Source: Sphingomicrobium flavum (GTDB lineage: Bacteria > Pseudomonadota > Alphaproteobacteria > Sphingomonadales > Sphingomonadaceae). Taken from it: a stretch of DNA of 64,000 bases. How positions within the stretch are numbered: the stretch's first letter is position 1; each line of letters opens with the position of its first letter. This document shows positions 1-64,000 of this stretch, piece by piece. A program made the translations under genes and the position numbers. The notes under the pieces are model-generated. The model had not been told where the DNA came from. It worked only from the letters and a program-made list of their open reading frames with translations, and made no database searches. The stretch spans positions 1,116,001 through 1,180,000 of the forward strand of contig NZ_CP102630.1 in NCBI RefSeq assembly GCF_024721605.1, in the 5' to 3' direction.

Positions 1-630
1 GGCACCAGCGGTTCGGAAGCCGTCAACGAACTGATGGCCAGGGGGGAAGACCCCGCCAAGATCGTGGTCATCGACCAGAATGCCGAAGCGCTGGCCAAGG
101 CCGAACGCATGGGCTGCATCGTGCTGCAGGCCGATGCCACGCGCGATGAAACCATGGAACAGGTGCGCCTCCGCCAGGCCGCGACCATGATCATTTCCGC
201 GGGGCGCGACGACACCTCGATCCTCATCTGCCTGACCGCGCGCCACCTCTGCCCGCATCTGCCGATCAGCCTGGCCGTTCGCGCGGAAGATAACGAATTT
301 CCCGCGCGCGCCGCCGGCGCCACCACGGTCATCAACCCCACGAGCTTCGCCGGCCTTCTTCTCGCGGGCAGCGCGCATGGCGCAGGCATCTCCGATTATC
401 TCGCCGACCTCGCATCGGCGACCGGGCGCGTGCGCCTCCACGAACGCACGATCGAGAAGTTTGAAGTGGGCAAGTCGCTTGCCGAAGTCGCGATCGGCCT
501 TGGCGTGCGCATCCTGCGCGGCGGAGTTACCATCGGCTTCTGGGAAGAAGGCGCCAAAAAGCTGGAAGAAGGCGACCGCATCATCGAAATCATCCCCGGC
601 TTCGCCTTCCCACCCTGCAAGGTCGGTTAA
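1..630 (+). CDS. Potassium channel family protein, RCK (TrkA-N) regulatory domain, 5' truncated by window
   Basis: The reading frame is open from the first base, so the N-terminus lies outside the window. The visible 209 codons begin inside a Rossmann glycine-rich loop (GTSGSEAV), continue through IVVIDQNAEAL and a strand-helix pattern with LQADATRDE, and so match the NAD-binding TrkA-N/RCK domain of K+ channels. The last 65 residues (about EKFEVGKSLAEVAIGLGVRIL onward) resemble an RCK C-terminal subdomain. The channel pore helices expected upstream cannot be seen. Known role of the family: cytosolic gating ring of a membrane K+ channel. A Trk-system subunit is the alternative. Confidence 0.8.
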   Translation, partial: GTSGSEAVNELMARGEDPAKIVVIDQNAEALAKAERMGCIVLQADATRDETMEQVRLRQAATMIISAGRDDTSILICLTARHLCPHLPISLAVRAEDNEFPARAAGATTVINPTSFAGLLLAGSAHGAGISDYLADLASATGRVRLHERTIEKFEVGKSLAEVAIGLGVRILRGGVTIGFWEEGAKKLEEGDRIIEIIPGFAFPPCKVG

Positions 631-684
631 AAGCCTCCGCCGCCTAGATTTTGCCTTGTTGGGCAGCTAGAGGCGCGCGCAATC

Positions 685-2037
685 ATGGCAACGCAAATCC
701 CCTCGCCGCCCAAAGTGGGCATGGTCAGCCTCGGCTGCCCCAAGGCGCTCGTCGATTCAGAACGCATCCTCACGCGCCTGCGCGCCGACGGCTACCAGAT
801 GAGCCCTGACTATGCCGGCGCCGATGTCGTGCTGGTCAACACCTGCGGCTTCCTCGATTCCGCCAAGGAAGAATCGCTCGACGCCATCGGCGAAGCCATT
901 GCCGAAAATGGCCGCGTCGTCGTCACCGGCTGCATGGGCAATGACGCTGATCTCATCCGCGCCAAATATCCGAACGTCCTCGCCATCACCGGCCCGCAGC
1001 AATACGAACAGGTGGTCGAAGCCGTCCATGACGCCGCCCCGCCCAACCTGTCACCCTATGTCGATCTGGTCCCCCAGCCCGATACCAAGCTGACCCCGCG
1101 CCATTACAGCTATGTGAAGATCTCCGAAGGCTGCAACCATCGCTGCGCCTTCTGCATCATCCCCTCGATCCGCGGCGACCTCGTCAGCCGCCGCCCCGAC
1201 GCCGTCCTGCGCGAAGCCGAAAAACTCGTCGCTGCCGGCACGAAGGAATTGCTGGTCATTTCGCAAGACACCAGTGCCTACGGCCTCGACTTGAAGCATG
1301 CCGCCTGGCCCTGGAAAGATGGCGAGGTGCGCGCCCATATGAACGACCTCGCGGTCGGCCTCGGCAATCTGCGCACGCCCGAAGGCGACCAGCCCTGGGT
1401 CCGCCTCCATTATGTCTACCCCTACCCCCATGTCGACCGCGTCATCCCGCTGATGGCCGAGGGCAAATTGACCCCCTATCTCGACATCCCCTTTCAGCAT
1501 GCCAGCCCCAAGGTGCTGAAGCTGATGAAGCGCCCCGCCAACGAGGCCAAGGTCTTGAAGCGCCTCAAGAGTTGGCGCGACATCTGCCCCGACATCGCGG
1601 TCCGCTCCAGCTTCGTCGTCGGCTTCCCCGGCGAGACCGAAGTGGATTTCCAATATCTCCTCGACTGGCTCACCGAAGCGCAGCTGGACCGCGTCGGCGC
1701 CTTCCGCTTCGAACCCGTAGAAGGCGCTGCCGCCAACGCGCTCCCCGATCCCGTGCCCGAGGAAGTGAAGGAAGAGCGCTACGCCCGCATCATGGAACTG
1801 TCCGCCCGCATCAGCGCCGAAAAGCTCCAGAAGAAGATTGGTACCAGCATCGACGTCATCATCGACGCCGTGGACGAAGAATCCGGCGGCGCCACCGGCC
1901 GCTCCAAGGCCGACGCCCCCGAAATCGACGGCGAAGTCCACCTGCGCGACGCGGGTCACTTGAAGCCCGGCGATTTCGCCCGTGTTGAAGTAGAAGACGC
2001 CGACGAACACGACCTCTTCGGCGCGCCGGTTTCCTAA
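685..2037 (+). CDS. rimO: Ribosomal protein S12 methylthiotransferase RimO
   Basis: A 450-residue radical-SAM methylthiotransferase that adds a methylthio group to an aspartate of ribosomal protein S12. The N-terminal UPF0004 domain shows its three [4Fe-4S] cysteines (C18 in SLGCPKA, C54 in VNTCGF, C83 in VTGCMG). The radical-SAM cluster CNHRCAFC gives C150, C154 and C157. The C-terminal ~70 residues form the TRAM domain. Length is normal. The [12 protein letters not shown] and [12 protein letters not shown] signatures distinguish RimO from MiaB. It follows the channel gene by 54 nt on the same strand and is likely housekeeping. Confidence 0.95.
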
Positions 2038-2075
2038 AGCCCTCCCCCCTTGCGGGAGAGGGTTGGGAGAGGGGT
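2038..2075. repeat. Short imperfect palindromic intergenic repeat
   Basis: Directly after rimO there is a C-run / GCGGGAGAGGG / TTGGGAGAGGGG element. It has the form of the dispersed CCTCTCCC...GGGAGAGGG repeat common between genes in many alphaproteobacteria. It could act as a transcript-end hairpin for rimO. Only one copy is seen in this window, so copy number is inferred. Confidence 0.5.
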
Positions 2076-2126
2076 TCATCAAAAACCCAAATTGACAATT
2101 CGAGCGGCGCAGTCCCAACTGCGCCC

Positions 2127-3464
2127 ATGCTGACCACCGCCCTCGCGCTCGCGCTCGCGACGCCCGCTTCGCCCTTGATCCTCCCCATGACGGACGTGGA
2201 AGATCCCGCGCCCGCCATGCCCGCCATCCTTCCGCTCAAGGACCGCGCCGAGCTCGTCGACACCATCCTCGCCGAACGCTTTGAAACCGTCATCCCCGCC
2301 ATCATGCGCGAACAGGGCGTGGACATGTGGATCCTCATGTCGAGGGAATATTTTGAAGACCCCGTCACCCGCTCCATGCTCGACGGCAAGGAATTTTCCG
2401 CCCGCCGCCGCACCATCCTCATCTTCCACGATCCGGGCGACGGCCAGCCGATCGAGCGCCTCAGCGCCAGCCGCTACGGCATCGCCGATTTCTTCGAAGT
2501 CGTCTGGGATCCCGCCGACCAGCCCGACCAGTGGAAAGCCGTCGCCGACCTCATCGCCGAGCGCGATCCCGCCAAGATCGCGATCAACTACAGCGACACC
2601 TCCGCTTTCGGCGACGGCATGACATTGAGCCAGTACCGCCTCATGATGGCCGCGCTTCCGGAGCGCTACCACGACCGCATCACCTCGGGCGAAACCCTCT
2701 CGATCCGCTGGCTCGAAAGCCGCACCCCGACCGAGCTGGCCATCTACCCCGGCATCGTGCGCATCGCCCACGCCATCATCGGCGAAGCCTTTTCGAACAA
2801 GGTCATCACCCCCGGCACCACCACCGCCGACGAAGTCCGCTGGTGGATGCGCGAGCGTGTGCAGCAATTGGGCCTGAAGGTCTGGTTCCACCCCTCCGTC
2901 GCCATCCAGCGCCAGGGCGAAGAGGGCTTCCTCTCGGGCGACATGGTGATCCAGCCGGGCGACCTCCTCTGGACCGATTTCGGCATCACCTATTTGCGCC
3001 TCAACACCGATACCCAGCATTTGGCCTATGTCCTCAAACCCGGCGAAACCGAAGCCCCCGCGGGCCTGCGCCAAGGCCTGGAAAACACCAAGCGCACCGC
3101 CGACATCTTGCGCCAAAGCTTCGTCGCGGGCCAAAGCGGCAATCAGGTGCTCGCCACCGCCAGGGCCCGCGCCGCTGCCGAAGGCCTCGACGTCTCCATC
3201 TACTCCCACCCCATCGGCCATCACGGCCACGGCGCCGGCACCGCCATCGGCTTCTGGGACAACCAGAATGGCGACCCGCGCGGGGAATATCCCGTCAACC
3301 CCGGCACCACCTGGTCCATCGAACTGACCACCTATGCAGACGTCCACGAATGGGGCGGCCAGCGCGTGGATTTCCGATCAGAGGAAGATGCCTACTTTGA
3401 CGGGGAGACGGTGCGCTATCTCGATGGGCGGCAGGGGGAGATTACGTTGATTGGTTCTGAATAA
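2127..3464 (+). CDS. Secreted M24-family metallopeptidase (Xaa-Pro aminopeptidase/prolidase-like)
   Basis: A 445-residue protein with a hydrophobic N-terminus (MLTTALALALATPASP), suggesting export. The first ~220 residues are a creatinase/prolidase N-domain. The rest is a pita-bread M24 domain with the expected metal ligands: two aspartates in LLWTDFGITYLRLNTDTQH, a histidine in HPIGHHGHG, a glutamate in WSIELTTY and another in FRSEEDAYF. Likely role: cleavage of X-Pro peptide bonds in the periplasm. The start has no clear Shine-Dalgarno, but the signal-like N-terminus supports it. The gene stands alone between rimO and an A+T-richer gene. Confidence 0.85.
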   Translation: MLTTALALALATPASPLILPMTDVEDPAPAMPAILPLKDRAELVDTILAERFETVIPAIMREQGVDMWILMSREYFEDPVTRSMLDGKEFSARRRTILIFHDPGDGQPIERLSASRYGIADFFEVVWDPADQPDQWKAVADLIAERDPAKIAINYSDTSAFGDGMTLSQYRLMMAALPERYHDRITSGETLSIRWLESRTPTELAIYPGIVRIAHAIIGEAFSNKVITPGTTTADEVRWWMRERVQQLGLKVWFHPSVAIQRQGEEGFLSGDMVIQPGDLLWTDFGITYLRLNTDTQHLAYVLKPGETEAPAGLRQGLENTKRTADILRQSFVAGQSGNQVLATARARAAAEGLDVSIYSHPIGHHGHGAGTAIGFWDNQNGDPRGEYPVNPGTTWSIELTTYADVHEWGGQRVDFRSEEDAYFDGETVRYLDGRQGEITLIGSE

Positions 3465-3504
3465 GAACAAGAATAAGAAACAGACCACTTAACGGGGGTT
3501 ACAG

Positions 3505-4959
3505 TTGATTAAGACCGATATGGATGGCGGCGATGTGTCGCTTCAGAACCTAAACAATATAAACATTGTCATGGGCAGAAATGGAGCTGGTAAGAGCCGG
3601 TTTTTTCGCCATCTTGATCAATTTTGTCCGCGAGAAGAGTTCAACATTCGCTACATAAGCCCAGAACGAGCTGGGTCCTTCAAACGCGACGGCAACATAT
3701 TGACACACATGTCCAATAATCCTGAATGGCTTCGAAATAGCCGCTTGGGAAATCAGGCCGACAATTTCAAAGCAGCTTCGGCCGTTCTTCTTCGCGAGAC
3801 TGAGACAATCTATCTTCGGAAACTCCAAGCTGATCCCGAAATCCGTCAGGACCTGTCGAGAACCTTTGTTGTCGACCGGTTAGAGAAGATCAATCGATTG
3901 CTAACGAACATCGTTCTGGTGGTCGGAACGAACGATTTAGAGTTTAGGACAATAAGCGACAACGAACTTGTGGCGCCGGAAAAGATCAGCAGCGGCGAGT
4001 CAGAAGCGGTGGCGCTGGCATCCGAGATTTTGCACTTCTTCGACACCCTAGATTTAGCAAAGTTCAATGTCCTGCTGCTGGATGAGCCGGACGTACACCT
4101 CCACCCGGATTTGCAAGCACGCTTAGGTCAACTGCTCCTCTCAATGCTTGAGGAATTTGAAAGCCATCGCGACAGGATTGCAGTTTGCCTCGCTACGCAC
4201 AGCGCGCCATTGGTATGCGCTCTCGCATCCTCGCCGCAGGCATCAATCGGTACGAAAAGCTTCGGCGTCGACATCGTTCAACTGAAGCCTACAGGTCGGG
4301 AATTGCGTAAAGTTGCACCTTTCTTCGGGCACCCATTGTCACTTTCATTGAGCAACGACGCTCCTTTGATCCTCGAAGGAGAGGACGACGAGCGTGTTTG
4401 GCAACAAGCTGCCCGATCATCTAAGGGACAGATTAAAGTATTCCCTGTCTTAGCAGAATCTGTCGATCAACAAGGAGCGCTCGAACGGTTTTGCGTGGAC
4501 TTACTCGAGACACTTTACGACGACCCGGTTGCCTTTTCCTTGCGAGATGGCGACGGAGTTGTTGGAGAGCAATTAGCTCATCTGCCACCGCTACGCCGTT
4601 TCCGCCTACAATGTTATGCCATCGAAAACACGCTGGTCACCGACCAATGCCTGTCGACTATGGGAGCATCGTGGCGCGAATTTATAGAAAAGGCGAAGAA
4701 TTGGGTCATCGAAAACCCAGTTCATAAGGACATTGATGAAATCCGTTGTCTTATAGGCTCCAGTGATCGCCAAAGGCACAAAAAAATCAAAACAATTCGG
4801 CAGCTGATTTGTGCGATATTGAATTGCAACAAACCATGGGAGGTTGTCGTCGGCCAAGCTCTGGGCGGAATTGAACGTTCCAATTTGCAAGAGGAGAACA
4901 TGCTCGTCGACTTCATCGGTGAAGAGCTGGCTCGAGATGTCATTCTGCGGGGCGAATAA
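3505..4959 (+). CDS. AAA/ABC-type ATPase fused to a TOPRIM-like (DUF4435/OLD-type) domain; candidate phage-defence protein
   Basis: A 484-residue protein. The ATPase half has a Walker A (GRNGAGKS, residues 24-31), an ABC-type signature SSGES (162-166), a Walker B VLLLDEPDVHLHP with D193/E194, and a switch histidine H232 (ATHSAP). The C-terminal half has LILEGEDDERVW (E291) and RDGDG (D348, D350), the acidic pattern of TOPRIM/DUF4435 domains, followed by an IENTLV stretch usual in DUF4435. Such ATPase-TOPRIM pairs occur in OLD nucleases and in PARIS (AriA/AriB); a defence role here is inference. Start is TTG with GGGGGT upstream; an in-frame ATG lies 15 nt later. Codon use is clearly A/T-richer than its neighbours, suggesting transfer. 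Confidence 0.75.
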   Translation: MIKTDMDGGDVSLQNLNNINIVMGRNGAGKSRFFRHLDQFCPREEFNIRYISPERAGSFKRDGNILTHMSNNPEWLRNSRLGNQADNFKAASAVLLRETETIYLRKLQADPEIRQDLSRTFVVDRLEKINRLLTNIVLVVGTNDLEFRTISDNELVAPEKISSGESEAVALASEILHFFDTLDLAKFNVLLLDEPDVHLHPDLQARLGQLLLSMLEEFESHRDRIAVCLATHSAPLVCALASSPQASIGTKSFGVDIVQLKPTGRELRKVAPFFGHPLSLSLSNDAPLILEGEDDERVWQQAARSSKGQIKVFPVLAESVDQQGALERFCVDLLETLYDDPVAFSLRDGDGVVGEQLAHLPPLRRFRLQCYAIENTLVTDQCLSTMGASWREFIEKAKNWVIENPVHKDIDEIRCLIGSSDRQRHKKIKTIRQLICAILNCNKPWEVVVGQALGGIERSNLQEENMLVDFIGEELARDVILRGE

Positions 4960-5018
4960 CGGACTACCGGCACTCACGAGATAAATCTTTCCTACAGGCC
5001 AAAAATATGTTCCATATT

Positions 5019-5046
5019 GGTTCATGCAACAGCAATCACATGAACC
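5019..5046. promoter_or_regulatory. 8-bp inverted repeat spanning a start codon
   Basis: GGTTCATG and CATGAACC are perfect inverted arms separated by 12 nt. The left arm contains the ATG of the following gene, so the element could be an operator or an RNA hairpin that hides the start. It also lies at the edge of the A+T-rich ATPase segment. Function is unknown. Confidence 0.3.
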
Positions 5047-5866
5047 AAAAGCCCTCACCTCCTACGCCACCCCGCGCCATGACGGCTGGACAGGCGAGCG
5101 GATGGCGGCCTTTTGCGAAACGCTGGCCGATACTGGCCTTGTTACCGATGCTTGCGCCGCCGTCGGCATGTCCACGACGGGCGCTTATGCGCTGCGCCGC
5201 CGCGATCCGCTCTTTGCTGCGGCGTGGGAGGCAGCGCTCACCATTGCGCGTGATCGGCTGGCCGATACGCTGCTCGCCCGCTCCATCGAGGGCACCAAGG
5301 AACTCTATTACAAGGATGGCGAGCTGGTCGGCGAAAAGAAGCTGATCGACAACCGCCTCGGCCTCGCCATCCTCCGCCGCCTCGATCGCCTCGCCGAAAC
5401 CGGCCACAGCCTCTCGCCCCACGGCAATCCCCACCCCGTTCGTCCCGAGCGAAGTCGAGGGGCGTTGGCGATGGATTGGGACATGGCGTTGGCCGCACTA
5501 CAAGGCGACGATCCGGACCTCGTGGCGGAGGCGCTGGCGATGCTCCGCAATGAAACCCGGACACCTGAAGTTGACGAAGTTGACGACCCCCCAAATTCAA
5601 TTGATTTGGCCGCCCCCGACTCCCGCCTCTGGTGGTGCAATGACGGCAAGGAATGGCGCACCAGCTTCCCCCCGCCCGAAGATTATGACGGCTTCGAACT
5701 CGGCCATTGGAGCGACGCCGACTATAGCCGCACCCTCTCACCCGAAGAGCTCGAACTGGTCACCGCCAACGACCAGCGCGAACAGGCCGAAGACCTGGCC
5801 GAAGCCGGCAAGGCCCGCGACACTTTCTTCGCCCGCTTGGCCGTCCAATTGCCGATCGGCAGCTAA
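5024..5866 (+). CDS. Sphingomonad hypothetical protein with terminase-small-subunit-like HTH N-terminus
   Basis: 280 residues. Residues ~15-55 (WTGERMAAFCETLADTG...ACAAVGMSTTGAYALRRR) read as a helix-turn-helix of the kind annotated as phage terminase small-subunit-like. Such proteins recur in sphingomonad chromosomes and need not be phage genes. A middle segment, PVRPERSRG, is encoded by a REP palindrome inserted in frame. The C-terminal third is acidic and carries WWCNDGKEWRTSFPPPEDYDGFE, with no family I recognise. G+C is back to the genome norm, unlike the upstream ATPase gene. No function is assigned. Confidence 0.75.
   Translation: MQQQSHEPKALTSYATPRHDGWTGERMAAFCETLADTGLVTDACAAVGMSTTGAYALRRRDPLFAAAWEAALTIARDRLADTLLARSIEGTKELYYKDGELVGEKKLIDNRLGLAILRRLDRLAETGHSLSPHGNPHPVRPERSRGALAMDWDMALAALQGDDPDLVAEALAMLRNETRTPEVDEVDDPPNSIDLAAPDSRLWWCNDGKEWRTSFPPPEDYDGFELGHWSDADYSRTLSPEELELVTANDQREQAEDLAEAGKARDTFFARLAVQLPIGS
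5434..5464. repeat. REP palindrome inserted in frame inside a coding sequence
   Basis: The core GTTCGTCCCGAGCGAAGTCG, flanked by CCCC and GGGG, is the sphingomonad REP sequence. It is read in frame as PVRPERSRG inside the preceding HTH protein. Related REP units occur near 11.4 kb and at 40.8 kb in this window. Confidence 0.7.
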
Positions 5867-5954
5867 CTTATTGAAATAATTCGCGTCCGATTGTCGCCGC
5901 CAACCGTATGTTAACCATCCCCGCTATTCGCGGGGGCGAAACAGGAGAAACTCC

Positions 5955-6404
5955 ATGAGCAAGACAAGATTGGCGCTTGGCGCCATCGCGGCCATCGGCC
6001 TTACCAGCGCCGCCGCAGCGGACCATCCCTACGCCTTTACCGGAACCAAGCTGGAAACCAGCTTGACCGGCGCTGCCGAAGTGCCCGGCCCCGGCGACGC
6101 CGATGGTAGTGGGATGGCCATGATCTGGCTCAATCAGGGCAAGAGCGAAATTTGCTATGACATCATGGTCATGGACATTGCGCTGCCCGCCACTGGCGCG
6201 CATATTCACGAGGCCCCCGCAGGCTCGAGCGGCGGCGTGGTTGTCGGCCTTGAAGCGCCCGGCGCGGACGGCAACAGCCGTGGCTGTGCCTTGGTTGACC
6301 AGGACTTGATCAAGGAAATCCGCAAGAATCCCTCCGATTATTATGTGAACATCCATAATGACGAATTTCCTGCCGGCGCGGTGCGCGGCCAACTGCGCAA
6401 ATAG
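5955..6404 (+). CDS. Exported CHRD domain-containing protein
   Basis: 149 residues with a Sec signal peptide (MSKTRLALGAIAAIGLTSAAAA, cleavage near AAA-DH). The mature part is a CHRD (chordin) domain: LTGAAEVPGPGDADGSGMAMI near its start, then GAHIHEAPAG and the closing VNIHNDEFPAGAVRGQL, which are hallmark strands. The role of bacterial CHRD proteins is not established; they are small secreted beta proteins. AGGAG lies 8 nt before the ATG. A rho-independent terminator follows, so it is probably a single-gene transcript. Confidence 0.88.
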   Translation: MSKTRLALGAIAAIGLTSAAAADHPYAFTGTKLETSLTGAAEVPGPGDADGSGMAMIWLNQGKSEICYDIMVMDIALPATGAHIHEAPAGSSGGVVVGLEAPGADGNSRGCALVDQDLIKEIRKNPSDYYVNIHNDEFPAGAVRGQLRK

Positions 6405-6435
6405 TCGCAAGCCAAGTGGGCTCTCCAGCCCGATG

Positions 6436-6464
6436 GGGGCACGGTTGAAACGCCGTGCCCCTTT
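6436..6464 (+). terminator. Rho-independent terminator after the CHRD gene
   Basis: Perfect 9-bp stem GGGGCACGG / CCGTGCCCC with an 8-nt loop, followed by TTTG, 32 nt beyond the stop codon. Confidence 0.75.
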
Positions 6465-6520
6465 GCTTGTGCTTGCAGCCATCCTAGAAGAAAGCGATAC
6501 GCCATCGGGGGAATAACGAT

Positions 6521-6937
6521 ATGACGGAAAAGCCAGCTTGGTATTATTGGGCCTTCGCCATCATCCACTTGCTGCTGTTCGGAGTTGGCGTCTATTTCAT
6601 CATCGATACCGCGATGCTGACCTCGGCGGAACGTGCCGCCGCGCTGGGTTCCACTTACATCAAGGTCTATGAAGCCATGCCGCAATGGGCGCACGTCGCC
6701 TATAACGGCGCCAATATCGCCGGTTTCGCCGGCGCTGTCCTGATGCTGCTGCGCAACAAGCTGGCGGCGTGGGCGTTCGGCCTGACCATCCTGGGTTTCC
6801 TCGCTGAACGTGTCTGGCTGCTTGGCCTGTCCGATGTCGACGTGCCATTCATGCCCACCCAGTTCCTGATCCCGCTGCAGGCCCTGCTCGGCATCTATCT
6901 CGTCCGCCGCGCGGCCAAAAAGGGCCAGCTGCGCTAA
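6521..6937 (+). CDS. Small integral membrane protein, four predicted TM helices
   Basis: 138 residues with hydrophobic segments at about 8-28, 62-80, 84-102 and 110-130, and a basic tail (RRAAKKGQLR). This pattern is typical of small sphingomonad inner-membrane proteins of unknown function. A GGGGGAATAACG stretch before the ATG provides a ribosome site. No catalytic motif is visible. It precedes an M17 aminopeptidase on the same strand by 41 nt but is not obviously related to it. Confidence 0.75.
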   Translation: MTEKPAWYYWAFAIIHLLLFGVGVYFIIDTAMLTSAERAAALGSTYIKVYEAMPQWAHVAYNGANIAGFAGAVLMLLRNKLAAWAFGLTILGFLAERVWLLGLSDVDVPFMPTQFLIPLQALLGIYLVRRAAKKGQLR

Positions 6938-6978
6938 CTCCGCCCTGAACAACTCCACCCTTCAGCCATTGAGCCTGT

Positions 6979-8373
6979 ATGACCGATCTCCTCGCTGCCG
7001 ACAAAGGCCAAGCCGCCCACACCATCCACCTCGTTGACAAGAACAGCTTCGAAGACTGGAAAAAGGGCCAGCCGCAGCGCATACGCACCTTGCTCGATGC
7101 CCGCCGCTTCGATGGCGAAACCGGCTATCGCAACACCATTCTGCCGGGCGAAAATGACGATGAATGGTCGGTCGTCACCGTCGTCGCCAATGTCGACGAT
7201 CTCTCACCCTGGTGCCTCTCCAAGCTGGCGCACACGCTGCCGGGCGGCACCTATCGCCTCGCCGATGGCAAGAGCCCCGGTCCCGCCAAGCTCGGCTGGA
7301 TCCTCGGCCAGCACCGTTTCGATCGCTACAAGTCCGATAATGGCAAGGATACCGGCCCCCGCATCCTGCTGACCGAACATGCCGCCCAGATCGACCGCAC
7401 CAAAAGCCTTGCCGCCGCGACCATCCTGGTGCGCGATCTCATCGATACCCCGGCTGAAGATCTCGGCCCTGCCGAAATGGAAGCCAGGGCCAAAGAGATT
7501 GCCGACAAGCATGGTGCCAAGGTCGAGGTGACGCGCGGCGATGCGCTGGAACAGGGCCATCCCATGATCCACGCGGTCGGCAAGGCCGCCGCCAAGGGCC
7601 GCGAGCCGCGCCTCGTCGAATTCACCTGGGGCCGCGAAGATGCGCCCCGCATCGCCATTGTCGGCAAGGGCGTCGTCTTCGATTCAGGCGGGCTCGATAT
7701 TAAGGGCGCCACCGGCATGCGCATCATGAAGAAGGATATGGGCGGCGCGGCTCATGCCCTCGCGCTCGCCCAGCTCGTCATGGAGCGCAATCTGCCCGTG
7801 CGCCTCCACTGCCTCATTCCTACGGTCGAAAATGCCATCGATGGCCGCGCGCTGCGCCCCGGTGACGTGATCGCCAGCCGCAAGGGATTGAGCGTGGAAA
7901 TCCACAATACAGATGCCGAAGGCCGGCTTATCCTTGGCGACGCCCTCACCAAGGCGGGTGAGGACGATCCCGAACTCATCATCGATTTCGCCACGCTGAC
8001 AGGCGCTGCGCGCATCGCCATGGGGCCCGACCTGCCCCCCATGTTCGCCAATGACGACGACCTGGCCGATGCGCTGCTGGCCGGATCGGAGGCGGCATCC
8101 GACCCCATCTGGCGCCTGCCACTGTGGGACGGCTATATGCAGATGCTCAAGTCCGACATTGCCGATCTGGCCAATGCGGGCTCCTCGCCCTTCGCCGGCT
8201 GCATCACTGCAGCGCTCTTCCTCCAGAAGTTCGTGCCCGAAAACACGCCTTGGGCGCATTTCGATACGTATGGCTGGATGCCCGGCGCCAAGCCCGGCCG
8301 CCCCAAGGGCGGCGAAGCCTATGGCTTGCGCGCCGCCTTCGCCATGCTCGAGGAGAAATATTCGCGCGATTGA
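6979..8373 (+). CDS. M17 leucyl aminopeptidase family protein
   Basis: 464 residues, slightly shorter than classical PepA. The catalytic C-domain shows GKGVVFDSGGLDIK, the KKDMGGAAHAL segment, and the family signature NTDAEGRLILGDAL. These carry the two-metal ligands and catalytic Lys/Arg of M17 cytosolic aminopeptidases. The N-terminal ~150 residues are the less conserved macro-like domain. Role: removal of N-terminal residues from peptides in the cytoplasm. A MarR regulator and an SH3-domain protein follow. Confidence 0.9.
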   Translation: MTDLLAADKGQAAHTIHLVDKNSFEDWKKGQPQRIRTLLDARRFDGETGYRNTILPGENDDEWSVVTVVANVDDLSPWCLSKLAHTLPGGTYRLADGKSPGPAKLGWILGQHRFDRYKSDNGKDTGPRILLTEHAAQIDRTKSLAAATILVRDLIDTPAEDLGPAEMEARAKEIADKHGAKVEVTRGDALEQGHPMIHAVGKAAAKGREPRLVEFTWGREDAPRIAIVGKGVVFDSGGLDIKGATGMRIMKKDMGGAAHALALAQLVMERNLPVRLHCLIPTVENAIDGRALRPGDVIASRKGLSVEIHNTDAEGRLILGDALTKAGEDDPELIIDFATLTGAARIAMGPDLPPMFANDDDLADALLAGSEAASDPIWRLPLWDGYMQMLKSDIADLANAGSSPFAGCITAALFLQKFVPENTPWAHFDTYGWMPGAKPGRPKGGEAYGLRAAFAMLEEKYSRD

Positions 8374-8489
8374 GCCGTTTTTCGGTGGTCCGTTTCAGTT
8401 TAAAGACGAATTAAACCAGCCATTGCAACGATTTGAGCAATCAAATGTTCTTTTCCCGACACACGCGACGTATAAAGGAATTGACTGCG

Positions 8490-8858
8490 ATGAGTACCCT
8501 CTCGCTGGATAGCTGGTTGCGCGCGCTCAAGGAATATGTTCGCTCGGGCGCGCCGGACCTGACCAACCGCCAGATGGCCATCCTCATGATGGTCTACCGT
8601 ACCGATGGCCCTCACACGGTGCGCGGCCTAGCCCGTAAACTCGGCGTTAGCAAGCCGGTGGTAACACGGGCCTTGAATACGCTGGGTAGCCTCGGCTATC
8701 TGCGCCGCGAACGCGACCAGGACGATCGACGCAATGTCTTCGTGGTCGAGACACAGGACGGGGCCGAATTTCTTGACGACTTCAAATCATTTATCGGAGA
8801 AGGACGTAGCCCCAACGGCGTCGCCGACCATCGGCGCGAGCCAGCCTTCGCCCATTGA
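8490..8858 (+). CDS. MarR family transcriptional regulator
   Basis: 122 residues. A winged helix-turn-helix is clear: LTNRQMAILMMVYRTDGPHTVRGLARKLGVSKPVVTRALNTL..., then the wing RRERDQDDRRNVFVVET. An upstream in-frame ATG at 8433 would add 19 residues that look untranslated. The chosen ATG has AAGGAA about 10 nt before it and matches the family's N-terminus. The last ~20 residues (SPNGVADHRREPAFAH) are atypical and overlap the next reading frame. Likely a DNA-binding repressor or activator; ligand and targets are unknown. Confidence 0.82.
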   Translation: MSTLSLDSWLRALKEYVRSGAPDLTNRQMAILMMVYRTDGPHTVRGLARKLGVSKPVVTRALNTLGSLGYLRRERDQDDRRNVFVVETQDGAEFLDDFKSFIGEGRSPNGVADHRREPAFAH

Positions 8859-9156
8859 TCGTGAATTTCCGCTGGCCGGAACGGGCACCCTGCTCGATCC
8901 CGCCACGCACGCCTATCGCGGTGACCTTGCCGATGTCCGCCTCGCCGGCATCGTCATTGCCTCGCACTACGCCGCCGAAGTGACGCGCGAAGTGAAGCAT
9001 GCCACCACGCTCCACAGTGAGCAGGATGGTGAAGAGATCTGTCGGCTGGAAGCCGGCGCGCCCTTCGCCCTCCTCGACGAACGCGGCGGTTGGGCCTGGG
9101 GTTATGGCGGCGCGCAACGCCGCGTCGGCTATGTCAGGGTCTCGGCGCTGGTCTGA
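8734..9156 (+). CDS. SH3-domain protein, possibly a remnant of a C40 (NlpC/P60) peptidase
   Basis: Clear homology-like sequence starts near residue 40: FPLAGTGTLLDPATHAYRGDLADVRLAG...ITSHYAAEV-type, ending GGWAWGYGGAQRRVGYVRVSAL. This is the N-terminal SH3 module that precedes C40 peptidase domains in sphingomonads. Here a stop codon follows directly, so no Cys-His peptidase domain exists. The start is uncertain: the only standard start codon is 8734, deep inside marR. A real start near 8800-8860 would need a non-standard codon. The mltG stop on the other strand lies 2 nt away. Confidence 0.55.
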   Translation: MSSWSRHRTGPNFLTTSNHLSEKDVAPTASPTIGASQPSPIDREFPLAGTGTLLDPATHAYRGDLADVRLAGIVIASHYAAEVTREVKHATTLHSEQDGEEICRLEAGAPFALLDERGGWAWGYGGAQRRVGYVRVSALV

Positions 9157-9157
9157 C

Positions 9158-10117
9158 CTATTCGCCGCGCTTTCGGCGGATTTCCCGCCATTTGGCGACA
9201 TTGCGATTATGCTCCGCCAGCGTATCGGCAAAGACATGCCCGCCCGACCCGTCGGCGACGTAGAATAACGCATTGGTTTCCGCCGGATCGAGCACCGCAG
9301 CGATGCTGTCGCGTCCCGGATTGGTGATCGGCCCCGCCGGCAGCCCCGCAATGGCGCGGGTGTTGTAGGGGTTGGGATCGCGAAGTTCTGACAGCAGGAT
9401 CCGCCGCCCTAGCGGCTTGCCCTTGGTGATCGGATAGATGGTCGTCGCATCGGCATCGAGCCGCATGCCTGTCCGCACCCGGTTGCTCATCACCCCCGCC
9501 ACCATCCGTCGCTCGTCGGCTTTGGCCGTTTCCTTTTCGACGATCGAAGCAAGGATCACCGCCTCTTCAGGCGAATTGACCACGCTGCGGCTGGTCCGCG
9601 TCGGCCAGAGCTCCTCGAGCAGATCGCTCATCGCCGTTTCCATCCGACCCACCAGCGCAGCCCGGCTCTCGCCGCGCTGATAGCTGTAGGTCTGCGGCAA
9701 CACCGTGCCTTCGGCAGGCAATGGCGCGTCGCCCTCCAAATGTTCGAGCGCCTGGATGCGCTCCTGGACCAAGATCGAGGGCAGTCCTTCGGGAATGGTG
9801 ACGGTGCGCTGCACAGTGCGACCATCCTGGACGATGCCGAGGATCGTCGCCGCGCTGGCACCGGCCGGAATTTCGAACTCGCCAGCCTGGATCGGATCGC
9901 CGCCGCCGAACAGTTTCGTCCCAAGCCGCCACAGTGTCGGCGACATTTCCAGCTGACCCTGCTCGCGCAGCTGTTCGCCAAGCCCTGACAGGCTGGTGCC
10001 CTCGGCGACGATGACGGTCCCATCCTCGCCCGTCGGGCCGTCGCCCCACCAGTTCATGGCAAGGAAGCCGCCCGCGAGGACGGCCCCCAGGATGATCAGG
10101 AAGAAAAGCTTCTTCAC
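9158..10117 (-). CDS. mltG: Endolytic murein transglycosylase MltG
   Basis: 319 residues. An N-terminal membrane anchor (KLFFLIILGAVLAGGFLAMNWW) is followed by the YceG domain. The catalytic glutamate lies in AVILASIVEKETAK, and the later DATTIYPITKG / NPYNTRAIAGLPAGPI / ALFYVADGSGGHVFADTLAEH blocks are family signatures. It cuts nascent peptidoglycan at the inner membrane and sets glycan length. Its start overlaps the fabF stop by 4 nt (ATGA), giving translational coupling in an acpP-fabF-mltG operon. Confidence 0.93.
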   Translation of the reverse strand: MKKLFFLIILGAVLAGGFLAMNWWGDGPTGEDGTVIVAEGTSLSGLGEQLREQGQLEMSPTLWRLGTKLFGGGDPIQAGEFEIPAGASAATILGIVQDGRTVQRTVTIPEGLPSILVQERIQALEHLEGDAPLPAEGTVLPQTYSYQRGESRAALVGRMETAMSDLLEELWPTRTSRSVVNSPEEAVILASIVEKETAKADERRMVAGVMSNRVRTGMRLDADATTIYPITKGKPLGRRILLSELRDPNPYNTRAIAGLPAGPITNPGRDSIAAVLDPAETNALFYVADGSGGHVFADTLAEHNRNVAKWREIRRKRGE

Positions 10118-11370
10118 ACCTTCTTGACGATAAGGCTGGCGTTGGTGCCGCCAAAGCCGAAGCTGTTGTTAAGACAGGCCTTCACCTCACGCTCGCGGGC
10201 CTTCAGCGGCACGAGGTCGACGCCCTCGGTGCCATCGTCCGGATTGTGCAGGTTCAGCGTGGGCGGGACGATTTGGTCGCGGATGGCGAGGATGCAGAAG
10301 ATGCTTTCCACCGCGCCCGCGCCGCCGAGAAGGTGGCCGATGGCCGATTTGGTCGAGCTCATCGACGCGCCGCCAATGTCGTCGCCAAACAGGCGCTTCA
10401 CCGCGCCCAGTTCAATCGTATCCGCCATGGTCGAGGTGCCGTGTGCGTTGATATAGTCGATATCGCCCGGCTCCATGCCCGCTTTTTCGAGCGCCGCCTT
10501 CATCGAACGGAAGGCACCGTCGCCATCGGGATGGGGCGCAGTGACATGGTAGGCATCGCCCGACAGGCCATAGCCAACCACTTCGGCATAGATTTTTGCG
10601 CCGCGGGCCTTGGCATGCTCATATTCCTCGAGCACCACCACGCCTGCACCTTCGCCCATGACGAAGCCGTCGCGGTCCTTGTCATAGGGACGCGATGCCT
10701 CGGTTGGCCGGTCGTTATAGCTCGAATTAAGCGCGCGCGCCTGCGCGAAGCCCGCCACGCCGATGGGGCAGATCGTCGCTTCTGCGCCGCCAGCCAGCAT
10801 GATGTCGGCATCGCCATCCTTGATCATGCGCGCGGCGTCGCCGATCGAGTGGGCACCGGTCGAGCAGGCGGTGACAACCGCATGATTGGGGCCCTTGAGC
10901 CCGTATTTGATCGAGACCTGGCCGGAAATCAGGTTTATCAGCCGGCCATGCACGAAGTGCGGCGAAACGCGGCTTGGACCGCGCTCGTTAAGGACGAGGC
11001 TTTCGCTCTCAATGCCGGGAAGCCCGCCAATGCCCGAGCCGATCGAGCAGCCCGCGCGCAGTTTCATTTCTTCGCTCATGTCTTCAAGCCCGGCATCTTC
11101 GATGGCCTGGCCTGCGGCATCGATGCCGTAGACGATGAATGGATCAACCTGGCGCTGGACCTTGTGATCGACGCGCTTGTCGGGGTCGAAGCCATATTCA
11201 TGATCGGCGGGCTTGACCTCACAGGCGATCTGGCACTTCTGGTCCGACGCATCGAACCTGGTGATCGGTCCGGCGCCCGATTTGGCAGCAAGGATATTCT
11301 TCCAGCTGGTTTCGACGTCGCCCCCCAGCGGCGTCACCAAACCAAGACCCGTCACGACAACACGGCGCAT
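10114..11370 (-). CDS. fabF: Beta-ketoacyl-ACP synthase II
   Basis: 418 residues, full length. The Cys-His-His triad is visible: C169 in VVTACSTGAH, H310 in NAHGTST and H346 in KSAIGHLLGGAG (with K341). It condenses malonyl-ACP with acyl-ACP in fatty acid elongation in the cytosol. GGAGG lies just before the ATG. acpP is 110 nt upstream; the gap holds a REP-like palindrome. mltG overlaps downstream. Confidence 0.96.
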   Translation of the reverse strand: MRRVVVTGLGLVTPLGGDVETSWKNILAAKSGAGPITRFDASDQKCQIACEVKPADHEYGFDPDKRVDHKVQRQVDPFIVYGIDAAGQAIEDAGLEDMSEEMKLRAGCSIGSGIGGLPGIESESLVLNERGPSRVSPHFVHGRLINLISGQVSIKYGLKGPNHAVVTACSTGAHSIGDAARMIKDGDADIMLAGGAEATICPIGVAGFAQARALNSSYNDRPTEASRPYDKDRDGFVMGEGAGVVVLEEYEHAKARGAKIYAEVVGYGLSGDAYHVTAPHPDGDGAFRSMKAALEKAGMEPGDIDYINAHGTSTMADTIELGAVKRLFGDDIGGASMSSTKSAIGHLLGGAGAVESIFCILAIRDQIVPPTLNLHNPDDGTEGVDLVPLKAREREVKACLNNSFGFGGTNASLIVKKV

Positions 11371-11410
11371 GCACTTCCTCCGAAACAGGGACAGGCCCGA
11401 CTCCCCAATG

Positions 11411-11466
11411 TTCGAGGTGTCGAGCCTGTCGAAAGCCCTAAAGGCCCCTTGACTGGCTCAGGGCAA
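11411..11466. repeat. Degenerate REP palindrome pair between acpP and fabF
   Basis: TCGAGCCTGTCGAAAGCCCT on one side faces CCTTGACTGGCTCAGGGC on the other, a degenerate form of the sphingomonad CCCTGAGCCTGTCGAAGG REP. It sits inside the acpP-fabF transcript. There it could form a hairpin that lowers downstream expression or protects the abundant acpP mRNA; that role is inference. Confidence 0.5.
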
Positions 11467-11480
11467 ATGGGGCCGGGCGA

Positions 11481-11717
11481 TTAGCCCTTATTCTTTTCGA
11501 TAAAATCAATCGCGTCCTTGACGGTGCTGATGTTCTCAGCCGCATCGTCAGGGATCTCGACGCCGAATTCTTCTTCGAACGCCATCACCAGTTCGACAAT
11601 GTCGAGGCTGTCGGCGCCAAGATCGTCGATGAAGCTGGCATCTTCGGTCACCTTGTCGGCGTCCACACCGAGATGCTCGACAACGATTTTCTTCACGCGG
11701 TCGGCAGTATCGCTCAT
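11481..11717 (-). CDS. acpP: Acyl carrier protein
   Basis: 78 residues, highly acidic. The 4'-phosphopantetheine attachment serine is S37 in [14 protein letters not shown]. It carries acyl chains for fatty acid synthesis and works with the adjacent FabF. TTGGAGGAACATCA before the ATG gives a strong ribosome site. It heads the acpP-fabF-mltG minus-strand operon. Confidence 0.97.
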
Positions 11718-11813
11718 TGATGTTCCTCCAAGTAAAATGTTGCGCTTGCCCTAGCCATGTCGAAGCGCCACGGCAAGCCTCCCTCGACCTTGCCGTTAGG
11801 AAAGCCTAGAAAA

Positions 11814-12284
11814 ATGCCGATGAGCGATACGCGCCCCCTCACCCCCGGAGAGATCGAGCTGGCGCGCAGCATCTTTGGCGATGCGGTTGATTATGCGTCG
11901 GTGCGGCTGATCCGCAGGAAATGGTGGCCCTTCCAGCCCAGGGGCGTGGTGATGGCGCCGACCGGCAATATCCATTTCCATCCCGACGGCCATGCCTGGT
12001 CCGACGATTTCTCAAAAGAAGCGCTGGGGCCGCAGGGCCTGTTCATCCACGAAATGACCCATGTCTGGCAGCGCCAGAAAGGCGGCTATTTCTTCCTGAT
12101 GCTGGCCCGCCACCCCTTCTGCCGGTACCGTTATGAGCTGCGCGAGGATCTGCCGTTCGAGGGCTATGGCATCGAGCAACAGGCGGAAATCGTGCGGCAC
12201 CGCTTCCTGGCCGATCGGGGGCGCATGGCCGTGGACGTGGCACCGCCGCCGCAACTCTTGACCTTTGCTTCCAAAAACCCCTGA
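11814..12284 (+). CDS. Zincin-like protein with HExxH motif (sphingomonad 'vgr-related' type)
   Basis: About 156 residues. FIHEMTHVWQRQ contains an HExxH zinc-binding/catalytic motif preceded by a hydrophobic helix, and GYGIEQQAEIVRHRF may supply a third ligand. Similar short proteins are found in sphingomonads under labels such as vgr-related or DUF4157-like; substrate is unknown. The frame is open from an ATG at 11757, but 11814 or 11820 (MSDTRPLTPGEIELA) fits better. It is divergent from acpP with a short shared promoter region. Confidence 0.7.
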   Translation: MPMSDTRPLTPGEIELARSIFGDAVDYASVRLIRRKWWPFQPRGVVMAPTGNIHFHPDGHAWSDDFSKEALGPQGLFIHEMTHVWQRQKGGYFFLMLARHPFCRYRYELREDLPFEGYGIEQQAEIVRHRFLADRGRMAVDVAPPPQLLTFASKNP

Positions 12285-12416
12285 TTTCGCGGCGCCTGTC
12301 GCTGTCACCGAAATGTCACTGTCGCCAAGCGAACATAAGCCACCGCGCGGTTTTTCTTTCAACCGCGCATCGGTTGATTCATGCTGCCCCCACTATTTGA
12401 ACAGAGGGGGTTCATC

Positions 12417-14816
12417 ATGAAGACCATTCGACCCGTAAGTTATGCGTTGTTTACCGGCACCGCCGCCATCGCGCTGATGGCGCAGCCTGCAGCCGCCCAG
12501 TCCGCGGCCGAGCAGACCGCCCAGGCCGCCAACCAGCCTGAGGACGAATCCGACGAGGATGTCATCGTCGTGACGGCGACCAAGCGCGCATCGACGGTGC
12601 AGGATGTACCGTTCTCCATCGACGCGCAGACGCAAAAGGACATCCAGCGCGCCAACGCATCGACGGTCGAGGACCTGTCGCGCAACGTCGCTGGTCTCAC
12701 CATCCAGAATCTCGGGCCGGGCCAGAGCCAGGTTTCGGTGCGCGGCGTTTCGGCAGGCCAGGTGGTTCGCGACCAACCGGGCGTGAAGGAACAGGTCGGC
12801 ATCTATCTCGACGAGTCGGTGATTTCGCTCTCGCTCTTCACCCCCGACATCGATCTTTACGATCTCAACCGCGTCGAAACGCTGCGCGGCCCGCAGGGCA
12901 CACTGTTCGGCTCGGGCAGCGTCGGCGGTACCCTGCGCTATATCACCAACCAGCCTGAAATCGGCGTCAATGAGGGCTCTTTCGAGCTCAATGCCAACAC
13001 CGTCCACGAAGGCGGATCGGGCGGGCACATCAAGGGCATGGTCAACATCGACCTTGGCGACACGCTCGCCCTGCGCGCGGTTGGTTATATCCAGAAATTC
13101 CCGGGCTTCATCGACGCGAACGGCGCCGCTGCCGGGCAGGACGTCAATGACGGCATGCGCTCGGGCGGCCGGATCGCGCTGACCTACGAGCCCACCGACA
13201 CGGTCAGGATTACGCCGCGCGTGGTGTTCCAGAACATCAGCACCGATGGGTTCAACCGCCAGGAAGTTTACAACCTTTACGGCAACGCCTTCACCGATCC
13301 GCCGGTCAACCTGCCCGAGCGCGAACAAATCCTGTTGCTGCGTGAAGGTTTCGAGGACGATTTCATGCTGGCGGACCTGACCGCGAGCTTCGAATTCGGC
13401 CCGGTCGAACTGACCTCGGTGACGAGCTACACCAATCGCGACATCTTGGTGAGCCGCGATGCATCGGCGCTCACCGGATCGGTTTCGGTCGATCTTGGCT
13501 ATCCGCGCGCTGCCGTGCTGCTGCCCTCCAACCTTCGCGATACGACCGATCTGACGCAATGGACGCAGGAACTGCGGCTGGCGTCGACCGGCACCGGGCC
13601 GCTGAGCTGGGTCGTCGGCGGCTTCTATTCGGATACCGACCGCCTTTACCAGCAGCGGCTTCCTACCCCCGGCTATGACGCGGTGACCGATGCGGTGCTG
13701 GGCGCAGGCACGTCTGCGGCAGTGGCCAACGATGTTGCGCCCACCGACAGCCCCTATGCGGCCGACCTGCCCTACGACATCAAGCAGACGGCCGTATTCG
13801 GTGAAGTCAGCTATGATTTCGGCAATCTGACCGCCACAGTCGGCGGCCGTTATTACGACTTTGAGGAAGAGCGCGAGTTCAACTCGGGCGGTCTGTTCGC
13901 CAATGGCGACAATGCCTTCGATCGCACCACGTCGGATGGTTTCACCCCGCGCTTCATCCTCAGCTATGATGCGACGGCTGACCTTACCCTCAACCTGCAG
14001 GCATCGCAGGGCTTCCGTCTGGGCGGGGTCAACGATCCGCTTAACGTCACGCTCTGTTCGCCCGAGGACGAGGCACTGTTCGGCAGTTTCCAATCCTATG
14101 ATGACGAGAAGCTTTGGAACTATGAAGCCGGCGTGAAATATCAGGCTGGCGGCATCACCTTCAACGCGGCGGCTTTCCACACCGAAATCTCCAACCTTCA
14201 GGTCACACTCGATGCGGGCAGCTGCTCGAGCCGCGTGGTGTTCAACGTCGACGATGCGCACACCACCGGGATCGAAGCCGAGTTTTCGGCCAACCTGATG
14301 GACGGCTTCGATATCTCGGTCGCGGGTAGCTATATCAACGCCGAATTCGACTCCACGTTGCCCGAACCGCTGGCGACGGCGACGGGCATTCGCGAAGGCA
14401 ATCGCCTGCCCACGGTGCCCAAGTTCCAGATGGCGGCGACGGCGACCTACGTGACCCCGGTCAACAGCCGCGCCGATGCCGTGCTGACGGCCACCTTCCA
14501 ACATGTCGGATCGCGCTATACCCAGCCGGCGGACCAGGAAAACAATCCGCGCACCTTTGCCCATGGCCTGCCGTTCAACGGGCAGGACGGCACCGAGACG
14601 ACGACGGTCGATCTGCTGCTGCCGTCCTACCAGCTGTTCGACCTGTCGGCGGGGATCGAGTTCGATCACGGGCTCGACCTGGTCGTCTATGTGAAGAATG
14701 TGTTCGACGAAAATGCGCTGCTCTCGTTCGACCGTGAGCGTGGTGGCCGTGCGCGTCTTGCCTATACCGTGGGCACGCCCCGCACCATCGGCATCACGCT
14801 GCGCAAGGACTTCTAG
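12417..14816 (+). CDS. TonB-dependent receptor
   Basis: 799 residues. A signal peptide (MKTIRPVSYALFTGTAAIALMAQPAAAQ) is followed by a TonB-box-like DVIVVTATKR, a plug domain (VQDVPFSIDA...LRGPQGTLFGSGSVGGTLRYITNQP) and a 22-strand barrel ending in the aromatic terminus TLRKDF. It is an outer-membrane active transporter; the substrate cannot be told, but the sequence type is close to the large sphingomonad FecA/CirA-like group. An upstream in-frame ATG at 12381 is less likely because GAGGGGG lies just before 12417. A strong terminator follows. Confidence 0.92.
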   Translation: MKTIRPVSYALFTGTAAIALMAQPAAAQSAAEQTAQAANQPEDESDEDVIVVTATKRASTVQDVPFSIDAQTQKDIQRANASTVEDLSRNVAGLTIQNLGPGQSQVSVRGVSAGQVVRDQPGVKEQVGIYLDESVISLSLFTPDIDLYDLNRVETLRGPQGTLFGSGSVGGTLRYITNQPEIGVNEGSFELNANTVHEGGSGGHIKGMVNIDLGDTLALRAVGYIQKFPGFIDANGAAAGQDVNDGMRSGGRIALTYEPTDTVRITPRVVFQNISTDGFNRQEVYNLYGNAFTDPPVNLPEREQILLLREGFEDDFMLADLTASFEFGPVELTSVTSYTNRDILVSRDASALTGSVSVDLGYPRAAVLLPSNLRDTTDLTQWTQELRLASTGTGPLSWVVGGFYSDTDRLYQQRLPTPGYDAVTDAVLGAGTSAAVANDVAPTDSPYAADLPYDIKQTAVFGEVSYDFGNLTATVGGRYYDFEEEREFNSGGLFANGDNAFDRTTSDGFTPRFILSYDATADLTLNLQASQGFRLGGVNDPLNVTLCSPEDEALFGSFQSYDDEKLWNYEAGVKYQAGGITFNAAAFHTEISNLQVTLDAGSCSSRVVFNVDDAHTTGIEAEFSANLMDGFDISVAGSYINAEFDSTLPEPLATATGIREGNRLPTVPKFQMAATATYVTPVNSRADAVLTATFQHVGSRYTQPADQENNPRTFAHGLPFNGQDGTETTTVDLLLPSYQLFDLSAGIEFDHGLDLVVYVKNVFDENALLSFDRERGGRARLAYTVGTPRTIGITLRKDF

Positions 14817-14843
14817 TCCAAGCGACGCATCTGCAATGAGGAA

Positions 14844-14870
14844 GGGGCGGCCTGCGGGTCGCCCCTTTTT
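14844..14870 (+). terminator. Rho-independent terminator of the TonB-dependent receptor gene
   Basis: GGGGCGGCC / GGTCGCCCC stem (one G-T pair), TGCG loop and a TTTTT tail, 27 nt after the stop. Confidence 0.88.
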
Positions 14871-14882
14871 CGTTGCAAAAGG

Positions 14883-15281
14883 CTAAAGCGCGGCGGCGCG
14901 CTGGAGATCCTTGCCGCGGCCGAAGCGGCTAAGCAAGGCGCGCAATTCATCGCGATCGGGAACGAACAGGCTGGCGCTGCCGAACGCGATCTCGACGCGG
15001 CTTTGCGGCCGGACTTCCACCCAATGCCCCGCCTCGGCCAGCGAGAAGCCGGCCATATATTCGACCGGAACCGGCGTGCCGTCCCAGCGGGCGAACCAGC
15101 GCGAATGGAAGAGCGGGTGCGGGTCTTTTAGCGCAGGCTGGATGCCGCGTGGTTCCAGCAATCGCTCGGCGTCATTTTCCGAGAGCAGGACGTCGATATC
15201 GGCAATGCCGCCCGGATCGCTGCCGTGCAGCAGCACCGCGACGGAGCCGATGATCCACCAGTCATCTTCGGCCCCCGCCAT
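14883..15281 (-). CDS. Putative nucleotidyltransferase-superfamily protein
   Basis: 132 residues. WWIIGSVAVLLHGSDPGGIADIDVLLS shows the GS-x(8-12)-DxD pattern of minimal nucleotidyltransferase folds, as in antitoxin-type or AadA-like proteins. The rest has no clear motif. The frame stays open upstream into grpE without a standard start codon, so the true start may be this ATG or a rare CTG at 15317 next to the grpE stop. It follows grpE on the same strand and is probably co-transcribed. Function unknown. Confidence 0.65.
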   Translation of the reverse strand: MAGAEDDWWIIGSVAVLLHGSDPGGIADIDVLLSENDAERLLEPRGIQPALKDPHPLFHSRWFARWDGTPVPVEYMAGFSLAEAGHWVEVRPQSRVEIAFGSASLFVPDRDELRALLSRFGRGKDLQRAAAL

Positions 15282-15322
15282 GATGGCGGCGAGGCGCGTC
15301 AGGCTGGTTTCGAGCTCGGGGG

Positions 15323-15871
15323 TCAGGGCTTGCGGGCGACGCCGACCATGGCCGGGCGGAGCAGGCGTCCCTTGATGGTGTAGCCGGCCTGCATTTCCTG
15401 CACGATGGTTCCCGGTTCAGCCTCATCGGTCGGCACTTCCAGCATGGCCTGGTGAAGGTTGGGATCGAGCGCGAGGCCGGTGGCGGGCACGCGTTCGATG
15501 CCCTGGCGGCCGAAAATGGCGTCCAGTTCGCGCAGCGTGGCCTCGATGCCTTCGATAAAATTCTTGGCCCGGCCATCGCGCGCTTCTTCGGGCACATGGC
15601 CCAGCGCGCGTTCCAGATTGTCACGCACCGCCAGCATATCGCGGGCAAAGCCGGTCACGGCGAACTTGGTGGCGTCGGCCTTTTCCTGTTCAAGGCGGCG
15701 GCGCACATTCTGCACTTCGGCAGCGGCATAGAGCGTCTTCTGATGCGCTTCTTCGAGCTGGGCTTCCAGTTCGGCGATGCGATCATGCTCTTGCAGCTCG
15801 GGCGCCTCTTCGGCGGTTTCAGCGCGAATCTCTTCGGCTTCGTCGTGCAGTTCGTTTTCGTTCTCGTTCAT
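15323..15871 (-). CDS. grpE: Nucleotide exchange factor GrpE
   Basis: 182 residues. An acidic N-terminus and long coiled coil (LEAQLEEAHQKTLYAAAEVQNVRRRLEQE) precede the beta domain with IFGRQGIERVPATG...NLHQAMLEV and the closing GYTIKGRLLRPAMVGVA, the GrpE signature. It releases ADP from DnaK. Its ATG overlaps the hrcA stop by 4 nt, so repressor and co-chaperone are coupled. dnaK and dnaJ are not in this window. Confidence 0.95.
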   Translation of the reverse strand: MNENENELHDEAEEIRAETAEEAPELQEHDRIAELEAQLEEAHQKTLYAAAEVQNVRRRLEQEKADATKFAVTGFARDMLAVRDNLERALGHVPEEARDGRAKNFIEGIEATLRELDAIFGRQGIERVPATGLALDPNLHQAMLEVPTDEAEPGTIVQEMQAGYTIKGRLLRPAMVGVARKP

Positions 15872-16899
15872 GACATCCGTCTCGTAAGGGCTTCTGCGGT
15901 GAAGTCCACCATGGGAACGACTCGCGCATAATTTAACCTGGTCGGGCCGATGACCCCGATGACGCCGATGACTTCGCCATCTGCGCCGCGATAGGGCTTT
16001 GCGATCACGCTGCTGCCGGACAGGGCAAACATGCGGTTTTCGCTGCCGATGAAGATGCGCACGCCTTCGCCATCGCGCGCGCCGTCGAGCAGGCGGGCGA
16101 TCTGCTGGCGGTCTTCCAGTTCCTCGAGCAATTGGCGCACGCGTTCGAGGTCGGCAGTGGCGCTTTCATCAATGAGGTTGGCCTGGCCGCGGATGATGAG
16201 AACCGGCCGGTCATCGCCATCGCGGCTCCAGTCGGCAAGGCCCGAGGCGACCAGTTCGGCGGCGGCGGCATCAATCGCTTCCTTGCGATCGGCAATGTCG
16301 GCGCGCAGCCGCGACGAGGCTTCGGAAAGGGTCAGGCCGGCAAGGCGCGCGGTGGCATAATTGCCGATTTCCGCGAGCGAGAAGGCGCTGGTCCCCGCAG
16401 GCAGCGGCACGACGCGATTTTCCACGCTGCCATCATCGCCCACCAGCACGGCCAGTGCCCTTGCCGCCTCCAGCGGCACGAAAGCCAGCTGCTTCAAGCG
16501 GATTTCCTGCTTAGGGGCAGTGACGACGCCGGCGCATTCGGACAGGCCCGACAGTGTCTGCGTAACCGAGCGCAGCGCCTGCTCGACCGACAGCCCCTCC
16601 ATCTCGGCCTCGATCTTTTCGCGCATGCTGCGGTGCGGGATGCTGGCCTGCATGATGCCATCGACGAAGAGGCGAAGCCCCGTCTCGGTCGGTACGCGCC
16701 CGGCGCTGGTGTGCGGATGAGTGAGCAGGCCGCGTTCTTCCAATTGCTGCATCACCCCGCGGATCGAGGCTGGCGACAGGCTGACACGCTCGGCAATGAT
16801 CTTGGAGCCGACGGGGGCGCCGCTATCCAGATAACGGTCCACCACCTGCCCGAAAATCTCGCGCATACGGTCCGTCAATTGCCCGATGGGTTCGCTCAT
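15868..16899 (-). CDS. hrcA: Heat-inducible transcription repressor HrcA
   Basis: 343 residues from MSEPIGQLTDRMREIFGQVVDRYL. The N-terminal winged helix (PVGSKIIAERVSLSPASIRGVMQQLEERGLL) and the following HTSAGRVPTETGLR block are HrcA signatures. The C-domain ends in GVIGPTRLNYARVVPMVDF. It represses chaperone genes by binding CIRCE. No CIRCE inverted repeat is visible upstream of hrcA here, so its target is probably groESL elsewhere. The open frame continues upstream to 17259, but that part is antisense to the lipoprotein frame and not conserved. Confidence 0.95.
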   Translation of the reverse strand: MSEPIGQLTDRMREIFGQVVDRYLDSGAPVGSKIIAERVSLSPASIRGVMQQLEERGLLTHPHTSAGRVPTETGLRLFVDGIMQASIPHRSMREKIEAEMEGLSVEQALRSVTQTLSGLSECAGVVTAPKQEIRLKQLAFVPLEAARALAVLVGDDGSVENRVVPLPAGTSAFSLAEIGNYATARLAGLTLSEASSRLRADIADRKEAIDAAAAELVASGLADWSRDGDDRPVLIIRGQANLIDESATADLERVRQLLEELEDRQQIARLLDGARDGEGVRIFIGSENRMFALSGSSVIAKPYRGADGEVIGVIGVIGPTRLNYARVVPMVDFTAEALTRRMS

Positions 16900-16930
16900 G
16901 GGGCGGATGTAGGGATTGCGGCGACGATGC

Positions 16931-17410
16931 TCAATATTGGCCGAGATAGATGGTGATGGGTAGTTCGTAAGGGGCGCGCAGCAGGTCGGCGTGCATGCCC
17001 GCGCGCGATTCCATCTCGCAACCATAATAGACCGACAGATGATCGTTACGGTCCTCGGTCGTCCAGCGAATGTCGACGCCCGGCATATCGGTTGCGACCC
17101 GATCACATCCGGGCGAGCCGGGACGGATGATCTCTTCGCCGACGGGGCGATAGGGCTCGAGCTTCGCCTTGAAGGCTTCATATTCGTCGAGCTTGACCAC
17201 GAAGGTGCGGCGGCCGGTGACCAAAGTGTTTTCCCTGCCCTCGAATACCGCAACGCCATCCGACGAAACGGTCAGGCGATAGACCGGGCATTTGCCGAAG
17301 CATGGCTCGGTCGCATAGGTGATGACGTCGGGCGCCGGCGGTGCCGAGGGAATGGTGGTGCAACCCGCCAGTGTGAAGGCTCCAATCGCCGCAAGGCCCA
17401 GTGTACGCAT
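16931..17410 (-). CDS. DUF6438 domain-containing lipoprotein
   Basis: 159 residues. A lipoprotein signal peptide ends at a lipobox (AFTLAGC, Cys +1). The mature part, [29 protein letters not shown], is the DUF6438 signature, whose two cysteines are conserved. A TTG codon one position upstream is a poorer start than the ATG. It sits between hrcA and rph, which are usually direct divergent neighbours in alphaproteobacteria, so it looks like a local insertion. Its function is unknown; the mature protein should be membrane-anchored. Confidence 0.82.
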
Positions 17411-17432
17411 CAACCTCTCCCTTCCCTCCCCA

Positions 17433-17449
17433 CCCTAGCGGCGCTAGGG
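17433..17449. promoter_or_regulatory. 7-bp inverted repeat in a divergent promoter region
   Basis: CCCTAGC-GGC-GCTAGGG lies between the DUF6438 lipoprotein gene and rph, 30 nt before the rph ATG. It may be an operator or a small hairpin in the leader. No T-tract follows. Confidence 0.3.
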
Positions 17450-17479
17450 CGACTGGCAACCAGTTTAGGAGAATTATCC

Positions 17480-18196
17480 ATGCGCCCATCCGGCCGCTCA
17501 CCCGACGAACTTCGCACCCTCACGATCGAACCCGGTTTCACCAAACATGCCGAAGGCAGCTGCCTCATCAGCTTTGGCGACACGCGCGTGCTGGTGACGG
17601 CTTCGGTGGAAAACAGCCTGCCGCCCTGGCTGCGCGGCAAGGGAAAGGGCTGGGTAACGGGTGAATATGGCATGCTGCCCCGGTCCACCCACACCCGCGG
17701 CAATCGCGAGGCGGCGCGCGGCAAGCAATCGGGACGCACCCAGGAAATCCAGCGCCTGATCGGCCGCAGCCTTCGCGCCGTGGTCGATATGGAAAAGCTT
17801 GGCGAACGGCAGATCACCATCGATTGCGACGTCATCCAGGCCGATGGCGGCACGCGCACGGCCTCGATCAGCGGGGCCTGGGTGGCGATGCGGCTGGCGG
17901 TGGACAAGCTCCTGGAATCGGGCGCGCTGGAGGTCGATCCCATCGAGACGCAGGTCGCCGCGGTCAGCTGCGGCATCTACAACGGAACCCCGGTGCTCGA
18001 CCTGGATTATGCGGAGGACAGCAATGCAGGCTCGGACGGCAATTTCGTGCTGACGGGCGATGGCAAGATCGTCGAAGCGCAGATCAGCGCCGAGGGCGAG
18101 CGGTTCGACGATGAAAGCCTGCTGCGCCTGATGCGACTGGCCAAGATGGGCTGCGACGATATCTTTGCCGCACAGCGAAAGGCCGTTGGAAAATGA
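17480..18196 (+). CDS. rph: Ribonuclease PH
   Basis: 238 residues from [20 protein letters not shown]. Family signatures: [62 protein letters not shown] and [20 protein letters not shown]. It trims tRNA 3' ends phosphorolytically. AGGAG lies 8 nt before the ATG. The open frame extends upstream to 16991, but that part is antisense to the lipoprotein gene. rdgB overlaps by 4 nt. Confidence 0.96.
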
Positions 18197-18801
18197 AGAA
18201 AATTGGGGAAAAGCTGGTCATCGCCACGCATAATGACGGCAAGCTTCGCGAAATTCGCGACCTGCTGGCGCCCTTCGGCATCGACTGCGTCAGCGCGAAG
18301 GAACTGGACCTGCCCGACCCCGAAGAAACCGGCGTGACTTTCGTCGACAATGCCGAATTGAAGGCGCGCCAGGCGGCCGACCTGTCAGGCCTGCCAGCGC
18401 TTGCCGACGATAGTGGGCTGGCCGTCGATGCGCTGCGCGGTGATCCGGGCATCCGTTCGGCGCGCTGGGCCGAGGATGCGGACGGCAATCGCGATTTCGG
18501 CCGGGCGATGCAGAAGGTGTGGGACGCGGTGGAAGCTGAAGGGCCCGATGCGGGCCATGATGCCCATTTCGTCTGCGCGCTGTCGCTGGCCTGGCCCGAC
18601 GGGCGTATCGAGACCTTCGAGGGCAAAGTCCACGGACACCTCACCTGGCCGCCGCGCGGGGACAAGGGGTTCGGCTATGACCCGATGTTCATCGCCAAGG
18701 GGATGGAGCAGACCTTTGCCGAGATCGAGCCCGACCACAAACATTCGATCAGCCACCGCGCCGATGCCTTCAAGCAATTGGTAGCCTGGCTGGAAGCCTA
18801 G
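18193..18801 (+). CDS. rdgB: RdgB/HAM1 family non-canonical purine NTP pyrophosphatase
   Basis: 202 residues. [41 protein letters not shown], the Phe-Gly-Tyr-Asp segment [11 protein letters not shown] and [11 protein letters not shown] are signatures of the Ham1 family, which hydrolyses dITP/XTP to keep them out of DNA. It starts within the rph stop (ATGA) in the usual rph-rdgB-hemW order. Its end overlaps the convergent CAP-domain gene by 4 nt. Confidence 0.95.
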
Positions 18802-19382
18802 CGCGTCGGCGCGATCCTGACGCCGACAATGTTGCCGGGCGCGCGGTAGCGGCAGACCAGATAATCATCGGTCCGGTTGGACGTGATCGCGCAGCCCATA
18901 TGCGTCGTCGTCGGCCAGACCATCTGCGTATAATGGCCGACATCGGCCCAATTTCCGGTGGTGCTGACATCCGGGAAGGTGCCGGGGCGGAAATAGCGGC
19001 TTTCCCCGATGAAATGGCCGATCATTTCGCGATAGGCAAAATGCCCCTTGGTCCCCATCCACAGATTTTCGCCCTGGCCAAGGCGCTGGAGGTTGGGGTC
19101 ATGCTGGAAGACCCGGCGATCCGCCATCGTGCGGGCATAGACCATCGCATCGCGCGCCAATGCATCATCCCAGACCAGGCGCGGCGAGCCGAAGGCGGCG
19201 CGGGCGCGGTCATGTTCCTGCATCATCACGGTCTTGAAATCGCCGCGTACAGGCAGCCTGTCCGGCGCACGGGTGTAGATAACGCTGCCCGGCGGGGGCG
19301 GGTTTTGCGCGGCGGCGCAGCCTGCCATCACTAGCGATAGGGCAGCACATGCCATAAGGGGCCGGATATTCATGACCAGCAT
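18798..19382 (-). CDS. CAP (SCP/PR-1) domain lipoprotein
   Basis: 194 residues. A signal peptide ends in a lipobox (LSLVMAGC). The CAP domain has [27 protein letters not shown] near its start, [29 protein letters not shown] and [11 protein letters not shown], all standard CAP blocks. It is probably anchored in the periplasm; bacterial CAP protein roles are unclear. Start could be 19382 or the ATG at 19373. The latter shares the same CATG with the start of hemW on the opposite strand. The gene lies between rdgB and hemW, inverted. Confidence 0.87.
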
Positions 19383-20547
19383 TGCTAGCCCCGCAAAGAT
19401 GAACAGCGCCTCAACGGACGATGTGCCGCTGGCGCTTTACGTCCACTGGCCTTTCTGCGTCGTCAAATGCCCCTATTGCGACTTCAACAGCCATGTTCGT
19501 GACGGGGTGGATCATGAGGCGTGGCGCGCGGCCTTGCTGGCGGATCTGCGCCATGAAGCCGACCTGCTGCCGGGGCGGCGGTTGGGCAGCATCTTCTTTG
19601 GCGGTGGGACGCCATCGCTGATGGAGCCCGAAACGGTGCGCGCGGTGATCGATGCAGCGACGGGTCATTGGGCAGTGACGGACGATCTGGAAATCACGCT
19701 GGAGGCCAATCCCAACAGCGCCGAAGCCGAAAAATTCGCCGATCTGGCGTCAGCGGGAGTCAATCGGCTGAGCTTGGGGCTGCAAAGCTTCGATGATGCG
19801 GCTTTGCGCTTGCTCGGTCGTGCGCATGACGCGGCGGAGGGACTGGCGGCGCTGGAGGCAGCGCAATCGGCGGTCAATCGTGTCAGCTTCGACATCATCA
19901 CCGCGCTGCCCGGCGACACGCCGGAAGTCTGGGCGGCGCGGCTCGACAAGGCACTCTCGCTCGGCACCGAACATCTCTCGCTCTACCAGCTCACCATCGA
20001 GCCCGGCACGCGCTTCGAGACCATGGTGCGCAAGGGCGAATTCACCCCCATCGACGAGGAAATGGGCGCTTTACTGTTCGAGCTGACGCAGGCAATGACC
20101 GAGGCAGCGGGGATGCCGGCCTATGAAATCTCAAACCATGCCCGTCCGGGCGCGGAGAGCCGGCACAATCTCATGTACTGGCGCTATCATGATTATGCTG
20201 GGATCGGGCCGGGTGCGCATGGGCGGCGGCTGGGGCAGCGCACGATGCGCCACCGCAAGCCGGAAAATTTCATGAGCGCGGTAGCGCGTAACGGCCATGG
20301 GCTGGTCGAAGAAGCTGCGCTGACACGCGAGGAAGCCGCGCATGAGGCGCTGGTGATGGGCCTGCGGCTTGCCGAGGGGATCGATCCGGCAGCGCTGGCC
20401 GCGCGCATCGGGGTCGACCGCATCGTCGATCAGGCGGCCGTGGACCGGCTGGTGAAGCTTGGCCTGCTGACATCTGGCGAGCGGCTGCAACTGACGCCCG
20501 CCGGGCGCCTGCTGCTCGACAGCATCCTTGCCGAGATCGCCGCCTAG
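19372..20547 (+). CDS. hemW: HemW-type radical SAM protein (coproporphyrinogen III oxidase-like)
   Basis: 391 residues. The radical-SAM cluster CVVKCPYC supplies C29, C33 and C36; FNSHV after it is typical of HemW. FFGGGTPSLM, LTLEANPN-like, GVNRLSLGLQSF and HNLMYWRYHDYAGIGPGAHGR follow in order. HemW proteins bind heme and act as heme chaperones rather than true oxidases. AAGGGG precedes the ATG. There is no intergenic space before the divergent CAP gene. Confidence 0.93.
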   Translation: MTSIASPAKMNSASTDDVPLALYVHWPFCVVKCPYCDFNSHVRDGVDHEAWRAALLADLRHEADLLPGRRLGSIFFGGGTPSLMEPETVRAVIDAATGHWAVTDDLEITLEANPNSAEAEKFADLASAGVNRLSLGLQSFDDAALRLLGRAHDAAEGLAALEAAQSAVNRVSFDIITALPGDTPEVWAARLDKALSLGTEHLSLYQLTIEPGTRFETMVRKGEFTPIDEEMGALLFELTQAMTEAAGMPAYEISNHARPGAESRHNLMYWRYHDYAGIGPGAHGRRLGQRTMRHRKPENFMSAVARNGHGLVEEAALTREEAAHEALVMGLRLAEGIDPAALAARIGVDRIVDQAAVDRLVKLGLLTSGERLQLTPAGRLLLDSILAEIAA

Positions 20548-21707
20548 AAGCTGGTCGGCGCGGCGTCTGCGGTCTGTGTGCCGCTGGCGGTCACGCGTCG
20601 CACTTCGAGCGAGCGTTGGGCGATGCCGTTGCGATCGAAGCGGAAGATGCCGTCCACACCTTCAAAACCCCCTTCGTCGCGCAGCATGCGGGTGGGGAAC
20701 CGTTCGCCGAATTTCCATTCCGAGCGCGAGGCGCGGATGACGAGCAGCGTGGCGTCATAGCCCATGCTGGCCAGGCGAAAGGGTGCCACATTGTAGCGGG
20801 CGCGGTAGCGCGCGACGAGCTGGTCGAAGCGCCCGTCGGGCACGGCGGCATAGATGGCGCCTTGCAGCGACCGGGTCTTGCCCAGATCGTCTTCGGCGGC
20901 CCACAGCTCGGTTCCCATCAGACGACCGTTCAACTGCAACCGCGAGGAGGCGTAGGAAGCGATCCGCCCCGAATCGGCGATCAGAATCGCATCGACGGGG
21001 CCACGCGCATTCACCTTGGCCACCGCTTCATCGATATTGGCGCGCTGGCGATTATAGACTTCGAGCGCACGCACATCGCCATTCACATCGTCCACGACGC
21101 TCAGGAAAGCGCGGCTGGCGCGCTGGCCATATTCGCCGCTCGGCACGATGGCCGAATAATTCTTGGCCCCCTGGTCGGCGGCCCAGCGGACCGAACGGAC
21201 GATCGACTGGGTCGGGGTGAAGCCCATGATGTAGACATTGTCGCCCGCCACTTCCTCATCGTTGGAAAAGGCGATCACGGGAACCCCCGCGCTTTTGGCG
21301 ACGGGCGCGACGGCGCGGACATTGTCCGACAATAGTGGGCCGAGAATCACGCCGCTGCCATCCTCGATCGCCTTGCGCGCCGCGGCGGCAGCGCCGCCTG
21401 CGCCCGCCGTATCGTAGATGGTCAGGCGCACCTTGGCGGTCTCGAAATCGAGAATCGCCATCTTGGCGGCATTGGAAATGCTGGTTCCCACCCCTGCATT
21501 GTCGCCCGACAGCGGCACCAGCAGCGCCACGCGGTTGCGATCCTCGCCCGCCGGCAGGTTGGGTTGAGTCGGCGCGGGACCCGTCACCGGTCCCGGCTCG
21601 ACTGGCTGCGGCCTGGTCTGGCAACCGGCCAGCGCAAGGGCGCCGAGCGCAATGGCGCCGAGCAGGAAATGACGACGCGCTTGCGGAGCTTCGGGGGACA
21701 GTGCCAT
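20544..21707 (-). CDS. Penicillin-binding protein activator (LpoA-like) lipoprotein
   Basis: 387 residues. The N-terminus has an Arg-Arg before a hydrophobic stretch and a lipobox (ALGALALAGC). The mature part is a type-1 periplasmic-binding fold: RVALLVPLSGDNAGVG, then VILGPLLSDNVRAVAPVAKSAG and PVIAFSNDEEVAG. Such lipoproteins stimulate class A penicillin-binding proteins in peptidoglycan synthesis. An upstream open extension to 22307 is antisense to rsmI and rejected. It lies divergently 15 nt from rsmI, the conserved neighbour, and overlaps the hemW stop. Confidence 0.88.
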   Translation of the reverse strand: MALSPEAPQARRHFLLGAIALGALALAGCQTRPQPVEPGPVTGPAPTQPNLPAGEDRNRVALLVPLSGDNAGVGTSISNAAKMAILDFETAKVRLTIYDTAGAGGAAAAARKAIEDGSGVILGPLLSDNVRAVAPVAKSAGVPVIAFSNDEEVAGDNVYIMGFTPTQSIVRSVRWAADQGAKNYSAIVPSGEYGQRASRAFLSVVDDVNGDVRALEVYNRQRANIDEAVAKVNARGPVDAILIADSGRIASYASSRLQLNGRLMGTELWAAEDDLGKTRSLQGAIYAAVPDGRFDQLVARYRARYNVAPFRLASMGYDATLLVIRASRSEWKFGERFPTRMLRDEGGFEGVDGIFRFDRNGIAQRSLEVRRVTASGTQTADAAPTSF

Positions 21708-21722
21708 GAACAGATCTACCTT

Positions 21723-22559
21723 ATGAACCAGACTTTCCCCCCAGGCCTTTATATCGTGGCCACGCCAATCGGCAATCTTTCCGATTTGAGCCCGCGCGCC
21801 GCCGCAACGCTGGCCGGGGTCGATCTGATCCTGGCCGAAGACAAGCGCGTCACCGCCAAGCTGATGCACCATATCGGCGCCAAGGTGCCGATGCGGGCCT
21901 ATAATGATCATTCGGATGCGCGCGCTCGGGACGAGGTGCTGGCGATGTTGCCCGCCAAGGCGGTTGCGCTGGTCAGCGATGCTGGCACGCCGCTCATCTC
22001 CGATCCGGGCTACAAATTGGTGCGCGCGGCGCGGGCGGCAGGGCTCAACGTGCAGACCGTGCCGGGGCCGAGCGCGCCAATTGCCGCGCTGGCGCTGGCG
22101 GGCCTGCCGACAGACCGCTTCCTGTTCATGGGCTTCCTGCCCGCCAAGCAGAAAGCGCGGCGCGATGCCATTGCCGAGGTGAAGTCGCTGCGCGCCAGCA
22201 TGGTCCTGCTCGAAAGCGGGCCGCGGCTTGGCGCCTGTCTGGCAGATCTTGGCGACCTGCTGGGGCCGCGCGATGCTGCGGTGGTGCGCGAGATCAGCAA
22301 ACTCCACGAAGAGGTAGCGAGCGGGACACTGAGCGAGCTGGCCGAGCGCTATGCCGATGCAGGCCCCAAGGGCGAAATCGTCATCGTCATCGGCCCGCCG
22401 CCCGAAGCGGCAGCGGCAAGCGATGATGATCTGGACGTGGCGCTCGATGAAGCGCTGACCCGCCTGACGCCCAGCCGGGCGGCCAAGGAGGTGGCCGAAG
22501 CGCTCAATATCCCGCGCAAGCGCGCTTATGCCCGCGCGCTCGAAAGGTCGGGCGGCTGA
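21723..22559 (+). CDS. rsmI: 16S rRNA (cytidine(1402)-2'-O)-methyltransferase RsmI
   Basis: 278 residues. GLYIVATPIGNLSDLSPRA, LILAEDKRVTAKLMHH, VALVSDAGTPLISDPGYKLV and TVPGPSAPIAALALAGLP are RsmI signatures of the tetrapyrrole-methylase fold. It methylates C1402 in the ribosomal decoding centre. The longer open frame upstream is antisense to the LpoA-like gene. yraN follows with a CTGA overlap. Confidence 0.95.
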   Translation: MNQTFPPGLYIVATPIGNLSDLSPRAAATLAGVDLILAEDKRVTAKLMHHIGAKVPMRAYNDHSDARARDEVLAMLPAKAVALVSDAGTPLISDPGYKLVRAARAAGLNVQTVPGPSAPIAALALAGLPTDRFLFMGFLPAKQKARRDAIAEVKSLRASMVLLESGPRLGACLADLGDLLGPRDAAVVREISKLHEEVASGTLSELAERYADAGPKGEIVIVIGPPPEAAAASDDDLDVALDEALTRLTPSRAAKEVAEALNIPRKRAYARALERSGG

Positions 22560-22906
22560 ACCGGCAGCAGGCAGAAGCGGCGGGGCGCAAGGCCGAGGGG
22601 CTGGCCGCGCTTTACCTGCGCCTCAAGGGCTGGCGCATCCTGGCGCGGCGTGCGCGCGTAGCGGGCGGCGAGGTCGATATCGTGGCGCGGCGGGGAAAAT
22701 TGGTCGCGTTCGTGGAGGTCAAGGCGCGCGCCGATGAAGCCTCTGCGGCCATGGCGCTCGATGAATATCGCCTGCGCCGGGTCGCGGCGGCGGCCGAGCA
22801 ATTGGCGCCCAAATATCTGCGCGATGGCGATGATATGCGGATCGATGCCATCTTCGTCCTGCCCCGCCGCTGGCCCAAACATCTTGAGAATGTATGGACC
22901 GGGTGA
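22556..22906 (+). CDS. yraN: YraN family (UPF0102) putative endonuclease, probable CTG start
   Basis: 116 residues if translation starts at CTG. The protein reads (L/M)NRQQAEAAGRKAEGLAALY, then the nuclease-like core GGEVDIVARRGKLVAFVEVKAR with the restriction-fold E-x(n)-ExK pattern. No ATG, GTG or TTG exists in frame before GTG 22682, which would remove the first half of the fold. CTG at 22556 overlaps the rsmI TGA exactly as ATGA overlaps do elsewhere here. Homologues usually begin MNRQ, so CTG as start is a good inference. Function of YraN is not proven. Confidence 0.78.
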   Translation: MNRQQAEAAGRKAEGLAALYLRLKGWRILARRARVAGGEVDIVARRGKLVAFVEVKARADEASAAMALDEYRLRRVAAAAEQLAPKYLRDGDDMRIDAIFVLPRRWPKHLENVWTG

Positions 22907-22937
22907 CAAATTCGTCGCGCTCGCCTAGGCGGCTGGC

Positions 22938-23888
22938 ATGAGCCTGAGAGTAGCCGTCCAGATGGATCCCATCGAATCCATCAACATCGCCGGGGATTCC
23001 ACTTTCGCCTTGATGCTGGAAGCGCAACAGCGCGGCCATATTCTGTTCGAATATCAGCCGGGCGCGCTGACCTATGATGAAGGCCGCGTTCGCGCTTCGG
23101 GCATCCGCCCGGTCAGCGTGCAGCGCGAGCAAGGCAATCATTTCACGGCGGGCGACCGCACCACGCTGGACCTTGGCCGCGATATTGACGTGGTGCTGAT
23201 GCGGCAGGATCCGCCTTTCGATATCGGCTATATTACCGCGACCTATCTGCTCGAGCGGCTGAAGGGCGAGACGCTGGTCGTCAACGATCCGGCCAGCGTG
23301 CGCGATGCGCCTGAAAAGCTGTTCGTGCTGGATTATGCCCGCTTCATGCCGCCGACCATGATCAGCCGCTCGCTCGATGAAGTACGCGATTTCCTTGGCC
23401 GCCATGGCGACATTGTCTTGAAGCCCCTCCACGGCAAGGCCGGCGAAGGCGTATTCCGCATCGGCAAGGACGGCGCCAACCTCACTTCGCTCGCCGAACT
23501 GTTCGGGGCGATCTGGAAAGAACCCTATATCGCGCAGGCCTTCCTGCCGGCGGTGAGCGAGGGCGACAAGCGCATCATCCTGGTCGATGGCGAAGTGGCG
23601 GGCGCGATCAATCGCGTGCCCGCCAAGGGCGAAATCCGCTCCAACCTCGCCGCCGGGGGCAGCGCGCATAAGGTCGAGCTGACAACCCGAGAACAGGAAA
23701 TCTGCGACGCGCTGAAGCCCGAACTCAAGGCGCGCGGGCTGCTGTTCGTCGGCATCGACGTGATTGGCGGCAACCTCACCGAAATCAACGTGACCTCCCC
23801 CACCGGCATCGTCGCGATGGACGGCTTCAATGGTAGCGACACGCCCGGCATGATCTGGGACGCGATCGAGCGCAGGGTCGGCGCATGA
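22938..23888 (+). CDS. gshB: Glutathione synthetase
   Basis: 316 residues. MDPIESINIAGDSTFALMLEAQQRGH is the GshB opening, DVVLMRQDPPFD and NDPASVRDAPEKLF follow, and the ATP-grasp part has GDIVLKPLHGKAGEGVFRI and FVGIDVIGGNLTEINVTSPTG. It joins gamma-Glu-Cys and glycine. It follows yraN and overlaps dedA by 4 nt. Glutathione reductase (gor) lies near 36 kb in the same window. Confidence 0.96.
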   Translation: MSLRVAVQMDPIESINIAGDSTFALMLEAQQRGHILFEYQPGALTYDEGRVRASGIRPVSVQREQGNHFTAGDRTTLDLGRDIDVVLMRQDPPFDIGYITATYLLERLKGETLVVNDPASVRDAPEKLFVLDYARFMPPTMISRSLDEVRDFLGRHGDIVLKPLHGKAGEGVFRIGKDGANLTSLAELFGAIWKEPYIAQAFLPAVSEGDKRIILVDGEVAGAINRVPAKGEIRSNLAAGGSAHKVELTTREQEICDALKPELKARGLLFVGIDVIGGNLTEINVTSPTGIVAMDGFNGSDTPGMIWDAIERRVGA

Positions 23889-24505
23889 GCGACTGGGTTG
23901 TCAACCTGATCGAGCAGGCGGGATATCTGGGCATCGCTTTCCTGATGTTCCTGGAAACCGTCTTCCCGCCCATCCCGTCGGAAGTCATCATGTCGATTGC
24001 CGGGATCAAGGCGGGCCAGGGGCAATTGAGCTTCGGCTGGGTCGTCGCCGCGGGCACGACCGGCGCAATGCTGGGCAATGTCTTCTGGTATCTGGTCGCC
24101 CGCGCGCTGGGGATCGTGCGATTCAAGCCCTTCATCGAAAATTGGGGGCATTGGCTCACCGTAAGCTGGGCCGATGTCGAGAAAGCTGAGCGCTGGTTCG
24201 CCAAGCATGGCACCTTCTTCGTGTTCCTGGGCCGTATGCTGCCCACGGTACGTAGCCTGGTTTCGGTGCCTGCGGGCCTCTTGAAGATGCGCTTCAAGAC
24301 CTTCTTCATTGCCTCCACGCTGGGTACAGCGGGCTGGACCGCCCTGCTGGCGACGGCAGGCTACAAATTGGGCGAGAATTTCAGCGAGATCGATGAATAT
24401 CTGGGCCCGGCATCGACTGCGATCATCGTTGTTTTGGGCGGCGCCTATCTTTGGCGGGTCTGGACCCATCGCAAGACCATCGGGAAACGCAACCGAAACG
24501 GATAG
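23885..24505 (+). CDS. DedA family membrane protein
   Basis: 206 residues. LIEQAGYLGIAFLMFLETVFPPIPSEVIM is the DedA N-terminal block. The conserved FxGRxLPxxR appears as FLGRMLPTVRSLVSVPAG. About five hydrophobic helices; C-terminus basic. DedA proteins are inner-membrane transporters linked to undecaprenyl-phosphate or lipid flipping and membrane homeostasis. It is coupled to gshB by ATGA and is the last gene of this plus-strand run. Confidence 0.92.
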   Translation: MSDWVVNLIEQAGYLGIAFLMFLETVFPPIPSEVIMSIAGIKAGQGQLSFGWVVAAGTTGAMLGNVFWYLVARALGIVRFKPFIENWGHWLTVSWADVEKAERWFAKHGTFFVFLGRMLPTVRSLVSVPAGLLKMRFKTFFIASTLGTAGWTALLATAGYKLGENFSEIDEYLGPASTAIIVVLGGAYLWRVWTHRKTIGKRNRNG

Positions 24506-24574
24506 ATCGCACCGCCTTTTGCGCGACCTCATCAAAGCAAAATACAACCGTTTCAGTGGTTTAAGTTGCTATTA

Positions 24575-24679
24575 ACTCAATCGGCCTGAAGACTATGCCT
24601 GCCCTCGCGCTCTCCGACGCCCCCACCATGACGGAACTGCGAAGGGCCAGGCCGTAGCTGGTCCTGCGGTCGATTGAGT
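24575..24679 (+). ncRNA. Candidate structured RNA between dedA and xerC
   Basis: The 221-nt gap between these convergent genes holds a 12-bp closing stem, ACTCAATCGGCC paired with GGTCGATTGAGT (one G-U). Inside lies a 7-bp hairpin GGGCCAG-GCCGTAG-CTGGTCC. A terminator-like hairpin starts 3 nt after the closing stem. The sequence does not match SRP, tmRNA, RNase P or 6S as far as I can judge. Strand is chosen from the terminator's T-tract. Existence as an RNA is inference. Confidence 0.35.
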
Positions 24680-24681
24680 GA

Positions 24682-24733
24682 AGGCCCCGTTTGTCGCTCC
24701 TCCCCCCAAAAAGGCGACGACGGGGCCTATTTT
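24682..24733 (+). terminator. Terminator-like hairpin overlapping the xerC stop
   Basis: AGGCCCCGT at the left pairs with ACGGGGCCT at the right, with additional GTCGC/GCGAC pairing inside, followed by ATTTT on the plus strand. It would end transcripts from dedA or from the candidate RNA. On the minus strand it would cover the end of xerC, where the loop has TTTTT. Confidence 0.6.
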
Positions 24734-25677
24734 GCGCGCGGATGGGCGTTGCGATAAACATCGAGCAAGTGCGCCGCATCCACATTGGTATAGACTTGCG
24801 TCGAGCTGAGGCTGGCATGGCCCAGCAATTCCTGCAGCGAGCGAAGATCCGCACCGCCTGCCAGCAAGTGGGTCGCGAAACTGTGGCGCAAGGCGTGCGG
24901 CGTCAGGCTGTCCGGCAGGCCGAGCCGTTGACGCGCTGCCCGCACCGCGCGGCGCACCATATCTGCAGACAAGGCCCCGCCCCGCGCGCCGCGAAACAGG
25001 GGATCGCTGGTCCCCATCGGCCACGGCGCAGCATCGACATAGGCGGAAATGGCTTCGCCCACCGCCGGCAGGATCGGCACCACGCGCCCCTTATTGCCCT
25101 TGCCGATCACGCGCACGCTACTGCCCAGCGGCAGGATCCCCGCCGTCAGCCCCATCGCTTCGGAGATGCGCAGGCCGGAACCGTAGAGCAGGAGCAGAAT
25201 GGCGAGATCGCGCTTGCCGATCCAGTCGCTCGCCGCGCCGTCGCGCGCATCTTCGGCGAGCGCAGTGGCATCGTCGGGCGCCACCGCGCGCGGCAGGGTG
25301 CGCGGACGCTTGGGCGCGCGAGTGTAGGGGACCTGCGGCACTTCGCCGGCATCTTCGGCGGCAAAGGTCAGGAAGGCGCGTACCGCCGACATTTCACGTG
25401 CTGCCGAGCTTGCGCCAAGCCCCTCTGTCCGCCGTTCGGCCAGAAATGCGCGCAGATCGCTCGCCTGCAGCGTCAGCAGCGAAAAGCGCCCGATCTTCTC
25501 GCCCCGATGCCGGCCCAGAAAGTCGATGAAGCGATGCGCGGTCGCCTGGTAGGCGCGCACCGTATGCGGACTGCGGCGACGATCATGCGCTAAGTGCCCC
25601 CCCCAGCGCACGACCAGTTCGCGCGACGGGTGGCCGCCTAGGGGATCATCGATATCATCATTGCCCGCCATGGGCAC
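24727..25677 (-). CDS. xerC: Tyrosine recombinase XerC
   Basis: 316 residues. N-terminal SAM-like core-binding domain, then the catalytic domain with R170 (GLRISE), K196 (GKGNKGR), H261 and R264 (HALRH), H287 (LGHASL) and Y296 (TQVYT), all six catalytic positions present. It resolves chromosome dimers at dif together with XerD. It follows a DUF484 gene on the same strand, the conserved pairing for chromosomal xerC, which argues against a phage integrase. Confidence 0.93.
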   Translation of the reverse strand: MPMAGNDDIDDPLGGHPSRELVVRWGGHLAHDRRRSPHTVRAYQATAHRFIDFLGRHRGEKIGRFSLLTLQASDLRAFLAERRTEGLGASSAAREMSAVRAFLTFAAEDAGEVPQVPYTRAPKRPRTLPRAVAPDDATALAEDARDGAASDWIGKRDLAILLLLYGSGLRISEAMGLTAGILPLGSSVRVIGKGNKGRVVPILPAVGEAISAYVDAAPWPMGTSDPLFRGARGGALSADMVRRAVRAARQRLGLPDSLTPHALRHSFATHLLAGGADLRSLQELLGHASLSSTQVYTNVDAAHLLDVYRNAHPRAK

Positions 25678-25680
25678 ATG

Positions 25681-26238
25681 CTAGCGCGTCAGACGATCAA
25701 TCTCTACGCCCAGGAAACGACCGAGGAAATGGAGCAATGCGAGCCCTTCGTTGCTGGCAACCGGGATCGGGCTTGACTGGCCGACCAGCAGGACACCCCA
25801 ACTGATCCCAGCGCCCTCGATGCGGATCGCGGCTTCGGAGCGGACATTGCCCGCCGCACGGCCGAACAGGGGGTCGCCATGCTCGCTTTCCCTGAGGTCG
25901 ACCGGAAGGTGCGGCATGGCGCGATCGACCCAGCGGCTGTCCACCTTGAAGGTTTCGCCACGCTCAAATCGAAGCCCCTCGCCCTCGATGTTGAGCGCCA
26001 GCGCCACGGCATCGACGCCCAGCGTATGCGGCCAGTGGCGCGTGATGATTATCGCCAGTTCCTCAAGGCTGCGGCAACCGCCCGCCTCGATGATGGCTTC
26101 ATGGATGGCGCCCGTGACGGCGCAATGGCCACGGGCGAATGCGATCAACCGCTCGCGTGCCTGTTCGGCCTCGCCAAGTCGGTCCCGGAGGCGTGCAACG
26201 CCTTCCCCCTCGAATGAGATGAGTTGTCCCATATCCAT
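25681..26238 (-). CDS. DUF484 family protein
   Basis: About 185 residues. LRDRLGEAEQARERLIAFARGH, then a GAF-like domain (LEELAIIITRHWPHTLGVDAVALAL ... EGAGISWGVLLVGQSSP) match the DUF484 family, commonly located next to xerC. Role unknown, presumably cytosolic. Start options are ATG 26238, ATG 26232 or TTG 26253; none has a strong Shine-Dalgarno. xerC begins 3 nt after its stop, so the two are one operon. Confidence 0.85.
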   Translation of the reverse strand: MDMGQLISFEGEGVARLRDRLGEAEQARERLIAFARGHCAVTGAIHEAIIEAGGCRSLEELAIIITRHWPHTLGVDAVALALNIEGEGLRFERGETFKVDSRWVDRAMPHLPVDLRESEHGDPLFGRAAGNVRSEAAIRIEGAGISWGVLLVGQSSPIPVASNEGLALLHFLGRFLGVEIDRLTR

Positions 26239-26318
26239 GGGAATTAGCGCCAACAGGTAAAAAATCCGTCGGCGCGGCGCTCAGTCTTTCTTAACCCCGT
26301 CCGCTGTCTGCAGACCGG

Positions 26319-26972
26319 TTAACCGATCTTCTGCCCGGTGGATTCCCAATCCTTTAGAAAGGCTTCCAGCCCCTTGTCGGTCAGCGGGTGGTTGAACAGC
26401 TTCCAGATCACTTCGGGCGGTGCCGTCATGACGTCGGCGCCAAGCTTGGCCGAATCGTGAATGTGGATCGGGTTGCGCACGCTGGCGACGAGGATCTGTG
26501 TTTCGAATTCATAATTGTCATAGATGATTCGGATGTCGGTGATCAGCTCCATGCCGGGATAGCCGACATCGTCATGGCGCCCGACAAAAGGCGAGATGAA
26601 GGTCGCGCCGGCCTTGGCCGCCAGCAGCGCCTGGTTGGCCGAAAAGCACAGCGTCACGTTGACCATGGTGCCATCGCCGGTCAGCTTCTTGCAGGTCTTC
26701 AGCCCATCTTTGGTCAGCGGCACCTTGATCGCGATATTGTCGGCAATCTTGCGCAGCACTTCGGCCTCGCGCATCATCTCGTCATGCTCGGTCGCGACCA
26801 CTTCGGCCGACACCGGGCCAGTGGTGATGGTGCAGATTTCCTTCGTCACCTCGATAATATCGCGGCCCGCTTTCTTGATCAGCGAGGGATTGGTCGTGAC
26901 GCCGTCGAGCAGGCCGGTATCGGCAAGTTCGCGAATGGCATCGATATCGGCGGTGTCGGCGAAGAATTTCAT
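26319..26972 (-). CDS. tal: Transaldolase-like fructose-6-phosphate aldolase
   Basis: 217 residues, the short TalC/FSA type. [25 protein letters not shown], the Schiff-base lysine K83 in IAIKVPLT, and [28 protein letters not shown] are all present. It acts in the pentose phosphate pathway or as an F6P aldolase; the short family contains both activities. The frame is open to 27008, but MKFF is the conserved N-terminus. It is divergent from the enoyl-CoA hydratase gene. Confidence 0.92.
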
Positions 26973-27058
26973 CAAATTGGCTCCCAAGGTGGCGCTGCGC
27001 TGCGCCAAGCGATAGCGAAGGGCGGAGGCAACGTCACCCGATTCGGCGGAGAAAATTG

Positions 27059-27832
27059 ATGGCAGAGCAGTTGAAGGTCGAACGGACGCATGACGGCGCC
27101 GTGCTGGCCATCGAAATGGCCCGACCCGAGGCGCGCAACGCGATAACGGTGGCGATGTATGCCGCGCTCGCCGATGCGATCGAAAGCGCGGCGGGCGACG
27201 AGAGCATTCGCCTGATCACCCTGCGCGGTCAGGGCCAGGATTTCACCGCCGGCAACGACCTGATGGATTTTATGCAGGAAATGCCGCAGCCGGGCGGTGA
27301 CCAGGACATTCCGGTCTGGCGCTTCCTGCGCGCGATGGCGAACAATGAAGTGCCGATCCTGGCCGGGGTGCAGGGCAATGCTGTGGGCATCGGCACCACC
27401 ATGTTGTTTCACTGCGACCTGGTGGTGGTGGAACAGGGCGCGCGCTTCAAGATGCCTTTCGTCGATCTGGGGCTGGTGCCCGAAGCAGCCAGCTCTCTGA
27501 TCCTCCCCGATCTGGCGGGACGGCGCAAGGCAGCGCGATATCTGCTGCTGGGCGATCGTTTCGATGCGGACGAAGCCGAGGCCATCGGCCTGGCCAGCCA
27601 TGTCGCGCCCGAAGGCGAACTCGATCGCATGGTCGATGAGGTGGTGACCCGCCTGTTGTCACTGCCCGTGCAGGCGCTGCGCCTGACCCAGAAACTGCTG
27701 CGCGCAAGCGACCGTCAGGCGGTGCTCACGCGCATGGAAATGGAAAATGCCCATTTCGCCGAGCGGCTGAGCAGCGATGAGCCCCGCCAGGCCATCGCGT
27801 CCTTCTTCTCCCAGCGGAGCAAAACGCCCTAG
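27059..27832 (+). CDS. Enoyl-CoA hydratase/isomerase family protein
   Basis: 257 residues, crotonase fold. [16 protein letters not shown], the oxyanion-hole segment [13 protein letters not shown] and [21 protein letters not shown], then [21 protein letters not shown]. One acidic residue in GLVPEAAS aligns with the second catalytic glutamate; the first appears absent, so hydratase activity is uncertain and isomerase is possible. GGAGAAAATTG precedes the ATG; a TTG one codon earlier is less likely. Confidence 0.88.
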
Positions 27833-27863
27833 CCGCCAGAACGGACAGCCGGGGCGATTGCCT

Positions 27864-28250
27864 TTAATTGGAATAATAGACGCGCTTCGCCTTCTCAATG
27901 TCGACGACGGGCCCTTCGAAGAAGATGAAGTCGGTCGGCTGGGTGTAGACGATCTCGATGTCGAAATAGCCGTCGGTCGCATTTTGCGTGACGGTCGGCG
28001 TCTGCATCGTGCCGTTGTGCGTCCCGAACGTGCTGCTGGCGACGAAATCCTCAACCTGCTCGGCGGTCGGCGTGGGATAAAGCGTCGCGTAACGCGCGGC
28101 CTCGCCCATGGCATGCTGTGCACCGGCATTGGCCCAGAAGACCAGCGCCAGCTGGAAAATCCCGAAGATGAAGGAAATCAGGATCGGCAGCGCCAGTGCG
28201 AATTCCACGACCGCGGCACCGTCCTCATTCTTGATGAAAGATTTGCGCAT
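27864..28250 (-). CDS. TadE-like pilus-assembly pseudopilin
   Basis: 128 residues. NEDGAAVVEFALALPILISFIFGIFQLALVFW is the TadE N-terminal motif, with the glutamate (E) at the processing-site region followed by a hydrophobic helix. The rest is a short periplasmic domain. It is the last of three adjacent minus-strand genes of the TadE/TadG type. Such minor pseudopilins belong to Flp/Tad pilus systems, but no ATPase, secretin or prepilin peptidase of a tad locus is in this window. Confidence 0.85.
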   Translation of the reverse strand: MRKSFIKNEDGAAVVEFALALPILISFIFGIFQLALVFWANAGAQHAMGEAARYATLYPTPTAEQVEDFVASSTFGTHNGTMQTPTVTQNATDGYFDIEIVYTQPTDFIFFEGPVVDIEKAKRVYYSN

Positions 28251-28258
28251 GCTGATCC

Positions 28259-28717
28259 CTAACTTGTCCGGATGGCGGCCACGCCGGTGAATTCATAGTC
28301 GCCATCAGCGTTGACTGACGTCCCGAAGGTGGTGGGAAAGAATGGCGAGTAGGTTGCGGTGACCGACACGCTCAGATAGCGCGCCTCGTCCTCGTTCGTG
28401 CCGCAGGTGGCATCGAAGCTTTCCTGCCGCTCACCGTCGCATTCGACCCATTCATCAGTCGTCACTTTGTCGGCGGGCACCCCGGCGAGCGTCGATGCTT
28501 CGGTCACCAGCGTGTTGACAACCGTGGTGTCGGCGGACTTCTGGAACACCTTCTCGATCGCCGACTGTGCGGCCTGTTCGGCATTGAGCTTGGCCGAATA
28601 GGCGCTGGAAATATCGACCATGCCGACCAGCAGTCCGGCCAGGACCGGCGCCACGATCGCCAGTTCGACAACCGACGTACCGCGATCGTCTCGCATGAGC
28701 TTGGAAATGTTGGTCAT
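28259..28717 (-). CDS. TadE/TadG-like pseudopilin
   Basis: About 152 residues. MRDDRGTSVVELAIVAPVLAGLLVGMVDIS is the TadE-type N-terminal segment. Two cysteines in DEWVECDGERQESFDATC may form a disulfide. AGGAG is 7 nt before this ATG; another ATG three bases upstream has tighter spacing. It lies 8 nt before the first-listed TadE-like gene and 10 nt after the TadG-like gene, in one operon. Confidence 0.83.
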   Translation of the reverse strand: MTNISKLMRDDRGTSVVELAIVAPVLAGLLVGMVDISSAYSAKLNAEQAAQSAIEKVFQKSADTTVVNTLVTEASTLAGVPADKVTTDEWVECDGERQESFDATCGTNEDEARYLSVSVTATYSPFFPTTFGTSVNADGDYEFTGVAAIRTS

Positions 28718-28727
28718 CATGTTGCTC

Positions 28728-30008
28728 CTACGCGATCAGCCGGACGACCGGGCTACCCTTGAAGGTGATGCCGGGGCAGCCATCGACAATCTTGTTGGTC
28801 ATGTTGGCGTTACCCAAGAATGCGACGCGCTTGGCGACCAGCTGCATGCACTTCACGTTGGTGCCGGCACCACCATTGTAGGTCACCTGCTGCGACGGGA
28901 AGTAGAGCGCGCCCTCGATCGAAGTGGCGGCGCCGCCGTTGATCTTGTTGGGGCTGTTGGCCGAACCGCCCGAGCCCGAGTCGGTCGCACGACGATCCTG
29001 GTAGATGGCGATATTGGCGAAGTCGCCTGTCGTCGGCGCCGTGATCTTGAGTTCGGCACCGGCGTTCATGTTGACCGATCCAATCTTGGCCGTGCTGGAG
29101 GTGCTGGTGTTGGTCAGCACGATGGTGACGCCGGCGGTCGCGTTGACGGTTGCCTGCGATCCGATGCTGAAATCGCCGCCATTGACGTAATAGGTCCCCG
29201 CTTCGAGCACCGTGGTGCCCTGGCCCGCGAAGCTGAGGCTGCTGTAGCAGCCGGGTTTGACAGTCGCCGTGTCGCCCTTTTTCGGCTTGGTCGAATTGGC
29301 ACCGCCAGAGCAGGTCGAGGGGGGTGCAGGGCTTACCTCCGCAAAGGGATCGTCCATCGCCGTCGAATAGGGAATGAAGTCGTCGACATCGGTCCACGCC
29401 TTGTTGGTCGTGTTGATCCCGCCGACCGCAGCGATCGGGGTCGCGCGGACCTTGGCGGAGCCGCTTGCCTCGGCCGCGTTGTTTGACGATTTGGCATTGG
29501 TAATCATGCCGCAGCCAAGGTCCAGATCGGCGTTGCCGCCAATGTCGATGCCAGTCGTCGTGCCATCTTCAAGGCTGACCACGCAATAGTCGCCGCCGGG
29601 GCGTCCGGCGGCCGTTGCCGAAGCTCGGATAATCGGGGCGCTCGTCATGAAGAAGGAAGAGAACGCCAACTCGTTCTGGATCTCCAGATCGACCCGGGTG
29701 ACATGTTTGTAGCCCGTGATGGTGGGATGGGTCACTTCCGCAGCCTTGTTCAGCGCCATGCCCGTATTCTGCGTGTTGAGCAGATCGTTGCTGACGGCCG
29801 CCGATGCGGACACCTCTTTCTGCAATGCGTACACGCCCGCGATCGCTGCGCTGTCGGCGGCGCGCTGGAGCTGGCGTTTCCACAGCGACCACTGCACCGT
29901 ATCGGTGGCCAGGCCCGCCGCGCCCACCAGCAGCGGCATCGAAAAACCGACGAGCACCAGCACGTTCCCGCGCTTGTCGTTCAGCAGAGCTTTCATCGCT
30001 TTGATCAT
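28728..30008 (-). CDS. TadG-like pilus-assembly protein
   Basis: 426 residues. LLNDKRGNVLVLVGFSMPLLVGAAGLATD is the Tad-type N-terminal helix (PF13400-like) with following QRAADSAAIAGVYAL. The long C-part is rich in Gly, Ser, Thr and Asn and beta-strand-like (LEAGTYYVNGGDFSIGSQATVNATAGVTIVLT). It carries paired cysteines but no von Willebrand A motif. GGGAG lies 8 nt before the ATG. It heads the three-gene TadG-TadE-TadE run and is divergent from the TelA-like gene. Confidence 0.83.
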   Translation of the reverse strand: MIKAMKALLNDKRGNVLVLVGFSMPLLVGAAGLATDTVQWSLWKRQLQRAADSAAIAGVYALQKEVSASAAVSNDLLNTQNTGMALNKAAEVTHPTITGYKHVTRVDLEIQNELAFSSFFMTSAPIIRASATAAGRPGGDYCVVSLEDGTTTGIDIGGNADLDLGCGMITNAKSSNNAAEASGSAKVRATPIAAVGGINTTNKAWTDVDDFIPYSTAMDDPFAEVSPAPPSTCSGGANSTKPKKGDTATVKPGCYSSLSFAGQGTTVLEAGTYYVNGGDFSIGSQATVNATAGVTIVLTNTSTSSTAKIGSVNMNAGAELKITAPTTGDFANIAIYQDRRATDSGSGGSANSPNKINGGAATSIEGALYFPSQQVTYNGGAGTNVKCMQLVAKRVAFLGNANMTNKIVDGCPGITFKGSPVVRLIA

Positions 30009-30167
30009 CCATGGACTCCCGGCACATTAGTGCAATTCATGGGGCGCAATAGACCAAACAGGGTATGCGAAGCGTTGCATGGCGTGGTTGACGGGTTGGT
30101 AACCATGAAATCCACCCGCCCCCTCTTGCGCGCGCGAGAGGGGCGTCTTACATATATAATACAGTTT

Positions 30168-30196
30168 TTGACTTGCCTTGCGGAGGCCAAAGTATC
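30168..30196 (+). promoter_or_regulatory. Possible promoter for the TelA-like gene
   Basis: The 230-nt divergent gap contains TTGACT, a 17-nt spacer and AGTATC upstream of the TelA-like gene. A separate TATAAT at 30155-30160 has no matching -35. The gap holds no other feature I can support. Confidence 0.3.
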
Positions 30197-30238
30197 AGTC
30201 TTGGGCAAACGCACTGCGTCACGAGGAAAGGCAGACTT

Positions 30239-31441
30239 ATGGTGACCGAGACCAAAACCGAAACCAAGACGGACCTCAAGCTGGATCCGCCCGACGCGTT
30301 GCAGCCCATTTCGGTTGATCAGGCCTCGGGCCTCGTCCCTTTGCAGGAAGGCGAACGAAGCGAACTGGACAAGAAGGTCGAAAGCTTCGTGACCGAACTG
30401 GCTAACCTCGATGCCAACAGCCCCGAATTCGGCAAAAAGGTCGACCAGCTAACCGCGATGGGGCGCAAGGAAATCGCCGAAGCGGCCGGTGCATCCAGCC
30501 GTTTCCTCGACCGTCCGGTCAAGGCGATCGATAGCGATACCGGTATCGGTGCCGACCTGACCGAGCTTCGCCGCACGGTTGAGGAGCTCGATCCGAGCGA
30601 AAACAGCAGCATGTTTACCGGACGCAAGTTCCTGGGCATCATTCCCTTCGGCAAGTCGATCAACCGCTATTTCGACAAATATCGCTCGGCGCAGAGCCAT
30701 ATCAGCGCGATCCTTGCCCGCCTGTCGAACGGCAAGGACGAATTGCTGATGGACAATGCCGCTATCGATACCGAACGCGCAGGCCTGTGGAAGACGATGC
30801 ACAAGCTCGAGCAGATGATCCACATCTCCAAGACGCTCGATGGCCAGCTGGAAGCCAAGGCCAATGACCTGGACGCCACCGATCCGGCGAAGGCCAAGGC
30901 GATCCGCGAAAGCGCGCTTTTCTACACCCGCCAGCGCACCCAGGACCTGCTGACCCAGATGGCGGTTAGCGTGCAGGGCTATCTGGCGCTCGACCTGGTG
31001 AAGAAGAACAATGTCGAGCTGGTGAAGGGCGTCGATCGCGCTTCGACCACCACGGTGTCGGCGCTGCGCACCGCCGTGACGGTGGCGCAGGCGCTGTCGA
31101 ACCAGAAACTGGTGCTCGAACAGATCGGCGCGCTCAACACCACCACTGCCAACATGATCGACAGCACCGGTGCGATGCTGAAGAACCAGACCGGTGCGAT
31201 CCACGAGCAGGCTGCCTCCTCGACCATTCCCGTCGAGACGCTGCAGCGCGCCTTCCAGAACATCTATGACACGATGGACCAGATCGACACGTTCAAGCTG
31301 GCAGCGCTGGAAAATATGAAATCGACCGTCAACGTGCTCGAAGGCGAAGTGAAGAAGTCGAAGGGCTATATCGCGCGCGCCGAAGGTGTCGAAGAAGGTC
31401 GGGCCGAGCGCCAGACCTCGCCTTTCGAACTTGAGGGCTGA
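30239..31441 (+). CDS. Toxic anion resistance (TelA/KlaA family) protein
   Basis: 400 residues from MVTETKTETKTDLKLDPP. Long alpha-helical: FLGIIPFGKSINRYFDKYRSAQSHISAILARL and ALFYTRQRTQDLLTQMAVSVQGYLALDLVKKNN are TelA signatures. The family was named after tellurite resistance but its actual role, probably in cell-envelope stress, is unknown. AGGAAAGG precedes the ATG. It overlaps the XpaC-like gene by 1 nt, the usual two-gene arrangement. Confidence 0.88.
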   Translation: MVTETKTETKTDLKLDPPDALQPISVDQASGLVPLQEGERSELDKKVESFVTELANLDANSPEFGKKVDQLTAMGRKEIAEAAGASSRFLDRPVKAIDSDTGIGADLTELRRTVEELDPSENSSMFTGRKFLGIIPFGKSINRYFDKYRSAQSHISAILARLSNGKDELLMDNAAIDTERAGLWKTMHKLEQMIHISKTLDGQLEAKANDLDATDPAKAKAIRESALFYTRQRTQDLLTQMAVSVQGYLALDLVKKNNVELVKGVDRASTTTVSALRTAVTVAQALSNQKLVLEQIGALNTTTANMIDSTGAMLKNQTGAIHEQAASSTIPVETLQRAFQNIYDTMDQIDTFKLAALENMKSTVNVLEGEVKKSKGYIARAEGVEEGRAERQTSPFELEG

Positions 31442-32226
31442 TGAGCGTAAGCGACCTTACACGGACGATCGAGCAGGCATCGGCCGGCATTGACCGTGCT
31501 ATCGTCGTGGCGGGCAAGACCGACATGGTCACCCGCCGCGCCGATCGCATCTTCGACCGACTGGACGATAATCGTGCGGCAACGGCGCAGCGCAAGCGCC
31601 AACAGCAACGCACGGTCGGCGATATCGGCGGGCGGCTGGCGCGGATCGGCCTTGCCGTAGGCGCGGTCAGCCTGGCTGCCATTGCCATTGGCATATTCAT
31701 CCCCATCGGCATGTTCGGCTTCCTGGCGGCGGTCGGCATCGCCATCGGGCTGGCGGCGCTGATGGCATTCTGGCCAAGCCGCGAAGTGCGGCTGGACAAT
31801 GTCAGCGACGATATCAGCAATGCCGCCCTGGTGTCGCGCTTCGACACTTATCTCTATCGCACGCGCGGCTCCCTACCCGCCCCGGCCAAGGCCGAAGTGG
31901 ACCGCATGAGCGCGCAATTGAACGATCTCAAGGCCGCGCTGGAAAGGGTCGAACAGCTCGATCCCGATGCGGTCGAGGCGCGCCGCCTGATGAGCAAGCA
32001 TATCCCCGGACTGATCGAACGCTATTCGCACGTCCCCGAAGGCTATCGCGACAGTATCGACGGCGAAGGGATGAGCGTGGACGAGCGCCTGACCGACGGC
32101 CTCGCCGCAGGCCGCAAAGCGCTCGATGAACTGGGCGAAAAGTTGGCGCGGCGCGATATTGCCGGGCTGGAAACCCACGGCCGCTTCATCAAGTCGCGTT
32201 ACAGCGATGATGAGGGTTTGGGCTAG
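31441..32226 (+). CDS. XpaC-like membrane protein partnered with TelA
   Basis: 261 residues. An N-terminal helical region, then two adjacent TM helices (RIGLAVGAVSLAAIAIGIFIPIGMFGFLAAVGIAIGLAALMAFW), then a helical C-part with ALVSRFDTYLYRTRGSLPAPAKAEVDRM typical of the 5-bromo-4-chloroindolyl phosphate hydrolysis (XpaC) family. XpaC and TelA genes are commonly paired. Function unknown. ATG shares a base with the upstream TGA stop. Confidence 0.78.
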   Translation: MSVSDLTRTIEQASAGIDRAIVVAGKTDMVTRRADRIFDRLDDNRAATAQRKRQQQRTVGDIGGRLARIGLAVGAVSLAAIAIGIFIPIGMFGFLAAVGIAIGLAALMAFWPSREVRLDNVSDDISNAALVSRFDTYLYRTRGSLPAPAKAEVDRMSAQLNDLKAALERVEQLDPDAVEARRLMSKHIPGLIERYSHVPEGYRDSIDGEGMSVDERLTDGLAAGRKALDELGEKLARRDIAGLETHGRFIKSRYSDDEGLG

Positions 32227-32232
32227 CGTCCT

Positions 32233-32637
32233 TTACTCGGCCGCTTCCGTTTCGATCAGCTGCAAATCCCACGCCTTGTCCGAATGGGTGTAGAAGAAGC
32301 AGGGCTCTTGCGAGATACATTCATGACCGTGGGTGCGATCAGCCGCCATATGGAAATAGTGGCCCGCCTCGATGTCGATCCGCTGACCATCGTCCAGCAC
32401 GTTGACCATCTTGCCTGAGATCATCACGCCGTCATAAGCGCCCGTATGGGTGTGGAGCGGAACGACCATTCCAGGTTGGAACTTTACGAATTTGCCATGA
32501 GGCTGGCTGTTCCAGTCGCCATAGGCTGCCGCGAAGTAGGCCCCTGGCACAATTTCCTGCCAATCAAGCTCGCCAGCCGTAAGATTGGACGGATGCGCAA
32601 CATTCGACGCAAGCAACAATAGTCCTGTGAACAGCAT
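32233..32637 (-). CDS. Exported cupin domain protein
   Basis: 134 residues from MLFTGLLLLASNVAHPSN, a signal-like N-terminus. The cupin fold shows PGMVVPLHTHTGAYDGVMISG and RIDIEAGHYFHMAADRTHGH, with His ligands for a metal. AGGGGA lies 7 nt before this ATG, preferred over upstream in-frame starts at 32664 and 32673. It follows the CaiB-like gene by 42 nt and may be part of that operon. Substrate unknown. Confidence 0.8.
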   Translation of the reverse strand: MLFTGLLLLASNVAHPSNLTAGELDWQEIVPGAYFAAAYGDWNSQPHGKFVKFQPGMVVPLHTHTGAYDGVMISGKMVNVLDDGQRIDIEAGHYFHMAADRTHGHECISQEPCFFYTHSDKAWDLQLIETEAAE

Positions 32638-32679
32638 GACAATCCCCTGTGATGAGGTTGGCATGCCTAGCATGGTCCC

Positions 32680-33894
32680 TTACTGGGCGATACCCTGGCT
32701 CCGGAGGCGGTCAAGCTCCTCATCCGAGAGGTAATCGCACAGGATCTCGATACTATGCTCGCCCAAGGCGGGGGGCGGCAATGCGGCATCGGCCCGATCA
32801 TTATTGATACGCACGGGCGAACCGACCATCGGCACGGGGCCGAGCGCCCCTTCACCGCGCAGCTGCTTGGCGCCGCGATGGACAGCCTGCGGATCGGCCA
32901 ATGCTTCGGAAATGCGGTTGATGGGACCGGCGGGGATGCCCGCCTGCAGTAATTGGCCCAGCCAATGATCCGACGACTGATCAGCGATCACCGCGCCGAC
33001 CTTGGCGACGATGGCATCGCGATTGGCAACGCGCGCGGCATTGGTGGCGAAGCGTTCGTCCTCCACCCATTCGGGATGACCGCAAATGGCCGCCAGCTTG
33101 GCGAATTGTCCGTCATTGCCGACCGCGATGACGATGGGCCGGTCCAGCGTCGTGAAGGGCTGGTAGGGCACGATATTGGGATGGGCATTGCCCATACGCG
33201 TGGGGTCCTTGCCCGAGACCATCGCGTTGGAAGCCTGGTTGGCCAGCACGGCCAACTGCGTATCGAACAGCGCCATGTCGATGGTCGCGCCCTCGCCCGT
33301 GCGCTCGCGTTCATTCAAGGCGGCGAGGATCGCGCTGGCGGTATACATGCCGGTGAAGATGTCGGCGATGGCGACGCCGACCTTGATCGGTTCGCCGCCG
33401 GGCGTGCCGTCGGGCTGGCCGGTGACGCTCATCATCCCGCCCATGGCCTGGATCATATAGTCATAGCCCGCCCGGTCGGCATATGGTCCGTCCTGCCCGA
33501 AGCCGGTGACCGAGGCATAGATGAGGCGTGGGTTCAGTGTGCGCAGGCTGGCCGCATCGAGCCCGAATTTGGCGAGCCCGCCCACCTTGAAATTTTCGAC
33601 CACCACATCGGCATCGGCGGCCATGCGGCGCACCACTTCGGCGCCTTCCGGCTTGGAGAAATCGAGCGCGACCGACTTTTTCCCGCGATTGGCGGCGAGG
33701 AAATAGGCCGCGACTTTCTGACCCTCATGCTTATGCCAGGGTGGGCCCCAATGGCGGGTATCGTCCCCTGCCCCGGGCTTTTCGACCTTGATGACCTCGG
33801 CGCCGAGGTCGGCGAGCAATTGGGTGCACCACGGCCCTGCCAGCACGCGGCTGAGGTCGAGCACCTTGACGCCGTGCAATGGCTGCGCGCTCAT
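32680..33894 (-). CDS. CaiB/BaiF family CoA-transferase
   Basis: 404 residues. VLDLSRVLAGPWCTQLLADLGAEVIKVEKPGAGDDTRHWGPP is the class III CoA-transferase signature. The catalytic aspartate lies in AGYDYMIQAMGGMMSVTG. It transfers CoA between carboxylic acids; substrates cannot be predicted. Its start overlaps the stop of the upstream FAD oxidoreductase gene (ATGA). Confidence 0.92.
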   Translation of the reverse strand: MSAQPLHGVKVLDLSRVLAGPWCTQLLADLGAEVIKVEKPGAGDDTRHWGPPWHKHEGQKVAAYFLAANRGKKSVALDFSKPEGAEVVRRMAADADVVVENFKVGGLAKFGLDAASLRTLNPRLIYASVTGFGQDGPYADRAGYDYMIQAMGGMMSVTGQPDGTPGGEPIKVGVAIADIFTGMYTASAILAALNERERTGEGATIDMALFDTQLAVLANQASNAMVSGKDPTRMGNAHPNIVPYQPFTTLDRPIVIAVGNDGQFAKLAAICGHPEWVEDERFATNAARVANRDAIVAKVGAVIADQSSDHWLGQLLQAGIPAGPINRISEALADPQAVHRGAKQLRGEGALGPVPMVGSPVRINNDRADAALPPPALGEHSIEILCDYLSDEELDRLRSQGIAQ

Positions 33895-35477
33895 GAGGCC
33901 CGTTTCCAGAATTTGCGATCCGCCAGCACGGCCCTGGCCGCATTATGCCCCGGCGCACCGGTGACCCCGCCGCCAGGATGCGCGCCCGAACCGCACAGAT
34001 AGAGATTTTTCAAGGGCATGCGATAATCTGCCGCGCCGATCATGGGTCGTGCGCTGAAGAGCTGGTCCAGCCCCATCTTGCCGTGGAAGATATCGCCGCC
34101 AATGAGGCCGAAGCGCCGTTCTAGATCGAGCGGCGAATGGATCTGCCGCGCAATCACGCTGTCCGCAAAGCCCGGCGCATATTTGTCCATGGTCTCGATG
34201 ACATGGTCGGCCGCGTCCTCACGCTCATCGTCCCAGCTGCGGCCATCGGGCAGCGCATAGCGGAAATGCTGGCAGAAGAGGCTGGCGACATGCTTGCCCT
34301 TAGGCGCCAGCGTATCGTCAAGCGTCGAGGGCAGCAGCATCTCCACCACCGGCTCGCAGCTCCAGCCGTCCAGCGCGGCGCTGGCATGGGCGCGGTGCAT
34401 ATAGTCGAGGCTGGGCCCGATGATGATTCCCGCGGTCAGGTGATCGCCGCGGCCCGGGATGGCGGTAAAACTGGGCAGGCGGTCGAGCGCGACGTTCATG
34501 CGGAAGGTGGCGCTTTCGCAGCCCCAATTGTCGAAATGGCGTTCGACCCGCCGTTCGACCGCGCCGTCGGGCACCAATTTGTCGAACAGCAATTTGGGAT
34601 TGATGCCTGCGACGACCTTGTTCGCGCGCCAGGCCTTGCCGCCCGCAACCACGCCGCCCGCCGCATCATCGGCAATGATGATCTCGCTGACGGGCATTCC
34701 GAGGATGATGTCGACGCCCGCTTCGCGGCAGGCGCGCGCCATCGCCTGGGTGATCGCTCCCATACCGCCAATGGCATGGCCCCAGCCGCCTTCGACGCCC
34801 GCCGCCTCGCCGAACAGATGGTGCAGCAGGACATATCCAGTGCCCGCTTCGTACGGCGATGCGAAATTGCCAACAATGCCGTCAAAGCCAAACAGCGCCT
34901 TGGCCATCTCGCCTTCGAAGTGGCCATCGAGGATGTCGCCCGCGCTGCGCGTGAAATAGCGGTGGAGGATGTCGATCTCGCGCGTCGAGAGACCGACCAT
35001 ATCCCTGCCGAGACTCAACAGATTGCCAATGCCCGCGAGTCCAGCGCCCGCCTCGACCGGCGCGCGCAGCAGCCATTTCTTGATGAGCCCGACGACCAGT
35101 TCCAGCTCTTCGATATAGCGGTCGTAGGCGCGCCCATCGGCCTGGTGGTGACGCACGATCTCGCTGCGCGTCAGCCCGTCGCGGCCCGCCAGCAGATAGT
35201 GATTGCCTAGGCCGGGGAGGAAATTGTCTGTCTTGCGAAGTACCACCTTGAGGCCGTGGCGCTCCAGCCGCATGTCGCGAATGACCTTGGGCTGGAGCAG
35301 GCTGACCGTATAACTGGCCGCGCTGTTGCGAAAGCCGGGATGAAATTCATCGGTCACCGCCGCGCCGCCGACCGTATCTGCAGCCTCGATGACCGCGACC
35401 TTGAGGCCCTTTTTCGCAAGATAATAGGCGCAGGTCAGCCCGTTATGGCCGGCGCCGATGATAACGGCGTCGTGCAT
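33891..35477 (-). CDS. FAD-dependent oxidoreductase of the phytoene desaturase-like (PYROXD2/CrtI) type
   Basis: 528 residues. The dinucleotide fold is DAVIIGAGHNGLTCAYYLAKKGLKVAVIE. The C-terminal FAD part is NLYLCGSGAHPGGGVTGAPGHNAA, typical of CrtI-like proteins that are not carotenoid desaturases. No carotenoid genes are nearby, so a carotenoid role is not suggested. It is coupled to gor by a 1-nt overlap and to the CaiB-like gene by 4 nt. Confidence 0.87.
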   Translation of the reverse strand: MHDAVIIGAGHNGLTCAYYLAKKGLKVAVIEAADTVGGAAVTDEFHPGFRNSAASYTVSLLQPKVIRDMRLERHGLKVVLRKTDNFLPGLGNHYLLAGRDGLTRSEIVRHHQADGRAYDRYIEELELVVGLIKKWLLRAPVEAGAGLAGIGNLLSLGRDMVGLSTREIDILHRYFTRSAGDILDGHFEGEMAKALFGFDGIVGNFASPYEAGTGYVLLHHLFGEAAGVEGGWGHAIGGMGAITQAMARACREAGVDIILGMPVSEIIIADDAAGGVVAGGKAWRANKVVAGINPKLLFDKLVPDGAVERRVERHFDNWGCESATFRMNVALDRLPSFTAIPGRGDHLTAGIIIGPSLDYMHRAHASAALDGWSCEPVVEMLLPSTLDDTLAPKGKHVASLFCQHFRYALPDGRSWDDEREDAADHVIETMDKYAPGFADSVIARQIHSPLDLERRFGLIGGDIFHGKMGLDQLFSARPMIGAADYRMPLKNLYLCGSGAHPGGGVTGAPGHNAARAVLADRKFWKRAS

Positions 35478-36823
35478 CAGCGCATCAACACCAGTTCTTC
35501 GGCCATGGTCGGGTGCAACGCGACGGTATCGTCGAACTGCGCCTTGGTCAGCCCGGCCTTGACCGCGATCGCTGCGGCCTGGAGGATTTCGGGGGCTTCG
35601 GGGCCGATCATGTGGATACCCACCACACGGTCGTCGAGCGGGTGGACCACCAGCTTGTAGAGCGAGCGTTCGTTGCGGTTGGCGAGCACATTCTTCATCG
35701 CGCGAAAATCGCTGGTATAGGTCTTGACCTGGTTGCCAAAGGCCTGCCGCGCCTCGCTTTCGGTCATGCCGACGCTGGCGATGGGCGGGTGCGAAAAGAC
35801 TGCGCTGGGAATGCAGCCATGGTCGACCTTGCGGTCCATGCCCCCAAAGCGGGTGTCGGCAAAGGCATGGCCCTCGCGGATCGCAATCGGAGTCAGCTGG
35901 ATACGGTCGGTCACGTCGCCCACGGCAAAGATGTGATCGACATTGGTGCAGCTATATTCATCGACCTTGATTGCGCCGCGTTCGCCCAGCTCCACCCCGG
36001 CATCGTCGAGCCCTAGTTCGTCTGTATTAGGCACGCGCCCGGTGGCGAACAGCACCGCATCGACTTCCATATCGTCGCAGCCATCCATGGTCAGCAGCAG
36101 CGAGCCTTCATCCTGCTTCTCGATCTTCTTGAACGTGGAATTGAATTTGAAGTCGATGCCCTTGGTCAAAGAGATGTGGAGCAGGCGTTCGCGCATGCTT
36201 TCGTCATAGCCACGCAGGATCTGGTCGGACCGATTGACCACCGTCACCTTCGATCCGAACTGGTGGAAGATGCCCGCAAATTCGTTGGCGATATAGCCGC
36301 CGCCGGCGATGGCGACGCGCTTGGGCAATTTGGGCAGATGGAAGACGTCGTTCGACGTGATGCCATGCTCGATCCCCTCGATATCGGGCATGTTGGGACG
36401 CGCGCCGACGGCGATCAGGATGGTATCTGCAGTGACCGTTTCGCCGCTGGCCAGCGCGATTTCCTTGCCGCCTTTGAGCCGCGCGCGCTCCTCGAAGATG
36501 GTAACGTCGTTGCTTTCCAGCGTCTGGTGATAAAGCCCCTCGAGCCGGTCGACCTCGGCGGCGACATTGTCGCGCAGCTTGGCCCAGTCGAAGCTCTTTT
36601 CGCCAATTTCCCAGCCGAAGCGCGCGCAATCTTCCAGATCCTCGGCAAAATGGGCGCCATAGACGAGCAGCTTCTTGGGCACACAGCCGCGAATGACGCA
36701 GGTGCCGCCGACGCGATATTCCTCGGCGATGGCGACCTTGGCGCCATGGCTGGCGGCGATGCGGGCAGCGCGAACGCCGCCCGACCCTGCCCCGATCACG
36801 AAGAGGTCGAAATGCTGCGTCAT
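35477..36823 (-). CDS. gor: Glutathione-disulfide reductase
   Basis: 448 residues. FAD-binding GAGSGGVRAARIA, redox pair C42/C47 in GGTCVIRGCVPKKL, the NAD(P) fold IAGGGYIANEFAG with a following NRSDQILRG that has the Arg expected for NADPH, and the C-terminal VALHPTMAEELV with the active-site His-Glu. It regenerates GSH; gshB is in the same window. Overlaps pgi by 4 nt. Confidence 0.94.
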   Translation of the reverse strand: MTQHFDLFVIGAGSGGVRAARIAASHGAKVAIAEEYRVGGTCVIRGCVPKKLLVYGAHFAEDLEDCARFGWEIGEKSFDWAKLRDNVAAEVDRLEGLYHQTLESNDVTIFEERARLKGGKEIALASGETVTADTILIAVGARPNMPDIEGIEHGITSNDVFHLPKLPKRVAIAGGGYIANEFAGIFHQFGSKVTVVNRSDQILRGYDESMRERLLHISLTKGIDFKFNSTFKKIEKQDEGSLLLTMDGCDDMEVDAVLFATGRVPNTDELGLDDAGVELGERGAIKVDEYSCTNVDHIFAVGDVTDRIQLTPIAIREGHAFADTRFGGMDRKVDHGCIPSAVFSHPPIASVGMTESEARQAFGNQVKTYTSDFRAMKNVLANRNERSLYKLVVHPLDDRVVGIHMIGPEAPEILQAAAIAVKAGLTKAQFDDTVALHPTMAEELVLMR

Positions 36824-38337
36824 AATCCTGCTTTCTCGATGAGGGCGCGGGTCGATGGATCAAAGCCGGCGCGGGCTTCGGGATCATCGATGGCGCGGGC
36901 CATGTCCTTGCCAAGCTCCACCCCGAACTGGTCGAACGGGTTGATGCCCAGCAAGGCGGCCTCGGTGAAGGTGCGATGTTCGTAAAAGGCGATGAGCGCG
37001 CCCAGCGTGCGCGCATCGAGCCGCTCGAGCAGGATAGTGACGCTCGGCCGGTCGCCGGGATAGTGGCGCGCCGCGTCTTCCTTATTCTCGCGCCCCGTCA
37101 TCAATGCTGCGCCCTGGGCGAAGGCGTTGAGCAGCAATTGGCGATGTTGGCGCGGATCCTGGCTGTCTTCATTCTCGATCACGGCGACGAATTCGATCGG
37201 CATGACCAGGCTGCCCTGGTGGAGCAGCTGGAAGACGGCATGCTGGGCATCGGTCCCCACCCCGCCCCAGATTACCGGCGCGCTGGGACGACCCAGCGGC
37301 TGACCATCGAGCGTCACGCTCTTGCCGTTCGATTCCATGATGAGCTGCTGGAGATAGGGCACGAGCAGGCGCAGCCGCTCGTCATAAGCGAAGACGGCGC
37401 GCGCCTCGCTGCCGCGATTATGGACGTAGAAGAGATCGCTCGCCGCCGCCACGAAGGGGGCATTCTCGCCCAGCGGGGCGAGCCTGAAATGCCGGTCCAT
37501 TTCCGCCGCGCCTTCGAGCATCGCTTCATAGGCGTCCCATCCCAGCGCCAGCGCGATCGACACGCCGACAGCGGACCAGAGCGAGTAGCGCCCGCCCACG
37601 CTGTCGGCGAAGGGCAGGATGCGGGTTTCATCGACGCCTGCTTCGAGCGCCTTGTCGGGATTGGCGGTGACCGCAATAATCTTGCCGGTGGCATCCTCGA
37701 CCCCCGCACCTTCCAGCCATTCGAGCGCCGCGTCCATGTTGGTCAGCGTCTCTGTGGTGGTAAAGCTTTTGGAGACGACGACGATCAGCGTCGTTTCGGG
37801 ATTGAGCCCGCGCACCGCCTCATCCATCGCTTCGCCGTCAATGTTCGCCACGGTTCGCAGCTGGACCCGCGTGGAATCGCGGCCAAGCGCATCGACCGCC
37901 AAAGCGGGGCCGAGCGCAGAGCCGCCAATGCCGATATGCAGCACCGCCTCGACCGGACCGAAAGCCTCGGCCTCGATCGCGTCGATCAGCTGGCGCATGC
38001 GCATGCGGAAGTTGGCGGCAAGCTCGTTATCGTGCGCCGCGCCCTGCCCGCGTTCGGCGACATGAGTGGCACTGCGGCCTTCGGACGGGTTTACCACCTC
38101 GCCCGCGAACAGGCCGCGGCGGCGTGTCTCGAAATCCATCGCGCCGGCCAGCCCCGCAATGTCCTTGAGCAGCACAGGGCCCAAATGGGTCTTCGACCAG
38201 TCGAAGGTCATGCCCGCCACCTCGACGCTCAGGCGCTTGAGGCGGCCGGGATCGGCCTCGAACAGGCGTTCGATGCGGGGGGATTCATATTGCTCGATGG
38301 CGCTCCAGGCGGCGCTGGCTTCGGGGGAATCAGTCAT
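36820..38337 (-). CDS. pgi: Glucose-6-phosphate isomerase
   Basis: 505 residues from MTDSPEASAAWSAIEQYE. VLHIGIGGSALGPAL, VVSKSFTTTETLTN, VGGRYSLWSAVGVSIAL and the C-terminal block GINPFDQFGVELGK are Pgi signatures. It interconverts G6P and F6P; F6P also feeds GlmS, encoded at 47 kb. An alternative ATG at 38373 has somewhat better upstream spacing; farther upstream codons overlap lepB and are rejected. It heads the pgi-gor-FAD oxidoreductase-CaiB run. Confidence 0.94.
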   Translation of the reverse strand: MTDSPEASAAWSAIEQYESPRIERLFEADPGRLKRLSVEVAGMTFDWSKTHLGPVLLKDIAGLAGAMDFETRRRGLFAGEVVNPSEGRSATHVAERGQGAAHDNELAANFRMRMRQLIDAIEAEAFGPVEAVLHIGIGGSALGPALAVDALGRDSTRVQLRTVANIDGEAMDEAVRGLNPETTLIVVVSKSFTTTETLTNMDAALEWLEGAGVEDATGKIIAVTANPDKALEAGVDETRILPFADSVGGRYSLWSAVGVSIALALGWDAYEAMLEGAAEMDRHFRLAPLGENAPFVAAASDLFYVHNRGSEARAVFAYDERLRLLVPYLQQLIMESNGKSVTLDGQPLGRPSAPVIWGGVGTDAQHAVFQLLHQGSLVMPIEFVAVIENEDSQDPRQHRQLLLNAFAQGAALMTGRENKEDAARHYPGDRPSVTILLERLDARTLGALIAFYEHRTFTEAALLGINPFDQFGVELGKDMARAIDDPEARAGFDPSTRALIEKAGL

Positions 38338-38416
38338 CGCGCCCGTCTTAGCGACCGGGCTGCCTTTTGCCATCCCCGCTTGACCTTCACGCCCCATAAG
38401 GGAAGAAGCGCCCACG

Positions 38417-39214
38417 ATGACCGAGAAAAGCGCCGAAGAGCCGAAAAAGGGCGGGCTCCTGAAATTCCTGCTGCTGCTGGCGCTCTTCGCATGGGTGCTG
38501 CGCAGCTTCATCGTTGCACCCTTCATGATCCCGTCGGGATCGATGTTGCCGACCATGCTGGTGGGAGACTATCTGTTCGTGTCGAAATGGCCCTATGGCT
38601 ATAGCAAGCACAGCTTCCCCTTTGGCATCCCCAGCTTCGATGGCCGCTTGCTGGAAGATTATCCCGAACATGGCGATGTGGTGGTTTTCGCCTCGCCCGT
38701 CGATGGCAAGGTGGTGGTCAAGCGCGTGATCGGCCTGCCGGGCGACAATGTCGAAATGCGCGACGGCACGCTGATCCTCAACGGTGCGCCCGTCTCCAAG
38801 GTGAAGTTGCGCGATTTCGCGCTTGAGGTCAGCCCCAACAGCCCCTGCACCGTCGCCAGTGGCGCGCGCCAGTTCATCGAGCCCGACGCCGATGGCAACC
38901 AGATCTGCCGCTATCCGGCCTACAAGGAAACCCTGCCCAACGGGGTCAGCTACAGCGTGCTCGACCAGTCCGACACGGTCGGCGACAATGTCGGCCCTTT
39001 CATCGTGCAGCCCGGCTATCTTTTCCTGATGGGCGACAATCGCGATGCGAGCGGGGACAGCCGCTTTGCCTCTTCGCTCGGCCAGGTCCCGATCGAGAAT
39101 GTCATGGGCCGGGCCGAGATGAATTTCTGGTCGACCGACGGTTCCTCCAGCTATGTCCTGCCATGGACCTGGTTCACCGCAATGCGCGGCAGCCGCATCG
39201 GCGTCACCTACTGA
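38417..39214 (+). CDS. lepB: Signal peptidase I
   Basis: 265 residues. One N-terminal TM helix (LLKFLLLLALFAWVLRSFIV), the catalytic Ser S42 in PSGSMLPTM and Lys K102 in VVVKRVIGLPGD, and the C-terminal box GDNRDASGDSRF. It removes Sec and Tat signal peptides at the inner membrane. First gene of lepB-rnc-era, a classical operon; a 1-nt TGATG overlap leads into rnc. Divergent from pgi. Confidence 0.96.
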   Translation: MTEKSAEEPKKGGLLKFLLLLALFAWVLRSFIVAPFMIPSGSMLPTMLVGDYLFVSKWPYGYSKHSFPFGIPSFDGRLLEDYPEHGDVVVFASPVDGKVVVKRVIGLPGDNVEMRDGTLILNGAPVSKVKLRDFALEVSPNSPCTVASGARQFIEPDADGNQICRYPAYKETLPNGVSYSVLDQSDTVGDNVGPFIVQPGYLFLMGDNRDASGDSRFASSLGQVPIENVMGRAEMNFWSTDGSSSYVLPWTWFTAMRGSRIGVTY

Positions 39215-39882
39215 TGCAGCATCCCGCCGCCGAGGTTGCCAAGCGGCTGCTGGACCATGCGCCGGGGCGCGAAGCGCTGTTCGAAAGCGCGCTCACCCAT
39301 GGCAGCCGCCAGGGCGAGACCAGCTATCAGCGGCTGGAATTTCTGGGTGACCGCGTGCTCGGCCTGGTCGTCGCCGAATGGCTCTATGAGCGCTTCCCCA
39401 AGGAAGACGAGGGCAAGATGAACCGGCGCCTGTCGGGGCTGGTCAGCCGCGAAACCTGCGCAGAAATCGGTCGCGCCATCGACCTGCCGCGCTATATCCG
39501 CCTGTCCAAGCAGGCGCGCGAAGGCCGCGCGGAAACCAGCGACAATGTGATCGGCGATGTGGTCGAGGCGCTGCTGGGCGCGCTCTACATCGACGCGGGG
39601 CTTGAGCCCTGCCGCGCTTTCGTCCGCAAGAATTGGGCGCCGTTGCTGGAAGAACAGCGCAAAGCCCCGATCCATCCCAAGAACGGTCTGCAGGAATTGG
39701 CTGCAGAGCTGAAAATCGGCACGCCGCGCTACGAACTCATCGAACGATCGGGGCCGCACCACGCGCCGCGGTTCAAGGTCCGCGTCACCCTGTCGGGCGG
39801 GCGCGCGGCCGAAGCCGAAGGCGCCAGCAAGCAGGATGCCGAAAAGGCAGCTGCCGCCATCCTGTTGGAGCAATTATCATGA
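39214..39882 (+). CDS. rnc: Ribonuclease III
   Basis: 222 residues from MQHPAAEVAKRLL. Catalytic core RLEFLGDRVLGL with E42 and D46, then GDVVEALLGALYIDAG with D115 and E118, and a C-terminal dsRNA-binding domain (KNGLQELAAEL ... AEAEGASKQDAEKAAAAILL). It cuts rRNA precursors and double-stranded mRNAs. An upstream open extension lies within lepB and is rejected. era starts inside its stop codon. Confidence 0.96.
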   Translation: MQHPAAEVAKRLLDHAPGREALFESALTHGSRQGETSYQRLEFLGDRVLGLVVAEWLYERFPKEDEGKMNRRLSGLVSRETCAEIGRAIDLPRYIRLSKQAREGRAETSDNVIGDVVEALLGALYIDAGLEPCRAFVRKNWAPLLEEQRKAPIHPKNGLQELAAELKIGTPRYELIERSGPHHAPRFKVRVTLSGGRAAEAEGASKQDAEKAAAAILLEQLS

Positions 39883-40769
39883 CGAAATGCGGCCTTGTAG
39901 CAGTGCTGGGCGCCCCCAATGCGGGCAAATCGACGCTGGTGAACGCACTGGTCGGCCAGAAGGTCGCCATCACCTCGCCCAAGGCGCAGACCACGCGCGT
40001 GCGCCTGATGGGCATCGCCATCCAGGATGATGTGCAGATCCTGCTGCTCGATACGCCCGGCATCTTCGCGCCGGGGCGGCGGCTGGACCGGGCCATGGTC
40101 AAGGCCGCCTGGGACGGCGCGGAAGATGCCGACCGGCTGGTCGTGATGATCGATGCCGCCACCGGCATGAACAAGAAGGCGACCATGCTGATGGAAGGCG
40201 TGGAGAATCGCCGCGAGCCCAAGATCCTGGTCATCAACAAGACCGATATCGCCAAGAAATCGGACCTGCTGGCCCTCGCCCAGCAGCTGTCGGACCGGTT
40301 GATGCCCGAGGCCGTCTTCTTCATCAGCGCCACCAGCGGCGAAGGCGTGGCCGATTTGAAGGACCATCTCGCCGCCGCCATGCCCGAAGGCCCCTGGCAC
40401 TTCCCCGAAGATCAATTGTCCGACGCCACCGACCGCATGATCGCGGCCGAACTGACCCGCGAACAGCTTTATGCGCAGCTTCACCAGGAACTGCCCTATG
40501 CTAGCGCCGTGGCGACCGAACAGTGGATCGACAAGGACGATGGCTCGACCGAAATCCGCCAGCAGATCCGCGTCGGCCGCGACACGCAAAAGGCCATCGT
40601 GCTGGGCAAAGGCGGCAGCCGCATCAAGGCCATCGGAGAGGCCGCACGTAAGGAAATCGCCGAACATCTCGGCCGCCCCGTCCACCTCTTCCTCCACGTC
40701 AAGGTCGACCCCCGCTGGGAAGAAGATCGCGGCCTCTATGAGGAAATCGGGCTGGAGTGGACGAAGTAG
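39879..40769 (+). CDS. era: GTPase Era
   Basis: 296 residues from MTKCGLVAVLGAPNAGKST. P-loop GAPNAGKS (11-18), G2 KAQTTRVR, G3 DTPG, G4 NKTD and a C-terminal KH domain (IVLGKGGSRIKAIGEAARKEIAE). It binds 16S rRNA in 30S assembly. ATG overlaps the rnc stop (ATGA). A REP pair follows its stop and may end the lepB-rnc-era transcript. Confidence 0.97.
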   Translation: MTKCGLVAVLGAPNAGKSTLVNALVGQKVAITSPKAQTTRVRLMGIAIQDDVQILLLDTPGIFAPGRRLDRAMVKAAWDGAEDADRLVVMIDAATGMNKKATMLMEGVENRREPKILVINKTDIAKKSDLLALAQQLSDRLMPEAVFFISATSGEGVADLKDHLAAAMPEGPWHFPEDQLSDATDRMIAAELTREQLYAQLHQELPYASAVATEQWIDKDDGSTEIRQQIRVGRDTQKAIVLGKGGSRIKAIGEAARKEIAEHLGRPVHLFLHVKVDPRWEEDRGLYEEIGLEWTK

Positions 40770-40794
40770 CGGCATCGCCAGTCTCCAACCTCCC

Positions 40795-40880
40795 CCGCTC
40801 ACCCTGAGCCTGTCGAAGGGTCAGCGCAGGCGACGAGGTTGGCGCGGCCGCTGAGGCTTCGACAAGCTCAGCCTGAGCGG
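40795..40880. repeat. REP palindrome pair (BIME-like), inverted
   Basis: Two 32-nt REP units face each other (40795-40826 and 40849-40880). Unit 1 begins CCGCTCACCCTGAGCCTGTC; unit 2 reversed begins CCGCTCAGGCTGAGCTTGTC. They lie between convergent era and cobB and can form a long hairpin. Typical sphingomonad REP sequence. Confidence 0.85.
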
Positions 40881-40886
40881 ATGGGG

Positions 40887-41588
40887 TTAGGTGCCCAAGA
40901 TCTCCTCCACAAAGGCCGGCACCAATTCGCTTGCCGGGCCCATGCGGCTTTCGTCGAAATAGATGCTGCCCTGGCTGGGGTCGAGGTTGAGTTCCAGCGT
41001 GCGCGCACCGCGATATTTTGCCGTCTGGACAAAACCGGCAGCAGGATAGACCGCGCCCGATGTGCCGATGGAGACGAACAGGTCGGCGTCCATCAACGCC
41101 AGCTCGATATCGTCCATGCCGTAGGGCATTTCGCCAAACCAGACGATGTCGGGGCGCAAATATTTCTGACCGCAATCAGGACAGGGCGGAAAGTCGAGCA
41201 AGGTATCGGGACTGGGCGAACGCGTATCGCAGGCGAGGCACCAGGCGCTTTTCAGCTCGCCATGCATGTGCAGCAGCCGCTTCGCCCCTGCCCGTTCGTG
41301 CAGATCATCGACATTCTGGGTGACGATCAGCAATTCGCCCTTCCATTCAGCGTCCAGCCGCGCCAGCGCCTCGTGGGCAGCATTGGGCTCGACCGTCGCC
41401 AGATTGGCGCGGCGTGCATCATAGAAGCGCTGGACGAGATGCGGATCGGCCACGAACGCGCCGGGCGTCGCCACGTCCTCGACCCGATGACCCTCCCACA
41501 GCCCCTCGGGACCGCGAAAGGTCGCCAATCCGCTTTCCGCGCTGATCCCCGCGCCGGTCAGGATGACGATGTTGGAAATGTCCCGCAT
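40887..41588 (-). CDS. cobB: Sir2-family NAD-dependent protein deacylase
   Basis: 233 residues. GAGISAESGLATFRG, TQNVDDLHERAG, catalytic His in LLHMHGELK, zinc cysteines in CLACDTRS and CPDCG, and IGTSGAVYPAAGF. A Tyr/Arg pair in RFYDARRANL fits class III (desuccinylase-type) sirtuins. It removes acyl groups from lysines in cytosolic proteins. The REP pair lies beyond its stop. Confidence 0.93.
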   Translation of the reverse strand: MRDISNIVILTGAGISAESGLATFRGPEGLWEGHRVEDVATPGAFVADPHLVQRFYDARRANLATVEPNAAHEALARLDAEWKGELLIVTQNVDDLHERAGAKRLLHMHGELKSAWCLACDTRSPSPDTLLDFPPCPDCGQKYLRPDIVWFGEMPYGMDDIELALMDADLFVSIGTSGAVYPAAGFVQTAKYRGARTLELNLDPSQGSIYFDESRMGPASELVPAFVEEILGT

Positions 41589-41668
41589 CGGCGCACTCTG
41601 GCAGCAATTTCATCCGCTTCCAACTGTCATGCTGTTGACATCAATGTAAATTATGACATGGTGTCGTC

Positions 41669-42064
41669 ATGGTTGAGGCGTATCATCATCAGATCGGGAT
41701 CGAGCCGGGCGACATTGACCATATGGGTCATGTCAACAATTCGGTCTATCTGAAGTGGGTGCAGGAAGCGGTGGTCGATTATTGGACCAAGATCGCGCCG
41801 GCCGATGCGGTGGCCAAGCATCTGTGGGTCGCCCTGAAGCATGAGATTAGCTACCGCCGCCCTACCTTCCTCGACGACACCGTCGTTGCTGATGTGATTG
41901 CCGAACGCATGCAGGGCGCGCGCGTCTTCTTCACCACCGTCATCAAGCGCGGCGAGGAAGTGGTGGCCGAAGCCAAGAGCGTATGGTGCTGCCTCGACAG
42001 CGTGTCCCAGCGCCCGGCAAGGCTGGCGCGCGATGTCGCCAAGCGCTTCCTTCCCGACCTCTAG
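41669..42064 (+). CDS. Acyl-CoA thioesterase (hotdog fold, YbgC/FadM-like)
   Basis: 131 residues. GDIDHMGHVNNSVYLKWVQEAVVDYW is the 4HBT signature, with the aspartate of GDIDHMGHVNN as likely catalytic base. It hydrolyses acyl-CoAs; chain length cannot be told. Upstream lies TTGACA (41635-41640), but no well-spaced -10 is obvious, and nearby TGTCAT/ATGACA arms may be an operator. dapB follows 35 nt later. Confidence 0.87.
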   Translation: MVEAYHHQIGIEPGDIDHMGHVNNSVYLKWVQEAVVDYWTKIAPADAVAKHLWVALKHEISYRRPTFLDDTVVADVIAERMQGARVFFTTVIKRGEEVVAEAKSVWCCLDSVSQRPARLARDVAKRFLPDL

Positions 42065-42099
42065 TTGCAAGCAGGCGCGGCCTGCGCCATGAGGCGGGC

Positions 42100-42798
42100 A
42101 TGACCGTAAAGATCGCGCTTTTCGCCCCCGACGGCCGCATGGGCCAGGCCATTTCTGCCGCCGCCCCCGAATTGGGCGCCGAAATCGTCGAGAAAGGCGA
42201 TCCCGCCGACGTGCTGGTCGACTTCTCCTCGCCTGCCGCGCTGGGCGACAGCATCACCATGGCCAAGCGCTTCGAACTGCCGCTGGTGGTGGGCACGACG
42301 GGGCTGGGCGATGAGCAACAGGCGATGATCGACGAAGCCGCCACGGAAATTGCCATCCTGCAGGCCGCCAATACCTCTTTGGGCGTGGCGCTGCTGTCGG
42401 ACCTGGTCGAGCGCGCCGCCAAGGTGCTGGGCCCCGACGGCTGGGACGTCGAAATTGTCGAGACCCATCACCGCCATAAGGCCGACGCCCCCTCGGGCAC
42501 CGCGCTCCACCTTGGCGCAGCGGCCAAGCGCGGGCGCGGCAAGGACATGCCGGAAGAGCGTGCGCGCAACGGCACTGGCCTCATCCGCGAGGCGGGCGCG
42601 ATCGGTTATGCGGCGCTGCGCGGCGGCACGGTGGCGGGCGATCATGACGTGCTCTTCCTGGGTGAGCATGAGCGCCTCATCCTGTCCCATCGCGCCGAAA
42701 ACCGCGCCATCTTCGCCCGCGGCGCCATCGCCGCCGCCAAATATATGAAGCTGAAGCCTGCGGGTCTTTATTCGATGCACGACGTCATCAGCGCGTAG
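42100..42798 (+). CDS. dapB: 4-hydroxy-tetrahydrodipicolinate reductase
   Basis: 232 residues from MTVKIALFAPDGRMGQAI (short for DapB, usual ~240-270). VDFSSPAA, VVGTTGL, AANTSLGVALL, then the catalytic EIVETHHRHKADAPSGTA with His-His and Lys. It makes tetrahydrodipicolinate for lysine and diaminopimelate, hence peptidoglycan. An open upstream extension to 41983 lies in the thioesterase gene and is rejected. nth starts immediately after its stop. Confidence 0.95.
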   Translation: MTVKIALFAPDGRMGQAISAAAPELGAEIVEKGDPADVLVDFSSPAALGDSITMAKRFELPLVVGTTGLGDEQQAMIDEAATEIAILQAANTSLGVALLSDLVERAAKVLGPDGWDVEIVETHHRHKADAPSGTALHLGAAAKRGRGKDMPEERARNGTGLIREAGAIGYAALRGGTVAGDHDVLFLGEHERLILSHRAENRAIFARGAIAAAKYMKLKPAGLYSMHDVISA

Positions 42799-43458
42799 AT
42801 GAAAAAAGACGATATTTTCGAATTTTACCGGCGGCTGGCGGAAGCCAATCCCGAGCCCGAGACCGAGCTTGAATTTGGCAATGCCTATCAGCTGGTCGTC
42901 GCCGTTGCCTTGTCGGCGCAGTCGACCGATATCGGCGTCAACAAGGCCACGCGCACTTTATTCGCCAAGGTCGAGACGCCCCAGCAGATGCTCGATCTGG
43001 GCGAAGAGGCGCTGAAGGATCACATCAAGACGATCGGCCTGTTCAACACCAAGGCCAAGAATGTGATCGCGGCGGCGCGCATCCTGGTCGATGAATTTGG
43101 CGGCGAGGTGCCGCAGGAGCGCGAGACACTGGAAAAACTGCCGGGCGTGGGGCGCAAGACCGCCAATGTGGTGCTCAACTGCGCCTTCGGGCAGGAAACC
43201 TTTGCAGTCGACACGCATATCTTCCGCGTCGGCAACCGCACAGGGCTGGCGCCGGGCAAGACGGTTTTGGCGGTGGAAAAGAAGCTCGACAAGCAGACGC
43301 CCCAGCCCTTTCGCGTCGGCGCGCATCATTGGCTGATCCTGCATGGCCGCTATGTCTGCAAGGCGCGCACGCCCGAATGTTGGCGCTGCGAGGTGGCGGA
43401 TCTTTGCCGCTTCAAGAAGAAGACACCGCAGCCAGCAAAGCGTCGCACAACCGCCTAA
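42799..43458 (+). CDS. nth: Endonuclease III
   Basis: 219 residues. Helix-hairpin-helix with catalytic lysine in LPGVGRKTANVVLN, catalytic aspartate in AVDTHIFRVGNR, and the [4Fe-4S] ligands C-x6-C-x2-C-x5-C at the end (CKARTPECWRCEVADLC). It removes oxidised pyrimidines. Starts at the base after the dapB stop, so the two are co-translated. Confidence 0.96.
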   Translation: MKKDDIFEFYRRLAEANPEPETELEFGNAYQLVVAVALSAQSTDIGVNKATRTLFAKVETPQQMLDLGEEALKDHIKTIGLFNTKAKNVIAAARILVDEFGGEVPQERETLEKLPGVGRKTANVVLNCAFGQETFAVDTHIFRVGNRTGLAPGKTVLAVEKKLDKQTPQPFRVGAHHWLILHGRYVCKARTPECWRCEVADLCRFKKKTPQPAKRRTTA

Positions 43459-43549
43459 TATCGTTACAGTTTTATGACATATTGATGACTTGACGAAGAC
43501 TCATGGACGTCAGTAGCATGACTTTCAACGGTCGTTCTAAGGAGTCGTC

Positions 43550-43921
43550 ATGATGGATAAGGTCTTGCTCGCTGCCATTGCACTGGGTCTGTCAGCGGCG
43601 GCTCCGGCCCATGCGCAGGATGCCGAAGTCAACTATCCCGAAGGCTCGCTCGGCTTCGCCGCCCTGATGCAGGCCGATTATGAAGCTGCCGAGGCGCAGC
43701 TCCTGAAGGCCGAAGGTGTCGGTCGCAACGATGCCGCCCGCCTGATCAACCTTGGTCAGGTCTATGCCGCCACCGGTCGCCATGCGGAGGCCGAAGTGCT
43801 GCTGAAGCGCGCGGCCAAGGCGAAAAAGGAATATTTGGTGCTGGCCGACGGATCGGTGGTGGACAGCCGCGATGCCGCCAAGACCGCGCTGGCCCAGCTG
43901 GAAGCCAAGTCGCAGGACTGA
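43550..43921 (+). CDS. Small exported tetratricopeptide-repeat protein
   Basis: 123 residues. Signal peptide MMDKVLLAAIALGLSAAAPAHAQ, then about two TPR-like helical pairs (ADYEAAEAQLLKAEGVGRNDAARLINLGQVYAATGRHAEAEVLLKRA). AGGAG lies 7 nt before the ATG. Periplasmic, probably protein-protein interaction. A basic-region promoter may lie in the 91-nt gap after nth (TTGACG is visible). Confidence 0.8.
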   Translation: MMDKVLLAAIALGLSAAAPAHAQDAEVNYPEGSLGFAALMQADYEAAEAQLLKAEGVGRNDAARLINLGQVYAATGRHAEAEVLLKRAAKAKKEYLVLADGSVVDSRDAAKTALAQLEAKSQD

Positions 43922-43949
43922 ACGCCCTTCTTCTTCAGTTCCCGCAAGT

Positions 43950-43982
43950 GAGCGTCGTTGGGCCTTAGGCCCAGCGGCGCTC
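43950..43982. terminator. 15-bp hairpin with the alr stop codon in its loop
   Basis: Arms GAGCGTCGTTGGGCC and GGCCCAGCGGCGCTC pair fully (several G-U), with loop TTA, which is the TAA stop of alr read on the minus strand. No T-tract. It lies between convergent TPR and alr genes and may act as a shared 3' hairpin. Confidence 0.5.
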
Positions 43983-44996
43983 ATAGCGTTGGCCAAGACC
44001 GGTCAGCAGTTCATATTGGGTGACGCCGGCAGCGTCGGCTGCGGTGGGCAGGTCGAAATGCAGCGGCATCCAGTCACCTTCGCGCCACGCCCCGCCGCGC
44101 GTGATATCGACCGCGACCAGATCCATCGATACCCGGCCCAGGAGCGGCAGCAGGTTCGCACCGAAGGTCGCATAGCCATTGCCCGACAGGTTGCGCGGAT
44201 AACCATCGGCATAGCCGATGTTGAGGATGGCAATTGGGGTGTTGCGATCTGCGGTAAAGGACGCGCCATAGCCGATGCTGTCACCGGCTTTGAGGGTACG
44301 CACCTGCAGCACCTGCGCTTCGGGGGTCACCACCTGCTGGATATGCCCCACCGCTTCGGCACGCGGGATACCGCCGTATAGCGCCAGGCCAGGGCGCACC
44401 AGATCGAAGGCATAATCGCGACCAAGGCAGATGCCCGCGCTGTTGGCGAGGCTATATTGCCGCGCGGCGACGCTGTCTTTCACCTCGCAAAAGCGCTGCA
44501 ATTGCAGGGCGTTGCGGTCATGATCTTCATCCGCGCAGGCCAGATGACTGTGCAGCGTGTCGATCTTCAGGCCATCGAGCGCGCCCAGTTCGTCCATGCC
44601 CAGACCCAGCCGGTTCATGCCGGTATCGACCATGACGTCGCAGGGTCGATCGGCAAAAGCGATGCGCCAGCGGCGGACCTGTTCGAGGGTATTCAGCACT
44701 GGACGGGCATCGCTCGCAGCCGCAGCGGCGGCGTCGTCGGGCCCCAGCCCGTGCAGCACGGCCAGCCGAGCGCCTTCGGGTAAGGGCCCCAGCGCCTGCG
44801 CCTCATCCCAGGTCGATACGAAAAATTCGCGTGCGCCGGCGTCATGCAAGAATTTGGCGACTTCGACCGCGCCAAGGCCGTAGCCATCGGCCTTGATGGC
44901 GGCGCCGGTTTCGACCCCAGACGTCGCGGTCAGCCAGCGCCAGTTGGACTGAAGCGCATCCTTGGACAGCGAAAGGCGAAGCGGGCGATGGGTCAC
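43965..44996 (-). CDS. alr: Alanine racemase
   Basis: 343 residues. The PLP lysine is K35 in AAIKADGYGLGA; the second-site tyrosine lies in SIGYGASFTADRNT, followed by ILNIGYADGYPRNL. It makes D-alanine for peptidoglycan. It is the last gene in a minus-strand run that also holds glmU and glmS, all for cell-wall precursors. Confidence 0.95.
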   Translation of the reverse strand: MTHRPLRLSLSKDALQSNWRWLTATSGVETGAAIKADGYGLGAVEVAKFLHDAGAREFFVSTWDEAQALGPLPEGARLAVLHGLGPDDAAAAAASDARPVLNTLEQVRRWRIAFADRPCDVMVDTGMNRLGLGMDELGALDGLKIDTLHSHLACADEDHDRNALQLQRFCEVKDSVAARQYSLANSAGICLGRDYAFDLVRPGLALYGGIPRAEAVGHIQQVVTPEAQVLQVRTLKAGDSIGYGASFTADRNTPIAILNIGYADGYPRNLSGNGYATFGANLLPLLGRVSMDLVAVDITRGGAWREGDWMPLHFDLPTAADAAGVTQYELLTGLGQRYERRWA

Positions 44997-45005
44997 CCCC
45001 CTGCC

Positions 45006-45389
45006 CTAGCTTTGCCCCTCGCCTTCGTCGAGAGCGTGTTTGGCCCGCTCCCAATTCTTCCCGTCAAATTGGGTCACGGCGAGCGGCAGGTTATCGTCGA
45101 GACAATGGGCGTTGATGCTCCATGCCTCGGGGTGGCTGCGCGGCTGGTAGAAGCTCTTGATCCCGCAGACGCTACAGAAGAGATGCTCCGCCGCGCCGGT
45201 GCCGAAGCGATAGCTAGTCAGCGCCTCACTGCCGGACAGAAGCGTAAAATCCTCATGCGGAACGATGAGGTGCAGGAAGCCTGTCGCCGAGCAGATGGAG
45301 CAATTGCAGGCCAGCACGGGCAGCGGCGGTTGTTCCACCTCAGCCTCGAACCGCACCGCGCGGCAATGGCATCCCCCTTCGATCTTCAT
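45006..45389 (-). CDS. GFA family (glutathione-dependent formaldehyde-activating-like) protein
   Basis: 127 residues from MKIEGGCHCRAVRFEAEVE. Zinc-type cysteines: CHC near the N-terminus, CNCSIC, and CSVCGIKSFY. The family binds zinc and is named after Gfa, but most members have no proven activity. Its ATG overlaps the stop of the hydrolase/OsmC gene by 4 nt; alr follows after 9 nt. Confidence 0.87.
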   Translation of the reverse strand: MKIEGGCHCRAVRFEAEVEQPPLPVLACNCSICSATGFLHLIVPHEDFTLLSGSEALTSYRFGTGAAEHLFCSVCGIKSFYQPRSHPEAWSINAHCLDDNLPLAVTQFDGKNWERAKHALDEGEGQS

Positions 45390-46603
45390 CTGACGACCGT
45401 ACTGTGGATATGCAGCTCGCCCAGCAGGGTGCGATGGACGGGACATTTCTCGGCAATCTCGATCATGCGGTCATGCTGTGCCTGCGTGAAATCGCCGGTC
45501 AGATCGATTGCCTTGTCGATCACTTCGATACGATCGGTGCCTTCGTCCACATCCGACATCGAATCCTCGGCATGGTCGCGGCTATGCTCGAGCTCGACCC
45601 GGACATGGTCGAGCCTGATGCCCTTGCGCTCGGCATACATCTGGATCGTCATCGCCGTGCAGGTGCCCAGCGCACCCAGCAACAGATCGTAGGGCGTCGG
45701 TCCATCATCATTGCCGCCATAGCTTTTGGGTTCATCGGCGATGAAATCGTGGCTGACGGTAACGACATGCTGGGCAAACTTGCCGCCGGCAGTGGAAACG
45801 CGCACCACGCCGGCATGTGGGCGGTCTTCGACCAATTCCTCCATCGGCGCGATGAAGGGCCCGGCCCAGGCGGCGATGACATCGGCGGCATAATGACCGT
45901 CGCTGTCGCGCGTCAGCAGATGATCGGCATGGTCGAGCGACACGAAGCTCTTGGGATGCTTGGCCGCCTCGAAATTGGCGCGGGCATGATCGACCGATAC
46001 CAATTCGTCGGTCGGCGAATGGAGGATGAGCAGCGCCTTGCCCAGATTGGCGAGCGCCTCGGCCTGCAACTGGCCGCGCGTTTCCTCGACAAATTCCTTT
46101 TTCACGCAGAAGTCACGCCCGGCGATTTTGACCATCGCCTCGCCTTCGACCTCCACTTGCTCCAATTTGTCGCCCAGATGGTGCAGCACATGGTCGGTAT
46201 CCGACGGCGCACCGATGGCAGCGACGGCTTTCACACTGTCGATGCGCGGCGCGGCGGCGATGACCGCGGCGCCGCCGAGGCTGTGGCCGATGAGCAATGT
46301 GGGGGAATGACCCAGCTCGACCAGAGCCGCAGCCGCGGCCTCCAGATCCGCGACATGGGTCGCAAAACCTGAAAGGTCTCCGCTACTGCCGCCCAATCCG
46401 GCGAAATCGAAGCGCAGTACCATCACGCCCTTGGCCGCCAGTGCGCGGGTGATGAAGGTCGCGGCGCGGCTATCCTTGCCGCAGGTGAAGCAGTGGGCGA
46501 AGATGGCGATGCCGCGTGGTCGCCCGTAGCGCGGCTTTTCCAGCCGCCCGTCGAGCATCGTGCCGCCCTTGCCTTCGAAGCGGAATGGTTCGGTCGTAAT
46601 CAT
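45386..46603 (-). CDS. Bifunctional alpha/beta hydrolase - OsmC family fusion protein
   Basis: 405 residues, two domains. Residues 1-255 are an alpha/beta hydrolase with nucleophile S108 (GHSLGGAA), acid D199 and His 225 or 228. Residues ~265-405 are an OsmC/Ohr-type peroxiredoxin with cysteines C315 (LGTCTAMTI) and C387 (EKCPVHRT). The fusion type is known in databases. OsmC domains reduce organic peroxides; the hydrolase substrate is unknown. AGGAG precedes the ATG. Confidence 0.9.
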   Translation of the reverse strand: MITTEPFRFEGKGGTMLDGRLEKPRYGRPRGIAIFAHCFTCGKDSRAATFITRALAAKGVMVLRFDFAGLGGSSGDLSGFATHVADLEAAAAALVELGHSPTLLIGHSLGGAAVIAAAPRIDSVKAVAAIGAPSDTDHVLHHLGDKLEQVEVEGEAMVKIAGRDFCVKKEFVEETRGQLQAEALANLGKALLILHSPTDELVSVDHARANFEAAKHPKSFVSLDHADHLLTRDSDGHYAADVIAAWAGPFIAPMEELVEDRPHAGVVRVSTAGGKFAQHVVTVSHDFIADEPKSYGGNDDGPTPYDLLLGALGTCTAMTIQMYAERKGIRLDHVRVELEHSRDHAEDSMSDVDEGTDRIEVIDKAIDLTGDFTQAQHDRMIEIAEKCPVHRTLLGELHIHSTVVR

Positions 46604-46647
46604 GCGCTCTCCTTATCAGAGAGAATACGCATGACGAGGACGGATTG

Positions 46648-47169
46648 TTACCCTTCGCCCTTCATTGCCGCCTGATGCCAAGCCTTGGCGGATCTGACGT
46701 AGCGCATGAATTCTTCATCGGACGGGAAGACCCGACGCGGCAGGATGACAGCCGAACATCTGTTGATGAACAGCAACAAACGGTCGGATTTGACGACAAC
46801 ACGCTTGATCATCGGCCAGTCGAACGTCCCACGCTGATGTTCAAGCTCGGACGTTATGCCTTGCGGCGAAATCTGGTAGCGGATCCCGCGTTCCAGAAAT
46901 TTTTGCTGCGATCGCCATTGCGCCAGCGGCATCACGAAATAGACCGCCACCAGCACGGCCAGCAGGATGGCCGCAAAGGACCAATCGATCCAGTAATGCC
47001 AGTAGATGAAGGGCACGCCTTCCATCAGCGGACCGATCACCTGGCTAGCGGTGAAGAGAATAAGAAGCAGACCGATGATCGTGCCCCAATGGCGCCACGC
47101 CTGGAAATGAAGCACAAAATAGTCGCCAAGGCTGAGCCGCACATCGACTGGCGGCAGCGCCTCGCTCAC
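46648..47169 (-). CDS. YcxB-like membrane protein
   Basis: 173 residues. Two TM helices at about 30-50 and 65-85, then a soluble C-domain: RYQISPQGITSELEHQRGTFDWPMIKRVVVKSDRLLLFINRCSAVILPRRVF in outline, typical of the YcxB family. Function unknown. Its start overlaps the glmS stop by 4 nt, so it is coupled to glmS expression. Confidence 0.8.
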   Translation of the reverse strand: MSEALPPVDVRLSLGDYFVLHFQAWRHWGTIIGLLLILFTASQVIGPLMEGVPFIYWHYWIDWSFAAILLAVLVAVYFVMPLAQWRSQQKFLERGIRYQISPQGITSELEHQRGTFDWPMIKRVVVKSDRLLLFINRCSAVILPRRVFPSDEEFMRYVRSAKAWHQAAMKGEG

Positions 47170-48989
47170 TCCACCGTCACCGATTTCGCCAAGTTGCGGG
47201 GCTGGTCGACGTCGGTGCCCTTCAGCACCGCGACATGATAGGCGAGCAGCTGCACCGGCACGGCATAGACGATCGGCTGGATCAGCGGATGGGCGGTCGG
47301 CATTTCGATGGTGGCGACGCAGCCATCACCGGCTTCTTCCAGCCCCTTGGCGTCGGAAATGAAGATGATCTTGCCGCCGCGCGCGCGCACTTCCTGCATG
47401 TTGCTGACGGTCTTTTCGAACAGCGGACCCGAGGGCGCCAGGACGATGACCGGCACTTCATCGTCGATCAAAGCAATGGGCCCATGCTTCATTTCGCCCG
47501 CGGCATAGCCTTCGGCGTGGATATAGCTGATTTCCTTGAGCTTGAGCGCGCCTTCGAGTGCGAGCGGATAATCAGGACCGCGGCCGAGATAGAGGACGTC
47601 GCGCGCGGGGGCGACGAGATGCGCCATCGCGGCAATGTCACCGTCATGATTGAGCGCCTCATTGATCGCCTCCGGGGCTTCCTGGAGGTGCTGGACGATG
47701 TCGCGCTCTTCTTCCTCGCTCATCTTGCCCTTGGCGCGGGCAAGGTTGGCGGCAAAGGCGGCGAGCACGGCGAGCTGGCAGGTGAAGGCCTTGGTCGAGG
47801 CCACACCGATTTCGGGGCCGGCATGGGTCGGCAGCAGCAAGTCGGCCTCGCGCGCCATCGCGCTGGTCGGCACGTTGACCACGGCGGCGATGACCTGCCC
47901 ACAGGCGCGGCTATGTTCGAGCGCCGCAAGCGTATCGGCGGTCTCGCCAGATTGCGAAATGAACAGCGCCAAGCTGCCCTTTTCCAGCACCGGATCGCGG
48001 TAGCGGAACTCGCTAGCCACATCGATATCGACGGGCACACGGGCGAACTGTTCGATCCAATATTTGGCGACCATGCCGGCATAGAAGCTGGTGCCGCAGG
48101 CGACGATCGTCACGCGGTCGATGGCAGCGAGATCGAGATCATTGTCGGGCAAGGCGACCTTGCCGTCATAGGGGCGCACATAGCTGGACAGCGTATTGGC
48201 GACGACGGCCGGCTGCTCGAAAATTTCCTTCTGCATGAAGTGGCGATAATTGCCTTTTTCGACCGCCGCAGCCGAGGCGCCGCTTTCCACCACTTCGCGC
48301 GAGACGGGTTCGTTATCGGCGTCGTAGATCTGGAAGGTGTCGCGCGTCACGATGACCCAGTCACCATCTTCCAGATAAGCAATCTTCTGGGTCAGCGGGG
48401 CGAGCGCGATGGCGTCCGAGCCCAGATAATTTTCGCCCTCGCCGCAGCCCACAGTCAGCGGGGCGCCGCGGCGTGCGCCGATCATCAGGTCGGGATGGTC
48501 GCGGAACAGGAAGGCGATGGCGAAGGCACCGTGCAGGCGCGACAGGATGGCAGCGACCGCATCCTGCGGGCTCTTGCCGGCCTCGATCTCGCGGTCGACC
48601 AGGTGAGCGACCACTTCGCTATCGGTTTCGGACAGGAAATCGCGCCCGTCGGCGATCAATTCATCGCGCAGCGGCTTGAAATTTTCGATGATGCCGTTGA
48701 CCACGAGCGCGACCTTGCCGGCGATGTGCGGGTGGGCGTTGGGGACGTTGGGCACGCCATGCGTGGCCCAGCGGGTATGCGCGATGCCGACCGTGCCGGG
48801 CAGCGGATCGCCCTCCAGTTCGCTCTTAAGATTGCGCAGTTTGCCCTGGGCGCGGCGGCGCGCAAAATCGCCACCGGACAAGGTGCAGATGCCCGCACTG
48901 TCATAACCGCGATATTCCAGCCGCTTGAGGCCGTCGAACAGGCGGTCCGCGACCGCATCCTTGCCGATAATGCCGACAATCCCGCACAT
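47166..48989 (-). CDS. glmS: Glutamine-fructose-6-phosphate aminotransferase
   Basis: 607 residues. Cys2 in MCGIVGIIG is the glutaminase nucleophile. Two SIS domains follow with IVACGTSFYAGMVAKYWIEQ and SQSGETADTLAAL, and the C-terminal NLAKSVTVE. It makes glucosamine-6-phosphate. Only 3 nt separate it from the glmU stop, so there is no room for a glmS ribozyme. Confidence 0.97.
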   Translation of the reverse strand: MCGIVGIIGKDAVADRLFDGLKRLEYRGYDSAGICTLSGGDFARRRAQGKLRNLKSELEGDPLPGTVGIAHTRWATHGVPNVPNAHPHIAGKVALVVNGIIENFKPLRDELIADGRDFLSETDSEVVAHLVDREIEAGKSPQDAVAAILSRLHGAFAIAFLFRDHPDLMIGARRGAPLTVGCGEGENYLGSDAIALAPLTQKIAYLEDGDWVIVTRDTFQIYDADNEPVSREVVESGASAAAVEKGNYRHFMQKEIFEQPAVVANTLSSYVRPYDGKVALPDNDLDLAAIDRVTIVACGTSFYAGMVAKYWIEQFARVPVDIDVASEFRYRDPVLEKGSLALFISQSGETADTLAALEHSRACGQVIAAVVNVPTSAMAREADLLLPTHAGPEIGVASTKAFTCQLAVLAAFAANLARAKGKMSEEEERDIVQHLQEAPEAINEALNHDGDIAAMAHLVAPARDVLYLGRGPDYPLALEGALKLKEISYIHAEGYAAGEMKHGPIALIDDEVPVIVLAPSGPLFEKTVSNMQEVRARGGKIIFISDAKGLEEAGDGCVATIEMPTAHPLIQPIVYAVPVQLLAYHVAVLKGTDVDQPRNLAKSVTVE

Positions 48990-48992
48990 AAA

Positions 48993-50354
48993 TTACTTAC
49001 CTTCCTTCTTGGCCTTGGCACGCGTCCTGAAACTGGCGGCCTTGCCGGGAAATTCCTTCTGGTCGCCACGCGCAATGCCGATGGCATCGGGTGCGACATC
49101 CTTGGTAACGACGCTACCGGCGCCGACGATCGCGCCCGCGCCGATGGTGACGGGGGCGACGAGCGAGGAGTTGGAGCCGATGAAAGCGCCCTCGCCGATC
49201 GACGTCTGCGACTTGTTGAAGCCGTCATAATTGCAGGTGATGGTGCCCGCGCCGATATTGGCACCGGCGCCCACGCTGGCATCGCCCAGATAGGTCAGGT
49301 GGTTGGCCTTTGCGCCCTTGCCCAGCGTGGATTTCTTCATCTCCACGAAATTGCCGACCTTGGCGCCGTCTTCAAGCACCGCGCCGGGGCGCAGGCGCGC
49401 ATAAGGACCGACTTCGCAGTCAGGGCCTATGCGGCAGCCTTCGAGGTGCGAAAAGGCACGGATGCGACTTCCTTCGCTCACCTTGACGCCGGGGCCGAAG
49501 ACGACATGCGGTTCGACCACCACGTCATTGGCGAGATCGGTATCATAGCTGAAGAAGACCGTGTCGGGCGCGTGCAGCGTGACGCCGGCGGCCATCGCGT
49601 CCATCCGCGCCAACCGCTGATATTGCGCTTCGGCGGCGGCCAGTTCGGCGCGGCTGTTGATGCCGGTCACTTCGGCTTCGTTGGCGCCGATCGCGACCGG
49701 GCGGCGACCTTCCTCCATCGCGATCATCACGATATCGGGCAGATAATATTCGCCGGCCTTATTGTCGTTGGAGACCTTGGCGAGCCAGCCGAACAGGTCG
49801 CTGCCCTTCACCGCCATCATGCCCGAATTGCACAGGCGACAGGCGCGCTGTTCATCGGTCGCATCCTTATGTTCGACCATGTGCGCGATCTGCTCGCCCT
49901 CACCCAAGATGACGCGGCCATAGGCCTTCATGTCTTCGGGTTCGAAGGCCAGCACGACGATGCCCGGATCGTCTTCCTGCTCCAGCCTGCGCACAAGGCG
50001 CCGCATGGTTTCGGGCGCCACCATCGGCACGTCCCCGAACAGGAGCAGCACGGGGCCATCATGCCCTTCGAGCGCGCTTTGTGCCTGCTGGACGGCATGA
50101 CCGGTGCCCAATTGTTCGTCCTGCACCGCAAAGGCGCAATCGCGGCCCGACAGCGCACCTTCAATCTGTTCGCGCCACTTGCCTACGACGACAACCGTCT
50201 GCGCGGGCTGCAGCTCATCGACACTGTCGAGCAAGTGATCGATCATCGTTTTGCCGGCGATCGGGTGGAGCACCTTGTGCAGGCGCGATTTCATGCGGCT
50301 GCCGATACCGGCGGCCAGCACGATGGCGGCAATGGGAGCGGAATCAGTCATCAC
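48993..50354 (-). CDS. glmU: Bifunctional UDP-GlcNAc pyrophosphorylase / GlcN-1-P N-acetyltransferase
   Basis: 453 residues. N-terminal LAAGIGSRMKSRLHKVLHPI uridyltransferase motif. The C-terminal left-handed beta-helix with hexapeptide repeats (VVVEPHVVFGPGVKVSEGSRI, IGAGTITCNYDGFNK). It makes UDP-GlcNAc from GlcN-1-P, two steps after GlmS. It forms glmU-glmS with the downstream gene. Confidence 0.96.
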   Translation of the reverse strand: MMTDSAPIAAIVLAAGIGSRMKSRLHKVLHPIAGKTMIDHLLDSVDELQPAQTVVVVGKWREQIEGALSGRDCAFAVQDEQLGTGHAVQQAQSALEGHDGPVLLLFGDVPMVAPETMRRLVRRLEQEDDPGIVVLAFEPEDMKAYGRVILGEGEQIAHMVEHKDATDEQRACRLCNSGMMAVKGSDLFGWLAKVSNDNKAGEYYLPDIVMIAMEEGRRPVAIGANEAEVTGINSRAELAAAEAQYQRLARMDAMAAGVTLHAPDTVFFSYDTDLANDVVVEPHVVFGPGVKVSEGSRIRAFSHLEGCRIGPDCEVGPYARLRPGAVLEDGAKVGNFVEMKKSTLGKGAKANHLTYLGDASVGAGANIGAGTITCNYDGFNKSQTSIGEGAFIGSNSSLVAPVTIGAGAIVGAGSVVTKDVAPDAIGIARGDQKEFPGKAASFRTRAKAKKEGK

Positions 50355-50393
50355 GGCGCGCCTGATGGCACGGCGACGCGCCGGATGCCAGCA

Positions 50394-50906
50394 TCAGCTT
50401 TTCTTCGGCGCTGCTTTCTTGGCGACTGGCTTGGCCTTCGCCGCAGGCTTGCGGGCCGGAGCCTTCTTCACCGCGGGCTTCTTGGCTGCCGGCTTGGCCT
50501 TGGTGGCCGTCTTTGCAGGAGCCGACTTGGCCGCAGGCTTCTTGGCCGCAGGCTTCTTGGCCGCAGGCTTCTTCTTCGCGGCGGCCTTCTTCTTGGGCGC
50601 GGGCTTGGCCTTGGCGTTCACGACGTCATCCTCATCGAGCCACTGGCCCGAAAGGACACGCTGCGCTGCATCGGCAACCGCTTCAGCGATGATGGCCCCA
50701 AGCTTGGCCGTGCTGGTAGCTGCCGACGAGGCGACCTTGCTGGCGCTTTGCGCCGCATCCATGCTGGCTTCCTGGATCTTCTTGCGGGCCTTGGGGCTCG
50801 CCGCGATGGCGGCGGCGGCGGCGGCAAGACCGGCTGCCACCATTTCGGCGGTCAGATTGGGCTTGGTCGAACTTGCGCGTGAACCTTTGGTCGATTTCTT
50901 GGCCAT
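50394..50906 (-). CDS. Histone H1-like Lys/Ala/Pro-rich protein
   Basis: 170 residues. Residues 20-90 form an Ala-rich amphipathic helical region (EMVAAGLAAAAAAIAASPKARKKIQEAS). Residues ~105-170 are AAKKP-type repeats resembling histone H1 tails and the C-terminus of PhaF phasins. It probably binds DNA. Its place directly after phaR suggests a PHA-granule/nucleoid link; that is inference. The repeat-coding DNA has three perfect 15-nt copies. Confidence 0.78.
   Translation of the reverse strand: MAKKSTKGSRASSTKPNLTAEMVAAGLAAAAAAIAASPKARKKIQEASMDAAQSASKVASSAATSTAKLGAIIAEAVADAAQRVLSGQWLDEDDVVNAKAKPAPKKKAAAKKKPAAKKPAAKKPAAKSAPAKTATKAKPAAKKPAVKKAPARKPAAKAKPVAKKAAPKKS
50526..50570. repeat. Three perfect 15-nt tandem repeats inside the H1-like gene
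   Basis: CTTGGCCGCAGGCTT occurs three times head to tail without mismatch. On the coding strand it gives AAKP-type repeats; slippage here would change the number of basic repeats in frame. Confidence 0.8.
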
Positions 50907-50973
50907 TAAATTCCCTCCTCAGACACTGTCTTATTAATCCAAGACGCCTGAGGAAGGAAATGGTTTCGCGCGG

Positions 50974-51483
50974 CTAGAGCTTGTCGACCTTGTCCTTGAG
51001 CGCCGCGAGTTCGGCCTTGAGCTTGGCGACTTCATCGCTGTCATCGGCCTTGGCCGCGCCGCTGCCCCCGCTGAAAGCCTGCGCGGCGGACCCGAACATT
51101 TCCATATTCTTCTTGGCCATGTCGGCGAACATGGTGGGATCGAAAGCGCCGCCCATCATTACCTTTTGCTGTTTCTGGAAGGCGTCCATCGCGGCTTCCA
51201 GATAGTTGGGCACCGCGTTCTGCATCTGGCCGCCATAAAGGCCGATGAGCTGCTTGAGAAAGTTGACCGGCAGCATGTTGGCGCCGCCGGCTTCTTCATC
51301 GACGATGATCTGGGTCATCACCTGATGCGTGATATCCTCGCCCGATTTTGCGTCGATCACTTCGACGTCACGCCCGTCGCGGATCATCTTCGAGAGTGTG
51401 TCGAGCGTGATGTAGGCCGAACTTTCGGTGTCGTAGAGACGGCGATTTGCATATTTCTTGATGACGACCTTGGGTCCGGCCAT
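50974..51483 (-). CDS. phaR: Polyhydroxyalkanoate synthesis repressor PhaR
   Basis: 169 residues from MAGPKVVIKKYANRRLYDT. The N-terminal PHB/PHA accumulation regulator DNA-binding domain (KKYANRRLYDTESSAYITLDTLSKMIRDGRDVEVIDAKSGEDITHQ) and the second PhaR domain with MLPVNFLKQLIGLYGGQMQ are clear. PhaR senses PHA and represses phasin and related genes. AGGAG lies 6 nt upstream of this ATG. No PHA synthase is in the window. A perfect inverted repeat lies 22 nt upstream. Confidence 0.93.
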   Translation of the reverse strand: MAGPKVVIKKYANRRLYDTESSAYITLDTLSKMIRDGRDVEVIDAKSGEDITHQVMTQIIVDEEAGGANMLPVNFLKQLIGLYGGQMQNAVPNYLEAAMDAFQKQQKVMMGGAFDPTMFADMAKKNMEMFGSAAQAFSGGSGAAKADDSDEVAKLKAELAALKDKVDKL

Positions 51484-51505
51484 GGAACGCTCCTTGCTAC
51501 GGTTA

Positions 51506-51528
51506 TGCTGCACCTAGCAGGTGCAGCA
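51506..51528. promoter_or_regulatory. Perfect 10-bp inverted repeat upstream of phaR, possible autoregulatory operator
   Basis: TGCTGCACCT-AGC-AGGTGCAGCA is symmetrical and TGC/GCA-rich, as PhaR sites are described. It lies 22 nt before the phaR start and 47 nt before the bufferin promoter on the other side. A PhaR site is inference from position and composition. Confidence 0.45.
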
Positions 51529-51575
51529 ACGGCAGTGCAACATGAAGCTATTTTCCGCCCCGCGGCGGGACAGGC

Positions 51576-51601
51576 GTAACCTTTTTGCGCCCTCCCACGA
51601 A
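51576..51601 (+). promoter_or_regulatory. SigF-type ECF promoter of the first bufferin gene
   Basis: GTAACC, exactly 16 nt, then CGAA. This is the promoter form described for Caulobacter SigF. It ends 55 nt before the first precursor gene. The same locus encodes an ECF sigma factor and NrsF-like anti-sigma factor, so autoregulation is likely. Confidence 0.75.
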
Positions 51602-51656
51602 TACCCGATCAGTGAGGCGCACGATGCGCCGCACGGGCACAATAGGGAGACCATCC

Positions 51657-51992
51657 ATGAAGAAGACCATTCCGGCACTTGCCGCAGCCTCAGCCTTGCT
51701 CGCCGCCTGTAGCGCCGAAGCACCCACCGAAACCGCCGCCGAAACCAACGTCACCGACGGCGCCGAAGTGATGGAAGCCGCCGCCGAAGGCGACAAGGTG
51801 AAATGCTTCGGCATCGCGCTCGCGGGCAAGAATGATTGCGCCGCCGGACCCGGCACCAGCTGCGCCGGCACATCCACCGTCGACTATCAGGGCAATGCCT
51901 GGACCTATGTCGAAGGCGGCGAAACAGCCTGCAACGCCGAAGGCGGGACCCTGACCGAGCAGGACAATAACGACCAGGGTCTCCCGGCTTAA
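51657..51992 (+). CDS. bufA: DUF2282 bufferin precursor with predicted lipoprotein signal
   Basis: 111 residues. A signal peptide ends in LLAAC, giving lipobox Cys18, followed by an acidic linker (about 20-47). The DUF2282 core has C50, C61, C69 and C92 ([21 protein letters not shown] then [11 protein letters not shown]). DUF2282 proteins are precursors of bufferins, copper-binding RiPPs matured by an MNIO enzyme. Known precursors have ordinary Sec signals; the lipobox here would anchor the product. AGGGAG precedes the ATG. The core DNA is nearly identical to the next gene. Confidence 0.85.
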
Positions 51993-52010
51993 CCGGCCTG
52001 CCCTGTCGTT

Positions 52011-52055
52011 CGCCCCGCCGGAAAGTTTCCGCTCCATGTAACTTCCGGCGGGGCG
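52011..52055 (+). terminator. Hairpin between the two bufferin genes, overlapping the second promoter
   Basis: CGCCCCGCCGGAAAG faces CTTCCGGCGGGGCG with a 16-nt loop and one bulge. No long T-tract. It may end or attenuate transcripts from the first promoter, and it overlaps the -35 and spacer of the second. Confidence 0.5.
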
Positions 52056-52063
52056 ATTTCGAA
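52038..52063 (+). promoter_or_regulatory. SigF-type ECF promoter of the second bufferin gene
   Basis: GTAACT, exactly 16 nt, then CGAA, differing in one base from the upstream copy. It lies 58 nt before the second precursor gene. The -35 sits in the 3' arm of the hairpin. Confidence 0.7.
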
Positions 52064-52121
52064 CAAACCGGAGAGTGACCGCCACGTCCTCGCCCCATCG
52101 TTGAAAAAGGAAGCACCAGAC

Positions 52122-52421
52122 ATGAAGAATATCGCCGCCATCACCGCCGCTTCGGCGCTTGTCGCCCTTTCCACCATTGCCGCCACTCCGGCCGCTGCCG
52201 ATCATCACGGCCAGAAAGCCGCCAAGGAAAAATGCTATGGCGTCGCCAAGGCCGGCAAGAATGATTGTGCGGCCGGACCCGGCACCAGCTGCGCCGGCAC
52301 CTCCAAGGTCGATTATCAGGGCAATGCCTGGAAATATGTCGACGGCAATGCATGCGAGAAGATGGGTGGTTCGCTCACCCCCAAGAAGGGCAATGCCAAG
52401 CCCGTTCCGCAGCAAGGCTGA
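52122..52421 (+). CDS. bufA: DUF2282 bufferin precursor, ordinary Sec signal
   Basis: 99 residues. Sec signal peptide [26 protein letters not shown] without a lipobox cysteine, then [19 protein letters not shown] and cysteines C38, C49, C57 and C78 in the DUF2282 pattern. The central two cysteines of such precursors are reported to become thiooxazole. AAAAAGGAAG precedes the ATG. It is followed after 6 nt by the MNIO gene. DNA from GGCAAGAATGATTG through the DYQGNAW codons nearly matches the first gene. Confidence 0.92.
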
Positions 52422-52427
52422 CCTTCG

Positions 52428-53297
52428 ATGACCGGCGCCTCGCACATACAGCCCCCACCGCCCGGCGGCGGAATCGGCTTGAAGTCAGAGCACTTCGCCG
52501 ATTTCCTCGACGCGGCGGCGCGGGGCGCCGGACCCCATTGGGCGGAAGTCCATCCGCAAAATTACATGATGGCGGGCGGCCCCATGCACCGCTGGCTGAC
52601 CGCGGTGCGCGAAGCCGTCCCCGTCAGTTTCCATAGCGTCGGCCTGTCGCTGGGCGATCCCGGCGGCGTCGATCTGGAAGAATTGGACCGCCTTGCCAAA
52701 CTGGTCGATCGCTACCAGCCTGCCTTGGTTTCCGACCATCTGTCATGGTCGAGCATTGACGGCGAAGCCTTCCCCGACCTCCTGCCGCTACCGATGACCA
52801 AGGCCAGCCTCGATCATTTCGCGCGCCAGGTGGATGTCGTGCAGGAACGGCTCGGCCGCCAGATGCTGATCGAAAATCCCAGCCGCATGATCGCCTTTTC
52901 GGGCGATGAATATGCCGAAGAAAATTTCCTCGCCGAGCTGGTGCGCCGCACCGGCTGCGGCCTCATCATCGACGTCAACAATGTCATCGTCCAGCAGATC
53001 AACCTGGGCATCGATCCGGTCGCCTATCTTGATTCCATCGACCCCGCTGCCGTGGGCGAAATCCATGTCGCGGGTCATGCCCTCGAAGATCATGACGGCG
53101 AATTGCTGGCGATCGACGATCATGGTTCGCCGGTCAGCGACGAATGCTGGTCGCTGCTCGAACATTTTCTCGATCGCATTGGCCCGCGCCCCGTGCTGGT
53201 CGAGCGCGACAATGCTATCCCCGCTTTTGCGGAACTCGCCGCCGAAGCCGCGCGCGCCGATGCCATCTGCCAACGGAGCCTCGCACATGCAGCCTGA
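52428..53297 (+). CDS. bufB: MNIO family (DUF692) RiPP-modifying enzyme of the bufferin pathway
   Basis: 289 residues. TIM-barrel-like with metal ligands in VSDHLSWS, LIENPSRM, CGLIIDVNNVIVQQ, EIHVAGHA and the DDHGSPVSDECW segment, all DUF692/MNIO blocks. MNIO enzymes use two or three irons to oxidise precursor cysteines. Its substrates should be the two DUF2282 peptides directly upstream. It overlaps bufC by 11 nt. Confidence 0.93.
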   Translation: MTGASHIQPPPPGGGIGLKSEHFADFLDAAARGAGPHWAEVHPQNYMMAGGPMHRWLTAVREAVPVSFHSVGLSLGDPGGVDLEELDRLAKLVDRYQPALVSDHLSWSSIDGEAFPDLLPLPMTKASLDHFARQVDVVQERLGRQMLIENPSRMIAFSGDEYAEENFLAELVRRTGCGLIIDVNNVIVQQINLGIDPVAYLDSIDPAAVGEIHVAGHALEDHDGELLAIDDHGSPVSDECWSLLEHFLDRIGPRPVLVERDNAIPAFAELAAEAARADAICQRSLAHAA

Positions 53298-53976
53298 ACT
53301 CCAGCAGCATATGCGCGACGTGATCGCCGGCGGGCCTGCATTACTCGATGAAAACATGTTCGTCGGCAGCCGCGCGGCCAAGCTGCGGGCCCTTCGCGCC
53401 CATGCCAACACGATCAGCCATGTCCGCTTCGTCGCCATGGAGGATAGCTTCCCCATGTTGCGCGAACGCATGGGCGATGAACTGTTCCATGCTGCAGCAC
53501 GCATCCACCTTGAAGACCCCGCCATTCGCGCCCTGACCCTGCGGCTGATCGGGCGCGGGTTTTCCGCACGGCTTGAAGATCCCGTCCTGGCCGATCTTGC
53601 CGATGCCGAATGGGCCATGCTGCAATCCTACGGCGCCGCCGAAGCCCCCGCCATCGAGCTGGCTACGCTGCGCGGCTTGGACGCGGAGACTTTGGTCGGC
53701 GCGCGCGTTGCGCTGCACCCTGCTGCGATCATCATGACGCTGCGCGAACCCGCCGCGTTCAGCTGGCCCGGCATGCCGGACAGCGAAGCGCCGCACCTTC
53801 TCATCACCCGCCCTGCCGCCGAGCGCCGCCTTGTGCAGGTCAGCGACGGCGTCGCTGCCCTTGTCGAACGGGCGCAGCGCACCGTCACCATGGGCGAATT
53901 GTTCGAAATCGACGCCGAGGGCGTCACCACCCTTGTCCACCTTGGCGCATTGCGCCCCCAATTGGAGCTGATCTGA
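53287..53976 (+). CDS. bufC: DUF2063 (HvfC/BufC) family partner protein of the MNIO enzyme
   Basis: 229 residues from MQPELQQHMRDVIAGGPALL. The N-terminal DUF2063 domain has VGSRAAKLRALRAHANTISHVRFVAMEDSFPMLRERMGDE, then a second domain with LHPAAIIMTL. These proteins bind the precursor leader and present it to the MNIO enzyme. They are sometimes labelled DNA-binding domain-containing. Starts 11 nt within bufB and shares its stop TGA with the next ATG. Confidence 0.9.
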   Translation: MQPELQQHMRDVIAGGPALLDENMFVGSRAAKLRALRAHANTISHVRFVAMEDSFPMLRERMGDELFHAAARIHLEDPAIRALTLRLIGRGFSARLEDPVLADLADAEWAMLQSYGAAEAPAIELATLRGLDAETLVGARVALHPAAIIMTLREPAAFSWPGMPDSEAPHLLITRPAAERRLVQVSDGVAALVERAQRTVTMGELFEIDAEGVTTLVHLGALRPQLELI

Positions 53977-54425
53977 TGCGCGCAACCTGGAAGAAACTGA
54001 CCGATTTTGCAGATCAACCGCTGATTCAGGACCTGGTCCTGCTCTTCACCCGTATCGGGCTAGGCGCCATCTTCTGGCGCTCGGCGCGCACCAAGGTGGA
54101 AGAGGGCAGCTTGCTCGAGCTGAGCGACACCACCTTCTTCCTGTTTGAGGAAGAATATGCCGGTGTGCCGCTGCCCAGCGATTTTGCAGCCTATGCCGCC
54201 ACCTATGCCGAACATTTGCTGCCCATCATGCTCCTGATTGGCCTTGGTAGCCGCTTTGCCGCAGCGGGCCTTATCGTGATGACGCTTGTGATCCAGCTCT
54301 TCGTCTATCCCGACGCCTGGTGGTCGCCGCACATGGGCTGGGTCGCGCTCGGCCTCGTCATCCTGACGCAGGGCCCGGGGCGCCTCTCGCTTGATCAACT
54401 GATTGCCGGTAAGAAGAGCGCATGA
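53976..54425 (+). CDS. DoxX family membrane protein
   Basis: 149 residues. About four TM helices. LLFTRIGLGAIFWRSARTKVEEG is the DoxX opening, and HLLPIMLLIGLGSRFAAAGLIVMTLVIQLFVYPDAW fits the family. DoxX proteins commonly accompany DUF692/DUF2063/DUF2282 genes and may help redox handling in the membrane. It overlaps both neighbours by 1-4 nt. Confidence 0.9.
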   Translation: MRATWKKLTDFADQPLIQDLVLLFTRIGLGAIFWRSARTKVEEGSLLELSDTTFFLFEEEYAGVPLPSDFAAYAATYAEHLLPIMLLIGLGSRFAAAGLIVMTLVIQLFVYPDAWWSPHMGWVALGLVILTQGPGRLSLDQLIAGKKSA

Positions 54426-54946
54426 TCCTTGCCGAAGAGGATATTCGTCGCCTGATGGCGGCGGGGCAGCGGGGTGACCGCAAGGCCTATCGCGCCTGCC
54501 TGACAGGCGCGAGCGAATGGCTGTCGCGCTTCTTCGCCCGCCGTATCGCGCCGCATATGGTCGATGATCTAGTCCAGGAGGTGCTGATCAGCCTGCACGC
54601 CAAGCGCGCCAGCTATGACGCCGACCGACCCTTCTATCCTTGGCTGGCGGCCATTGCGCGCTATCGCTGGATCGACCAGCTGCGCAAGTTGCAGCGCATG
54701 CCCGAAGAAGATGCCGATGCCGTCCCCAGCGAGGACAGCCACGAGGAGTCGGTGCTGTCGCGCCTCAGCCTCGACCGGCTGATGACCCATATCCCTCAGG
54801 GACAGGCGCAGGCCATTACCCTGACCAAGATCGAGGGGCGCTCCATCAGCGAGACCGCCCAGATGACCGGCCAGTCGGAATCGCTGGTGAAAGTGAATAT
54901 TCATCGCGGCCTCAAGAAGCTGGCCTCGTTCGTAGAAAGTGACTGA
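54422..54946 (+). CDS. ECF sigma factor (SigF-like)
   Basis: 174 residues. Region 2 has DDLVQEVLISLHAKRASYDADRPFYPWLAAIARYRWIDQLRK; region 4 has LTKIEGRSISETAQMTGQSESLVKVNIHRGLKKL. It begins within the doxX stop (ATGA) and is followed by an NrsF-like anti-sigma factor. It probably recognises the two GTAAC-N16-CGAA promoters in this locus. Confidence 0.93.
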   Translation: MILAEEDIRRLMAAGQRGDRKAYRACLTGASEWLSRFFARRIAPHMVDDLVQEVLISLHAKRASYDADRPFYPWLAAIARYRWIDQLRKLQRMPEEDADAVPSEDSHEESVLSRLSLDRLMTHIPQGQAQAITLTKIEGRSISETAQMTGQSESLVKVNIHRGLKKLASFVESD

Positions 54947-54947
54947 G

Positions 54948-55577
54948 ATGAAGAGTGATTTCCTGATCGACAGCCTGGCCGACAGCGCCGAGCCTGTACG
55001 CCCCATGTCGGTGGGGCAGAGCCGGCTGATGCTTGGCGGTGCGGCATTGTTCACGGTGGTGGCCGTGCTGGTCCTGTTCGGACCGCGCGTCGATCTGGCG
55101 CAGGGAACAGCCTCGCCTGTGATCTTGATGATTGCCGGTCTCTTTGCCTTGGCCGCAGTAGCCTCCGGCTGGGCCGCGACCCGGCTAGCCCAGCCCGCCG
55201 TCGGCGGCAGCCAGCATGGCGCGCTCTGGACGGTCGGCGCGATCGCATTGCTGCCCGCCATCAGCCTGATCGAATTTCTGCTCGGCAATCTGGCCCCGGC
55301 AGAGCCGGAAGGCGTCATAAACTGCCTGACTTATGGCACGCTTTCCAGCCTGGTGACGCTGGCCGTGCTGACCTGGCGGCTGAAGAAGGGCGCCCCTGTC
55401 CTGCCGGAACGGGCCGGTCTTTATGCAGGCCTTGCTGCCGGCGCGGTCGGTGCCTTCGCCATCACGCTGGAATGCAATTTCGACGGCCTGGCCCATATGA
55501 CGCTCGGCCATGTCGGTGTCGTCGCCACCATGGCAATGATCGGCCGGTTCGGCATTTCGCGTCTCATTCGCTGGTAG
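54948..55577 (+). CDS. NrsF family (DUF1109) anti-sigma factor
   Basis: 209 residues with six TM helices. Conserved cysteines C126 (GVINCLTYG) and C176 (TLECNFDG) are 50 residues apart, the same spacing I recall for the two metal-sensing cysteines of Caulobacter NrsF. Such proteins hold SigF at the membrane and release it on metal or oxidative stress. The frame is also open from a GTG at 54939. Last gene of the bufferin run. Confidence 0.87.
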   Translation: MKSDFLIDSLADSAEPVRPMSVGQSRLMLGGAALFTVVAVLVLFGPRVDLAQGTASPVILMIAGLFALAAVASGWAATRLAQPAVGGSQHGALWTVGAIALLPAISLIEFLLGNLAPAEPEGVINCLTYGTLSSLVTLAVLTWRLKKGAPVLPERAGLYAGLAAGAVGAFAITLECNFDGLAHMTLGHVGVVATMAMIGRFGISRLIRW

Positions 55578-55625
55578 TTCTTGCTCCGCTACTCCCTCTT
55601 CGGTAGGGGGCGTTGGCTAGCAAGA

Positions 55626-55702
<77 letters not shown>

Positions 55703-55741
55703 TAGCAAAAGGGCGTCCGCAAAAGCGGGCGCTCTTGCTAT
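55703..55741 (+). terminator. Long hairpin directly after the tRNA gene
   Basis: ATAGCAA...GGGCGTCCGC / GCGGGCGCTC...TTGCTAT with an AAAA loop. It starts at the base after CCA and probably ends tRNA transcription, though no long T-tract follows. Confidence 0.6.
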
Positions 55742-55835
55742 GGTGGATGCAGGCAGATTGGGCCTCGTTCGAACCGGAGCAGCAACGCTGCGGAGGAGTC
55801 CGACCAAAGGGAGGACAATCCTGTCCTCACCCAAG

Positions 55836-56906
55836 CTACGGCACGATCACCAATCCCCTGTCAGGCGGCCATGCCCCGGCTACAAACTGCGGATAAGCGT
55901 CCTCCAGTGCCCCCAACCCCGGGCGCTCATCAACTTCCATCCAGCCTGCAGTCGCCTCGGCAGCGCCCGCGATGAAAGCCGTCGAGCGCCGGTCGAATTC
56001 GGCCGCGCCCCATTCTTTCACCCGCTCCAATATGTAGCTGGGCGCGAAGAACATTTCCTTGGCGCCAGTACCGCCGACATTGCCCTTGGGCGTGCCTGCG
56101 CTCGGCCCATGAGTGATGCCGACATTATAGCGGTAGACCAGTGCATCGCCGAGCTTGGCAAACATCGCGGCGACAAGGCTGGCACTCCCCGCCATGTCCA
56201 CCAGCACGCTCGCCTCATTGGAAAGCGCCTCGATGTTGTCATAGGTCAGCACCTCGTCATAAAGCCCGGTGCCTTTGACGAAGGCCGCATTGCCAGCCGA
56301 GGTCAGGCCAATGATCCGGGGCGCGCTATCATCTCGCTTCAGCCCATAAGCCAGTCCCAGGCTGGTCTTGGAGGATGCGCTGCTGATCAGGATCTGGCCG
56401 GCGCCATGCCAATTGCGTGATCGCAGGACGTCCCACAGGCAGAATGAGGTGATGTGCAGGGGTGCGAGAAGGATGCTCGCATTGTCCTTTGCCGCATCCG
56501 CCACCGGTCCAAGTCGCCGGTAATGATTATAGAGTGGCGGCAGATGCTGGCGATGCGGGGCATGATCGACCAGCCGCTTCGCCCCGACATCCCCGGCAAT
56601 CAGATCGGCATATTCAGCGGGCGGAAAGTAGCCATAAAGCCGCTCGCCAACCGCGATTTCCGGATGGCGCGTTTCCTTCACCCTGGCCGTCGCCCAGACC
56701 GGAATCTGGCCCCAGCCGTCTTCGCTGGCGGGAAAAAATTGCCAATAGCCAAGGAAGTCGCCAGCCACGCCGTAAGTCATGTTGTTCGCGGTGAAGGCGA
56801 AGCGTTCGACTTCTAGCCGGATGCCCTGGTCTGCCAGTGTCGGCGGGTCGCGTGTCACCAGCCTACGCGCTGAAAGATCATCCTTGCGCACTTCGAATTG
56901 CTGCAT
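55836..56906 (-). CDS. DUF2855 family protein
   Basis: 356 residues from MQQFEVRKDDLSARRL. FTANNMTYGVAGDFLGYWQFFPA and HPEIAVGERLYGYFPPAEY resemble MDR-type oxidoreductase (quinone reductase-like) N-domains, and ILISSASSKTSLGLAYGL a cofactor fold. The DUF2855 family has no proven reaction. AGGAG lies 9 nt before the ATG. The 133 nt between it and the tRNA hold only the hairpin and no gene. Confidence 0.85.
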   Translation of the reverse strand: MQQFEVRKDDLSARRLVTRDPPTLADQGIRLEVERFAFTANNMTYGVAGDFLGYWQFFPASEDGWGQIPVWATARVKETRHPEIAVGERLYGYFPPAEYADLIAGDVGAKRLVDHAPHRQHLPPLYNHYRRLGPVADAAKDNASILLAPLHITSFCLWDVLRSRNWHGAGQILISSASSKTSLGLAYGLKRDDSAPRIIGLTSAGNAAFVKGTGLYDEVLTYDNIEALSNEASVLVDMAGSASLVAAMFAKLGDALVYRYNVGITHGPSAGTPKGNVGGTGAKEMFFAPSYILERVKEWGAAEFDRRSTAFIAGAAEATAGWMEVDERPGLGALEDAYPQFVAGAWPPDRGLVIVP

Positions 56907-56959
56907 GGCCAATATCTCCTGTCCCGGGAGCGTGGCACCGGCCCCGACAGAAGACAAAG

Positions 56960-56997
56960 AAAAACCCCCGCCCGGTGTCCCGGACGGGGGTGTTTTT
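56960..56997. terminator. Bidirectional rho-independent terminator
   Basis: CCCCCGCCCG-GTGT-CCCGGACGGGGG stem flanked by AAAAA on the left and TTTTT on the right. It lies just beyond the stop of the large TonB receptor gene on the minus strand, and its minus-strand tail is T-rich. Confidence 0.88.
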
Positions 56998-57017
56998 CCG
57001 ATCATTCGGCGACGAGC

Positions 57018-60000
57018 TTAGAACTCGTACTTGATGCCGACCTTCACGCGCCAGGTCGAGCTGGTCACGCGGATCTGGTTGTCACGCTCGAGATTTTCGA
57101 AACCTTCGAAATCTTCGATGATGTAGCGACCAGCATCGTCGATTTCGGTTTCGATCACACCCAGCGAGGAGCCGCGCGAGCGCAGCGAGTTCCAGCTGCC
57201 GTCAAGCAGGTTCAGGAAGTTGTCCACGGCGGTGTAGATTTCGATCTTGTCGTCAATCCCGAACAGGCGGCCCGGACCGGGAATTTCCTGGCTGAGACGC
57301 AGGTCCAGATCGAAGTACCAGTCGTTACGGCAGGAGTTGGCCGAAATCGACCGACCCGGCGTATAATCACAGCCCGACGCATCGACGAAGGTCAACAGGT
57401 CATTCACGGCATCCGGATCGCTATCCGGCGACAGGCGCGGATCGCTCAGCCCCGTGGGGATGTAGGGAAGCACGTTGAAATCGCCCGAGCTGCTGTCGTG
57501 GAAGGGGCTGCCTTCACGAACCACCAAGCTGTACGGACGACCCGAGGTTGCGCGGAAGAAGATGCCGAGCGAGCTTTCCAGATCGTCGAAGAATTCTTCA
57601 CGCACGTTGACGCTTGCCGAGAAGTTGTGCGTCACCGAGTAGGTCGACTGGCGCACATCCGGATTCTGGCGATCGAACGCTGCGGTCCGGTCGAAGCCCG
57701 AGGTTGCGGTCGAGTTGTCGTTGGTACGACGCTCGTCCGCATCCGTATAGGCATAGCCCAGGTTCAGGTAGACGCGGCCACCATCGGTAATCACGCCGCT
57801 GTTGAAGCGCTTGCGCAGGATGACCGAAGCGACATGGCTGTCATAGCCACTGGCATTGGTCAGCATGATTTCGTCATCGCGACCGGTGTTGAAGCAATCC
57901 GCCGTCACGTTGTCCCACACCGGCGGAGTGCCGACATTGACCAGCGTGGCGTCACAACCCGACACCGTCGGATCGATTGCCGCATAGATCGGGCGACCAT
58001 CGACCGTGTAGCCGTTGAGGCCCTGACGGATGTCCGGCGTCTGCGACAGATCGACGAAGTTATAGGGGTTGCGGAAGATCGAGTAGATATAGTCGAGGTT
58101 CAGGCTCCAATCGTCGAAGAAGCCGCCATTGCCGTTACCGAAGCGGGTCGCGAAACCCAGGTTCAGGCGGCCAACGGTCGGGATCTTGATGTTGGGGTCG
58201 GTCGACTGGGTATCGGCAAGACCGCGCGCAGCCTGGCTCGAACCACTATCCGCGACGCACTGGGGGAAACCGGTGAAGGTACCGCCGGTGACGACGTCGA
58301 TCTGGCCACCCACGCTCGGTTCACCCGAACAATCGGCAAAACGGGTCGAGCCGAGGCCGGCCGAGAAGCCATTGTTCGAGAAAGCGTTGGAGAACCAGAC
58401 GGTGGGATCACCGCCCGAGAAGATGCCAACGCCGCCCTTGAGCGAGCTGTTGTAAAAGAAACCTTCATTGTCGAAATCGTAGCTGAAGGCCGCGCGCGGC
58501 ATCCAGACGGTGTCGATGTCATCGAAGCTGGTGGCATTCGAGAAGCCGTAGCGCGCTGCGAAGTTCGGGTTCTCCCTCGGACGATCGCCCGAGTAGAATT
58601 CACCGCGCAGGCCAAACAGCAGGCTGAGCTGGTCGGTCACGCGCCAGTCGTCCTGGATGTAGCCGGCCCAGATGGTGCGCTTGAATTCGGCCGCAGCCTC
58701 GTTCACGTCGCCCGTCGGGGTGGCGTTGATGTCTGCGCCCCAGCCCGTGCCGCGAGCAAGATCGCGACCGTTCGGGAAGAAGCCGCGGCCACCGGCCAGC
58801 AGACCTTCTTCGAGATCGGCGAAGTTCTCGAAGTAGAGCGTGCCCGTCGCGTTGATGACGAACAGGTTGTAGACATCGAGCTGGTTCATTTCAGCACCGA
58901 TGGTGATCTGGTGATCGCCCTTGGTGATGTTGGCCAGCGCCTTGAACTGGTCGACCGTGGTGTCGAGCTGGTTGGCCGAACGGAAGATGCCCGGACCATC
59001 GACCAGCAGGCCGACGTCACAGCCGTCACCGCCCGGATTGGTCGGGGTGGGGCAGCCTTCTTCGACCACGGCGACTGCGATGCGGGTCACCGGGTTGTCG
59101 GACTGCGCTTCACCGCCGCCGACCGGGCCCTGCACGTCGCCGACTTCGGCGCGCGAGTAGCGCAGTTCGGTGGAGAAATTGTCCGACCACTGCGAGAACA
59201 GGCGCGCAGCATAATAATCGGAAGTCGTGCCTTCCAGTTCGAAGCTGCGCAGGCCGCCAAATTCGCTGCCGCCGAAATCAGGCTCGACATTCTCTTCCTC
59301 GAGGCGCTGATAGGTCAGCTCGAGGCGATGATCGTCGTTGATGTAGGCGTCGAGACGGCCGAAATAGCGAACGTTCGATTCCGGCGCCGAGCGCGGAATG
59401 TCGCCGGTGTCGCGACCATAGACATTGTTGAGGATCGAGCGGAATTCGTTGAACTGCCCTTCGGTCACATATTCGAGGCTGTTGGCGAAGCCCAGGCCCG
59501 AGGGACCGACTTCGATGACGCTCGAGCTGTCGAGCTCTTCATAGCCGGCGAAGAAGAAGAGGCGATCCTTGAAGATCGGGCCGCCCAGGGTCACACCCCA
59601 GCGCTTTTCGTCGAATTCGGCCGGGATGAATTCCTCGCCGCCGGCAGTGTCGCCGCGCAGGTTTTCATCGCGATATTCGAAGAAGGCCGAACCGTGGAAT
59701 TCGTTGGTGCCCGACTTGGTGACGACGTTGATGGCGCAACCGGTGAAGGCGCCATATTCGACGTCGAACGGTGCGAATTCGACTGCGGTTTCCTTGACGG
59801 CGTCGAAGGGCAGCGGCAGCGAGTTGCGCGAAGCGAACGGCGTGCCGTTGAGGCCGAAGACGTCGGCCTGGGCGATGCCGTCGACGGTGAAGACGTTGGC
59901 GCGATCATTGCCGCCAAGGCAGCTGATGCGGTCGACTTCGTCGGTCGAGGTTTCGATGTTCACGCGCGGATCGATACGAATGAAGTCGCGGATGTCGCGG

Positions 60001-60470
60001 TTGATCGTGGGCAGCGCTTCAAGCGTCTCGATGCCGATCGACTGGCCCGGACCCACGGCAAGAACCGTTTCGGTGGCGCGCGCGCCGGTGATGACGATGG
60101 CTTCTTCGCCGACTTCGCCGGCAGCAGCTGCCAGTTCGAAGGTCAGGCCGGTGTTACCCGACAGCGTGAGGAACAGGTCGTTGACCGTCTGACCCTGATA
60201 ACCCCCGGCAGTCGCTGTGACGGTGTACGGACCGCCCGTCGGCAGGTTCTGGACCGAGAAACGGCCTTCGCTGCCCGTGGTCAGCGTGCTGACCTGGCCG
60301 GTGCGCGTGTCGGTGACAGTGACGGTCGCGCCCGAAATGGCGGCGCCATCTTCGGCCTGGACCGCGCCTTGCACGCCCGAGGTGGTCTGCTGTGCAGCGG
60401 CAGGCGCTGCTACGATCATCGAACCGGCGGACAGTGCACTGGCCGCCAGCAGGAAGCTAAACTTCTTCAT
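57018..60470 (-). CDS. Oar-like TonB-dependent receptor with carboxypeptidase-regulatory-like N-domain
   Basis: 1150 residues. Signal peptide to about AAPAAAQ. Residues ~33-115 are a CarboxypepD_reg-like domain (GAAISGATVTVTDTRTGQVSTLTTG...GRFSVQNLP). Then a plug (EEAIVITGARAT ... VFTVDGIAQADVFGL) and a large barrel ending KVGIKYEF. Oar-type receptors are outer-membrane proteins possibly for peptide or protein uptake. The 218 nt upstream of its start hold its presumed promoter, with no clear -35/-10. Confidence 0.92.
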   Translation of the reverse strand: MKKFSFLLAASALSAGSMIVAAPAAAQQTTSGVQGAVQAEDGAAISGATVTVTDTRTGQVSTLTTGSEGRFSVQNLPTGGPYTVTATAGGYQGQTVNDLFLTLSGNTGLTFELAAAAGEVGEEAIVITGARATETVLAVGPGQSIGIETLEALPTINRDIRDFIRIDPRVNIETSTDEVDRISCLGGNDRANVFTVDGIAQADVFGLNGTPFASRNSLPLPFDAVKETAVEFAPFDVEYGAFTGCAINVVTKSGTNEFHGSAFFEYRDENLRGDTAGGEEFIPAEFDEKRWGVTLGGPIFKDRLFFFAGYEELDSSSVIEVGPSGLGFANSLEYVTEGQFNEFRSILNNVYGRDTGDIPRSAPESNVRYFGRLDAYINDDHRLELTYQRLEEENVEPDFGGSEFGGLRSFELEGTTSDYYAARLFSQWSDNFSTELRYSRAEVGDVQGPVGGGEAQSDNPVTRIAVAVVEEGCPTPTNPGGDGCDVGLLVDGPGIFRSANQLDTTVDQFKALANITKGDHQITIGAEMNQLDVYNLFVINATGTLYFENFADLEEGLLAGGRGFFPNGRDLARGTGWGADINATPTGDVNEAAAEFKRTIWAGYIQDDWRVTDQLSLLFGLRGEFYSGDRPRENPNFAARYGFSNATSFDDIDTVWMPRAAFSYDFDNEGFFYNSSLKGGVGIFSGGDPTVWFSNAFSNNGFSAGLGSTRFADCSGEPSVGGQIDVVTGGTFTGFPQCVADSGSSQAARGLADTQSTDPNIKIPTVGRLNLGFATRFGNGNGGFFDDWSLNLDYIYSIFRNPYNFVDLSQTPDIRQGLNGYTVDGRPIYAAIDPTVSGCDATLVNVGTPPVWDNVTADCFNTGRDDEIMLTNASGYDSHVASVILRKRFNSGVITDGGRVYLNLGYAYTDADERRTNDNSTATSGFDRTAAFDRQNPDVRQSTYSVTHNFSASVNVREEFFDDLESSLGIFFRATSGRPYSLVVREGSPFHDSSSGDFNVLPYIPTGLSDPRLSPDSDPDAVNDLLTFVDASGCDYTPGRSISANSCRNDWYFDLDLRLSQEIPGPGRLFGIDDKIEIYTAVDNFLNLLDGSWNSLRSRGSSLGVIETEIDDAGRYIIEDFEGFENLERDNQIRVTSSTWRVKVGIKYEF

Positions 60471-60688
60471 CTCTTGCTGTTCCCCGCAAAAATATATGCT
60501 CCGCGCCCTTCAACGGATCGCGTTGCAGCGCCCGCTAGGCATGAAATGTGACAAGATCATGATGCACTGCACCATTTTCCACGCACGCTGGGTTTTAGTG
60601 TGACCCCCACACGCTTTTGCCCTTTGCCCTTAATGACAATGGAGTCAACCGCACCCAGTCTATAGCCTGTGGATATTTCTCTTTTATC

Positions 60689-61867
60689 TCAATCCTGTGG
60701 CCAATTTTCCATGACCTCGACAAAGCGCGAGAGCCAGGCGTTGGTCTGGTGGCCGTCGACGACTCGGTGGTCGATGGTGAGCGTCACATAGGCCATCGGG
60801 CGGATGACCATGACGTCCTGCCCGTCCAGTTCGCGCACGACGACGCGCTTTTGCAGCTTTCCGATCCCCAGGATCGCGGCCTGGCCCTGGTGGATGATGA
60901 TCGGCGCTGCGAGCAGGCTGCCCGAAACGCCATGGTTGGAAATGGTGAAGCTGCCCCCCGAGACATCCTTGCGGTTCAGTTTGCCGTCGCGGGCCCTGGC
61001 GGTCAGATCGTCAAGCGAAGCGCCAGCCTGTTCCAGCGATAGCGCCCCGACATCGCGCACGACGGGAACCACCAGGCCTTTTTCGCCCAGCGCGGTGCCT
61101 ACCCCGATATCGATGGTCGGCGAAATGGCAATGCGATCGTCTTCCCAGCGGCCGTTGATTGCGGGCGCTGCGGCCATGGCCTCGGCTGCGGCTTGCAAGA
61201 TGTAGGCGGTGTAGCTGAGTTTCGTGCCCTTCGCCTTCATCGCCGCCTTGTGCGCTGCAACAGCGGTGAAATCGCATTCGAACAGCGCGGTGACATGGGG
61301 CGCGTCGGTGACGGCGCGGACCATATTGTCGGCGATGGTCTTGCGCATACGGTCATGGGGGATGTCATTAGCGGTGAATGGCGTGGTGGATACCGCAATG
61401 GCCGGTCCGTCAGCCAGCACGCGCTGCACATCTTCAAGCGTGACGCGACCATCACGGCCAGTGCCGTCAATGATGGCAGGGTCGATATCATTCTGCAGCA
61501 CCGCGCGGCGCACCGCAGGTGACAGACGCGTTTCCTTCTGCACCGACGCCTTGTCCACTGCTGCATTGCCGGGCTTGGCTGTTTCAATTGGCTTGTCAGC
61601 AATCTGCTCGGCCGGCGCAGGCGCTCTCGCCTCGCCCGACGGATCGATCCGCGCCAGCAAGGCGCCGGGTTCGGCCTCGGCGTCGGTATCGAGCAGGATT
61701 TCGACCAGCACGCCACTAGCGGGCGCTGGGACTTCCTGCGTGACCTTGTCGGTTTCCAGCTCGACCAGCGGATCATTCTCGCTAACCGCTTCGCCCACGG
61801 CCTTCAGCCAGCCGCGCACGACCGCCTTGGTGCCTTCCTGCTCTTCGGGAACGAGGACGTCGATCAA
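60689..61867 (-). CDS. 2-oxo acid dehydrogenase E2 (dihydrolipoamide acyltransferase)
   Basis: 392 residues. Lipoyl lysine K41 in ELETDKVTQE, a peripheral subunit-binding domain (LSPAVRRAVLQNDIDPAIIDGTGRDGRV), and the catalytic domain ending TIDHRVVDGHQTNAW with active His and Asp. It follows the fused E1 gene by 3 nt. Likely part of a branched-chain 2-oxo acid dehydrogenase; the E3 (lpd) is elsewhere. Confidence 0.9.
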   Translation of the reverse strand: MIDVLVPEEQEGTKAVVRGWLKAVGEAVSENDPLVELETDKVTQEVPAPASGVLVEILLDTDAEAEPGALLARIDPSGEARAPAPAEQIADKPIETAKPGNAAVDKASVQKETRLSPAVRRAVLQNDIDPAIIDGTGRDGRVTLEDVQRVLADGPAIAVSTTPFTANDIPHDRMRKTIADNMVRAVTDAPHVTALFECDFTAVAAHKAAMKAKGTKLSYTAYILQAAAEAMAAAPAINGRWEDDRIAISPTIDIGVGTALGEKGLVVPVVRDVGALSLEQAGASLDDLTARARDGKLNRKDVSGGSFTISNHGVSGSLLAAPIIIHQGQAAILGIGKLQKRVVVRELDGQDVMVIRPMAYVTLTIDHRVVDGHQTNAWLSRFVEVMENWPQD

Positions 61868-61870
61868 GGT

Positions 61871-63913
61871 CTAAAACTCCAGCATTTCGTCGATCCTGGC
61901 GCGGATATCCTCCACGCTCGGCACCGCTGCTTCGAGCAGCTTGGGATGATGGGGCGAGGGAATGTCGGGCATGGTCACCCGCTCGACCGGCGCATCGAGA
62001 TCGAGGAAAGCCTCATCGGCCACCACCGCCGCAATTTCCGCGCCAAAGCCGCCGGTACGCAAATCCTCATGCACGATCAGGCAGCGATGCGTCTTGGCGA
62101 CGCTTTCCAACACCATTTCCTTGTCCCACGGCAGCAGCGTGCGCAGATCAATGACATCCGCTCCTACATCTTTGGCCGCCGCCTCGCAGCGCGGCACCAT
62201 GGCGCCCCAGCTGACGATGGTGATCTGGTCGCCTTCCATAGTCTTCTTGGCCTTGCCGAAGGGCAGCACATAGGAATCGCCCGGATAGGGACGGCGCGCC
62301 CAGCTATCGTCCAGCATGGCGCGATGTTCAAAGAAGATGGTGGGATCGTTGGACCGTAGCGCCATGCGCAAGAGGCCCACCGCATCCTCGGCATTGCTCG
62401 GCACCGCGACCTTCCAACCGGGATTGTGGACGAACTGCACTTCGTTGGTCTGGCTGTGCCAGGGATCGCCGCACTTGAAGAAGCCGCCCGGAATACGCAG
62501 CACCATGGGCGCGGCAAAGCGATTATGCGTGCGCCAGCGAATGGTGCCGCAATCATTGATCTGCTCGGTCGCGGGCTCGGCATATTTGCGGAACTGGATT
62601 TCGGGCACGGGCAGCAGCCCCGCCATCGCCATCCCCACAGCGCGGCCGATAATGCCTTCCTCGTTCAAGGACGTATCGAACACCCGGTCATGGCCATATT
62701 TGTCCTGCAGGCCGAGCGTCACTGCATGGACACCGCCCTTGGGGCCGACATCCTCGCCAAAGACACTCATCTTCGGATTTGCGTCCAGTTCCTGGTCGAG
62801 CACCTTGCGGATGGCAGTGACCATGTTGATGCGCTGGCTTTCGGGGCGCGGATCCTCATGGGTGCCATCGAGGCTCAACCCCGCCTGCCCGCCGACCTCG
62901 GCATGTTCGCCTTCAAAATAGACGTTGGAGGTGACGTTGGCGGGATCGGAAATGCCGCGCGCCTCGGCCCGCTCGCGCGCTTTGTCGACCTCGCCCGCGA
63001 CCGATGCTTCGATCATGTCCCAGTCGAGATTATTGTTGAGTGCCTTCAGCTTGGGCAGCGGATCGCGCGCCCATTCGGCAGCGATCTCTTCCTTACTCTT
63101 GTAGGTCTGCGTGTCCTGCGCCGAATGACCTTCCAGCCGCGGCACGGTGAGGCGCAGCAGCGCAGGCCCATTGCGGCCGCGCACATGCGCGATCGCCTTG
63201 CCGATCAGGTCCGCCGCCTCTTCGGGCTCGGTCCCGTCACCGTTGAAGATTTCGAGATTCTTGAAGCTTGCCAGATTGGCGGCAATGTCCTGCCCCGGCG
63301 TCTGGTAGGTGGAGGGCACGGAGATGCCATAGCCATTATCTTCAACGTAAAAGAGCAAGGGCAGTTCCTGCGTCGTGGCAATGGTCAGCGCCGACCAGAA
63401 ACCGCCGGTCGAGCAGCTGGCATCGCCGCCCAGCACCACGGCAATCGCACCATCATCCTCTTCGCCCAGCACGCGGGCCTTGTAGGTGATCGACTGCGCC
63501 CAGCCGGCTGCCGGCGTATATTGCGCCCCCACCCCGCCGCACATGGGCAAGGCGTGGCAGCCGCCGGGATTGGGATAGTTGAAAACGACGCCGATATCGC
63601 GGCCATCCGAATAGCCGCCTTCGCGCCCCATTCCGCTGCCCAGCGCGTCAGCAAGATCGACGCCCAGCGCCAGCAGCATCGGGCGTGAGCGATAATAGCC
63701 GCAAGCCGCATCGCCGTCGCGCAAATGCAGGCCCAGAATGACCTGCGCCATATCATGCCCGCGCGCGGAGAATTGGTAGAGCACCTTCTTGGCGGGAACG
63801 AGTTCCTCTTCCTCCAGTCGATCCATCTCGCGGCTGGTCAGCACCAGACGCGCAACATCTTCCCAGCTAAAGGCGGGGTCCTTCGCTTGCGGCTTTTCAA
63901 GGACGCTAGCCAT
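61871..63913 (-). CDS. Fused alpha-beta 2-oxo acid dehydrogenase E1
   Basis: 680 residues. The alpha half has the TPP motif (GGDASCSTGGFWSALTIATT ... VEDNGYGIS) and the beta half starts near RINMVTAIRKVLDQEL, with GEDVGPKGGVHAVTLGLQ and the C-terminal transketolase part. Alpha and beta are usually separate chains; here they are one. It decarboxylates a branched-chain 2-oxo acid. Its ATG overlaps the aminotransferase stop by 8 nt. Confidence 0.9.
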   Translation of the reverse strand: MASVLEKPQAKDPAFSWEDVARLVLTSREMDRLEEEELVPAKKVLYQFSARGHDMAQVILGLHLRDGDAACGYYRSRPMLLALGVDLADALGSGMGREGGYSDGRDIGVVFNYPNPGGCHALPMCGGVGAQYTPAAGWAQSITYKARVLGEEDDGAIAVVLGGDASCSTGGFWSALTIATTQELPLLFYVEDNGYGISVPSTYQTPGQDIAANLASFKNLEIFNGDGTEPEEAADLIGKAIAHVRGRNGPALLRLTVPRLEGHSAQDTQTYKSKEEIAAEWARDPLPKLKALNNNLDWDMIEASVAGEVDKARERAEARGISDPANVTSNVYFEGEHAEVGGQAGLSLDGTHEDPRPESQRINMVTAIRKVLDQELDANPKMSVFGEDVGPKGGVHAVTLGLQDKYGHDRVFDTSLNEEGIIGRAVGMAMAGLLPVPEIQFRKYAEPATEQINDCGTIRWRTHNRFAAPMVLRIPGGFFKCGDPWHSQTNEVQFVHNPGWKVAVPSNAEDAVGLLRMALRSNDPTIFFEHRAMLDDSWARRPYPGDSYVLPFGKAKKTMEGDQITIVSWGAMVPRCEAAAKDVGADVIDLRTLLPWDKEMVLESVAKTHRCLIVHEDLRTGGFGAEIAAVVADEAFLDLDAPVERVTMPDIPSPHHPKLLEAAVPSVEDIRARIDEMLEF

Positions 63914-64000
63914 CCATCACCGCCTTGATCGCGCCGGTGAAGCTGTCGACCTGGTCATCGCTCATCCCGCACACGTTGAAGCGGCCATTGCCCGCGACAT
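63906..64000 (-). CDS. Aminotransferase, C-terminal end only
   Basis: The last 30 residues (VAGNGRFNVCGMSDDQVDSF then TGAIKAVMDG) end in a stop overlapping the E1 start. GNGRFNVCGM is the C-terminal strand of aspartate/aromatic-type class I aminotransferases. The rest lies beyond the window. Pairing with E1/E2 suggests transamination of branched-chain or aromatic amino acids before oxidation. Confidence 0.6.
   Translation of the reverse strand, partial: VAGNGRFNVCGMSDDQVDSFTGAIKAVMDG

Follow-up and report, generated by a model that had tools for sequence, protein, structure and literature searches.

How does a bufferin operon that carries its own sigma factor and anti-sigma factor control its expression, and from which promoters? 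We addressed this question in a 64,000-nt stretch of the Sphingomicrobium flavum genome (GCF_024721605.1, NZ_CP102630.1, positions 1,116,001 to 1,180,000, forward strand), referred to here as the window, whose own numbering is used throughout. Taking the evidence as a whole, we consider it highly probable that the locus is a Buf1 operon switched by SigF and NrsF under metal stress via a promoter ahead of its first gene (P1), and that a promoter lying inside a coding sequence in most related operons is missing from its common position here. The genes, two promoter-like sites and a cysteine pair in NrsF can be read directly from the sequence.

Gene content of the locus

Profile searches confirmed the gene set of the preliminary description, two DUF2282 genes followed by MNIO, DUF2063, DoxX, ECF sigma factor, and NrsF genes, at the positions claimed, and all of these families exceed their Pfam cut-offs.

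51657-51992, plus strand: bufA1, DUF2282 bufferin precursor, 111 aa (Pfam PF10048, 67.7 bits)
52122-52421, plus strand: bufA2, DUF2282 bufferin precursor, 99 aa (Pfam PF10048, 80 bits)
52428-53297, plus strand: MNIO maturase, BufB (NCBIfam NF050167, 335.3 bits; Pfam, 311 bits)
53287-53976, plus strand: DUF2063 partner protein, BufC (Pfam PF09836, 32.8 bits; cut-off, 27.2)
53976-54425, plus strand: DoxX-family membrane protein (Pfam PF07681, 57.3 bits)
54422-54946, plus strand: ECF sigma factor, SigF/ECF16 type, 174 aa (Pfam Sigma70_r2 and r4_2, and r4)
54939-55577, plus strand: NrsF anti-sigma factor (Pfam PF06532, 115.7 bits)

The start of bufA1 is a chosen ATG, with another in-frame ATG 33 nt upstream. 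The genes had been described as nearly all overlapping, which is true from MNIO through NrsF; gaps of 129 nt and 6 nt separate bufA1 from bufA2 and bufA2 from MNIO, respectively. The NrsF gene abuts the sigma factor gene, with an 8-bp overlap if it starts at the GTG and a 1-nt gap if it starts at the ATG at 54948.

We assign the locus to the Buf1 type of bufferin operon, here equipped with a regulatory pair of its own (a SigF/ECF16 sigma factor and the anti-sigma factor NrsF): it encodes four-Cys DUF2282 precursors with export signals (judged by eye), a BufB-type MNIO, and a DUF2063 partner. Among NCBIfam models, the MNIO protein exceeds the BufB equivalog cut-off (335.3 versus 310 bits), the bufA2 product scores below the BufA2 cut-off (32 versus 60 bits) and the DoxX protein below that of HvfX (49 versus 80 bits), and a profile search with bufA1 returned no match. 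A bufferin operon joined to such a sigma pair is an already known kind of system; the Buf1 clusters (DUF2282-MNIO-DUF2063-DoxX) described in the main text of PMC12452194 resemble the window in their core genes and tandem precursors, and some carry sigma factor and NrsF genes.

Promoter-like sites upstream of the precursor genes

As first described, each DUF2282 precursor gene is preceded by an exact GTAACY-N16-CGAA site.

51576-51601, plus strand: site 1 (P1), CGTAACC-N16-CGAA, before bufA1 (exact match; position weight matrix [PWM] score of 24.0, the best in the window)
52010-52056, plus strand: strong hairpin in the bufA1-bufA2 gap, with site 2 overlapped by the 3' arm (folding)
52038-52063, plus strand: site 2 (P2), TGTAACT-N16-CGAA, before bufA2 (exact match; PWM score of 16.0, the next in the window being 11.5)

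A motif search of the window with spacers of N15 to N17 returned only these two sites (0.19 expected; two sites in 0 of 100 shuffles), and both fit the ECF16 consensus, (T/C)GTAAC-N17-CGAA, given in PMC8315932. An exact site precedes the first precursor gene in 50 of 53 related operons, always with an N17 spacer after GTAAC, although these operons share ancestry and such counts are not independent events. Within the genus, 31 of 71 genomes have a DUF2282 match, and we compared 12 operon-type loci; 11 of the 12 fetched carry the exact upstream site. Site 1 is a well-supported candidate for a SigF/ECF16-type promoter.

As a predicted promoter, site 2 is weaker than site 1 because it lies in a hairpin arm and occurs in only three of six tandem-precursor Sphingomicrobium loci (at the same place in the window, L081, and L144; missing in L140, L141, and L143). 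The statement that the sigma factor reads both promoters is thus borne out better for site 1 than for site 2, whose letters, partly absent from the genus and inside a hairpin, may serve RNA structure instead. The 91-nt stretch with the hairpin folds at -39.5 kcal/mol (z = -3.4; equal stability in 1 of 200 shuffles), and the hairpin is a possible attenuator or mRNA end. An intrinsic terminator between the precursors was rejected despite the strong hairpin, as the tail is U poor and no terminator was called there in a scan. When nine tandem loci were folded, hairpin z scores ranged from -5.8 to +1.2 (mononucleotide shuffles; the 162-nt stretch of the window scored -1.4), and in view of this variation we claim no common RNA structure.

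These observations lend some weight to an alternative that we rate somewhat below an even chance, namely, that site 1 alone acts as a SigF promoter, that site 2 is a by-product of the hairpin, and that the whole operon, including sigF-nrsF, is transcribed from P1 with a weak housekeeping start. Most related operons, moreover, have no site between precursor and MNIO. Against this, L081 and L144 retain an exact site at the corresponding position, their spacers having diverged, and site 2 agrees with the TGTAAC form of the consensus and scores well above the next match in the window. A search for a housekeeping start that could provide basal sigF expression gave one promoter-like match versus 1.0 expected, and none stands out.

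The sigma factor, NrsF, and known systems

The sigma factor consists of regions 2 and 4 only, and its region-4 stretch QSESLVKVNIHRG is mostly conserved in an alignment of 12 relatives. NrsF, the single match of its kind in the genome, has cysteines at positions 129 and 179 (counted from the GTG), and a cysteine pair 50 residues apart occurs in 30 of the 30 NrsF proteins listed. Although it falls below the cut-off of the Caulobacter-type AntiSigF_NrsF equivalog model of NCBIfam (39 versus 300 bits), we infer, in agreement with the preliminary description, that the pair is of the Caulobacter SigF/ECF16 type.

SigF-NrsF and other ECF16 sigma factors are known to control Buf1 bufferin operons via GTAACY-N16-CGAA. 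The Caulobacter crescentus SigF-NrsF regulon (CC3253-CC3252, CC3254-3257, CC2907-2905, and CC2748) shares with the window its gene families, promoter form, and NrsF cysteine spacing of 50 (PMC3511200, PMC8224329). SigF is needed for expression of the same gene set there, from 5'-mapped GTAACC-N16-CGAA promoters (PMC3511200); copper induces sigF and its regulon, and a sigF mutant is copper sensitive (PMC8224329). A role in metal stress is published for the Caulobacter regulon (PMC3511200, PMC8224329). The two systems differ in that Caulobacter sigF-nrsF stands apart and has a promoter of its own, whereas the window's sigF-nrsF forms the end of the bufferin operon, and in that a single operon of the window encodes both precursors, of which one has a lipobox pattern. 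The Sinorhizobium meliloti system described in PMC6180224 (RpoE7-EcfR7 and SMb20530-20527) likewise combines an ECF16 sigma factor, a DUF692/DUF2063 operon, and GTAAC...CGAA motifs; unlike in the window, its arrangement is divergent. The Cupriavidus gig/dax and Legionella GIG operons, as summarized in PMC8224329, contain a related gene cluster and are metal induced.

The earlier interpretation as a whole, a positive loop with two promoters in which metal stress releases the sigma factor from NrsF, is partly supported. Strong self-activation by SigF would not be guaranteed, because Caulobacter sigF is described as not strongly autoregulated under Cr or Cd (PMC3511200), though copper induced it. 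For S. meliloti RpoE7, self-activation is reported, and no response of rpoE7 and its target to peroxide, Cd, or chromate was detected (PMC6180224).

It is improbable that the sites are instead read by another alternative sigma factor while SigF-NrsF serve other targets. Candidates exist, since a broad ECF/sigma-70 model has six genome matches above its cut-off and nine overall, a set that may include housekeeping and other sigma factors, and the Caulobacter sigF promoter is also read by a second factor of unknown identity (PMC3511200). The genome's sole NrsF, however, is linked to the sites; the motif mostly accompanies sigF-nrsF across operon, divergent, and sigF-only arrangements, with a few sigF-nrsF loci lacking an exact site; and the same motif has experimental support for homologues.

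A site within the DUF2063 coding sequence of related operons

In 43 of 53 deduplicated related operons, an exact site lies inside the coding region of DUF2063, ahead of doxX-sigF-nrsF, and by alignment count 40 of the 43 share a common position. Where DUF2063 is followed by neither doxX nor sigF, no gene has an internal site (0 of 44); L100, a DUF2063 gene with doxX and no sigF found downstream, has one. (The DUF2063 set was reduced from 109 to 101 by removing near-duplicates and open reading frames [ORFs] shorter than 150 aa when counted from the start of the domain.) Across 773 DUF2063 alignment positions, GTAAC..CGAA is the top conserved spaced 9-letter word (0.95; runner-up, 0.79) in a ranking from which 11 Sphingomicrobium operons were omitted on purpose. 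The base at -1 is G in 32 of the 43 sites, versus T/C in the published consensus.

AAC follows an NGT codon in 43/43 internal sites, over four amino acids (G, R, S, and C), compared with a background NGT share of 18% among NGY codons in the same operons; the codon before GAA, C-ending by motif, encodes ten different residues; and a synonymous recoding model would keep only 0.8 of the 43 sites. That the motif is retained for protein sequence (x-N-L...E) and not as a promoter is therefore most improbable: site-bearing operons necessarily encode Asn and Glu at the motif, and a hydrophobic residue usually precedes, but the codon choices argue otherwise and those control genes that were inspected at this position lack the Asn. 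These data suggest that in the relatives a coding gene conceals the sigma factor promoter, under a constraint that fixes codon choice and probably residues as well, and that the window's lineage has been rewired. The internal site looks new. In the main text of PMC12452194, on Buf1 clusters, the word "promoter" is absent.

In our tree, the window falls within a 12-row Sphingomicrobium clade (support, 100/99). The internal site at the common column is found in 0/12 members of this clade versus 40/41 of the remaining operons, and the window's DUF2063 gene reads GGC GAA TTG where relatives show NGT AAC. Motif and PWM scans found no promoter hidden elsewhere in the window's own DUF2063 or DoxX gene. 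On the plus strand between 53300 and 55600, every correctly spaced candidate carries two or more mismatches (two in the case of 53843), the two candidates with a single mismatch are wrongly spaced (N15 and N19), and none of the window's 25 best PWM matches falls there. The absence of the common-position site from one genus makes the feedback design testable by comparison between species.

Candidate targets beyond the operon

Whether the two sites are the main targets in the genome was a question raised at the outset. The operon holds two of the eight exact genomic matches; the motif is not enriched (8 versus 11 for a reversed control; in relaxed form, 18 versus 86), and we dropped motif counts as evidence. 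The case for these promoters rests on placement and on conservation in relatives, which are unlikely to be due to chance.

Of the six other exact sites, L002 alone is followed by a convincing gene; it lies 29 nt before an unlinked gene for a secreted thioredoxin-like protein; among homologous thioredoxin gene loci, its own included, 15 of 25 are preceded by a site. The remaining five were rejected as targets: L003 and L007 are internal to long ORFs, L001 overlaps short plus-strand ORFs and no gene begins shortly after it, a start codon falls within L004, and the ORF downstream of L008 has no Pfam match and runs antiparallel to other ORFs. A Caulobacter-like second target, MsrPQ, was ruled out because PF00174 (MsrP type) has no match in the window's genome; compared with the published Caulobacter regulon, the thioredoxin-like gene is the best unlinked candidate. 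The operon, earlier called self-contained, is by this comparison not fully so: its predicted additional regulon arm, the secreted thioredoxin, looks new and bears on how NrsF might sense stress and be reset.

Proposed regulation of the operon

In the reading we favor, copper or another thiol-reactive stress would act on the membrane protein NrsF and release SigF, which would transcribe the operon from P1. Both precursors would be produced, that of bufA1 lipid anchored and that of bufA2 soluble in the periplasm, and MNIO with DUF2063 would turn their core cysteines into copper-binding thiooxazoles, a conversion that lowers the mass by 4 Da for each modified Cys. Because sigF-nrsF end the same transcript, SigF would raise its own level and that of NrsF. 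Most related operons would have a nearer promoter for sigF-nrsF embedded in the 3' part of the DUF2063 coding sequence, where it would fix codon choice; the compared Sphingomicrobium loci have none at the common position. In the window, the second site lies between the precursor genes at the hairpin edge, and the hairpin may partly end or stabilize the P1 transcript, so that transcription of the maturation and regulator genes could come from P2. The unlinked pair of secreted thioredoxin and DsbD-like genes is probably under SigF control as well.

A further-reaching proposal, which we regard as speculative and rather unlikely as a whole, is that sigF-nrsF of the Sphingomonadaceae are driven from within the DUF2063 coding sequence, the promoter shaping its residues, and that the SigF-induced thioredoxin and DsbD-like donor reset the switch by re-reducing the cysteines of NrsF (or else the bufferin precursors). 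A positive transcription loop would then be paired with a negative redox loop, and Sphingomicrobium would have dropped the common embedded promoter and rewired via other sites.

Two predicted kinds of precursor

The bufA1 product has a putative lipobox (LAAC, with its Cys near residue 18, by pattern match) in addition to four core cysteines and is a predicted lipoprotein; the bufA2 product has an ordinary signal peptide by eye and four cysteines. The same pattern search gave a match in 21 of 146 distinct precursor N termini and, at 10 of the 12 loci from the genus, in the first precursor. For comparison, PMC12452194 gives lipoprotein signals for about 16% of Buf2, and its section 14 states none for Buf1. 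The recurrent pairing of a lipobox-bearing with a soluble precursor, which we also count among the new points, suggests that copper is buffered in two different locations within the envelope.

The bufferin locus and its upstream site

The window spans positions 1,116,001-1,180,000 of a single 2.34-Mb contig; the closest named match to its SigF is from Sphingomicrobium lutaoense (L151, 79% identity), and the source organism was taken to be a Sphingomicrobium. As the preliminary description had reported, two DUF2282 genes, each with an exact GTAACY-N16-CGAA ahead of it (51576 and 52038), are followed by genes for MNIO, DUF2063, DoxX, an ECF sigma factor, and NrsF. These are the only two DUF2282 matches in the whole genome, and the single NrsF match also lies at this locus.

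51576-51601, site 1, predicted, before the first precursor gene bufA1 (51657-51992, +)
52038-52063, site 2, predicted, before the second precursor gene bufA2

The window holds 2 matches to the motif versus 0.19 expected. The genome-wide search called for in that description gave no enrichment (8 exact matches, versus 11 for the reversed control), and the meaning of the motif therefore rests on its position and conservation.

Because both SigF-NrsF control and the gene content of Buf1 clusters have been published, the locus belongs to an already known type. In Caulobacter, GTAACC-N16-CGAA promoters, located by 5' RACE, place CC3254-3257 (DUF2282, DUF692, DUF2063, and DoxX) and CC2907-2905 under the control of SigF and NrsF, the latter acting via residues C131 and C181 (PMC3511200). 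The SigF regulon, including sigF, is induced by copper (PMC8224329, Table 2), and a sigF mutant is copper sensitive (PMC8224329). In S. meliloti, RpoE7 (ECF16) apparently activates its own expression as well as a DUF692 operon in divergent orientation (PMC6180224). For ECF16 factors in general, the published consensus is (T/C)GTAAC-N17-CGAA (PMC8315932). Genes for a sigma factor and NrsF, as well as precursors in tandem, have been described for Buf1 clusters (PMC12452194). Specialists would find new the putative embedded promoter of related operons and the thioredoxin arm.

After deduplication, 53 operons run in the order bufA-MNIO-DUF2063-DoxX-SigF; the exact site stands ahead of the first precursor in 50 of them, with an identical spacer in all 50, and is absent there in L086, L142, and L173. 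Within the genus of the window, 11 of the 12 operon loci compared carry it, the sole exception being L142, a locus without the lipobox-bearing precursor. The site ends 47 to 59 nt before the first in-frame ATG in 33 of the 50 operons. In the window, the first in-frame ATG comes 22 nt after the end of the site. The ATG at 51657, which we prefer as the bufA1 start because the signal peptide begins there, comes 55 nt after it. Site 1 falls in an upstream region shared with a divergent PHB accumulation regulator gene (50974-51489, - strand; PF07879/PF05233).

By pattern, the first precursor carries a lipobox at 10 of the 12 operon loci from Sphingomicrobium (all except L142 and L149), and in L145 to L148 the lipobox-bearing precursor is the only one; across the set, 21 of 146 distinct precursor N termini match the pattern. 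Lipidated bufferins (PMC12636315), including Buf2 bufferins (PMC12452194), have been predicted before, so this finding is an extension. Three further loci (L116, L117, and L118) hold DUF2282 precursors in pairs, both members with a lipobox; no MNIO was found in the examined stretch, and their genomes encode a bufferin operon elsewhere.

A site embedded in the DUF2063 genes of related operons

Of the 53 related operons, 43 carry an exact site within the coding sequence of DUF2063, ahead of doxX-sigF-nrsF (at DUF2063 3' ends in L082, L084, L088-L098, L154, L155, L157-L161, and others). It occurs in 0 of the 44 DUF2063 genes that are followed by neither doxX nor sigF. Where DoxX but not SigF was found downstream, one gene of four has it. 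That locus, L100 (G001:C5:453500-461500), pairs DUF2063-DoxX with the embedded site and has no sigF downstream in the examined stretch; the site there may be a relic or may serve doxX as a promoter.

A single alignment column holds the embedded site in 40 of the 43 operons; it lies 7 columns upstream in L149 and 59 columns upstream in L081 and L144. All 43 have an NGT codon before the Asn codon of the site, although the residue encoded there is Gly in 32, Arg in 5, Ser in 3, and Cys in 3; across these operons, NGT accounts for 18% of NGY codons. From the individual protein sequences and their codon usage, 0.8 of the 43 sites would be expected to be kept, a figure that, like the others for this site, comes from related rows and does not count independent events. 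In a DUF2063 codon alignment of 42 operons (11 Sphingomicrobium left out), GTAAC plus CGAA ranks first in conservation among spaced 9-letter words (0.95; next best, 0.79; 773 positions); the best words elsewhere reach 0.71 in MNIO (947 positions) and 0.69 in DoxX (443 positions). Since the DNA is kept although the residues vary, the sequence pattern points to a promoter. Counting against this reading, 32 of the 43 sites have G at -1, versus the published T/C. A literature search on DUF2063, DoxX, and sigma factors did not find "internal promoter" among the matches listed.

A tree of SigF plus MNIO with 93 rows, rooted at the midpoint solely for display, places the operon-type loci in a single clade of 53 rows (100/100), and the window falls within a 12-row Sphingomicrobium clade (100/99). 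The common-column site is present in 0 of these 12, L149, L081, and L144 having theirs elsewhere in the gene; among the 41 operons outside the clade, it is absent solely in L202. The DUF2063 gene of the window has GGC GAA TTG at the position that NGT AAC occupies in its relatives. On the simplest reading of these sequences, the embedded site would have been lost toward this genus, and two sublineages would have acquired new ones; a midpoint root cannot prove this direction. Since the window has no embedded site, its sigF-nrsF genes would rely on upstream promoters or an unrecognised start.

Site 2 and the intergenic hairpin

Site 2 is present in three of the six tandem-precursor loci of the genus: the window and, at the same place with diverged spacers, L081 and L144. 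It was not found at the corresponding place in L140, L141, and L143.

52010-52056, strong hairpin between bufA1 and bufA2, 3' arm overlapping site 2 (-39.5 kcal/mol, z -3.4)

Site 2 may be a by-product of this hairpin. Stable folds also occur in tandem loci L082, L083, L143, and L144, and none was found there in L140, L141, and L084. We lean modestly toward site 2 being a real second promoter, in which case it would supply the genes for maturation and regulation beyond a hairpin that is leaky.

An unlinked thioredoxin-like gene with an exact site

The preliminary description had also portrayed the locus as self-contained, its sigma factor reading both promoters. That interpretation is supported in part; self-containment is not supported by the sequence, because an exact site precedes an unlinked thioredoxin-like gene.

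G000:C1:502919-503399 (own genome, outside the window; L002 1043-1526, L270), thioredoxin-like gene, then a DsbD_TM/CcdA-like gene; exact SigF-type site 29 nt upstream

This site is one of six exact genome sites besides sites 1 and 2, and the gene has a lipobox by eye. Across the family, close homologues (E <= 1e-15) were found in 21 of 199 genomes, at 25 loci, own included. At 15 of these loci, again own included, GTAAC-N16-18-CGAA stands no more than 420 nt ahead of the match, and at 10 it does not; the spacer is N17 in 14 and N16 in L307, and 14 of the 15 sites lie 93 to 159 nt from the match. The same-genus close homologues L271 and L276 have one-mismatch sites only. Counted from match coordinates, 7 of the 21 genomes (G007, G011, G100, G114, G123, G182, and G197) have the gene no more than 10 kb away from NrsF. 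A literature search on NrsF/ECF16, DUF692, and DUF2282 with thioredoxin/CcdA found no such target; in PMC3511200 and PMC8224329, thioredoxin appears only in the general stress response, and the other papers that the search gave do not mention it. We speculate that the thioredoxin might reset the NrsF cysteines.

Other arrangements

Among other ARRANGEMENTS, many loci, mainly of Erythrobacteraceae, have two back-to-back sites between an MNIO-DUF2063 unit and a bufA-DoxX-SigF-NrsF unit. SigF-NrsF stands alone with a site at nine loci and has no exact site at a few. In a class-level survey of best matches only, a DUF2282 gene is divergent from sigF at 13 of 29 NrsF loci (27 of the 29 outside the family of the window); the stretches surveyed, 2.3 to 3.6 kb, are too short to reveal the embedded form. 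Two sphingomonad-like bufferin/SigF loci (L204 and L222) stand in records titled Microbulbifer, reflecting horizontal transfer or contamination. In the window, a tRNA-Arg(CCG) gene (55626-55702) lies immediately 3' of nrsF, a possible module boundary.
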